A stretch of 30,470 nucleotides of DNA from a virus, in the IMG/VR virus record IMGVR_UViG_3300030108_002411, positions 1 through 30,470 of that record, one strand, 5' to 3'. The notes beneath the pieces are model-generated. The model was not told the origin of the DNA. It did no database searches and saw only the letters and a program-made list of their open reading frames with translations. A program made the translations under genes and the position numbers. Positions within the stretch are counted from its first letter, which is position 1. The number at the start of each line of letters is the position of its first letter. Of this stretch, positions 1-30,470 are shown piece after piece.

Positions 1-84
1 TTTCATGTATTTCCCTGCCAATCTTACTTGCCAATTCATAAGATGGGGCAACTATCCAACCTCTTGTGTTTGGTTGTAAAATTG
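1..84. repeat. Left copy of the 84-bp terminal overlap
   Basis: The first 84 bases are repeated at 30387-30470 with one difference: A at position 80 against G at 30466. The repeat lies inside the large terminase gene, and joining the ends restores a single reading frame, so it is best read as a circular genome cut open at an arbitrary point. The mismatch changes Ile ATT to Ile ATC on the minus strand and is silent. Confidence 0.9.
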
Positions 85-277
85 CAACCTCTGCTTCTCT
101 TGATGCTGAATAACTTTTTCCACTTCTTCTACCTTGTATATTAACCCTAAATCTTGCTTTAGAATTATGAACATCCCATTGTATTTGTTCTGGTTTATAA
201 CCTATAACATCAAAGTATGCTTTTTTATTCGGATTTGTTAAGAGCGAATAAGAGTTCTTTCCATTCTTCCGTAACAT
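1..277 (-). CDS. terL: Terminase large subunit, N-terminal part (continues at the right end)
   Basis: This is the 5' part of the large terminase, the ATP-driven motor and nuclease that cuts and packages DNA into the prohead. I place the start at the ATG at 277, giving MLRKNGKNSYSLL and so on. It overlaps the end of the small-terminase frame by about 50 nt. The Walker A motif GRRSGKS is at residues 49-55 and is followed by ILQPNTRGWIVAPSYEL. The frame runs off the left edge and continues without a break at 30386 after circularisation, giving a 445-aa protein, a normal size for the family. No good ribosome site precedes 277; translational coupling to the upstream gene is likely. The start is less certain than the identity. 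Confidence 0.9.
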   Translation of the reverse strand, partial: MLRKNGKNSYSLLTNPNKKAYFDVIGYKPEQIQWDVHNSKARFRVNIQGRRSGKSYSASREAEVAILQPNTRGWIVAPSYELASKIGREIHE

Positions 278-545
278 CTGCAAATTTTTCAGTTGATTTA
301 CCCTCTAGTCTGTCTATTATTTCTTTTATTGCTTGTAGATTACCATTACTTGCCATTTTAAATAACATTCTCATAATGAAATCTAATTTTGTTCTTTCAG
401 ATTCATCATTTACAAATTCACTTGCTATCTGTCTTAATATATCAGATGGTGCAACTGATCCTTTTGGTCTTCCATTAGGATTACCACTTACACCCTGTTT
501 GAAAGTACCATCCTTATTCCTGTTAACTCCTGTATTATCAGGCAT
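225..545 (-). CDS. Probable terminase small subunit (DUF5681-like N-terminus)
   Basis: A 106-aa protein whose N-terminal third carries the pattern KDGTFKQGVSGNPNGRPKG. That glycine/asparagine-rich GNPxGRPKG signature is known from small phage proteins, often encoded just before the large terminase and annotated DUF5681 or TerS-like. The rest is predicted helical (residues 30-100), as expected for a DNA-recognition subunit. Position supports the call: its stop falls inside the start region of terL, and its ATG overlaps the stop of the epimerase gene by 8 nt. In the packaging reaction it would choose the viral DNA and load the large subunit. Recognition of DNA ends by this protein is inferred from context only. 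Confidence 0.72.
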   Translation of the reverse strand: MPDNTGVNRNKDGTFKQGVSGNPNGRPKGSVAPSDILRQIASEFVNDESERTKLDFIMRMLFKMASNGNLQAIKEIIDRLEGKSTEKFADVTEEWKELLFALNKSE

Positions 546-1434
546 AATTATATATTCTTTCTTGTTTTTTTAATTGTATTTTACTTTTTATATAACTTTT
601 TAAATTTTTTGTTGGAAAATATTTTAATTCTTTTAATGCTTTTGTGTAATCAGCAAGTGTATGATCATACTCACCTTTTCTTTTTGATATATATTTTTTT
701 GGGTAATTCTTACCAAACATATTTGCTACATCATTAATAGAATAGTTTTTTCCTCTACCTAATTCAAAAACATCTGACTTAAATTTTTTACCTATGCATG
801 CAACTAAACCAGATACAATATCATCTACATGTGTAAAATCTCTTTTTTGTTCTCCATCCCCTACAATGGTTAATGGTTGTTTTTCTCTGTATTGTTTTTC
901 AAATATTCCAATTACAGTTGCAAAATCACCATCTTCAATCTGCTTATCACCATACACATTGTAAAATCTACATGTTACAGTATTTAAATTGTAAATAGTA
1001 TTATATAATTTGCAAAGTTCTTCACCACCGAATTTAGACCAAGCATAAGGGCTTTTATATAAACCGTGATGTTTTGAACTTGAACCTGCATAAATAAATT
1101 GTGCATTAATTTTTTTGGCAACCTCCAACATGTTTAAAGTTCCCATAAAATTATTTTTCATGGTTTTGATTGGGTTTTTAAAAGATGGTTGTATTCTTGC
1201 TAATGATGCTAAATGAAATATTATGTCAATGTTTTGTTCTGTATGAACTTCAATAAAATTACTTAATTGATCTTGTAAAGAAACATCATTAAACCCATAC
1301 TTGCAACCATCAACAAAATTTTTACCAGTAGAACCATTATCAACACTATAAACCTTGTGTCCGAGGTCAACCAACCTTTTTATAAGATTATAACCAATAA
1401 AACCTTGCCCTCCAGTAACTAAAATATTATGCAT
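538..1434 (-). CDS. NAD-dependent sugar-nucleotide epimerase/dehydratase
   Basis: A 298-aa extended short-chain dehydrogenase/reductase. The nucleotide-binding loop TGGQGFIG is at residues 7-14, an acidic region (VDNGS) follows beta-2, HLASLA at 74-79, the active-site serines SSS at 118-120, and the catalytic Y130-x3-K134 lies in SPYAWSK. The length and the C-terminal substrate region (RDFTHVDDIV) match UDP-glucose 4-epimerase/dTDP-glucose dehydratase relatives. It probably interconverts an NDP-sugar in the cytoplasm. It overlaps the glycosyltransferase gene by 8 nt, so the simplest reading is that it supplies the sugar donor for that enzyme. The exact substrate cannot be read from the sequence; a virion or host-surface glycan role is an alternative. 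Confidence 0.88.
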   Translation of the reverse strand: MHNILVTGGQGFIGYNLIKRLVDLGHKVYSVDNGSTGKNFVDGCKYGFNDVSLQDQLSNFIEVHTEQNIDIIFHLASLARIQPSFKNPIKTMKNNFMGTLNMLEVAKKINAQFIYAGSSSKHHGLYKSPYAWSKFGGEELCKLYNTIYNLNTVTCRFYNVYGDKQIEDGDFATVIGIFEKQYREKQPLTIVGDGEQKRDFTHVDDIVSGLVACIGKKFKSDVFELGRGKNYSINDVANMFGKNYPKKYISKRKGEYDHTLADYTKALKELKYFPTKNLKSYIKSKIQLKKQERIYNYA

Positions 1435-2254
1435 TTGCTAAAACCATGTTATAATTGTTTGTTCTTTTTGGAATATTAAGATTTTGTTTTTTTATTAATT
1501 TGTTTGATTTAAATAAACTATAATTTACTTGATGTGTCCATCTACCATATTTCCAAGTAATAGTTGCAACGTCTGGATGTTGGTTTTGCAAAGAACGCGA
1601 CATTTTTAATCTACCGTCTTCAACTTCATATAAAGATTCTGTGTTTCCACCTTTCATTGTCATGGTTCTTTGTTTTTCACAAGGGAAAGCATTAAAACAT
1701 GCTGTACAGTAACCCTCTTTAAGTAGTCTTAATGATAAGTCGGTGTCTTCGTTATATTTACCACGCCACCTATGTTTAATATTGTTGTCAAGCAAAATAC
1801 ATGAATAAATTCTTGTGTTTAATTTTATTGGTGGTCTTGATTCTTTTCTTGGACAAAATGAAAGATAATGCATACCTGCCATTGGAACGTTTTCATATCT
1901 GTCAACCCAATCTTCAATTGCCCTAAAAGAACTGCCACTTTTTACCTCATATTGTTTATTTTTATTCCATCTGTAAAAAGCATTAATATTGTCATCTAAT
2001 ATCCAATGACGTTTTGCTCTAGTTTTTATGGAATGTTCCCACACCCAATTTCTTGCAGGTATTGATCCTTGCCCTAAATTACTAAATGGTAAGGTTAAAA
2101 TTTTTTCTTTATCAATTACATTAGCATATTTATCATATTCTTGTGGTTCAATTACAATTTTATATGATATAAACATTCTGTTTAATGCTTTTGCTGTTTT
2201 TCTACTTTCCCACCTACCTTTTGAAATAATATAAATTGGATATTTAGGATTCAT
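1427..2254 (-). CDS. Predicted DNA-base glycosyltransferase (TET-associated type, GT-A fold)
   Basis: A 275-aa protein opening with YPIYIISKGRW, followed by IVIEPQEYDKY, SIPARNWVWEHS (about 64-75), HWILDDNINAFYRW (83-96), RIYSCILL, a NEDTDL motif (168-173) and MKGGN (200-204). This order matches my recollection of the TET-associated glycosyltransferase family, predicted by comparative genomics to glycosylate hydroxymethylated pyrimidines in phage DNA. DDN resembles the metal/nucleotide-sugar DxD motif of GT-A enzymes and NEDTDL a catalytic-site acidic motif. It sits between a ParB-like gene and an epimerase with 8-11 nt overlaps. No TET/JBP dioxygenase or hydroxymethylase is present here, so the base to be modified is unknown. 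Glycosyltransferase identity is likely; DNA as acceptor is inferred from family and neighbours. Confidence 0.78.
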   Translation of the reverse strand: MNPKYPIYIISKGRWESRKTAKALNRMFISYKIVIEPQEYDKYANVIDKEKILTLPFSNLGQGSIPARNWVWEHSIKTRAKRHWILDDNINAFYRWNKNKQYEVKSGSSFRAIEDWVDRYENVPMAGMHYLSFCPRKESRPPIKLNTRIYSCILLDNNIKHRWRGKYNEDTDLSLRLLKEGYCTACFNAFPCEKQRTMTMKGGNTESLYEVEDGRLKMSRSLQNQHPDVATITWKYGRWTHQVNYSLFKSNKLIKKQNLNIPKRTNNYNMVLANA

Positions 2255-2846
2255 TTACATATTCTTTATCTGTCATACTCTGATTTTTTATTTTCGGAAA
2301 CCAAACAGATTTAGTTTTTTTTGTAATTTTTTGATCAATTAATTTTGCAAATTTATTTGCATCTTCATCATTTTTAAAATTTATCAATATTTTTCTTTTT
2401 GCAGTAATATCCTTGTTGTCATATTCTGGCATATCTTGCCAATATTCTTCAACATCATTTGGGTTTTCTTTGCCTATTCCCAATTCATAATGCTCAAAAC
2501 CCCAGTCAATTAAATCTTTTTCATCAAAATTATTTGCAAGTAAATCCCAATCCCATTCACCATTATTTTTATTTAAACGAACATTTAATTCTTTTTCTTT
2601 TTCAATGGATAGGTCTAATTCAATACAAGGTATTGATTTTATCCCTATTTGTCTTGCTACATTTACTCTTTGATGACCACCTATAATAACATTTTTTCTT
2701 TCTGAGTTTTTATTTACAATTACTGGATCAACAAATCCAAATTTTTCAATTGATTTTTTTAAATTATTAAACTGTTCTTTTGATAATTGCCTTGGATTAT
2801 AATCGGCAAACTTTAAATCTTTTATTGAATATGCTATAATTTTCAT
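2244..2846 (-). CDS. ParB-like N-terminal-domain protein
   Basis: A 200-aa protein with a ParB/Srx-type fold in its first ~95 residues: ADYNPR at 14-19, FGFVDPVIVN at 36-45 and the box IGGHQRVNVARQ starting at 55. Residues 95-140 are acidic and Trp-rich, and the C-terminal part (ILINFKNDEDANKFAKLI, then KSVWFPK) resembles the tail seen in phage ParB-like proteins rather than chromosome-partition ParB; there is no helix-turn-helix DNA-binding middle domain. Proteins of this kind are known near phage DNA methylases and DNA-modification genes, and some ParB-fold relatives are kinases or nucleotide hydrolases. It overlaps the glycosyltransferase start by 11 nt. A role in base modification is inferred from context; plasmid-like partition is unlikely. 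Confidence 0.8.
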   Translation of the reverse strand: MKIIAYSIKDLKFADYNPRQLSKEQFNNLKKSIEKFGFVDPVIVNKNSERKNVIIGGHQRVNVARQIGIKSIPCIELDLSIEKEKELNVRLNKNNGEWDWDLLANNFDEKDLIDWGFEHYELGIGKENPNDVEEYWQDMPEYDNKDITAKRKILINFKNDEDANKFAKLIDQKITKKTKSVWFPKIKNQSMTDKEYVNES

Positions 2847-2885
2847 AAGATGTTGTGTTTTGTCCTTTTTTATTACTTTTTGACA

Positions 2886-3110
2886 TCAAACTCTTTTAAA
2901 ATATTCTTCTTCTTTTGGGGTGGGTGTAATTTCTTCTTTTAGTGTGTAAATTTTACCTTTATCATAGGCATCATTACCACTTTGACTCTTATAATCATGT
3001 TCGTTTGGATATTGTATGTAAACACTTCTCAATTCGTATGCTTTGTCTTTTGATATATTATATTTTTTTTGTATTTCTTTAATACTCATATTTTGTATTT
3101 CAACATCCAT
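2886..3110 (-). CDS. Small helix-turn-helix protein at the head of the late block
   Basis: A 74-aa protein with an N-terminal segment MSIKEIQKKYNISKDKAYEL (residues 8-27) that fits a helix-turn-helix: helix, IS turn, recognition helix. The rest (residues 28-74) is polar, with a PTPKEEEYF tail, and I do not recognise it. The start at 3110 has a ribosome site (AAGGTG) a few bases upstream; Met8 is a possible alternative. It is the first gene after the terminator at 3219-3240, with about 190 bp of non-coding DNA before it, so it opens the long leftward block and could regulate it. That role is inferred from position. Confidence 0.62.
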   Translation of the reverse strand: MDVEIQNMSIKEIQKKYNISKDKAYELRSVYIQYPNEHDYKSQSGNDAYDKGKIYTLKEEITPTPKEEEYFKRV

Positions 3111-3218
3111 ACTTACACCTTGCCTCTACTATATATGGCAAATGGCAGTATTTAACGTTATACGGTGTCTGTATGTTAGTTTATTTGTTAATTTAATAAA
3201 ATATATAGTGGAAACAAA
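3111..3218 (-). promoter_or_regulatory. Candidate control region for the long leftward block
   Basis: This stretch between the early-block terminator and the 3110 start codon must contain the entry point for leftward transcription if the terminator works. On the minus strand it holds the AT-rich box CATATATAGT, a second possible -10 (TATAAC), the direct repeat TGCCATTTGCCA, and the 8-bp palindrome TAACGTTA (plus-strand 3153-3160). I see no good TTGACA-like -35, which would fit an activator-dependent phage promoter. All assignments here are weak. Confidence 0.3.
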
Positions 3219-3240
3219 AAACCCCTAAAAAAAGGGGTTT
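3219..3240 (-). terminator. Intrinsic terminator ending the early leftward block
   Basis: On the minus strand an 8-bp perfect stem (AAACCCCT / AGGGGTTT) with a six-T loop is followed by a T-rich stretch interrupted by one G. It lies 60 bp beyond the stop of the last early gene (3301) and before the next promoter region. The stem strength and T-tract fit Rho-independent termination of leftward transcription. Confidence 0.72.
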
Positions 3241-3300
3241 GTTTGTGAAAGGGGTTATTTTTTTTTCAATGATACTATATGAAATTAATGCTTAATTATT

Positions 3301-3474
3301 TCATTTCCAAATACTAAATAATTTTGGCATCTTTTTTTTTAACAAAAACAATCTTGCTCGTATTGCACGTCTTGATACATTTTCATGTTTTGCAATTTCT
3401 TCTTCTGTCAATCCATAAACTTTCAAGATATATGCAGTAAATTGTTTGTTTGTTGGTAATTTATATCTGTTCAT
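3301..3474 (-). CDS. 57-aa helix-turn-helix protein
   Basis: A small gene with ATG at 3474 and TGA at 3301, overlapping the end of the HNH gene by 14 nt. The 57-aa product is basic and is essentially a single helix-turn-helix: GLTEEEIAKHENVSRRAIRA (residues 21-40), close in pattern to sigma-70 region 4 or LuxR-type HTH units (LT-x-x-E-I-A-x-x-x-x-VS-x-R-x-I). It is the last gene before the terminator of the early leftward block and sits next to the control region of the late block, which makes it a candidate switch protein. No enzyme domain is fused to it. DNA binding is likely from the motif; its targets are unknown. Confidence 0.72.
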   Translation of the reverse strand: MNRYKLPTNKQFTAYILKVYGLTEEEIAKHENVSRRAIRARLFLLKKKMPKLFSIWK

Positions 3475-3850
3475 AGCATCTATCAGTCATAACAAGTTTT
3501 ATTTTTTCTCTAAAATGTTTTCGAAGTTTTTTTATTTCCTCTTTTGTCCATTTTCTAGTGGTGTTTGCATCTTTTGTGAGTTGATCAAAACCTTTTTGTG
3601 TAAGTTTTTGTATCATAAACTCTCTGTAACCCTCTTTGTCCTTGCTACCCCATATCATGTGGCAACCATAACATAAAGAATCACAATTTCTTTCATCCCA
3701 CCTCACAGATTTTCTGGCTCGTCCAAAATAATGCGAACAATGTAAACCTCCAGAATTTGGTTTATGTTTACTTCCACATCTTTGACAAGTATAATTATCT
3801 CGTAAACGTATATATTGTGAAAAAATAATATCTTCTGTTTTTCTTTTCAT
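3461..3850 (-). CDS. ninG: NinG/Rap-like HNH nuclease
   Basis: A 129-aa protein with the Cys/His layout of the lambda NinG (Rap) recombination nuclease: CQRCG at 22-26, GLHCSHYFGRARKSVRWDERN at 35-55 (His37 and His40, Arg-Trp, Asn55), then CYGCH at 60-64. This is the treble-clef HNH pattern with two zinc-binding CxxC pairs. The C-terminal 60 residues are basic and helical (KWTKEEIKKLRKHFREK). NinG-type enzymes cut branched recombination intermediates; a homing-type or host-DNA-cutting HNH role is the alternative, but the length and the RW-x2-RN signature favour NinG. It is part of the leftward early operon with replication genes upstream. Confidence 0.8.
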   Translation of the reverse strand: MKRKTEDIIFSQYIRLRDNYTCQRCGSKHKPNSGGLHCSHYFGRARKSVRWDERNCDSLCYGCHMIWGSKDKEGYREFMIQKLTQKGFDQLTKDANTTRKWTKEEIKKLRKHFREKIKLVMTDRCYEQI

Positions 3851-3855
3851 GATAT

Positions 3856-4053
3856 TTATGGCGATGTCATTCTTCTTGAAGTGTCAAGAATACCCCTAAA
3901 GTATTCAGCATCTTTTGCCAACATTTTTTTTTCTGCAACCATAACATCTAATTTATCCCACATAAGTTGTAAATTCAATTTAATATTTAACAATCTATAA
4001 CCCATGGCGTCAATTCTGTCTTGAAGTTCTTCTTCGTAGTGTTCATTTTCCAT
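3856..4053 (-). CDS. Small coiled-coil protein of unknown function
   Basis: A 65-aa protein, almost entirely alpha-helical by composition, with heptad-like spacing of Leu/Ile/Met (LLNIKLNLQLMWDKLDVM). No cysteine pair, signal or membrane segment is visible. It lies in the early leftward block, overlaps the preceding gene by 11 nt and stops 6 nt before the NinG gene. I do not recognise it. Confidence 0.6.
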   Translation of the reverse strand: MENEHYEEELQDRIDAMGYRLLNIKLNLQLMWDKLDVMVAEKKMLAKDAEYFRGILDTSRRMTSP

Positions 4054-4264
4054 TATTTTTTTCCTTTTTTTTTATTATTATTATTTGTTGTTGAATTGCA
4101 AGTAAAAAACTTGATAAGTATGCTGACAAGTCAAGTGCTTCTTCAAGTGCTTCTTCAAGTGCATTTTCAACTGGTATTGGTATTTCTCTGCCAAACTTGA
4201 CATTATTTCGGTCTAAGCGATTTGCAAACACCCTAACAATCTTCTCATTGTTGCCTTGGTTCAT
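4043..4264 (-). CDS. Small acidic-helix protein of unknown function
   Basis: I choose the ATG at 4264 because it has a strong ribosome site (GGGGGAAG, 4 nt spacing); an upstream in-frame ATG would extend it nine residues into the previous gene. The 73-aa product has a basic N-terminus and a helical segment ENALEEALEEALDLSAYLSS. The EALEEAL part is encoded by two tandem 12-nt units at about 4138-4160, a small internal duplication. The EEALDLxxYL pattern resembles helices in small phage nucleotide-pyrophosphatase-like proteins, but the protein is too short for a full MazG-type domain. Function unknown. Confidence 0.6.
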   Translation of the reverse strand: MNQGNNEKIVRVFANRLDRNNVKFGREIPIPVENALEEALEEALDLSAYLSSFLLAIQQQIIIIKKKEKNNGK

Positions 4265-4571
4265 ATACTTCCCCCACTCTGTTTTCATCATAAGTTAAAT
4301 CACCATACATGCCTTTTGATAATTCTTTTGGTATAACTTCTGGTAGTTTTTCTTTCTGTTCTATAATTTTTTGTTGTTTTGCTTTTGTTATATCTTCTCT
4401 GTTTTCTTGTGCCGATTCTGCATTTTTATCAATCATTAGTTTTTCAAATCTAAATGACCAACTAACAAAATCGTTCATGTTTCCAAAAAACTTTGCAACT
4501 TGTCTTGCAAGTTTCATAGAAAAAATAATATTTTCAACATCATTTTCATTTAGTTCAATTTGTTTTTCCAT
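4245..4571 (-). CDS. Hypothetical early protein, 108 aa
   Basis: A soluble, helical, highly charged protein. The N-terminal half (residues 8-50) has alternating hydrophobic and charged helices with several aromatics (FFGNMNDFVSWSFRFEKL); the middle is Lys/Glu/Gln-rich and probably extended or coiled coil; the C-terminus is acidic. No known motif. It starts just after the replication gene (8 nt gap) and overlaps the next gene by 20 nt, so it is co-expressed in the early block. Confidence 0.6.
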   Translation of the reverse strand: MEKQIELNENDVENIIFSMKLARQVAKFFGNMNDFVSWSFRFEKLMIDKNAESAQENREDITKAKQQKIIEQKEKLPEVIPKELSKGMYGDLTYDENRVGEVYEPRQQ

Positions 4572-4579
4572 CTCATCTC

Positions 4580-5398
4580 CTATATAAGTATTTTAAGTTT
4601 TTGATCACATTTATGGCAATGTTGATATAACTCTTTTGTTTCTGATTTAACTTGTACTTCAGAACATTGTTCGCAAGAATAAATATATGTTTTTGGTTTT
4701 TCTGGTGTGTTAACTTTGTTGTTTCCAAAATCCCTTCTTAACCAATTTTTAAAACCTGCAAAAGCACTTGCATATTGTTTTCCATGTGCTTTACAATAGT
4801 CTAAAAATTGTTCGTACTCCTCATCAACATTTTTATGTTTGAACTTACAATCTGGTTTTTTTTGTTCTTTTTTAATTTCATCTAATCTTTCTTCACTAAT
4901 ATTATTATTCTTTTTACTTTTACTTTTATTATTACTATTACTATAAGACTTAATTAACTCTTTACTATCCCTATACTTAATAGATAAGTAAGTCTTCCAC
5001 ATCTCTTGGCAACCATTTTTATAAATTAAAGCAGTTATACTTTTATGAATTATGCTTTCACCTAGTTGGTGTGGTGGTTTGTCAAGCCCTTGTTGGAAAA
5101 TAATTTTACTTGGAATCCAAAGTCTATTTGCTTCTTCTTTCCAAATAATTCTTCCTCCAAAAGATGAAGTAAATGTTTCTTTTGTGAAATGTTCTTCAGT
5201 TGGCAAATTCAGTAAAAAATTAGCAAGTGGAACATTAATTTCTAAAAAACCTGCATGATCACTTCTAGTAAAAATATATATATAAACAAGTTTTTCTTTT
5301 ACTTGTAATTGTTGAAACCATTCTTGTTCCCAAATTTTATCATCAATAAATATTTTACTCATGTCTATTGCCATTTCTTGTCGTTTGCTTCTTCCCAT
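4580..5398 (-). CDS. Probable replication initiator-like protein with C-terminal Cys4 motif
   Basis: A 272-aa protein in three parts. Residues 10-125 look like a winged-helix region of the kind found in phage replication proteins (KLVYIYIFTRSDHAGFLEIN, VPLANFLLNL, then IIWKEEANRLWIPSKIIFQQ). Residues 130-180 are a Ser/Asn/Lys-rich linker. Residues 190-225 contain FLDYCKAHGKQYASAFAGFKNWLRRDF, a pattern typical of the C-terminal part of DnaD/O-like helicase loaders. The end carries a four-cysteine zinc-binding candidate, C242xxC245 and C261xxC264. It sits in the early operon beside the SSB-like gene. With no polymerase in the genome it is the best candidate to recruit host replication proteins. 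Starts at Met9 (5374) or Met13 (5362) are also possible. Confidence 0.66.
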   Translation of the reverse strand: MGRSKRQEMAIDMSKIFIDDKIWEQEWFQQLQVKEKLVYIYIFTRSDHAGFLEINVPLANFLLNLPTEEHFTKETFTSSFGGRIIWKEEANRLWIPSKIIFQQGLDKPPHQLGESIIHKSITALIYKNGCQEMWKTYLSIKYRDSKELIKSYSNSNNKSKSKKNNNISEERLDEIKKEQKKPDCKFKHKNVDEEYEQFLDYCKAHGKQYASAFAGFKNWLRRDFGNNKVNTPEKPKTYIYSCEQCSEVQVKSETKELYQHCHKCDQKLKILI

Positions 5399-5883
5399 AA
5401 TTGAATTATGTACATAGTATGGTTAAGAACCCAGTTTTGCAACGTCCAACAAACATATTCAACTAGTCCATGTTTGGAAGTTTCTAAACCAACAACTGCA
5501 CTATCAATACCAATTTCTAAACATTCTTCATTGTATTCTGCAAAACATTGATCAATTAAGTAAAGATTTTTTTTCATAAACTTTGCCATATGACCCCACC
5601 AAATAAAACCATGAACACCCCCATCAACTCTCTTTAAGTCAGAAAGATTATTTTCCCAATCTTTGTTGAGTATTTCTGAAAGTTCTTCTTCTGTTTCATA
5701 ACCCATTTGATTAAAAACTGCTACTGCTAAGTCTAACATATTTTTTTCAAAATGGCAAAATATCGGTGCAAATTTACAAATTAACATTTTATCACCTTTA
5801 TCAAGCCATTGTCCTCCATCACTATAATCTTTTAATGATCTTGGTTTAAAACTTTTAAACATTCCTCTCCACTCGTCATGCAT
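5365..5883 (-). CDS. Hypothetical early protein, 172 aa
   Basis: I choose the ATG at 5883 because AAAGGG lies about six bases upstream; a longer frame would add five residues without a ribosome site. The protein is Trp- and Phe-rich (GGVHGFIWWGHMAKFMKKN), with several cysteines and two predicted long amphipathic helices near the C-terminus (YVCWTLQNWVLNHTMYIIQL). It has no signal peptide and no motif I recognise. It overlaps the replication-initiator frame and lies directly downstream of the OB-fold candidate, so a replication or host-takeover role is possible but unsupported. Confidence 0.62.
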   Translation of the reverse strand: MHDEWRGMFKSFKPRSLKDYSDGGQWLDKGDKMLICKFAPIFCHFEKNMLDLAVAVFNQMGYETEEELSEILNKDWENNLSDLKRVDGGVHGFIWWGHMAKFMKKNLYLIDQCFAEYNEECLEIGIDSAVVGLETSKHGLVEYVCWTLQNWVLNHTMYIIQLWEEANDKKWQ

Positions 5884-5909
5884 TTTTTTCCCTTTCATTA
5901 AAATTATAT

Positions 5910-6383
5910 TTATTCTGGTAATTCAATTGGATCATGTTCAATCCATTTTAATTCCATGTTGCTTTTTGCAAGATTCAACAATTTGTCAAAAACACTTTCA
6001 GTAACTTCTATTCCAGAAGAAATAGTTGCACAAAGTAAAGTGTTTAAACATTTGCCAGTATTTTCTTTTTTATAATCTCTATCTTTACCAAGAATATTAT
6101 TTTTAAGACTTGTAAGCACTTCTGTTGATTCAACTTTTTCTATGTAATATTTTGTACCTCCAGTTTCCAAACCAATTTTAGCAATCTTTACAACATCACC
6201 TGCTTTATAATTAACCAACTGCTCTTGTGCTTTTTGAGTTGCAGAAAATGTAAATAAGTTTCCATTTAAATTAACAATGTGATTATAAGTCCAACCACCC
6301 CATTGGTTTTTTTCTTCTTTGACCTCGTTGTCAGTCAATGTTACAATTTGTGATTCACCTTCATTTATTTTTAAAAAGTTCAT
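5910..6383 (-). CDS. Single-stranded DNA-binding (OB-fold) protein candidate
   Basis: A 157-aa protein with an AGGAG ribosome site. Its first ~110 residues read as an OB-fold barrel: alternating beta strands with buried aromatics (QIVTLTDNEV, NQWGGWTYNHIVNLNGNLFTFSAT, then VVKIAKIGLETGGTKYYIEKV). Trp/Phe-rich strands around residues 26-48 would suit base stacking. The C-terminal ~40 residues are helical and end with an acidic WIEHDPIELPE tail, loosely like the acidic tip of SSBs. The neighbours are replication-type genes. I call it from fold pattern and context; no sequence-family match can be claimed. Confidence 0.5.
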   Translation of the reverse strand: MNFLKINEGESQIVTLTDNEVKEEKNQWGGWTYNHIVNLNGNLFTFSATQKAQEQLVNYKAGDVVKIAKIGLETGGTKYYIEKVESTEVLTSLKNNILGKDRDYKKENTGKCLNTLLCATISSGIEVTESVFDKLLNLAKSNMELKWIEHDPIELPE

Positions 6384-6385
6384 AA

Positions 6386-6586
6386 CTAATCTCCTATTGT
6401 TTTTGTTAAGTTTTCCATTTTTTTAATATATTTATTAACATCTTCGTTTAACATGATTGCATTGTTTTTCCAAGAATCAGATTCTTTTTCAAGTTTGTTA
6501 ATTTTCTTTTTCAAAGAAAAATAATGAATAATATAAATAGTAATTAATAAAAAATGACTTCCATTTATAAAAGTTAGATCAACCAT
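6386..6586 (-). CDS. Single-pass membrane peptide with coiled coil
   Basis: A 66-aa protein. The start at 6586 is set by a TAATG overlap with the stop of the upstream HTH gene and by a GGGAGAAAG ribosome site; a longer frame is not supported. Residues 4-24 (TFINGSHFLLITIYIIHYFSL) form one membrane segment, followed by a Lys/Glu-rich coiled coil (residues 26-60). The basic residues after the membrane segment place the coiled coil in the cytoplasm by the positive-inside rule. It lies in the early block, so a host-membrane or superinfection role is possible; nothing proves it. Confidence 0.62.
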   Translation of the reverse strand: MVDLTFINGSHFLLITIYIIHYFSLKKKINKLEKESDSWKNNAIMLNEDVNKYIKKMENLTKTIGD

Positions 6587-6948
6587 TATACTTTCTCCCA
6601 ACTATATTCAAAATGTTCAATATGTGATAATAACCCTTCATTTTTAGTTTTCTTTTCTAGCCAATAATGAGAAAGATTATGTTTACCTCGCATCGACATA
6701 ATTCTCAAATTATTTCCAAGCATTTTCTTTACATCAAATATTCTTTGAGGTAAAGTCATTGAACCAGTTAGTTTGTAAAAACTAGGTTTAGTAATTATAT
6801 TTCCATCTTGCAATAGTTTCAATAATGTTTTATTCAAAGTATCAACATCAGAGGAGGAAGCATTTTGCTTCTCCTCTTTTTGTATTTCTTCTTCTAGTTT
6901 TCTATCTATTTTTTCTTCTAGTAGTGCATCTGTTTCATTGTATTCCAT
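6586..6948 (-). CDS. Helix-turn-helix protein (HTH_39-like C-terminal domain)
   Basis: The start at 6948 is fixed by a TAATG overlap with the preceding zinc-finger gene and a GGGAGAG ribosome site; the longer frame would lie inside that gene. The 120-aa product has an N-terminal charged coiled coil (residues 5-40) and a C-terminal domain (about 50-105) with LLQDGNIITKPSFYKLTG followed by LPQRIFDVKKML and a basic beta-wing. This resembles the phage winged-helix family known as HTH_39, in which the segment R-I-x-D-L/V-x-x-x-x-G follows the recognition helix. It is probably a DNA-binding regulator or replication accessory protein of the early block. Confidence 0.65.
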   Translation of the reverse strand: MEYNETDALLEEKIDRKLEEEIQKEEKQNASSSDVDTLNKTLLKLLQDGNIITKPSFYKLTGSMTLPQRIFDVKKMLGNNLRIMSMRGKHNLSHYWLEKKTKNEGLLSHIEHFEYSWEKV

Positions 6949-7121
6949 TACATCTCTCCCTTTTCTTTTAGTTTGTTTTCTTCTTTGTCTGCCCAAGAAT
7001 CTTTTTCATTCAAACAATCGTATGAACAAAAAACATTTTCGATAGGTTCTGCCACAATTGTTTGATTGCAATTGTGACAGATTTGTTTAAACGTAACGTG
7101 TAGTTCTGTTGATCTATCCAT
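6948..7121 (-). CDS. 57-aa zinc-finger protein
   Basis: A short gene with ATG at 7121, two bases from the stop of the preceding gene, preceded by AAGGGG. The product has CHNC (Cys15, Cys18) and CSYDC (Cys32, Cys36), i.e. two cysteine pairs about 13 residues apart, fitting a treble-clef or zinc-ribbon finger, then a charged tail. Its TAA overlaps the ATG of the HTH gene by one base (TAATG), indicating coupled translation. Small CxxC proteins of this kind are common in phage early regions and may bind host proteins or nucleic acid; the target is unknown. Confidence 0.7.
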   Translation of the reverse strand: MDRSTELHVTFKQICHNCNQTIVAEPIENVFCSYDCLNEKDSWADKEENKLKEKGEM

Positions 7122-7122
7122 T

Positions 7123-7560
7123 TTAACCCCTTACCGTTTCTGTGTAAATGTAAGGTAAGTCAATATCAGAGATTCCCTCAATATTGAAGGTCATGTTGTA
7201 GGTAAAACCAGATGTTGCAAAATCATTGCTGAATTTATGTACTAACTGAACTTGAATAACATCTCCCAAAATAGAAAAGTCAGTTGTTACAACGTCCATT
7301 TCAAAACCATCTATTTTGTTTTTTTGTTTATTAAACTCATTAACAAAAGTTTCAAGATGTCTTAAAGATTCTTTTCTATTTGATGCAAGTTCTGAAGAAG
7401 TACCAAATTGGATTTTGAATGTAAGACTTATTACACCGTCTTTTTGTTCTCCATCTAATGTACCAAAGTCAACCTTTGTTCCTATCGGTCTTTCTTGTAC
7501 AACCATACTTTCTCTAAAGTGTTTTGTGAATGATCCCCACATTGTTTTGTTTGTTTTCAT
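7123..7560 (-). CDS. First early gene: hypothetical 145-aa beta-rich protein
   Basis: The first gene of the leftward early block, with a GGAG ribosome site about eight bases before ATG 7560. The product is soluble and beta-rich: VISLTFKIQFGT, FEMDVVTTDFSI, VIQVQLVHKFSN and TYNMTFNIEGI alternate with one helix (KESLRHLETFVNEFNKQ), the layout of a small alpha/beta sandwich. No catalytic motif or cysteine pair is visible. Being first to be transcribed, it could be a host-takeover protein, but I do not recognise it. Confidence 0.65.
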   Translation of the reverse strand: MKTNKTMWGSFTKHFRESMVVQERPIGTKVDFGTLDGEQKDGVISLTFKIQFGTSSELASNRKESLRHLETFVNEFNKQKNKIDGFEMDVVTTDFSILGDVIQVQLVHKFSNDFATSGFTYNMTFNIEGISDIDLPYIYTETVRG

Positions 7561-7682
7561 CTTTTTTTTCTCCGTTTGTTACAAGTAAATTAAATAATAA
7601 AATGCAGAAAAAAAAGGTTTTTTTACATTTTTTTTAAATTTCTTTAATAATAGTATTTTTTTAGAATAATTAACTTTTTTTG

Positions 7683-7727
7683 AAAAAGTGTTTGTTTTTT
7701 GGCAAAAAAGTGTTATATTATTATATG
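7683..7727 (+). promoter_or_regulatory. Rightward promoter with two direct repeats
   Basis: Candidate sigma-70-like promoter: -35 TTGTTT (7692-7697), 16-bp spacer, -10 TATATT (7714-7719); TTGGCA (7699-7704) with TATATG (7722-7727) at 17 bp is an alternative. The 10-mer AAAAAGTGTT occurs twice, at 7683-7692 and 7705-7714, exactly 22 bp apart (two helical turns), flanking the -35. The spacing suggests an operator, but the AT-rich context weakens this. The ~120 bp to the left, up to 7560, must also hold the divergent early promoter; it is mostly A/T runs and I cannot place it. Confidence 0.45.
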
Positions 7728-7764
7728 ACAACAACAAACAAAACAACAAAGAAAGAGATCAAAA

Positions 7765-7842
7765 ATGATACTATTAATAATCGGTTCAATTGCAATAATT
7801 ACTCCAGTAGTTCTATTAGTAAATTATGGAACAACAATATAA
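7765..7842 (+). CDS. 25-aa membrane peptide
   Basis: An ATG at 7765, preceded by AAGAAAGAGA, opens a 25-codon frame ending in TAA. The product is almost one membrane helix (LLIIGSIAIITPVVLLVNYG). The same type of leader, an (ACAA)n stretch then AAGAAAGAG, precedes the next gene, which supports real translation. It could insert into the host inner membrane. Its small size leaves room for doubt; the peptide may act only as a leader. Confidence 0.45.
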   Translation: MILLIIGSIAIITPVVLLVNYGTTI

Positions 7843-7877
7843 CTTTAACAAACAACAAACAAGAAAGAGGTATAACA

Positions 7878-8222
7878 ATGACTTGGAAACAAATATATGA
7901 AAAGAATATGGAAAAATATGGTAATCAAATTACTTGGGCTAAAGTTGATGAAAAATTAGGTGATATAACTTATCATATTGGTGATAAAGAACCATCTTTG
8001 AGAATGTTAAAAGATTTGGTGGGTGATGATATAAAAATCATTGACTTTGAACCAGATTGCATAGATGGTTCACAAATAGTAGTTAATAAAAATATGAGTT
8101 CAATCCCTAAACTACTTAATAAATACGCTAGTGAAGAAGTAAGTAGAAATATAGTTGGAAATGCAGTTATTCTTTATGACCAAGCAACCCTTGACTATGA
8201 AACATATGATTGGTTATTCTAA
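7878..8222 (+). CDS. Rightward hypothetical protein, 114 aa
   Basis: I choose the ATG at 7878 because AAGAAAGAGG lies about eight bases upstream and the product then starts cleanly with MTWKQIYEKNMEKYGNQI; the longer in-frame reading upstream is Asn/Thr-rich, translates the leader DNA and is not credible. The protein is acidic and mixed alpha/beta, with GDITYHIGDKEPSLRMLKDL, then DDIKIIDFEPDCIDGSQIVV, and ends ATLDYETYDWLF. One cysteine and no known motif. It is one of only three plus-strand genes in the genome, and its stop codon lies in the first bases of the tRNA-like element. Function unknown. Confidence 0.68.
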   Translation: MTWKQIYEKNMEKYGNQITWAKVDEKLGDITYHIGDKEPSLRMLKDLVGDDIKIIDFEPDCIDGSQIVVNKNMSSIPKLLNKYASEEVSRNIVGNAVILYDQATLDYETYDWLF

Positions 8223-8267
8223 GTATATATGGTATAAAGGGAGGTTCGATTCCTCCCTATACTTCCA
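8221..8267 (+). ncRNA. tRNA-like minihelix (acceptor + T-arm + CCA, no anticodon arm)
   Basis: Bases 8239-8257 form a perfect T-arm: 6-bp stem GGGAGG/CCTCCC closing the loop TTCGATT, which fits the tRNA consensus T54-T55-C56-R57-A58-N-Y flanked by G53 and C61. Directly after it, TATACT (8258-8263) pairs with AGTATA (8222-8227), then comes T8264 (discriminator position) and CCA (8265-8267). Six plus six pairs give the 12-bp acceptor/T stack of a tRNA; A8221 could also pair with T8264 like the extra N-1:N73 pair of tRNA-His. The 11-nt linker TATGGTATAAA contains the GG that in tRNA D-loops contacts the T-loop. There is no D-stem and no anticodon arm. It lies between two plus-strand genes. It may be a processing signal, a tRNA mimic, or the remnant of a tRNA or attP site. 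Confidence 0.6.
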
Positions 8268-8288
8268 ACAAAAAAAAAGAGGTACAAA

Positions 8289-8732
8289 ATGAATACATTT
8301 ACATTTCAAAAATTATTCAAAAACAGTATTGGTAGTCGTTATTTAACTTTAGAAGAAAAAGTTGCTTTTGTAAGAGTTAATTTTAAAATTCCACCAAAAC
8401 CAATGTTTGGTTTGGATCAAAAAGAAAGAAAAATTGCGATACAAGATTTGATGGATTTGTGGTTGGATTACTTAACTCAAGAAATGTATGTATGTACTGC
8501 AATTGCAACAGATCATAGTGAACTTGGTGATGATTTTACTTTAGAATTTACAATCAAAAGGGCATTAGATGATACATATCACCACATGCAATTGTCTAAA
8601 GGTGATGGTGATCTACCTTACGTTTCTGTTGTAAGATCAAAAAAAAATAATGAACAAGAAATGAACTCGCAACAAATATTACAAAACCGTATAAAATCTG
8701 TTGAAGACATTGAAGTAAAATTATTAAATTAA
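8289..8732 (+). CDS. Rightward hypothetical protein, 147 aa
   Basis: Starts at ATG 8289 with AAGAGG 5-8 bases upstream, 21 bp after the CCA of the tRNA-like element. The product is mixed alpha/beta: a basic N-terminus, an LTLEEKVAFVRVNFKIPPKP segment, a helix IAIQDLMDLWLDYLTQEM, beta strands (CTAIATDHSEL, FTLEFTIKRAL) and a helical Gln-rich C-terminus. No cysteine pair, membrane segment or catalytic motif. It is transcribed with the 114-aa gene against all other genes, and is followed by two hairpins. I do not recognise it. Confidence 0.68.
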   Translation: MNTFTFQKLFKNSIGSRYLTLEEKVAFVRVNFKIPPKPMFGLDQKERKIAIQDLMDLWLDYLTQEMYVCTAIATDHSELGDDFTLEFTIKRALDDTYHHMQLSKGDGDLPYVSVVRSKKNNEQEMNSQQILQNRIKSVEDIEVKLLN

Positions 8733-8739
8733 TGTTGTC

Positions 8740-8790
8740 TTGCCCTCTGCTTTATATTGTCTTTTTCTGTTTGTTGTTGGTGGAGGGCAA
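8740..8790. other. Inverted repeat with long loop after the rightward genes
   Basis: TTGCCCTC (8740-8747) and GAGGGCAA (8783-8790) are a perfect 8-bp inverted repeat around a 35-nt T/G-rich loop, starting 8 nt after the stop of the 147-aa gene. No T-run follows on either strand, so it is not a standard terminator. The remainder of the 8733-8881 gap holds only the terminator listed separately. Confidence 0.45.
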
Positions 8791-8815
8791 AAATTTAAGG
8801 TGAGTATGTATTTAT

Positions 8816-8856
8816 ATTAACCTTCAAAAACAAATGCTTTGTTTTTTTATGTTAAT
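8816..8856. terminator. Bidirectional terminator between convergent blocks
   Basis: A 9-bp perfect stem AAAAACAAA (8826-8834) / TTTGTTTTT (8838-8846) with a 3-nt loop is flanked by an outer 6-bp pair ATTAAC (8816-8821) / GTTAAT (8851-8856). T-runs occur on both strands. It lies between the convergent stops at 8732 and 8882, where a two-way terminator is expected. The low G+C of the stem lowers confidence. Confidence 0.6.
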
Positions 8857-8881
8857 GTTCTGCGAGGGATATTTACTTGCC

Positions 8882-9901
8882 TTAAAATTCTTCTTCTATA
8901 CTTAAAGACGTAGAAAATACATTAGATGCAACTTGACTATATTGTAATTCATTTTGTGCAAATCTAGCATATAAATAATCACCAACAGTTGAACTGGCTG
9001 AATCTGGGGTAAATATAAAAGGTAAATGTGATCCATTAGTTTTATTCCAAACTGCATTATAAAAATCAAAAGAAGAATGATTGTTTGTTGATATATCTGA
9101 AGATGTTAAAGCAGTATCATTTACAAAACTAAAACTTAATTCATAACGTGTTCTTCCACCAAATCTAAGTGCAGTATTTGTACCTTTAGAGCGAAAAGGT
9201 TGTCCACTTGTTGTATCAGTTGAAGTAAATCCCTCTAAAAATTTTGCTGAACTGAATCTTTTACCAGCAGGTGTTTCCATTACATCATTTCCATAAGTGA
9301 TACTGCGAGTAACTTGCAAATCTGGACTTACACCAATTTCAAAAGCCATGCCAATCATTATTTGACCAATTTTTAAATCGGTGCTTGAAAATTCACTACT
9401 TGTACCCTCAATTTGAATACCAAAATGTTGGAAGTTTTGATTAGCATCAAAAGTGATTATTGAATCTCCATCATTATCTGGAGTAAAAACATCAGAACTT
9501 TCATCTGCATTAATAACCTCTGAAGATGATATTTTTGCACCAGTATTATCTAATGTAATTGCTGATGTATTTGCACAAACAAAAAATTGTGAATCTGCTG
9601 TTTTCATATTATGATTTAATATTGCTACATAAGATAACGGTATTGCAGTACCAAAATCTAAATTAATTAAAACATGATCTGCTTTTGCATCTGCACTAGC
9701 AGAGGTGTCGAATGTAACTCTTTTTTGTGGATTCATGTCAAACAACTCTTGTACTACACCACCACCAGATTTAATACCCACAAAATTATTTCCAGTATTT
9801 GTTGCTTGAACTGTAAAATTGCTTGAAGCATATCCTCTTGCAATCATTGAGTTTATAATATCTGTGTAAAATTTTGGTGAAACAATTCTTTGATGTGTCA
9901 T
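8882..9901 (-). CDS. Tail-tip or baseplate structural protein, 339 aa
   Basis: The last gene of the long leftward block, joined to the preceding tail protein by a TAATG overlap. It is a beta-rich protein of small polar residues: a short helical N-terminus (SPKFYTDIINSMIARG), a central jelly-roll-like stretch (VLINLDFGTAIPLSYVAILNHNM and ITFDANQNFQHFGIQIEG at about 80-165), and a second beta domain with GGRTRYELSFSFV. The strand pattern suggests a carbohydrate-binding-like tail-tip fold. Position after tape measure and hub-like genes fits distal tail parts in siphophages. There are no enzymatic motifs. Structural role is inferred from order and composition. Confidence 0.62.
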   Translation of the reverse strand: MTHQRIVSPKFYTDIINSMIARGYASSNFTVQATNTGNNFVGIKSGGGVVQELFDMNPQKRVTFDTSASADAKADHVLINLDFGTAIPLSYVAILNHNMKTADSQFFVCANTSAITLDNTGAKISSSEVINADESSDVFTPDNDGDSIITFDANQNFQHFGIQIEGTSSEFSSTDLKIGQIMIGMAFEIGVSPDLQVTRSITYGNDVMETPAGKRFSSAKFLEGFTSTDTTSGQPFRSKGTNTALRFGGRTRYELSFSFVNDTALTSSDISTNNHSSFDFYNAVWNKTNGSHLPFIFTPDSASSTVGDYLYARFAQNELQYSQVASNVFSTSLSIEEEF

Positions 9902-12141
9902 TATGGTCTTCCTACTTCTGTAACAACAAATTCACAACCATCTGGTCGTTTTGTTGCTTGTGTAACAATAAATATAAAATTTTCTGTCATAGAACTTCCA
10001 AAAAGTTTAATGTCAGAATCCCAGTTTGTAAAATTTACAATATCACCTACCTCAAGTGCATTGTGTTTCGGTGTTGGTACATCAAACATTATTACCAATT
10101 TTCTGTCTTTTGAAATATCTTTATAATAGTTTGCTAAAGCAGTTGCAGTTGTAGTGTCAATAATTTTATCTGCTTCTAATTCCAATTTTAAAGTTTGATT
10201 TACACCATCAACTGTTGTTCCTTGTGATGTAGAATCAGTTACAGAAACAGATTGTTTAGTTTGTTTTTTTACATAGTCATAATCATAATCAACTGATATT
10301 GAATTTCTTACTGCATTGATTGGTGTTAAGCCAATACTGTCTAATGTAATATGTGTGTAATCTATATTTGCAACGGCATCTGTGTTATCATAATCTGCAT
10401 CTTTTTCTAATACAACTGCTTTAAAAGTTGTGCCTTGTGATAGAAAGAAAAAAGTCCCACACAAAGAGCCAATATTTTCAATTAAAGTTTTTGAATCAAT
10501 AAATCTATTTTGGGAAAATGCAAATTTTATATCTGTAACTGCATCATCAAAAACATTTCCAATTTTGCCATTAGAAGAATTTCCTGCAACATCAAAAGTT
10601 GTAACATCAGGTACTAATCCCAATTCACTTCTTATAATATCTTCAACTATATAAATTGGATTTTCAATACAATCGGTAAAGTTATATCCGTTATTTCGTG
10701 ACGAACCTCCAGAGGAAACTGCCCATGTATTAAATTCTCTACCTTTACCACCAAAATAAATATATTGTGCAGTTGATGGGCTTGTAATTTCTTTTGTCTG
10801 TTTAATTACTTGTCTAGGTATCATAACACGTCTGTCATGTAAAAGAAATGATTCAGTAACATTTTTTACTTCTTGAACATCTTCAACTGTTGCTGTATAA
10901 TCTTGTTCTGCTGTATATGAAATTTCAAGTGCTACCTCTTTAAAAATTGCCGAAACATTTACACTAGCACCTGCATCAAGAAAAAATTCATAAGTGCTTT
11001 CAAAACTCCAGTTTTCTTGTTCAGTTGTAGAAAATATTAAATTGCCACCAGTTAAAGGTATATCAATACTTTGTTCAAGATTAGAATCTGAAAAAGTAAC
11101 ATTAACAGAATTACCAGTATTGTTTGCATCCCTGAAAGTAAAAGCATCTTGACCAGAGCCAACAAACCCTTGAAAACTGCAAAGTAAATTAATGTCTGTA
11201 ATCACCCCAAGTTTTGGTTGTTTAGGTATATCAAATTGAATTGTTCCAGTACTTCCTGCACTAGCAGATAAAGTCTGTCCAGTTGTGAATGTTCTGTCTG
11301 CAAGACCACTTGTATTTTTTAATTCAGGATAATAAATATTTGATGCACCACTAAATCTTAATGTTGATATGCCACTTGCTTCATTTACAGAAACATCTCC
11401 TAAATTAGCATAAACATTTTTTTGATATTGAAAAACTAAATCTGCATCTCTTGTTTTTATTGCTTGTGAATCACATTGAGCAACAACTTTATTAAGTGAA
11501 TCGTCCCAAGAGTTTATTATAATTGCAGGAAATCTTCCAAATGGAAACATCTTGTCAAAATTACTTGGAATTGTTCCAATATTTGGATTGTCATGAAAAT
11601 CACCATATTGCATTGGTATAGGTTTGCCAATGTTTTCTTCTGGTGCATCTGTTGAGGTAACAACGTTTGTTGGTAGTTCTTTATGTATTGTTCCACTTTT
11701 ATCAAGCAATTGCAAAACAACTTCATTTCTGTTATAAGTAAAATCACCTGCAATAATTCCTTCTGCAATTAAATTATCTGCCGTATCGTATGGTGTAACA
11801 CCTTGAATACATTGAAATAATTCCCATTTTCTATTACCAAAATTTAAAGTAGATAATAAATCTGAAAATCTACCACCATTAATTGTATTTGGTGAGTTCA
11901 CTACTTTTACTGTCATGTTGCCAATGCTAGATGTAAAATTTAAATAATCAATGCTTTGAACAAAGTTTCCAAACTCTGTAATAAGTCCGTGATAAAAATC
12001 TGCACCATCATCTCTGTTGCCATCAGACAAACCTATAAAATCACTTGATCCCTCAGCATTGTAATAAAGTTTTATAACCCAAAAACAATGAGTATTTTTT
12101 GCTACAAGACCATTTTTAAGTGCATCACTAAAACTTAACAT
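9901..12141 (-). CDS. Tail hub/tip protein, 746 aa
   Basis: A large protein encoded immediately after the tape measure (TAATG overlap at both ends). N-terminal residues 1-150 (HCFWVIKLYYNAEGSS, SIDYLNFTSSIGNMTVKVV, LLSTLNFGNRKWELFQC) have the beta-strand pattern of baseplate-hub domains. Residues 290-430 look like an inserted beta-sandwich (FTFRDANNTGNSVNVTFSD). The C-terminal 250 residues include IENIGSLCGTFFFLSQGTTFKAVV and HNALEVGDIVNFTNWDS, which resemble the gp27-like/phage tail-attachment domain of hub proteins. It probably forms the ring below the tail tube and holds the fibre or tip. I infer this from order and fold pattern; a family name cannot be confirmed. Confidence 0.66.
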   Translation of the reverse strand: MLSFSDALKNGLVAKNTHCFWVIKLYYNAEGSSDFIGLSDGNRDDGADFYHGLITEFGNFVQSIDYLNFTSSIGNMTVKVVNSPNTINGGRFSDLLSTLNFGNRKWELFQCIQGVTPYDTADNLIAEGIIAGDFTYNRNEVVLQLLDKSGTIHKELPTNVVTSTDAPEENIGKPIPMQYGDFHDNPNIGTIPSNFDKMFPFGRFPAIIINSWDDSLNKVVAQCDSQAIKTRDADLVFQYQKNVYANLGDVSVNEASGISTLRFSGASNIYYPELKNTSGLADRTFTTGQTLSASAGSTGTIQFDIPKQPKLGVITDINLLCSFQGFVGSGQDAFTFRDANNTGNSVNVTFSDSNLEQSIDIPLTGGNLIFSTTEQENWSFESTYEFFLDAGASVNVSAIFKEVALEISYTAEQDYTATVEDVQEVKNVTESFLLHDRRVMIPRQVIKQTKEITSPSTAQYIYFGGKGREFNTWAVSSGGSSRNNGYNFTDCIENPIYIVEDIIRSELGLVPDVTTFDVAGNSSNGKIGNVFDDAVTDIKFAFSQNRFIDSKTLIENIGSLCGTFFFLSQGTTFKAVVLEKDADYDNTDAVANIDYTHITLDSIGLTPINAVRNSISVDYDYDYVKKQTKQSVSVTDSTSQGTTVDGVNQTLKLELEADKIIDTTTATALANYYKDISKDRKLVIMFDVPTPKHNALEVGDIVNFTNWDSDIKLFGSSMTENFIFIVTQATKRPDGCEFVVTEVGRP

Positions 12142-13640
12142 TAACCCAAAGCCCTTGCATTATTAAGTGCAGGAACAAGTGTATTTTTGACGTATGATTG
12201 ACTTACTAAGCCACCTTTTATATTCACGTTTACACTTGGTGTCTGTCCAGTAAATCCTCTTAAAAGAAAACCTCCAAAACCTGCACCACCTTGTGCTGCC
12301 ATTAATGAACCTCCAGTAAATAAATTTAACATTGCAAATGTCGCTGCCTTTGAAACCAATTCTGCTGCAATAGACTTTAAAGATGAAGTAATTGCATCAC
12401 CCATATTTTGTCCGTGTATCGCTGCTTGTGCAATTGCACCTCCAAATCTTTCAACACCCATGATTGCCAATTGTTGATTATCAGAAAGTAGTTTTATTGA
12501 CGAATCATTACTTTCAACAACATCATCAAGTTTTTTAAAAGATTCAACACCTGCATCAATTGTTGTTCTCATCACATCAAAAGATTCGATAGCAATCAAT
12601 TCTCTGTTTGTTAATTCTTCGATTCCCTCAGATGTGTCCTCCATTGCTGATTCCAACATCATTTGGTTAATAATTTCTTTTTTACCTATTTCGTTAGCAT
12701 CTATATTTGCTTGATGTAATTGTTTTTTTAATCCTATTTGTTTTTCTTCACCAAATGAGTTTCTTATCGATGCTTTAGTATTACCATCTATTGCTTTTGT
12801 TAATCTTATTTGTTCTTCTGTTAAACCCTCAAAATCTTTTTCTGGTTTATCCTTTAAAAAACCTGTAACTGAATTAATAAAATTTGTAAATAGTGTTGTT
12901 GCACTTTCAACTGCAGGTTTAAATTTTTCACCTAAAGCATTTGATAAATTTGTTATTGCTACGTCAAATTGTTCTTGTTTTTCATTTAAACCAAGTTGTT
13001 CTTCACCTAATTCTTTCACAGCAATTTTTGCTTGTCGCATTGCCTCATTGATAAACGCTCTTTTACGTTCTTCCTCTGTTAATTGACTGACTGTTTTATC
13101 TAATGAATTAGCAAGATTTTCTTGTGCAGAAGTTGCATCTACCATAATTCCTAAATTATCAAGAATCATTTTTGACTGTCTTCCTAAACCAGTTGTTAAA
13201 GATTGCACAGCAAATTGAGTATCAACTCCCATTGCTTTACCTAATCTTTGGGCTGTGTCAAAGAGTTGTGCCATTTGGTTGTCTGAATCTGCTATACCTA
13301 ACAACAAAGCATTGTTTGCATTAGTTAATAACTCGGTGTCAGTAACTGTTCCGTTTGTTGCCTCTCTAAATTTTTCTAATGAATCTGCTCCAAAACCAAC
13401 ATTTTTACCAAGGTTTAACATTGCACTTTCTAAATCTTCAACTCTTTGTGCAGATTGTGCTGATGCTGATATTGCATTGAACCCAGAAACCAAACCTTTT
13501 GCAGCGAAAAGAGCACCACCTACTTTGATTGCAGTTTTTCCAAGTGCGACTAATTTATTATCAACCTTGGAAACATCTTGTTCGGCTTTTTTTGCTCCTT
13601 TAATTCTAAAAATTAAATTTAATATTTTATCTAGTGCCAT
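12141..13640 (-). CDS. Tail tape measure protein
   Basis: A 499-aa protein with the typical tape-measure makeup: a basic N-terminal helix, long Ala/Glu/Lys-rich helices with coiled-coil character (residues 15-400), and a C-terminal hydrophobic stretch (SKAATFAMLNLFTGGSLMAAQGGAGFGGFLLRG, broken over residues ~430-470). It follows the frameshifted tail chaperone pair, overlapping its end by 14 nt, and precedes the hub gene, the standard siphophage order. It sets tail length and is probably ejected into the host envelope; 499 residues would imply a short tail, about 70-75 nm by the usual 0.15 nm per residue rule. The GGAGAAA ribosome site before ATG 13640 supports the start. Confidence 0.9.
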   Translation of the reverse strand: MALDKILNLIFRIKGAKKAEQDVSKVDNKLVALGKTAIKVGGALFAAKGLVSGFNAISASAQSAQRVEDLESAMLNLGKNVGFGADSLEKFREATNGTVTDTELLTNANNALLLGIADSDNQMAQLFDTAQRLGKAMGVDTQFAVQSLTTGLGRQSKMILDNLGIMVDATSAQENLANSLDKTVSQLTEEERKRAFINEAMRQAKIAVKELGEEQLGLNEKQEQFDVAITNLSNALGEKFKPAVESATTLFTNFINSVTGFLKDKPEKDFEGLTEEQIRLTKAIDGNTKASIRNSFGEEKQIGLKKQLHQANIDANEIGKKEIINQMMLESAMEDTSEGIEELTNRELIAIESFDVMRTTIDAGVESFKKLDDVVESNDSSIKLLSDNQQLAIMGVERFGGAIAQAAIHGQNMGDAITSSLKSIAAELVSKAATFAMLNLFTGGSLMAAQGGAGFGGFLLRGFTGQTPSVNVNIKGGLVSQSYVKNTLVPALNNARALG

Positions 13641-14061
13641 TGTTTTTCTCCAACAAATGTTGTTTTAATTTTTCAACCTCAGAATGAATAATTTGCATCT
13701 GTCGTATTTTGTTTGCAGGTGCTTCATCCAAAGTTCTTGCTAATGGTAAATTAAATTCTTTCATGATCTGATATTCTTCAATTATTTTGTAATAATCATT
13801 TCTTAATAAATAAACTGGATTTACAAAAAAATGTACTTGATAGTATAATTGTTGTCCTATTGAAAATTTTGTTCCCTCTGATTCTTTTGCAATAAGTGAA
13901 AGTTCTTTTTGCACTTCTTGTTCATCATAGTGTTTAGATTTACCAGAAATAGGGGATTGAGCAGTATAATCAAAAGGTGTGTTTTCTGGTAAGTGTGGAG
14001 TTTGAACTGTTCCCAATCCAAAACACCAAACTGCATAACGTAAACTCAATCCCTCTAAGGT
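13627..14061 (-). CDS. Tail assembly chaperone, T-frame (made by -1 frameshift)
   Basis: This frame has no ATG or good ribosome site at its beginning; the first possible start is a TTG at 14049. It lies in the -1 frame relative to the upstream 88-aa gene and opens exactly at the A AAA AAA heptamer at 14067-14061. Slippage there would add TLEGLSLRYAVWCFGLG and so on to residue 87, making a fusion of about 231 aa. That is the arrangement of lambda G/GT-type tail chaperones, which wrap the tape measure during tail assembly, and its position just before the tape-measure gene fits. The C-terminal half is charged and helical (EEYQIMKEFNLPLARTLDEAP). Confidence 0.8.
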   Translation of the reverse strand, partial: TLEGLSLRYAVWCFGLGTVQTPHLPENTPFDYTAQSPISGKSKHYDEQEVQKELSLIAKESEGTKFSIGQQLYYQVHFFVNPVYLLRNDYYKIIEEYQIMKEFNLPLARTLDEAPANKIRQMQIIHSEVEKLKQHLLEKNNGTR

Positions 14062-14321
14062 TTTTTTTCGTCATTTACCCTTAAATATTGTAACAAAATA
14101 TCTTGTGCAAATTTGTCAATCTCTGGATGCGACATATCTTTTAAAACTTCTTCTGGATTATCAAGTGCAAATTCTAATGCCATTGCAATTGCTTTGTCAT
14201 GATTATCCCAATTTATTTCAACTTTGCCATCTTTTGTTACATACGCTCTTTTATATGTATTATACAATTCACGTTCTTGAGCAAAAGTAATTTCTTTTAT
14301 TTCTTTGTCTTCTACTTTCAT
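14055..14321 (-). CDS. Tail assembly chaperone, G-frame
   Basis: An 88-aa acidic, helical protein with a GAGGT ribosome site before ATG 14321. It ends QYLRVNDEKKP two codons after the slippery A AAA AAA (14067-14061). Small acidic proteins between the major tail tube gene and the tape measure, ending at a -1 slip site, are the gpG-type member of the G/GT pair. Most ribosomes would stop at 14055 and make this short form; a minority would continue into the T frame. The 73 bp upstream (14322-14394) are A/T-rich and hold no clear signal beyond the ribosome site. Confidence 0.85.
   Translation of the reverse strand: MKVEDKEIKEITFAQERELYNTYKRAYVTKDGKVEINWDNHDKAIAMALEFALDNPEEVLKDMSHPEIDKFAQDILLQYLRVNDEKKP
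14061..14067 (-). promoter_or_regulatory. -1 programmed frameshift site (A AAA AAA)
   Basis: On the minus strand the codons GAA AAA AAA CCT TAG contain a perfect X-XXY-YYZ heptamer, A AAA AAA, in the zero frame, with eight A's in a row. The stop lies only one codon after it, and the -1 frame is open for another 140+ codons. This matches the conserved frameshift of tailed-phage chaperone genes. I did not find an obvious downstream pseudoknot by eye. Confidence 0.8.
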
Positions 14322-14394
14322 TGCTTTACCTCATTTGTTATTTAAAGTGTCTAAAATCGATTATATGAAACCTTTTTTCTTTTTTGGTTATAAA

Positions 14395-15402
14395 CTATGC
14401 TACGACTTGTATAACATCACCAGAAGTGTGTGCCATAAATTTTATAGAAACGTCTTTGAACATTGCCGCATCAGAACTCATACCAAGAGATGTGATTCTC
14501 CCATAATCTGCTCTAATACCAAATCCACTTGCACTTGTCCAAGTTCCATTATTTGACAACTCTGTTGCAACTTGTGTTCCATCTGTAAATGTATCGGCTA
14601 AACCAGCAGTATTATCATCATATTTTATTGTTGCATCCATTGTTGCTACAATTTCTGGAACTGCTCTTACTATATAAGTTGGATCACCATTTGAACCAGT
14701 AAAACCGCCATAGTTACTAGGGTTTTCTAAGTTCAAAGTCATGCTTGAAATAATGCTATCTGCTACCCCTGCAACTTTTCTTGTTGTTGTAAAATCAGTC
14801 AATGAATAATAACTTGTGCCGAAAGCATTCATACTTGTTGGTTTGCTTTGTCCGTAACTTGGCAAAAATGCAGTTGTAAATGTACCACTCATTTTAATTC
14901 TACCAGATTCAGTACCCATATCACCAGTTATTGAAAGGCTTGTTAAAGTACAGCCGGGAAATATTATAGAATGATCGTTTCCTGCCTCTGGACTTACAAA
15001 AGCAACTGTGCATGTGTCAGCAATTGTTATTGAACTATTATCTCCAGTTTCTAACTCTGGTGGTGTGTAGTTATTTGGAATATCATAACTTGCAGGACTG
15101 CTTCCTTGTGCAACTGTCATGATGTTTTGTAATAGTAATGGTAGAACTGTTGTATCAGCAGTACCACTAAATGCTATTTCTTTTAATGTATGTTTTTCGG
15201 TTATAAATGCATCAGCACCTTTAGCAGTTCTTCCAGTTCCACTTCTTACATCCAAAGTTTGTATTGGGTTTAAACTTGGAAAAGAAATTTCATCTATGTC
15301 AATTAATTGCATAGTTGAAACATTAGCAGTCCCAATTGTTGATTCTGCTTTAAATGCTAGTTGAAATTCGCTAGACGAATAACCTGCTCCATCTATTGCC
15401 AT
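14395..15402 (-). CDS. Major tail tube protein
   Basis: A 335-aa protein, rich in Thr/Ser/Ala/Gly and beta strands, encoded just before the tail chaperone pair, which is the usual place of the tail tube gene. The N-terminus (SSEFQLAFKAESTIGTANVSTMQLIDI) matches the conserved opening of many tube proteins, which react to the Ig-like/beta-sandwich tube fold; LTSLSITGDMGTESGRIKMSGTF (split around residue 165) and DYGRITSLGMSSDAAMFKDVSIKF (near 310) are further typical strands. It would polymerise in hexamer rings around the tape measure. The ATG shares a base with the previous stop (TAATG). Confidence 0.85.
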   Translation of the reverse strand: MAIDGAGYSSSEFQLAFKAESTIGTANVSTMQLIDIDEISFPSLNPIQTLDVRSGTGRTAKGADAFITEKHTLKEIAFSGTADTTVLPLLLQNIMTVAQGSSPASYDIPNNYTPPELETGDNSSITIADTCTVAFVSPEAGNDHSIIFPGCTLTSLSITGDMGTESGRIKMSGTFTTAFLPSYGQSKPTSMNAFGTSYYSLTDFTTTRKVAGVADSIISSMTLNLENPSNYGGFTGSNGDPTYIVRAVPEIVATMDATIKYDDNTAGLADTFTDGTQVATELSNNGTWTSASGFGIRADYGRITSLGMSSDAAMFKDVSIKFMAHTSGDVIQVVA

Positions 15403-15569
15403 TATTTTTTCTCCTCTACTTTTTGAACAAACTCTTTAGCAGAATCTGGAATTTTTTCCAATTCAACTATTTCTTTATTATTTAGTTGTTCCCATTTATT
15501 TGTATCTAATCCACAAAATGAGTTCCACCTTGGAATCATTTTATCTTTGTTTTTAAGTTTAACTTTCAT
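15402..15569 (-). CDS. Small protein in the head-tail joining region, 55 aa
   Basis: I choose ATG 15569, which has a GAGG ribosome site, over a longer frame that overlaps the previous gene further. The product is basic at the N-terminus (MKVKLKNKDKMIPRWNSFCG) and acidic later. It overlaps the tail-terminator candidate by 11 nt and ends on the tube-gene start (TAATG). No recognisable motif; structural or assembly role by location only. Confidence 0.6.
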   Translation of the reverse strand: MKVKLKNKDKMIPRWNSFCGLDTNKWEQLNNKEIVELEKIPDSAKEFVQKVEEKK

Positions 15570-16074
15570 AATCAACCTCACTTGAAATGCATGTAAAATC
15601 ATATTCGACAATATGTAAATTTTTGAAAATATCTTCTGATTCATCTCTATCCGTAGAATAATTAATAGAATTTATTTGCCCAGAATGATAAATGTATTCA
15701 GTAATTAAATTCCAATACTCATTAGATAATGCCCATCTGTCACTTGCCAAATTAAAAGTATTTTCAGTATTTTTTGGTGCAGGATTATTTTTAAATAATC
15801 TTAACAACCTTTCAGAAATATTACTTAGATAATTTTGATGTGTATGTCTTTGAAATCCTTCTAATAAAAGAAAATATTTTATAGTAAGATTATATTGCCT
15901 TATCATACCACCTGCTAAAAAAGAAACATCAGAAATGTCATTATAATCAATGTTAAAATAGGATGTGTTTCTTGGTCGGTATTGTCTGTCAAATAAAACT
16001 GGAATTTTAAATTCTTCAACTAAAAGTTGCTGAACTTTGTTTATAATTCTTTTGCCTCTATTATCGTAGATCAT
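15559..16074 (-). CDS. Tail terminator/tail completion protein candidate
   Basis: A 171-aa alpha/beta protein starting one base after the previous stop. It contains a helix (IINKVQQLLVEEF), beta strands (IPVLFDRQYRPRNTSYFNIDY, then RQYNLTIKYFLLLEGF) and a further helix (NYLSNISERLLRLF). This helix-strand-strand pattern and the position directly before the tube gene match the tail-terminator class (lambda gpU / HK97 gp10-like order). It would cap the tail tube and join it to the head. The assignment rests on order and secondary structure, not on a recognised motif. Confidence 0.55.
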   Translation of the reverse strand: MIYDNRGKRIINKVQQLLVEEFKIPVLFDRQYRPRNTSYFNIDYNDISDVSFLAGGMIRQYNLTIKYFLLLEGFQRHTHQNYLSNISERLLRLFKNNPAPKNTENTFNLASDRWALSNEYWNLITEYIYHSGQINSINYSTDRDESEDIFKNLHIVEYDFTCISSEVDYES

Positions 16075-17052
16075 TTATAATCTTTCTAAAGTTATACTTT
16101 TTACTGGACTTCCTGCTTCTGGTGTTGTTCCAGAACATTCTATTTCCCATTCGTCATTTGTTGTAAGCACCCCAGTTGAAAATTGAATTTTTAATCCATG
16201 GGCACATGTTTGAAAATCTCCATCTATAATTTCATTTGACAAAACCTCTTTGACTTGCAATCCAGTATCATCACCAGTAAAAACAGAATAGGTAATTGAT
16301 GTATTTGCAGTTCCTTTTGTAAATGTGCCACCGCTTGTAATTTTTACTAAAATTAAATCATCAGCAGTTGCTTGACCCCTTACATCAATTATGTTTGCAG
16401 TTGTGTTTGAGTTTACACTTTTTCTTCTAACAATACCTTGATTGTGTCGCATAGTTTTATCATGCCACAAAGAAACCTCGCCAGATTTTATTTTGTCTAA
16501 CATACCATTGTTTTCCGAATTATATGCTAAGTTTTGTAAATAATCTGCTCTGTCTGGGTCGTATGGTCTTACAATGTCAGCACAAGCCAATGCAGAATTA
16601 GATTTTATAATTCCATCATCATAAGTTTCACCACTTATGCCTTGAGTTCCCACACCTGCTCTTTTGTGAATTGGTCTATTTATATATTGTCTAATAAATT
16701 CAGCACCCCTTGCAACTGCTAATGTTTTTAATGTGCTAAAACTTCTTCCACCCTCAATAGTGTGGTTTGTAATTGGATTTGAACTTGAATATAAATAAAG
16801 GTTGTCATTTGTTGAATCATAAAACCATTCACCATCCTCAGTAAGATCACTAAGTGCAGATTCTGCTGAACCAAGATTTACATTATCTCTAAAAACTTCA
16901 TCCATTGTACCAGTTGAACCTGCTAAATAAATATTAGAAGCATAAGTTTGCCAGTTTGTAATAACAATTTTTCTATCAAATGCTTGTATATCTGGAACAA
17001 AATATTCCAAATCTGTTGTGGTGTTTGAATAAGATTCTTCGTATGTACTCAT
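16075..17052 (-). CDS. Head-tail connector-like structural protein, 325 aa
   Basis: Two parts are visible. Residues 1-190 hold helices with conserved-looking charged positions (DLEYFVPDIQAFDRKIVITN; TLAVARGAEFIRQYINRPIH; ADIVRPYDPDRADYLQNLAYNSE), similar in style to phage connector/adaptor proteins that dock under the portal. Residues 210-325 are beta-rich (TANIIDVRGQATADDLILVKI; KGTANTSITYSVFTG), like a fused decoration or Ig-type domain. The gene lies between the metallophosphoesterase pair and the tail-terminator candidate, where neck proteins are expected. It begins in an ATGA overlap with the 52-aa gene. The exact part of the neck is uncertain. Confidence 0.55.
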   Translation of the reverse strand: MSTYEESYSNTTTDLEYFVPDIQAFDRKIVITNWQTYASNIYLAGSTGTMDEVFRDNVNLGSAESALSDLTEDGEWFYDSTNDNLYLYSSSNPITNHTIEGGRSFSTLKTLAVARGAEFIRQYINRPIHKRAGVGTQGISGETYDDGIIKSNSALACADIVRPYDPDRADYLQNLAYNSENNGMLDKIKSGEVSLWHDKTMRHNQGIVRRKSVNSNTTANIIDVRGQATADDLILVKITSGGTFTKGTANTSITYSVFTGDDTGLQVKEVLSNEIIDGDFQTCAHGLKIQFSTGVLTTNDEWEIECSGTTPEAGSPVKSITLERL

Positions 17053-17207
17053 ATCATCTCCATTAATTCTGGTATTTCTAATGCTTCTACTATGGCAAAC
17101 ATTTCAACAATTATACCTGCTTGTTCTTCTGGTTTTGTTGTGTCAAAATATTTTGCTTTTAAATTTTTTAATTGTGCAACTGCATCATCTAGTCTAAGTT
17201 CTTCCAT
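17049..17207 (-). CDS. 52-aa acidic helical protein
   Basis: A small gene, ATG 17207 to TGA 17049, tightly nested: its start overlaps the end of the metallophosphoesterase by 14 nt and its stop shares ATGA with the connector gene. The product (MEELRLDDAVAQLKNLKAKYF at the start, then KPEEQAGIIVEMFAIVEALE) is acidic and almost wholly helical, likely a hairpin. The overlaps at both ends support real translation. Function unknown. Confidence 0.6.
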   Translation of the reverse strand: MEELRLDDAVAQLKNLKAKYFDTTKPEEQAGIIVEMFAIVEALEIPELMEMI

Positions 17208-17958
17208 CTATTTCATTTCCCCATACATTAGTTTTTCCATTTGTTATATCGACCACGTCAACTCTAAAATCACCATTACCGAACCAATCAATAATTGCAA
17301 AAGCATGACCCCAATTTGTTTTTCTATTTCTTAGCCATACATTTGCTTCATCTCTCATATCCTTAAGACATCCCAAACTAAACCCTGCATGAGTGCCATC
17401 AACGTGTGTAACTGAATGCCTTTGAACATCGTGCATATGTCCATATACAACTGACTTACCCAAATTAAGAGCGTGTTGTTTTGTATGATATGCAGTCGAA
17501 TAATGACCACCATGATAAAAATAAAGTTTTCCAAGTTTAAGGTATTTTCCATAAGGTTTAAAAGTATATCCTCTTTCTTTTATTTTAAGTGCATTTACAA
17601 ATTTAACTTCTTTTAAATATGGGTGTTGTAAAACAAATTGATTACACCAGTCATCATGATTGCCCTCAATCATATATTTTTCTGTACAACCTATCCTATT
17701 TAATACTTTGTCAAATTGGTCTAGCCCCTTGTTTATTAATTGTGTTTCTTTTTCTATCTCTGGCAATATATATTCTAAAGGTGGTCTTTTTATTTTTTTG
17801 TATTTCCAACTTGAGCAACTTTCCCATTCTCCTACATCTCCTAGATGAATAAATATATTGGGTTCAACTATTTTTATTGCTTTTAATACACAATTTATTG
17901 CACTTTGATCGTGCAAAGGGAAGTGTGTGTCCCCACAAACTACTGCTCTTTTTTTCAT
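17194..17958 (-). CDS. Calcineurin-like metallophosphoesterase
   Basis: A 254-aa enzyme with all five blocks of the binuclear metallophosphoesterase fold: GDTHFP (Asp10, His12), HLGDVGEW (Asp41), EGNHDD (Asn100, His101), YHGGHY (His149) and VYGHMHD (His174, His176). These residues bind two metal ions and would hydrolyse a phosphodiester or phosphomonoester. The length is that of a single-domain enzyme and there is no signal peptide or membrane segment. It lies inside the structural block between a virion-type protein and neck genes, an odd place for an enzyme. Possible roles are trimming DNA ends, nucleotide-signal removal against host defence, or a virion-borne enzyme; the substrate cannot be predicted. 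Confidence 0.92.
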   Translation of the reverse strand: MKKRAVVCGDTHFPLHDQSAINCVLKAIKIVEPNIFIHLGDVGEWESCSSWKYKKIKRPPLEYILPEIEKETQLINKGLDQFDKVLNRIGCTEKYMIEGNHDDWCNQFVLQHPYLKEVKFVNALKIKERGYTFKPYGKYLKLGKLYFYHGGHYSTAYHTKQHALNLGKSVVYGHMHDVQRHSVTHVDGTHAGFSLGCLKDMRDEANVWLRNRKTNWGHAFAIIDWFGNGDFRVDVVDITNGKTNVWGNEIDGRT

Positions 17959-17983
17959 ATTTTTTGGCTTTCATGTTTGTTTA

Positions 17984-18508
17984 TTAGTCTTTCTGAATAG
18001 TAATTTTCATCCTTAGGACTGTTGTTGCACTTGCTACATAGTTTCCACCACTTCTATTTATTGCTGATGCAAAAATACTTGTACTGCCACTTGCACTTTG
18101 GATGCCTAAATCAATATTGCTTTTACTTGCTAAACTTGAATCTGCTAAGTCTGTGTAATCACCAGATGCAATTTTTACCACTCCAAGCATATTCACTAAT
18201 GCTGAATCTAAATCTGCAACATCTTCACCAACGCTTTTACCCTCGTCTTGTGTAATTTCAGTATTAACTGAACTAAACACAATGTCCATTGCAGGGCTAG
18301 TTGTAGTTTGATCAAGTATTGTAACTGATTTTATTAAACCAGACCCACCATTTACAGATGTTGCAAAAGGTATTTCAATTGCTTTTGCAAATACTTTGTT
18401 ATCACCGATTGTTTCTGCATCAGTTGTAAGTGTAACTGTAATAACATCTAATGCTTGTTTATTTAGTCTTTCAACTGTTGAAAATTCACTAATTGATGTT
18501 TCTGCCAT
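17984..18508 (-). CDS. Probable virion structural protein, 174 aa
   Basis: Starts at ATG 18508 with an AGGGGA ribosome site. The product is Ser/Thr/Ala-rich and beta-stranded throughout: VITVTLTTDAETIGDNKVFAKAI (near 22-45), LIKSVTILDQTTTSPAMDIVFSS (58-80), VKIASGDYTDL and VLRMKITIQKD at the C-terminus. This composition fits capsid decoration, stopper or tail proteins. It sits between the lysozyme and metallophosphoesterase genes, near the neck genes. No cysteine or catalytic motif. The exact role is unknown. Confidence 0.55.
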   Translation of the reverse strand: MAETSISEFSTVERLNKQALDVITVTLTTDAETIGDNKVFAKAIEIPFATSVNGGSGLIKSVTILDQTTTSPAMDIVFSSVNTEITQDEGKSVGEDVADLDSALVNMLGVVKIASGDYTDLADSSLASKSNIDLGIQSASGSTSIFASAINRSGGNYVASATTVLRMKITIQKD

Positions 18509-18520
18509 CTTTATCCCCTC

Positions 18521-18997
18521 TTATGTTGTTAATGCTCTTTTATACCAACCATACCAATATTTCATTAAGGTTGGTTTTCTTTCTACTAAGTTTGCATAAT
18601 ATTTTACTCGAAAACTTTGTACTCTTGTTTGTTCTACTTTTTTTGAAGCACCTATTGTTTTTGGCCCAATACGTCCATCAACTTTTAATAATTCTTTTTT
18701 TGCTTTATGATTACATGCTTGTTGTAAAATTTTAATTGCTCTTGATTTACCCATATTTACTACCATGTCAAAATATATTTCATGCAATTCATCTGGCAGT
18801 TTATCAACTTTTGCATCAAGCCAATACTCATCATAATAAATTAAAATGGCTTGTTCTTCTGTAAGGTTTTTAATGTCTAAATCTGGAAATGCTCTTTTAG
18901 AAATTCCATATTTAGTTTCACCGCCGGGATCAGAGGGGTCATTTACATAACCCCCCTCATGCTTTAAAACCTTTTTTACTAAAATGTCAAATGTCAT
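18521..18997 (-). CDS. Endolysin, GH108 lysozyme with C-terminal peptidoglycan-binding domain
   Basis: A 158-aa lysozyme. The N-terminus has the GH108 signature VLKHEGGYVNDPSDPGGETKYGIS (Glu14 is the catalytic residue in HEGGY; the D-P-G-G-x-T-x-x-G-I segment follows). The middle helix region is ILIYYDEYWLDAKVDKLPDELHEIYFDMVVNMG. The C-terminal ~60 residues (ACNHKAKKELLKVDGRIGPKT, then AYYANLV-type helices) match the PG_binding_3 domain usually fused to GH108. It cuts the host murein glycan strands for release. No signal peptide is present, so it needs a holin; a holin-like gene lies about 550 bp upstream at 19544-19810. Confidence 0.93.
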   Translation of the reverse strand: MTFDILVKKVLKHEGGYVNDPSDPGGETKYGISKRAFPDLDIKNLTEEQAILIYYDEYWLDAKVDKLPDELHEIYFDMVVNMGKSRAIKILQQACNHKAKKELLKVDGRIGPKTIGASKKVEQTRVQSFRVKYYANLVERKPTLMKYWYGWYKRALTT

Positions 18998-19015
18998 AAG
19001 GTTTTCTTCTCTTTC

Positions 19016-19099
19016 TCATCTCTTTCTGCCCATTTTCTTTTTCTTCTTTTTCATCCCACCTTTGACTTTTTTCTTTTTTTTACCAGTATGATATGGCAT
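19016..19099 (-). CDS. 27-aa lysine-rich peptide
   Basis: ATG 19099 shares a base with the stop of the 61-aa gene (TAATG) and the frame ends at TGA 19016. The 27 residues include 13 Lys and 2 Arg in two blocks (HTGKKKKKVKGG and MKKKKKKMGRKR). The coupling to the upstream gene and the similar basic neighbours support translation. It resembles protamine-like or nucleic-acid-condensing tails. It could equally be an expression artefact of A-rich DNA, so confidence is moderate. Confidence 0.5.
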   Translation of the reverse strand: MPYHTGKKKKKVKGGMKKKKKKMGRKR

Positions 19100-19284
19100 T
19101 ATTTACCTACCTTTCTCATCGCTTGTATATGTGATTGATTAAACGAACTACCTCTATTCATAGAACTAACCATTTCTTGAATATGTTTTTTTGAATGATG
19201 TGCTGAATGTCTTCTTATTGCACTTCTTTGGTTTTTGTTTAACGAGCCAATATCAACACCTTTTACTTTAAATGTATGTTTCAT
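19099..19284 (-). CDS. 61-aa basic, His-rich protein
   Basis: Starts in an ATGA overlap with the preceding 57-aa gene. The product is basic and helix-rich with many histidines (RSAIRRHSAHHSKKHIQEM; NQSHIQAMRKVGK). The pattern IRRHSxHHSxxHIxxM is one I associate with short phage proteins near lysis and structural genes, without known function. It belongs to a run of small basic proteins at 19016-20779. Binding of DNA or peptidoglycan is possible but not shown. Confidence 0.58.
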   Translation of the reverse strand: MKHTFKVKGVDIGSLNKNQRSAIRRHSAHHSKKHIQEMVSSMNRGSSFNQSHIQAMRKVGK

Positions 19285-19454
19285 AAAACTTTCTTAAGAA
19301 CACTTACAAAAGTATCATAAATGGCAGAAATATATTTTTCTTCAGTTTGTTCATTTATAATAGGGATGTTTACATTCTCATTTAGTTTTTCAACAACTTG
19401 TTTTTTTATTTCATCTTTTGAAATATGTTCAATGATTATGTCTGCTATTTTCAT
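19281..19454 (-). CDS. 57-aa helical protein
   Basis: ATG 19454 to TGA 19281, overlapping the next gene by ATGA. The product (KIADIIIEHISKDEIKKQVV, then EKYISAIYDTFVSVLKKVL) is two amphipathic helices joined by an ENVNIPIIN turn, without membrane segments or cysteines. It follows an 89-bp spacer that contains the hairpin at 19519-19559. I do not recognise it. Confidence 0.58.
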   Translation of the reverse strand: MKIADIIIEHISKDEIKKQVVEKLNENVNIPIINEQTEEKYISAIYDTFVSVLKKVL

Positions 19455-19518
19455 TTCTTTGTATTTCCTTTTTTAACTTATTTTCTAAAAATGTGAATAT
19501 GACTTTTTTGTGTTTTGT

Positions 19519-19559
19519 AAAAGCAGGTTTAGGGGTCATAGTCCTATTTACCTGCTTTT
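19519..19559 (-). terminator. Strong hairpin after the holin-like gene
   Basis: On the minus strand AAAAGCAGGT pairs perfectly with ACCTGCTTTT (10 bp; arms 19559-19550 and 19528-19519), with an inner TAGG/CCTA pair. The first arm is the last codons of the holin-like gene. Only four T's follow, so it may be a partial terminator, an attenuator or a mRNA-stabilising structure in front of the endolysin part of the block. Confidence 0.5.
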
Positions 19560-19810
19560 CGTCTTTGTTTACTGCCTCGTCCATTTCCTAATTTTGCCTC
19601 AATATAATTTAAGTGATCGGTTATTTCGTCATTTAGTTCTTGGAATTTTTCGTTATTGCTATTTTTTGCATCAATAAGTTTTATTATAATTGCTTCAAGC
19701 CCATCTATTTTTTTTGTCAATTCTCCAGTTAACCATTTAAATAAACCAAATAAAAGAACTGCTGCTAAACCTGCAAATCCTAATTCAGCAATACCTTCAA
19801 AACCCCCCAT
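19544..19810 (-). CDS. Holin-like membrane protein
   Basis: An 88-aa protein with one N-terminal membrane helix (ELGFAGLAAVLLFGLFKWL, residues ~9-27), followed by a helical coiled-coil segment (LTKKIDGLEAIIIKLIDAKN; ELNDEITDHLNYIEAKLG) and a strongly basic tail (GRGSKQRRKAGK). One membrane helix, a coiled coil and a charged tail are typical of BhlA/UviB-type holins, which release the endolysin through the inner membrane. The endolysin gene lies downstream in the same block. The tail and hairpin share sequence. A membrane-anchored accessory lysis protein is the alternative. Confidence 0.62.
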   Translation of the reverse strand: MGGFEGIAELGFAGLAAVLLFGLFKWLTGELTKKIDGLEAIIIKLIDAKNSNNEKFQELNDEITDHLNYIEAKLGNGRGSKQRRKAGK

Positions 19811-19815
19811 AAGAA

Positions 19816-20031
19816 CTACTCCTCTTTATTTAAACTATCAGAAAGCAAACTTACAAAATGATTCAAACCCATCTCTAATTGTTGCAAGTTGAATTTTGTA
19901 GTTTCTACTTTTCGATTTAAATCAGATACATGTGCCAGATAATTTTTCTGGTCGCTATTCATATCTGATATGTTGTATTTTTTATCATTTAATGTAATGG
20001 TTTGATCTTTGTTATTTTTTGTATTTGCCAT
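19816..20031 (-). CDS. Small phage protein with ITLNDKKYN motif (DUF6447-like)
   Basis: A 71-aa protein: a polar N-terminus, a short beta hairpin TITLNDKKYNISDM (residues 11-24), then one long helix (HVSDLNRKVETTKFNLQQLEMGLNHF). This hairpin-plus-helix layout is one I recall from small uncharacterised marine-phage proteins often called DUF6447; the name is from memory. It ends 5 nt before the holin-like gene. Function unknown; a chaperone or fibre-assembly role has been neither shown nor excluded. Confidence 0.58.
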   Translation of the reverse strand: MANTKNNKDQTITLNDKKYNISDMNSDQKNYLAHVSDLNRKVETTKFNLQQLEMGLNHFVSLLSDSLNKEE

Positions 20032-20046
20032 TTTTTTTCTCCTAAT

Positions 20047-20340
20047 TTACCATTTAACCTTATCTGCCCAATAACTAGCACCCATTTTACCAAACTTACG
20101 AATGTTTCCTGCATGCCTTGCTTTAAAAGACTTTCTTCTTGCTTTTTGTCTTTTACTAGATGGATTTTTTCCAGCCCCTCTTACTCCTTGTTGACCAAAA
20201 CGTATGAGTTTTATTTTATGACCTTGTTGTGCTAAAACTACATGTGATTTTGTTTTATGCTTTGGAGTTCTTTTGGGTTTATTTACACCAGATAATCCAA
20301 ATCTTTTTAATAAATTCTTTTTTCTTTTATCGTGCGACAT
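20047..20340 (-). CDS. 97-aa very basic protein
   Basis: About 31% Lys+Arg. The C-terminal half reads KIKLIRFGQQGVRGAGKN, then KRQKARRKSFKARHAGNI and ASYWADKVKW. The pattern RFG...RRxSFxxRH......YWAxxVxW is, from memory, shared by small proteins of marine phages and of giant algal viruses with no assigned function. It starts on the stop of the 61-aa basic gene (TAATG). The composition suggests binding to DNA or RNA, possibly as an internal head protein; this is inference. Confidence 0.62.
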   Translation of the reverse strand: MSHDKRKKNLLKRFGLSGVNKPKRTPKHKTKSHVVLAQQGHKIKLIRFGQQGVRGAGKNPSSKRQKARRKSFKARHAGNIRKFGKMGASYWADKVKW

Positions 20341-20525
20341 TAACCGAATACTCTTTTCATCAAACTTTTTGGAATCCTTTTACCTTGTTTATAAAGTCTT
20401 TGCATCCTTGCAATTGAACTTGCTCTTTTAGAACGTTTTGCACCTTTTGTTCCAGATAAATACTTTTTAGGAACAGTTTTATAAACTTTATCTTTTGCAA
20501 CTCGTCTTTGTTTTTTTCTTCTCAT
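20340..20525 (-). CDS. 61-aa Lys/Arg-rich protein
   Basis: 24 of 61 residues are Lys or Arg (39%), spread along the whole chain (MRRKKQRRVAKDKVYK, KGAKRSKRASSIARMQRLY, KQGKRIPKSLMKRVFG). No cysteine, membrane or enzyme motif. It is linked by ATGA (upstream) and TAATG (downstream) overlaps to two other basic proteins, so the three are made together. Likely nucleic-acid binding; it may be packaged in the virion. Not a recognised family. Confidence 0.6.
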   Translation of the reverse strand: MRRKKQRRVAKDKVYKTVPKKYLSGTKGAKRSKRASSIARMQRLYKQGKRIPKSLMKRVFG

Positions 20526-20779
20526 TTCTTTCTACGCTTTCTTTCTTTTCTTACAAGAACTGGATCATGCTTTATTGCTTTTCTCCCCTTTACTATTTTA
20601 ACAAATGAGTTAACTCTTGCTATTGCCCAAGAACTTGGGGTCATGCCTTTTCTTGTACCAGATGAAACTGCCGCACCCAATCCTCTGCGATAAACTTGTT
20701 TTAAACTACTTGGAAGTATTTTATTTTTTTTTGCTATTGCATTTAATCTTTTAGAAACAGATTTACTAATTCTTGCCAT
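20522..20779 (-). CDS. 85-aa basic protein with KGMTPSSWAxARVNSF motif
   Basis: The central part, VYRRGLGAAVSSGTRKGMTPSS then WAIARVNSFVKIVKG (residues ~29-65), follows the pattern (Y..G.GA......G....QWA.aRV.SF) of a small protein family found, as I recall, across marine phages and algal viruses (DUF5824-like; name from memory). The C-terminus is a run of basic residues. It is co-translated with its basic neighbours (ATGA overlap). The role is unknown; the wide viral spread of the motif suggests a virion or DNA-handling function. Confidence 0.66.
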   Translation of the reverse strand: MARISKSVSKRLNAIAKKNKILPSSLKQVYRRGLGAAVSSGTRKGMTPSSWAIARVNSFVKIVKGRKAIKHDPVLVRKERKRRKK

Positions 20780-20780
20780 A

Positions 20781-21110
20781 TTACCTCCTTAATGAAATTA
20801 ATCTATTTAACTCATAAATTTTTTCGGCTAAAATTTTTAACTCCTCATCTATTCTGTCTAAATCTTCTTCAATAAATTTTAAAGATGTGTTTTGCACATG
20901 GTCAGAACTGATGGGTTGATCTTGTGTTTCTTGTTGAGATTTAACTATTGCTTCAATATGTGTTGAATTTGTGCCAGAAGTATTTTCCACAAAACTAATT
21001 CGATTATCTAACTGACTAAATCCCCATGTGCCAACTGCGATTGCAGTTACTAACTGAATGAGATAAGATAAACTAAAACTTACACCAGATGATTCTTGTA
21101 TTTTACTCAT
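20781..21110 (-). CDS. Membrane-anchored coiled-coil protein (i-spanin-like candidate)
   Basis: The start at 21110 is set by a TAATG overlap with the lipoprotein gene; a longer frame is not needed. The 109-aa product has an N-terminal membrane segment (SLSYLIQLVTAIAVGTWGF, residues ~13-31) followed by a long helical, acidic, coiled-coil region (SLKFIEEDLDRIDEELKILA; EKIYELNRLISLRR). One N-terminal membrane anchor plus a periplasmic coiled coil is the layout of inner-membrane spanins (Rz type). The neighbouring gene encodes a small lipoprotein, as in an Rz/Rz1 pair, although here the genes are end to end, not nested. It could also be a second holin-like protein. Confidence 0.5.
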   Translation of the reverse strand: MSKIQESSGVSFSLSYLIQLVTAIAVGTWGFSQLDNRISFVENTSGTNSTHIEAIVKSQQETQDQPISSDHVQNTSLKFIEEDLDRIDEELKILAEKIYELNRLISLRR

Positions 21111-21346
21111 TAATATAATATCCAATCACTTGCTAAATCATTCCAATCTTTGTACTTAGTTCTGTTAGTGTCTTTTTTTACAACCTCAAACTTTTCATGG
21201 TTATAACACCAAAGCATTGTAGAGTCTTGATTAAAGTGTAATATTCTATTGTAAAAATGTTTTTTGCCATGTTGGTCTTGTATATCCATATTACCTACTT
21301 TATTACAACCAAAAAGTATAAATGTTATAAATATTAATTTTTTCAT
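21110..21346 (-). CDS. Small lipoprotein
   Basis: A 78-aa protein with a lipoprotein signal: basic MKK, a hydrophobic core LIFITFILF and the lipobox F-G-Cys14. The mature part (about 64 aa) is polar with aromatics (HFYNRILHFNQDSTMLWCYNH) and ends DWNDLASDWILY. Phage lipoproteins are outer-membrane spanins or superinfection-exclusion/receptor-blocking proteins. Adjacency to a membrane-anchored coiled-coil protein (TAATG overlap) suggests the spanin reading; expression within a late block also fits lysis. Mature Rz1-type o-spanins are usually proline-rich, which this is not, so receptor blocking stays open. Confidence 0.62.
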   Translation of the reverse strand: MKKLIFITFILFGCNKVGNMDIQDQHGKKHFYNRILHFNQDSTMLWCYNHEKFEVVKKDTNRTKYKDWNDLASDWILY

Positions 21347-21348
21347 AT

Positions 21349-21576
21349 TTATCCTAAATTATTATCTTTGCAATATTGTTCTAAATCAGAAGTTGCACAC
21401 CCCTCTGGATATGGAAACCTTTTTTTAATTTCTGCTTTCTTTTCTAACCAAACAGATTTTTCTATTTCCTCTGCCATATATTGTGCCAATAAAGGGTCTG
21501 ATTCTTTTTTGTGGAAATATATCCTTTGGCTTTTTGCAGTTATATAATCATTCGCATTTTGTCTAGTTATTGCCAT
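21349..21576 (-). CDS. 75-aa hypothetical protein after the fibre gene
   Basis: I choose ATG 21576 with an AGGAG ribosome site; a longer frame overlaps the fibre gene. The product is helical and charged (ITRQNANDYITAKSQRIYFH; KVWLEKKAEIKKRF-like helices) and ends with a short Cys-containing segment (GCATSDLEQYCKDNNLG). Placed directly after the fibre gene, it may be a fibre-assembly or attachment factor, as small genes after fibre genes often are. No motif supports this. Confidence 0.6.
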   Translation of the reverse strand: MAITRQNANDYITAKSQRIYFHKKESDPLLAQYMAEEIEKSVWLEKKAEIKKRFPYPEGCATSDLEQYCKDNNLG

Positions 21577-21578
21577 TT

Positions 21579-24500
21579 TTAATCTCCTATTGCTAAAGGT
21601 TGTAAGGTTGCAACACAAGTATAAGAACCACTAGTTGCCGCACTTACCACCATTCCACTTGTTGTAATTGTGAAATCATTACTATTTATTGTGTTAATAA
21701 TTGCAACTCCTGCATTATCTACACCAAGAATTCCAACAAATCTTGTGCTATAACTACCACCACGTCTTGCTATGTTAAATAAATATATTCCATCTCCAGT
21801 ATTATTGGCAGGAGCAGTATTTGTTAAGTCAAAAACAGCAGTCGCTGAAGTTCCTATTGTAACATCAGTATGTAATGTTCCAAGATTCATTCCTTGCCCA
21901 ATAGTTATTGCATCACTTTGGTCAATAAGTAATCTTTCAGCACCTCCAGTTTCAAATGATATGGTAGTGCTATTTAAAGCATTAAATTTATTTTTATTAC
22001 CACCACCTCCACTATACTCTGCTGATACAATTGAAAATACATTTGCTGGATGAGATGAATCTGTGAATACAATTTGAGTTACTGCATCTGCACCAGAAAA
22101 ATGTATTGGTTGATATGTTGTTGTAGTACCTCCAGCAATTACTAATCTTTCTGCATTATCAGCATCAAAATGAATTTCATTAGCAGTTTCAAAATCAATC
22201 TTAGTTTGAGCATCCTCACCAATAACTATATCAGTTGCTAATAATGATGTTATTGTTGTTTGTGAAGCATTAATTGCTAAATCAATATTATTATCTCCAT
22301 CTTGATAAGTTGCTGTAATTCCAGTTTCAGTATTTCCAGAAAACATTCCTCCAGCAATATCTTGTACAAATTCTGTAATTGTATCTGAACCACCAACTGT
22401 TACTGCTGTGGCAATATCACCACCATCAATATCAAAAGCACTTCCCTCAATCTCAACTGACCCTGCTTCTAATTTTTTACCAAGTGTAATTTTTTCACCA
22501 CTATCTGTTGTAACAAAAGTTAAATATGAATTTGTGCTTTCTTTTATTTCTAATGCAGTTGCTTGGTTGTCTGTCAATGTTATATCCATAGTGTTATTAT
22601 CTGCACTAATTGAATCTAATGAAACATCTCCAACATTTGTGATTGCATTATCACCTAAACTTAAATCACCTGCTAATGCTGTAATTGTTGTTGAACCTAT
22701 TGTACCTCCACTTACTTTATCACCACTTATTTGGTCGTTTGCTAAAGTTAAAGTTCCACCAGAAACGTCAAGTGTCTTACCACTTCCAACTGTTACATCA
22801 GTTCCATCAATAGTACCAGAATCAATATTTACATTGGTCATAGCATTAGAGCCAAAATCAGATGTTGCATCAATGTCTAATGATTTGTGGAATTGTATTT
22901 TTTCGGATGAATCAGTTGTATCAAGTGTAATATAAGAGTTTGAACTTTCTTTAATAGTGAAAGCACCTGCTTGATTGTCATCCATAGCAATATTAAAAGT
23001 AGAACCATCAGATGATATGCTATCAGCACTAATATCCCCAATATTTGTAAGATCATTGTCATTAAATGATGTACCTCCTAAACTTATTGTGCCAGTTGCA
23101 GTAAGATTAGAAGAACCAATGTCAATGTTACCAAACCCACTTGATATTGCACCAGTTCCCAAAGTTCCAACGGATGTTATATTTGTTTGAGATGCTGTTT
23201 GAATTGTTCCAGTAACGTTACCCTCTATGTTTGCAACTAAAGTCCCAGTAGCATACCCTGTACCACTTGTATTGACTGTTGTGGTTGGTTCTGCTTGTAA
23301 GTCTGCAAATAGTTTAAATTTTCCAGAATCGTTGGCATCTCTAAATAAACCTGCATATAAATCAGTTGATCCACTTGTGTCATATAAACCATAAAATCCA
23401 ATATCTACTGAATCAGCACTATTATTATTTTTTGCTAATTTAATTAATGGGTCTTCAACTACTAAGTTTGTTGTGTCAATTGTTGTAGTTGTTCCGTTTA
23501 CTGTTAAGTTTCCAGCAATTGTTACATCATCTGGTAAACCTATTGTTGCAGTTGCACCTTCACTACCAGAGCCAGAAACCTCTATTTCGTTAGAAGTTCC
23601 AGAAATAGTTGCAATATAATTACCAGTTGTATCAGTACTTAAAGCAACTGAGTTGGCTTGTATTGTAGCAGTTCCATCTTCTGCAATTTGTATATCACCA
23701 CTTACACTAGCAAATATTGCATCTTCTAAATTCTCAAAAGTAATTTTACCAGAGCCACTATCAGTAGCATCAACCATTGCAATAAAATCATCATCAGCAA
23801 TAGTTGTTTCTGTTGTCAACTCATTTAGATCAATACTTAGTGTGTGTGCAATATTTTCACCAGAAGTTGCTCCTGTTGAATCAATACCAGTTCCACCTGT
23901 AATATTTTGCACATAATCACCAGTAGTTTCTGTTGCTAAAATTACACCATTGTCTTTTATAGTTACTGCACCAGAACTAACTGCAAAGTTATCACTTGAA
24001 AAACTTGCAACACCTTTATTTGATGTAGAAGCATCTTCACCTGCGATTGTTATTGTATTGCTTGATGCAGATGTGTCTATTCCCTCACCACCTGCAATTG
24101 TAAGTGTTTCTGAATCTAAATCAATAGCAATTGTACCAGAATCAGTTGTTGCATCTAAATCTTGTGCTGTAACTTGTGCATCAACATAAGTTTTAATTGC
24201 TTTGGCACTAGCCAATGTATCATCACTTCCACTAACAGAAGAAATATCAGTATCTAAAACTCCAGATTTTAAATTATCGACTTCTACATTTGATAATGTA
24301 TTATTATCAACATCAATTGTTTTGTTTGTAAGAGTATCTGAGGTTGCCAATCCAACTAGGGTATCTGTGGCATTTGGTAGTGTTACTGTTCTGTCAGCAT
24401 CTGGATTGCCGGGGGAAAGTGTAATCTCATTTGCATCATCAGAAGAACCCTCAAAAACTAAACTTCCAGTTATAGTACCACCAAAAGCAATTGTATCGCT

Positions 24501-24929
24501 TGTGGCATCACCTAATGTAATAGTACCGCCGTTAAAAGTTGTAGTTCCAGTAACAGTTAAATTGCCACCTACACTTGCATTACCAGTAATTGTGAGATTA
24601 TCTCCAATTGTTGTTTCGCTTGTAGAATGTCCAATTGTTACTGCTATTCCAGATGTTTCGGTAGCAAGTTTTAATGCACCAGTTGAATTGGTTATAAATG
24701 AATTTGAACCGTCATGATATATTTGCAAATCATTTCCAGTTCCAAGTTTAATAATTTTTGAATCAGCAAAACTAATACCTCCAGTACCTAAAGACATGCC
24801 AGAGGCAGTTCCATCCCCATCATATATAACTAATGGAGTTGAACCTAAACCGTCTGAATCGCCAGTATGCAATAATTGCACATAACTTGTTGCTATTTGT
24901 TGATTCGTTAATGTTGTTACAGCACTCAT
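21579..24929 (-). CDS. Large repeat-type tail fibre/adhesin, 1116 aa
   Basis: ATG 24929 has an AAGGGGA ribosome site. The protein is beta-rich and poor in cysteine, with many short repeats of the type found in ocean-phage fibres: LTVTGTTTFNGGTITLGD (near residue 125), ATDTLVGLATSDTLTNKTID (near 190) and GNLTVNGTTTTIDTTNLVVEDP. A ~70-residue module occurs twice, around residues 620-690 and 757-827, each with TN(I/V)GD(I/V)S-x-DSIS, DNQA, IKES-x-NSY and TTDS-x-EKI. The C-terminal region has GGAERLLIDQSDAITIGQG, then a different domain ending in SYTCVATLQPLAIGD that could be the receptor-binding tip. Trimeric beta-helix folding is inferred. The gene sits directly after the capsid region instead of the tail tip. 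Confidence 0.85.
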   Translation of the reverse strand: MSAVTTLTNQQIATSYVQLLHTGDSDGLGSTPLVIYDGDGTASGMSLGTGGISFADSKIIKLGTGNDLQIYHDGSNSFITNSTGALKLATETSGIAVTIGHSTSETTIGDNLTITGNASVGGNLTVTGTTTFNGGTITLGDATSDTIAFGGTITGSLVFEGSSDDANEITLSPGNPDADRTVTLPNATDTLVGLATSDTLTNKTIDVDNNTLSNVEVDNLKSGVLDTDISSVSGSDDTLASAKAIKTYVDAQVTAQDLDATTDSGTIAIDLDSETLTIAGGEGIDTSASSNTITIAGEDASTSNKGVASFSSDNFAVSSGAVTIKDNGVILATETTGDYVQNITGGTGIDSTGATSGENIAHTLSIDLNELTTETTIADDDFIAMVDATDSGSGKITFENLEDAIFASVSGDIQIAEDGTATIQANSVALSTDTTGNYIATISGTSNEIEVSGSGSEGATATIGLPDDVTIAGNLTVNGTTTTIDTTNLVVEDPLIKLAKNNNSADSVDIGFYGLYDTSGSTDLYAGLFRDANDSGKFKLFADLQAEPTTTVNTSGTGYATGTLVANIEGNVTGTIQTASQTNITSVGTLGTGAISSGFGNIDIGSSNLTATGTISLGGTSFNDNDLTNIGDISADSISSDGSTFNIAMDDNQAGAFTIKESSNSYITLDTTDSSEKIQFHKSLDIDATSDFGSNAMTNVNIDSGTIDGTDVTVGSGKTLDVSGGTLTLANDQISGDKVSGGTIGSTTITALAGDLSLGDNAITNVGDVSLDSISADNNTMDITLTDNQATALEIKESTNSYLTFVTTDSGEKITLGKKLEAGSVEIEGSAFDIDGGDIATAVTVGGSDTITEFVQDIAGGMFSGNTETGITATYQDGDNNIDLAINASQTTITSLLATDIVIGEDAQTKIDFETANEIHFDADNAERLVIAGGTTTTYQPIHFSGADAVTQIVFTDSSHPANVFSIVSAEYSGGGGNKNKFNALNSTTISFETGGAERLLIDQSDAITIGQGMNLGTLHTDVTIGTSATAVFDLTNTAPANNTGDGIYLFNIARRGGSYSTRFVGILGVDNAGVAIINTINSNDFTITTSGMVVSAATSGSYTCVATLQPLAIGD

Positions 24930-24938
24930 AATTTCCCC

Positions 24939-25136
24939 TTAAAAATCTGTATTGTCAAAACTACCTTTTTTATATTCTTCTTCATATAAATCTTTGCCAA
25001 AACGTGTGGTTGTTTTACTGATTATTCTTCTTAAATTTTTACTTCCACATTTGCATTTTGGATCAGTATGAACCAACCCATGCCAATGCTCTATTATTTT
25101 TTTACAGTCATTGCATTGGTATTCATATATTGGCAT
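24939..25136 (-). CDS. FmdB-type zinc-ribbon protein
   Basis: A 65-aa protein beginning MPIYEYQCNDCKKIIEHWHG; the second cysteine pair is in DPKCKCGSKNLRRII. MPIYEYxCxxC is the hallmark of the FmdB/CxxC_CXXC_SSSS regulatory zinc-ribbon family. The C-terminus (RFGKDLYEEEYKKGSFDNTDF) is charged. It is placed between the major capsid and fibre genes and starts immediately after the stop of the 63-aa gene (TAAATG). Zinc ribbons of this kind are frequent in phage structural blocks, but their job is unclear; a transcriptional or assembly role is possible. Confidence 0.82.
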   Translation of the reverse strand: MPIYEYQCNDCKKIIEHWHGLVHTDPKCKCGSKNLRRIISKTTTRFGKDLYEEEYKKGSFDNTDF

Positions 25137-25328
25137 TTATTTATCTTTCTTTTTACTTTTTGATTTTGCTTTTGGTTTTGGTTTACATTTTGTATCAACC
25201 TCATCAATACACTTGCAACCATCTTCTTCGCAAACTTCATATCCCATTTCAATATAATTTTTTAATCTTTCTTCTGATAGATTATGCTTTCCTATAACCT
25301 TATCACCTTTTTTCAAATATGTCCACAT
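25137..25328 (-). CDS. 63-aa protein with lysine-rich tail
   Basis: Residues 1-40 (MWTYLKKGDKVIGKHNLSEE, then LKNYIEMGYEVCEEDGCKC) form a small domain with three nearby cysteines (VCEEDGCKC); one more Cys follows. The last ~15 residues are KPKPKAKSKSKKKDK, an extended basic tail. An AAGGAG ribosome site precedes ATG 25328. It lies between the capsid and zinc-ribbon genes, so it may be a head accessory protein. Not recognised. Confidence 0.6.
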   Translation of the reverse strand: MWTYLKKGDKVIGKHNLSEERLKNYIEMGYEVCEEDGCKCIDEVDTKCKPKPKAKSKSKKKDK

Positions 25329-25347
25329 AAAAACTCCTTTTAGTATT

Positions 25348-25367
25348 GGGGGGAAATAAATCCCCCC
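25348..25367 (-). terminator. GC-rich hairpin after the major capsid gene
   Basis: GGGGGGA and TCCCCCC form a perfect 7-bp stem with a 6-nt loop. It is the most G+C-rich hairpin I noticed. It lies 13 bp after the capsid stop codon. No T-run follows on the minus strand, so it may block 3' exonucleases and stabilise the capsid mRNA, or partly terminate, more than act as a full terminator. Confidence 0.5.
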
Positions 25368-25379
25368 TTTACATTATGA

Positions 25380-26246
25380 TTATGGATTGTTAAAGTTAAC
25401 AACTGGTAGTGCAGTTGAACTTGCACCATGTGAAAGAGTTGCACCAAAAAGGCTATCAACAACAATGCTTGTTGCTAAATAGTCAATATCATACTGCTCT
25501 TGCACTCTTGGTTGTAACTGACTAGCATAATATACGCCAGATGTTTTAAAGATAGTACCACTTTCATCGCCAGTACCACCGTCATCATCCCAGTCTGTGC
25601 TAGCATAAACTGGCATACCATATACTGAACCAATTTCTCCAGTAACGTTTGGATTTTGTGCATCACCTCTTACAGTTGCAGATGTAAAATCAGACAACCC
25701 TAATATGCTTGAGAAAAATGCAGGTGAAGCATACAAGAAAGTTTGACCGTCTGTGTATGAATGTCCACCATCAAGAAGTTTTTGTAATCCACTTCTGATC
25801 AATGCAGTTGTTGCTGTATTGTCAGCAGCGAGTGTTACATCATTTCCAGTTGCTGATTGTAATACATCAACTGCAATATAGTTCTCTATTTTCTTAGCAA
25901 TTGCATAACCCATTGATTGTGCATACATTCCAAACAAATCGCTGTTTTCTTGCACTCTCACTAAGTCGCCAATTCTTTTTGCCTCATAAACATGTTGATT
26001 GATTGACAACTCAACTTCGCCATCTGTATTTGCACCATAAGATACTGCTGAACCACTTGACAAAGTCGCCGCAGTTTCTTCAGTAACTTTTGGTATATTT
26101 AACTTATTTCCACCCTCTGAAACCATGCTTGATAGATCAGTAACTTGATTTACAAGTCTAAATTCTCTTTCAGCATAGTCAAGAATAGCATCTGACCACA
26201 TTTCTGGGATAAAATTCGCCGCTGTGGTTAATGTAACTTCTGCCAT
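25380..26246 (-). CDS. Major capsid protein (HK97 fold)
   Basis: A 288-aa protein encoded directly after the scaffold gene with an AAGGA ribosome site. N-terminal residues (NFIPEMWSDAILDYAEREFRL, near 12-32) are the N-arm/E-loop region typical of P22-like and HK97-fold coats; RRIGDLVRVQENSDLFGMYA-like spine helix (near 92-110), AIAKKIENYIAVDVLQSATG (114-133), and the P-domain segment DGQTFLYASPAFFSSILG and GEIGSVYGMPVYASTDWDDD follow. It would assemble into the icosahedral shell. No protease gene or obvious propeptide is visible, so scaffold removal probably does not need maturation cleavage. A hairpin after the gene may protect its mRNA. Confidence 0.92.
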   Translation of the reverse strand: MAEVTLTTAANFIPEMWSDAILDYAEREFRLVNQVTDLSSMVSEGGNKLNIPKVTEETAATLSSGSAVSYGANTDGEVELSINQHVYEAKRIGDLVRVQENSDLFGMYAQSMGYAIAKKIENYIAVDVLQSATGNDVTLAADNTATTALIRSGLQKLLDGGHSYTDGQTFLYASPAFFSSILGLSDFTSATVRGDAQNPNVTGEIGSVYGMPVYASTDWDDDGGTGDESGTIFKTSGVYYASQLQPRVQEQYDIDYLATSIVVDSLFGATLSHGASSTALPVVNFNNP

Positions 26247-26251
26247 TTTAA

Positions 26252-26779
26252 TTATCCTTTTCTTTTATAAGATTGTAAAATTCCTTGCCAGTTTTGACGT
26301 CTTTCTTTTTTGTCCATTTCCATCATTTTTTTTTGCGGAACTTGTGAAAAGCCAGAAACTGAATTTTCTGTTTTTACAACTTTTTGTTTTAAAATTTTAG
26401 TATGAACTTTTTGCAAGTCTGGCAATGCCAAATGCTCAAAGTCTTTCCTATCTTCTTCCGAAAAATCAGCAAGTAATAATGCTCTTTGCTTTTCTTTGTA
26501 TTCCTCTGCTTGTTGAACAATTGGTTCAAGTTCTTCAATTTTCTTGGCTCTTTGTTCTGCTAGAGTTTTCCATTCTTCATTTTTTGCAAGTTGTTCATCT
26601 TGTTGTTTTTGCTGTTGCATCTGAAGTTCTTCTAACTTCTTTTCTGCTGATTGTGCTCTTTGTCGGTATTTTTTGCTTTCTGCTACTAGACTACCAACTT
26701 CAACTTCGTTAACTTCAGAAGTTGTTAACGGTTGTGTTTCTTCTTGATTCTGCTGAATCTCTTTTGTTTCTTCGGACAT
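26252..26779 (-). CDS. Head scaffolding protein
   Basis: A 175-aa, almost entirely helical, charged protein with Glu/Gln/Lys-rich coiled coils (ESKKYRQRAQSAEKKLEELQ; QKQQDEQLAKNEEWKTLAEQ) and no cysteine. The C-terminal ~25 residues are basic (KKERRQNWQGILQSYKRKG), the usual coat-binding helix of scaffold proteins. Position immediately before the major capsid gene is standard. It guides prohead assembly and leaves before DNA packaging. Family-level sequence identity is low for scaffolds, so the call rests on composition and order. Confidence 0.85.
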   Translation of the reverse strand: MSEETKEIQQNQEETQPLTTSEVNEVEVGSLVAESKKYRQRAQSAEKKLEELQMQQQKQQDEQLAKNEEWKTLAEQRAKKIEELEPIVQQAEEYKEKQRALLLADFSEEDRKDFEHLALPDLQKVHTKILKQKVVKTENSVSGFSQVPQKKMMEMDKKERRQNWQGILQSYKRKG

Positions 26780-26788
26780 CTGCCCTCC

Positions 26789-27331
26789 CTATTTACTTAT
26801 TATTATGTTTGTTTCTTTTTGTATGTAAAGTTTTAATTTTTTTCCAAGAATATTTCCTACAAAGTTTGCAAGTCTATCTTGGTTTTTACTTGAAAGATCA
26901 TTTAATGTATAGTTTCTTTTTGCATTGCCTTCTACTATTTGACCTTTTGCAAATACTAATTTGAACCCATCCTTAATTAATTTAACTGAAATTCTTCTTA
27001 ATGTTTCGCCAGTAAGTTTCATATTTACCTTTGAAACATCTGTGTTAACTTGAATGCCTTGAAATTTTGGCAATTTGCCATAATCTGGTATAGTCATTCC
27101 TCTTGACTTAAAATTTTTATAACTGTCTAAAAAAACATTTTTACCTTTAATTTTTCTCCACCCAATATTTGCCCCTTTATTTGAATAAGAGAATGGCCCA
27201 GATGGTTTACCTTGAAATTTTCCTTTTCCTGCATCAGAAACAATAAGTTGTTTTGCAATCTGTCCTGCTTTTTTAAAAACATTCACATCAAATTTTACTA
27301 ACTCTGTTAACTCACCTCTTTTAACACTCAT
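26789..27331 (-). CDS. Basic virion-morphogenesis protein, 180 aa
   Basis: ATG 27331 shares ATGA with the stop of the MuF-like gene; a longer frame is not supported. The product is basic with the pattern KLTGETLRRISVKLIKDGFKLVF (residues ~107-130) and a C-terminal helix (SSKNQDRLANFVGNILGKKL). The TG-x-x-x-R-x-I segment is like that in phage virion-morphogenesis/HK97-gp10-type proteins that complete head or tail joints. Its location, between portal/MuF genes and scaffold, is compatible with that. Residues 45-85 are Gly/Lys/Asn-rich. Assignment is tentative. Confidence 0.55.
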   Translation of the reverse strand: MSVKRGELTELVKFDVNVFKKAGQIAKQLIVSDAGKGKFQGKPSGPFSYSNKGANIGWRKIKGKNVFLDSYKNFKSRGMTIPDYGKLPKFQGIQVNTDVSKVNMKLTGETLRRISVKLIKDGFKLVFAKGQIVEGNAKRNYTLNDLSSKNQDRLANFVGNILGKKLKLYIQKETNIIISK

Positions 27332-28026
27332 AAAACAACTTCCCATTCATGGCGACAATTAAAACCACCTCTGTCTGCTTGACCTACCCCATCTAAAGAA
27401 TTTATTTCTTCAGTTGTAAAACCCTCTGAATTTTGTGGATTGTTTAAAACATTTGCACATGCTTCTCTTGTTTTACTATCATTGGGGCCAACATATTGAT
27501 ATTTAGTTTGAGGTAAATCCTCAAATGCTTTAAACTTTGCTGAATTAGAAAAACGTGCAAAAGAATCATTTACAACCAATCTTGTTTGTGCAGTTGTTAA
27601 TGTTGTTACTGTTCTTTGTAATCTTTCAACTATTATTTCACTTGATTCACCTGCAATAATACCTTTTAACAATTCACTTTTAAGTGTTGTTGAAAATTCT
27701 TGTGCTTTACCAAGCAATGTTGTTGTGTCAAGTTCTTTTAAAAGTTCTAGTGATCTAACACTTGCAACACTTGTTTCAACACCTCTTGCCCTTGCTTCTC
27801 TAAAAACATTTACAACCTCATCATCATATTTTGACATCAAATTGTTAAGTGCTTTATTATATCCTTGCCTATCCAGTTCTTGTAAAAAATCTAATTCTCT
27901 TGCAACAATACTAAGTTGGTTTGTATCTAATTCAGAAAGTGTTTTTGATACTTGATCTAACGTACTAAAAACATTTTTTTGTATATCTTCAATGACGTTT
28001 AAAAAGTCTGTTGGGGCATCAGCCAT
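27328..28026 (-). CDS. MuF-like minor head protein
   Basis: A 232-aa protein with a long helical N-terminal part and the MuF-type C-terminal signature: a helix with RLVVNDSFARFSNSAKFKAF (147-166), then TKYQYVGPNDSKTREACANVL (~174-194) and GGFNCRHEWEVV (220-231). In Mu F/SPP1 gp7 relatives the D-x-x-T-x-x-x-C and FxCRH parts are the conserved core. Such proteins bind the portal and travel into the head, where they aid DNA ejection. It overlaps the portal gene by 8 nt and precedes the morphogenesis protein, the usual order. No toxin domain is fused. Confidence 0.85.
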   Translation of the reverse strand: MADAPTDFLNVIEDIQKNVFSTLDQVSKTLSELDTNQLSIVARELDFLQELDRQGYNKALNNLMSKYDDEVVNVFREARARGVETSVASVRSLELLKELDTTTLLGKAQEFSTTLKSELLKGIIAGESSEIIVERLQRTVTTLTTAQTRLVVNDSFARFSNSAKFKAFEDLPQTKYQYVGPNDSKTREACANVLNNPQNSEGFTTEEINSLDGVGQADRGGFNCRHEWEVVL

Positions 28027-29326
28027 TTACTATCCTTTGAATAATATTGTTTGCACTTTCTTCTGGTTGTTCTTCTTGAATACCATTCATAACCTCATCA
28101 ATTTGTTCTTCTGTAAAATCTGGATTATAGTGTCTAAACCAATCTTTCTTACTTGCTAAACCATTATCCCATTTCCACATCCATTCTTCACGCTCTTGTG
28201 CAGGACTGATAGGTATATGGGGTTCACTAAAATTAATGGAATATTCATCACTTACATTTATGTTAAATGTTTCTAAAATCTTTTTATCTAGTTGAAATCT
28301 TTGATTTTCAAATTTTCTAAACCTTTCAAAGTCTGACATAATTGCTTCTGTTAATTCCATTTCTAATATTCTTTGATGTTCACCAGAACTTGAATGTGTA
28401 TCAGATGCCCAATTTATTTTCAAATGTAAAGCATCAGCAGTTGTTTCAACTACCCATTTCATATTTTCCCTTATCTCAGACAATGAACCAGACGGACTGA
28501 CTATATTATAATTAGCCCCCTCTGGTAAAACTAAAAGTTTTGATACATCTACTTTAACTCTTGTAGTTTCATCAACTCCAGTTAAAACAGATTGACCAAG
28601 CGATTGATACATATTACCCAATGATAATTGAGTTCCAAATACATTGTATAAAAGATTGGCATTTGCAACCATTTTACCTTTGCCAGTTCTAAACCATTCA
28701 TTGCCAATCATTGGGTAAAGATGCGACCATAATATTGGGATTACTCCGTAGGGGTTTACATCTTCATCATTTACATGTATTATTTCACCAGACTTTTTAA
28801 TTTTAAAATGTTTTTCATCTGACCAAAACACATACTCTTGTTCATACACTTTTGCATTACCATGATTGAACAATGGATAAATAACAGCAACTGGTTCTGG
28901 ATTATTGGGTAAATATATTGGTTCAAAATCGGTTAAAATATGCCCTCTTAACATTTGTTCTTCTTCATTATAAAACCTTAAAAAGCCAATCGTTCCTAAT
29001 AGACCAGTCATTCTATCCACTTCAATCATTTCATTATCACAATTGGAAATAAATTCTAGGTAGCGTGGGTCTGCTTTTCTTTGTGGTGCAGACTTATATG
29101 TAATAAATCTTGCATCAATTATTTTTTTTGTAATATTACTGGCAAGAGGTGGAGCATATCGTAGTGCTTCTGCATCAAAATAATTCATAGCATCTTCTTC
29201 TAAATTGATTCCCTCATAATAATTCATGATTTTAATTCTATCATCACGCTCATTATAATGTGCTTCCTCTATGTAATCTTTTATGCTACTAATAATTGTT
29301 ATTTCATTTAAGTCGGAAATTATCAT
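28019..29326 (-). CDS. Portal protein
   Basis: 435 aa from ATG 29326, which shares a base with the terL stop (TAATG). Typical SPP1/HK97-type portal features: N-terminal RIKIMNYYEGI, then APPLASNITKKIIDARFITYKS, an RMTGLLGTIGFLRFY segment, AVIYPLFNHG, GEIIHVND..NPYGVIPILWSH, and a long C-terminal helix region containing LHLKINWASDTHSSSGEHQR and ELTEAIMSDFERFRKFENQR. The dodecameric ring at one capsid vertex docks the terminase for packaging and the neck afterwards. The PI-x-P-x-QERE segment (PHIPISPAQEREE) near residue 380 leads to the C-terminal crown. Placed between terminase and MuF genes. Confidence 0.93.
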   Translation of the reverse strand: MIISDLNEITIISSIKDYIEEAHYNERDDRIKIMNYYEGINLEEDAMNYFDAEALRYAPPLASNITKKIIDARFITYKSAPQRKADPRYLEFISNCDNEMIEVDRMTGLLGTIGFLRFYNEEEQMLRGHILTDFEPIYLPNNPEPVAVIYPLFNHGNAKVYEQEYVFWSDEKHFKIKKSGEIIHVNDEDVNPYGVIPILWSHLYPMIGNEWFRTGKGKMVANANLLYNVFGTQLSLGNMYQSLGQSVLTGVDETTRVKVDVSKLLVLPEGANYNIVSPSGSLSEIRENMKWVVETTADALHLKINWASDTHSSSGEHQRILEMELTEAIMSDFERFRKFENQRFQLDKKILETFNINVSDEYSINFSEPHIPISPAQEREEWMWKWDNGLASKKDWFRHYNPDFTEEQIDEVMNGIQEEQPEESANNIIQRIVNG

Positions 29327-30470
29327 TACCAAATCCTTTGCAAATTTTGTACTTCCTTTTTTCTTATTGGAAATCTGTTAATAAAAAAATATCTAATTGC
29401 ATCCATGCTATGATCATGATGTCCATCCTTCAAAGGTTCTTCTTTAAGTCTTTGGTTTTCTCTTTTGTCTGGATAGCGGTAGTTTTCAAAATCATTAATA
29501 ACATTTGTGCATTTATCACTTATAAACAATCTTGCTTTACCTTCTGCATTTTTAAAAAAAGAACGTACTAAATCAATGCCAGATGGAATTGATCTACTTA
29601 TTCTATCAGTCTTATAATTAACACCAATACCATTTCTTCTAAATATTTCTGCATCACCTAGTCCGCTTGTAGATTGAACACCAACTCCTGCAGGATCACA
29701 ATATGTTTTTAAAACTGGATAATTTTTTTGTTTTATCAATTGTATTAGTTCTTCTGTTTTAATGTTTGTTTTATGCACAATTTCATCAATGATATGAACT
29801 TCAAAATCCCCATCCACCTTACCAACTTGTAACCAAACAACAGCAGGTTGTCTATAACCAAAATCAACTGCACAATAGGTTTCCCATTCTTTTTGATAGG
29901 AAAGTTTCTTGATGTGTACTTCTCGTTCAATCGGATATACTTTTCCTGCAAAACTTGTAAATTCTGCAAGATATTCTTGTCTAAACGTTTCTTCTGTAAG
30001 TTCATTTCTTAATTCTTCTATGTTATCCCTGAAATACCTTGAAGTTGAAGAACTATGTTGCCAAGATTCCCATTCGGGATAATCATTAGACTGCCCTCGT
30101 TGGTATAAATCATATAACCAGTTATATCCTCGAGGAGTTGAAACGAATAAAGCCCACCCTTGTCTGTCTGATAAAGTAGGTCGTAAGTATTGTTCCCAAA
30201 CCAATTTGTTAATGATTGCACTCTCATCTATGATCAACCAGTCTAAACCCTCTCCAACTAAACTTGTATCTGGTGTTCCTGCTGACTTAACCCAAACTTC
30301 GCTTCCGTTAATAAATTTTGCATAGAAAAGATTTCCATTTATAACCTTTTTGCTAATTGTTGGAAATTTATATTTAATAATAAGATTTTCATGTATTTCC
30401 CTGCCAATCTTACTTGCCAATTCATAAGATGGGGCAACTATCCAACCTCTTGTGTTTGGTTGTAAGATTG
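29326..30470 (-). CDS. terL: Terminase large subunit, C-terminal part
   Basis: This part supplies the rest of the motor and the nuclease of the 445-aa protein (numbering for the joined gene, start at 277). Walker B is WLIIDE with Asp146-Glu147, the coupling motif STPRG starts near residue 175, and the RNase-H-like nuclease has Asp267 in CAVDFGYR, Asp323 in TYCDPAG and Asp417/Asp421 in HHDHSMDAI. All key acidic residues are present. It cuts concatemers and drives DNA into the head. The frame is open to the right edge and continues at position 84 and below after removal of the 84-bp overlap. It is followed by the portal in a TAATG overlap. Confidence 0.97.
   Translation of the reverse strand, partial: ILQPNTRGWIVAPSYELASKIGREIHENLIIKYKFPTISKKVINGNLFYAKFINGSEVWVKSAGTPDTSLVGEGLDWLIIDESAIINKLVWEQYLRPTLSDRQGWALFVSTPRGYNWLYDLYQRGQSNDYPEWESWQHSSSTSRYFRDNIEELRNELTEETFRQEYLAEFTSFAGKVYPIEREVHIKKLSYQKEWETYCAVDFGYRQPAVVWLQVGKVDGDFEVHIIDEIVHKTNIKTEELIQLIKQKNYPVLKTYCDPAGVGVQSTSGLGDAEIFRRNGIGVNYKTDRISRSIPSGIDLVRSFFKNAEGKARLFISDKCTNVINDFENYRYPDKRENQRLKEEPLKDGHHDHSMDAIRYFFINRFPIRKKEVQNLQRIW
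30387..30470. repeat. Right copy of the 84-bp terminal overlap
   Basis: Matches bases 1-84 except G at 30466 in place of A at position 80. Counting the overlap once gives a 30,386-bp circle. The silent change inside terL could be a read-end error or strain variation in the source population. Confidence 0.9.

Follow-up and report, generated by a model that had tools for sequence, protein, structure and literature searches.

We found that the short element at positions 8221-8267 of the window (the whole 30,470-nt stretch of viral DNA analyzed here) belongs to a widespread family of phage RNAs, and is no one-off of the phage that carries it. The members of this family share a covarying tRNA-like structure, lie at stop codons, recur in arrays, and carry, depending on the host, a C at the position equivalent to C74 of tRNA. 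From these features we infer the cleavage, the enzyme and the effect on expression: with a probability of roughly 0.6, the element imitates tRNA in cis and serves as a host RNase P-type processing site at gene junctions of the phage mRNA. We hold it nearly as probable that the family constitutes an undescribed, widespread class of phage RNA, in which anticodon-less mimics allow RNase P to punctuate transcripts gene by gene, and in which the 3' base is tuned to the type of RNase P in the host (C74 where the host is not a cyanobacterium, a base other than C in cyanophages).

Architecture of the window element

The element lies on the plus strand between two plus-strand genes, neither of whose products has a PHROG or Pfam match: an upstream gene encoding 114 aa (7878..8222) and a downstream gene encoding 147 aa (8289..8732). 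The TAA stop codon of the former (8220-8222) shares bases with the first bases of the element, in agreement with the initial annotation, in which the element lies between two genes and begins with the first gene's stop codon. All of the parts that were assigned to 8221-8267 at that time are present in the sequence. The 5' acceptor strand, AAGTATA (8221-8227), occupies columns that covary in relatives. It is followed by TA-TGG-TA (8228-8234), a mini D-arm of two base pairs around a YGG loop that is the counterpart of G18G19 in tRNA. A connector, TAAA (8235-8238), leads from the mini D-arm to the T-arm and replaces the anticodon arm and the variable loop. The T-arm (GGGAGG/TTCGATT/CCTCCC, 8239-8257) combines a covarying stem with a T-loop (8245-8251) that conforms to TTCRANY. 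The 3' acceptor strand, recognized by sequence and covariation, consists of TATACT and T8264, the equivalent of N73 (8258-8264), and the element ends in CCA (8265-8267), with C8265 as the equivalent of C74. The AAGAGG at 8277..8282 is the putative Shine-Dalgarno-like sequence of the downstream gene.

The 12-bp acceptor/T stack begins at A8222, and A8221-T8264 forms an optional 13th pair. The stack, the TTCGATT loop and the end described earlier as either unpaired or closed by an A-1:T73 pair are thus all seen, and the 13th pair is likewise optional in relatives. Two other features called for revision. The 11 nt between acceptor and T-arm (TATGGTATAAA, 8228-8238) had been regarded as a plain linker with a GG; the GG stands, but the linker is not plain, since it holds the covarying mini D-arm. 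Further, the CCA end is real in the window but does not extend to the family, where mainly C74 is conserved and a full CCA is exceptional.

The window element scores 57 bits with a covariance model whose training set includes it, and ARAGORN reports 0 genes in the window. When it is folded alone, a rival pairing that draws on the linker (GGUAU/AUACU) has an energy of -15.0 kcal/mol vs -13.0 kcal/mol for the tRNA-like layout, both computed without tertiary D/T contacts. The predicted fold of relatives from L028, L053 and Indlulamithi is the tRNA-like layout. A search of viral contigs found no relatives of the downstream protein. On the 3' side of its gene, a long imperfect inverted repeat, GCCCTCTGC...GGTGGAGGGC (8737-8790), is kept in the relative L420 and may mark the end of convergent operons.

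Family, covariation and genomic placement

IMG/VR was searched with the exact T-arm string GGGAGGTTCGATTCCTCCC alone, the flanks being disregarded, and 85 distinct loci were recovered. A complementary acceptor flank of at least 5 bp is present in 61 of them, whereas swapping flanks among the same 85 loci yielded 6.4 on average and 15 at most (500 trials). A descriptor comprising the acceptor, the GG linker and the T-arm gave 202 unique matches in 2.8 Mb vs 1 in one shuffle. About 190 distinct elements, spread over many unrelated phages, have in common the 12-bp (optionally 13-bp) acceptor/T stack, the TTCRANY T-loop and the GG linker. The sequences of the acceptor stems bear no resemblance to one another, with complementarity retained. 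A first covariance model was built from 21 descriptor matches of one geometry (A2) and a second, widened model from 150 (A4). In the alignment, both partners have changed in 12 of the 13 pairs. Among 143 sequences, 96.1% of cells are paired, and compensatory cells number 621 vs 165 in shuffles; the outermost, 13th pair is formed in only 79 of 140. The initial annotation had named compensatory changes in the acceptor stem as a check on the fold, and they are found across the relatives. The length of the stack, left free up to 20 bp, is 12 or 13 bp in 134 of 205 elements; the acceptor/T stack of tRNA has twelve base pairs. The base at +1 is a purine in 151 of 187 elements. Because loci were picked by their T-arm strings, the T-loop and T-stem statistics are biased toward the query strings, and the covariance-model E-values are rough.

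The pairing within the linker is a separate matter. Throughout the family this segment is a mini D-arm, with YGG or YGGT enclosed by two to three covarying pairs; variants found elsewhere include AA-TGG-TT, CA-TGG-TG, GA-TGG-TC, TT-TGG-AA and CT-TGG-AG. At least 2 bp surround the YGG(T) in 135 of 176 relatives, whereas 1000 swaps gave 40 on average and never more than 55. The selection of elements required the GG only and no D-arm pairing, and the covariation of the mini D-arm is therefore independent support for a tRNA-like elbow. The spacer from mini D-arm to T-arm measures 2-5 nt in most relatives. An extra hairpin occurs at the place of the anticodon arm in L327 (gap 49/50) and in L424 (gaps 3858-3979, 4933-5134 and 8028-8210).

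The elements are closely tied to gene junctions. The upstream stop codon falls within -15 to +15 nt of +1 in 104 of 148 cases; the elements begin at this stop (median -7 nt), and the next start codon lies about 40 nt further on. In 38 of 118 cases, the window among them, the 5' acceptor strand shares bases with the stop codon. In Mycobacterium phage Indlulamithi, 12 elements lie on one strand within 7.4 kb, nearly all of them 4-12 nt past an annotated stop and ~31-37 nt ahead of the next annotated start. Send513 likewise has 12, and Fowlmouth and MrMiyagi have 10 each; in these four genomes, same-strand arrays occupy nearly every long intergenic gap. A 42-kb contig (L028) carries five elements at successive gene junctions. 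Single copies are also found: one full-length element in each of the Cluster A phages Conspiracy and SWU2, one in T7-like cyanophages in the gap that follows psbA or a small ORF and precedes the major capsid gene (S-TIP37, P-GSP1, where only the first covariance model detected it, and many contigs), and one ahead of the capsid gene of Syn5. Taken with the structure and the covariation, this placement supports the original description of a minimal tRNA-like RNA that lacks an anticodon arm and sits between genes. A second hairpin (stem of at least 5 bp) lies between the element and the Shine-Dalgarno sequence in 90 of 184 cases vs ~30 in shuffles.

Covariance-model searches found no element in T4, T7, N4, phi80, Syn9, LUZ7, HTVC010P or PhAPEC7, and a tight version of the pattern occurs in 1 of 84,980 species genomes. 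With stricter filters, only the seed genome among 291 Clostridia genomes had a match, the other 290 having none. Among relatives of the window phage, represented mostly by fragments, 1 of 36 records has the full element. The nearest relative has neither the element nor the upstream gene, and retains the downstream gene only as a remnant, which suggests that in the window lineage the element comes or goes with its genes.

Several other observations were made in the course of these searches. In L327, L424 and L425, a second small hairpin stands between almost every element in the gaps and a Shine-Dalgarno sequence of the AGAGGATGG type. Glutamine-II riboswitches lie near the element in the T7-like cyanophages L005, L124 and L127; in S-TIP37 (L124), psbA is followed by the riboswitch, then by a small ORF, the tRNA mimic and the capsid gene. 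Seven elements in L159 (1672-2847) and five in L185 (9192-10278) are spaced ~100-540 nt apart, have a T-A-T-T 3' flank, and are without C74. A Clostridia MAG contig (L128, JAAUYS010000080.1), probably a phage or prophage, has two elements among small phage-like ORFs. In L016, L062, L081, L090 and L107, a conserved TGACGAGGT precedes the same T-arm, with a 3' flank of the (A/G)AGCTGC type; this group does not match the acceptor layout and is possibly another RNA. A Gamaleyavirus match (L122 and L123; 91% over 35 nt) was taken as chance or decay: its T-loop is ATTCGTT, it has only a poor acceptor stem, and PhAPEC7 gave no match with model R2.

Proposed processing by RNase P and competing explanations

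We propose that the acceptor stem, mini D-arm and T-arm would together adopt the elbow shape of the upper half of a tRNA, with the anticodon arm absent. Host RNase P, the most likely enzyme, would gauge the 12-bp acceptor/T stack and cut at its 5' edge. In the window, the predicted cut falls at 8221/8222 or 8220/8221 and would separate the messages of the two genes, the downstream mRNA then beginning with the tRNA-like structure. Alternatively, RNase Z or an exonuclease might trim the 3' side, in which case the downstream mRNA would begin with its own leader. The second leader hairpin ahead of the Shine-Dalgarno sequence in many phages would shield the processed 5' end, and is a candidate 5' stabilizer of processed mRNA. 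In this way, the phage could set the ends and the stability of single messages inside long polycistronic transcripts. Cleavage of the mRNA between the two genes was among the roles first suggested for the element, and the junction placement, the covariation and the arrays make it probable.

The features that have been kept are those read by shape, namely the 12-bp stack, the T-loop and the GG, and the acceptor sequences are free to differ even among the copies of a single phage; this combination points to shape-measuring enzymes and away from aminoacylation. Charging with an amino acid, which the initial annotation had listed among its options, is accordingly disfavored. The 12-bp acceptor/T helix and the T-loop, both features of RNase P substrates, are present. 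The base at -1 is mostly A, in part owing to the stop codon and to the A-1:U73 pair; RNase P favors U at this position.

The 3' end of the element offers a further clue. In bacterial RNase P, the RCCA of the substrate pairs with a GGU loop, whereas cyanobacterial RNase P has no GGU and is inhibited by CCA (PMC4264200). Outside the cyanopodophages, 105 of 156 elements carry C74, vs 0 of 19 within them, a contrast between groups of related phages and not a tally of many independent events. It matches the loss of GGU and the inhibition by CCA in the cyanobacterial enzyme. Eleven elements of two contigs, L159 and L185, also have no C74. C75 is found in 6 of the 156 non-cyanopodophage elements, and the window has the full CCA; because C75 is rarely conserved, the 3' contact to RNase P would be only partial.

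The overlap of the stop codon with the 5' acceptor strand poses a difficulty for RNase P cleavage, because a cut at +1 would in these cases yield a non-stop upstream message. This cost could be avoided if the cut came after translation, if the 3' side were processed instead, or if the terminating ribosome governed folding. The overlap (38 of 118) is harmless, and the start of the element right at the stop codon is explained, if the fold is instead a 3'-end protector, i.e. if RNase Z or exonucleases stop downstream of it and leave it as the nuclease-resistant, CCA-extendable 3' end of the upstream mRNA, much like the tRNA-like ends of plant-virus RNAs. A full CCA blocks RNase Z, and its rarity among the elements is also in keeping with this idea. 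Protection of the 3' end would, however, leave unexplained both the host-dependent C74 and the excess of hairpins in the downstream leader (90 of 184 vs ~30), and we consider it unlikely.

Stop codons that are close by or overlapped would also suit an unprocessed structural barrier or translational spacer that insulates or couples the translation of neighboring genes. Any hairpin would be enough for this purpose, and neither TTCRANY, nor the YGG mini D-arm, nor an exact 12-bp stack would be demanded; we thus regard this role as improbable. About equally improbable is the notion of a decoy, an RNA that would engage or titrate the tRNA enzymes of the host, or defenses directed at tRNA, and that, having no anticodon, would escape anticodon nucleases. 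It would account for the many copies per phage and for the retention of only those parts that shape-sensing tRNA enzymes read. A decoy needs neither strict placement at gene junctions nor the single copy seen in many phages, though, and it sits poorly with the closest relative of the window phage, where the element and the upstream gene are missing and the downstream gene is a remnant.

Another proposal, that the element is an attP-type site copied from the 3' end of a host tRNA, had been raised in the initial annotation together with the remark that no integrase was seen. Neither a tyrosine nor a serine recombinase (PF00589, PF00239) was found in the window record, which may itself be incomplete. 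An att site or a decaying tRNA gene would explain the likeness to the 3' half of tRNA; Fowlmouth has an annotated serine integrase, and the extra hairpin at the anticodon-arm place in some mycobacteriophage elements points to tRNA ancestry (the L327 and L424 elements may represent steps on the way from tRNA to the minimal form). Still, the acceptor strands covary in more than 100 cases of unrelated sequence, a complementarity that decay would not preserve, and the arrays of 10-12, the stop-codon placement and the lack of a recombinase in the window render this origin very improbable. Least credible of all are intrinsic terminators that resemble T-arms by chance: GC-rich hairpins past stop codons would fit, and one copy (L409; relative G046, 12557-12604) is followed by seven T and might also be a terminator, but a T-rich tail, the U-run that a terminator has directly 3' of its stem, accompanies only 4 of 187 elements, arrays within operons would halt their own downstream genes, and no terminator-like site was found in the region.

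Relation to known RNAs and processing systems

No element reached any gathering score in Rfam 15, and ARAGORN did not recognize those of L327, L162, L028 and others. Compared with tRNA (RF00005), the elements have the 12-bp stack and a TTCRANY loop closed by a G-C pair, but not the four arms, as the anticodon arm is missing. Infernal returned weak matches of the tmRNA model (RF00023) to three elements, the best being 25.6 bits for a 40-nt element against a gathering score of 47. The tRNA-like domain of tmRNA, which is processed by RNase P, does resemble them: it has an acceptor stem, a stemless or short D-loop with GG, a TTCRANY T-arm and no ordinary anticodon arm. Unlike tmRNA, the elements have no mRNA-like domain or tag ORF, are ~47 nt long, lie within polycistronic mRNA, and occur in many copies with unrelated acceptors. 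A search of the open-access full-text literature found no description of a phage tRNA-like intergenic element.

Related model substrates are the minihelices (AT1 and relatives), in which an acceptor stem, T-stem and T-loop, the same parts as in the elements, make up a minimal and efficient RNase P substrate (PMC11143913). These are laboratory constructs, whereas the elements are natural and conserved, with an added, covarying mini D-arm. Host RNase P is also known to cut phage RNAs, namely the M3 RNA of phi80, the C4 antisense RNA of P1/P7 and the gene 32 mRNA of T4 (PMC11143913). Each is a single case, none is a repeated gene-junction element, and the covariance model was negative in phi80 and T4. 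If our reading is correct, RNase P would have a broad role in phage mRNA processing, one that has so far rested on such scattered cases.

Regular processing sites between the genes of polycistronic mRNAs are familiar from T7, in the RNase III sites R0.3-R18.5; these have another fold and employ another enzyme. tRNA-like folds outside true tRNAs are recognized by RNase P or RNase Z in plant-virus tRNA-like structures and in the mascRNA of MALAT1/MEN-beta, but these lie at RNA 3' ends and differ in architecture, and they do not form arrays at the gene junctions of DNA phages. Another parallel, should the proposal hold, is tRNA punctuation in mitochondria, where tRNA folds lie between the genes of polycistronic transcripts and tRNA-processing enzymes cut there. 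The mitochondrial punctuators are functional tRNAs; the phage elements cannot decode.

The elements explain intergenic gaps left blank in the annotated genomes of cultured mycobacteriophages and marine cyanophages. Indlulamithi or Send513 in M. smegmatis, with 12 elements per genome, offers a set of predicted exact RNA ends. The hairpin retained at the place of the anticodon arm in some elements bears on how this arm may be lost from tRNA. If the proposed role is true, DNA phages make natural, recurring use of the minimal top half of tRNA as a gene-junction signal. Each of the ingredients was known separately: RNA folds that resemble tRNA, phage RNAs cut by RNase P, and punctuation by tRNAs. 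A natural anticodon-less mimic repeated at gene junctions in phages of several host phyla was found neither in Rfam 15 nor in open-access full text, and comes close to a new class of RNA.
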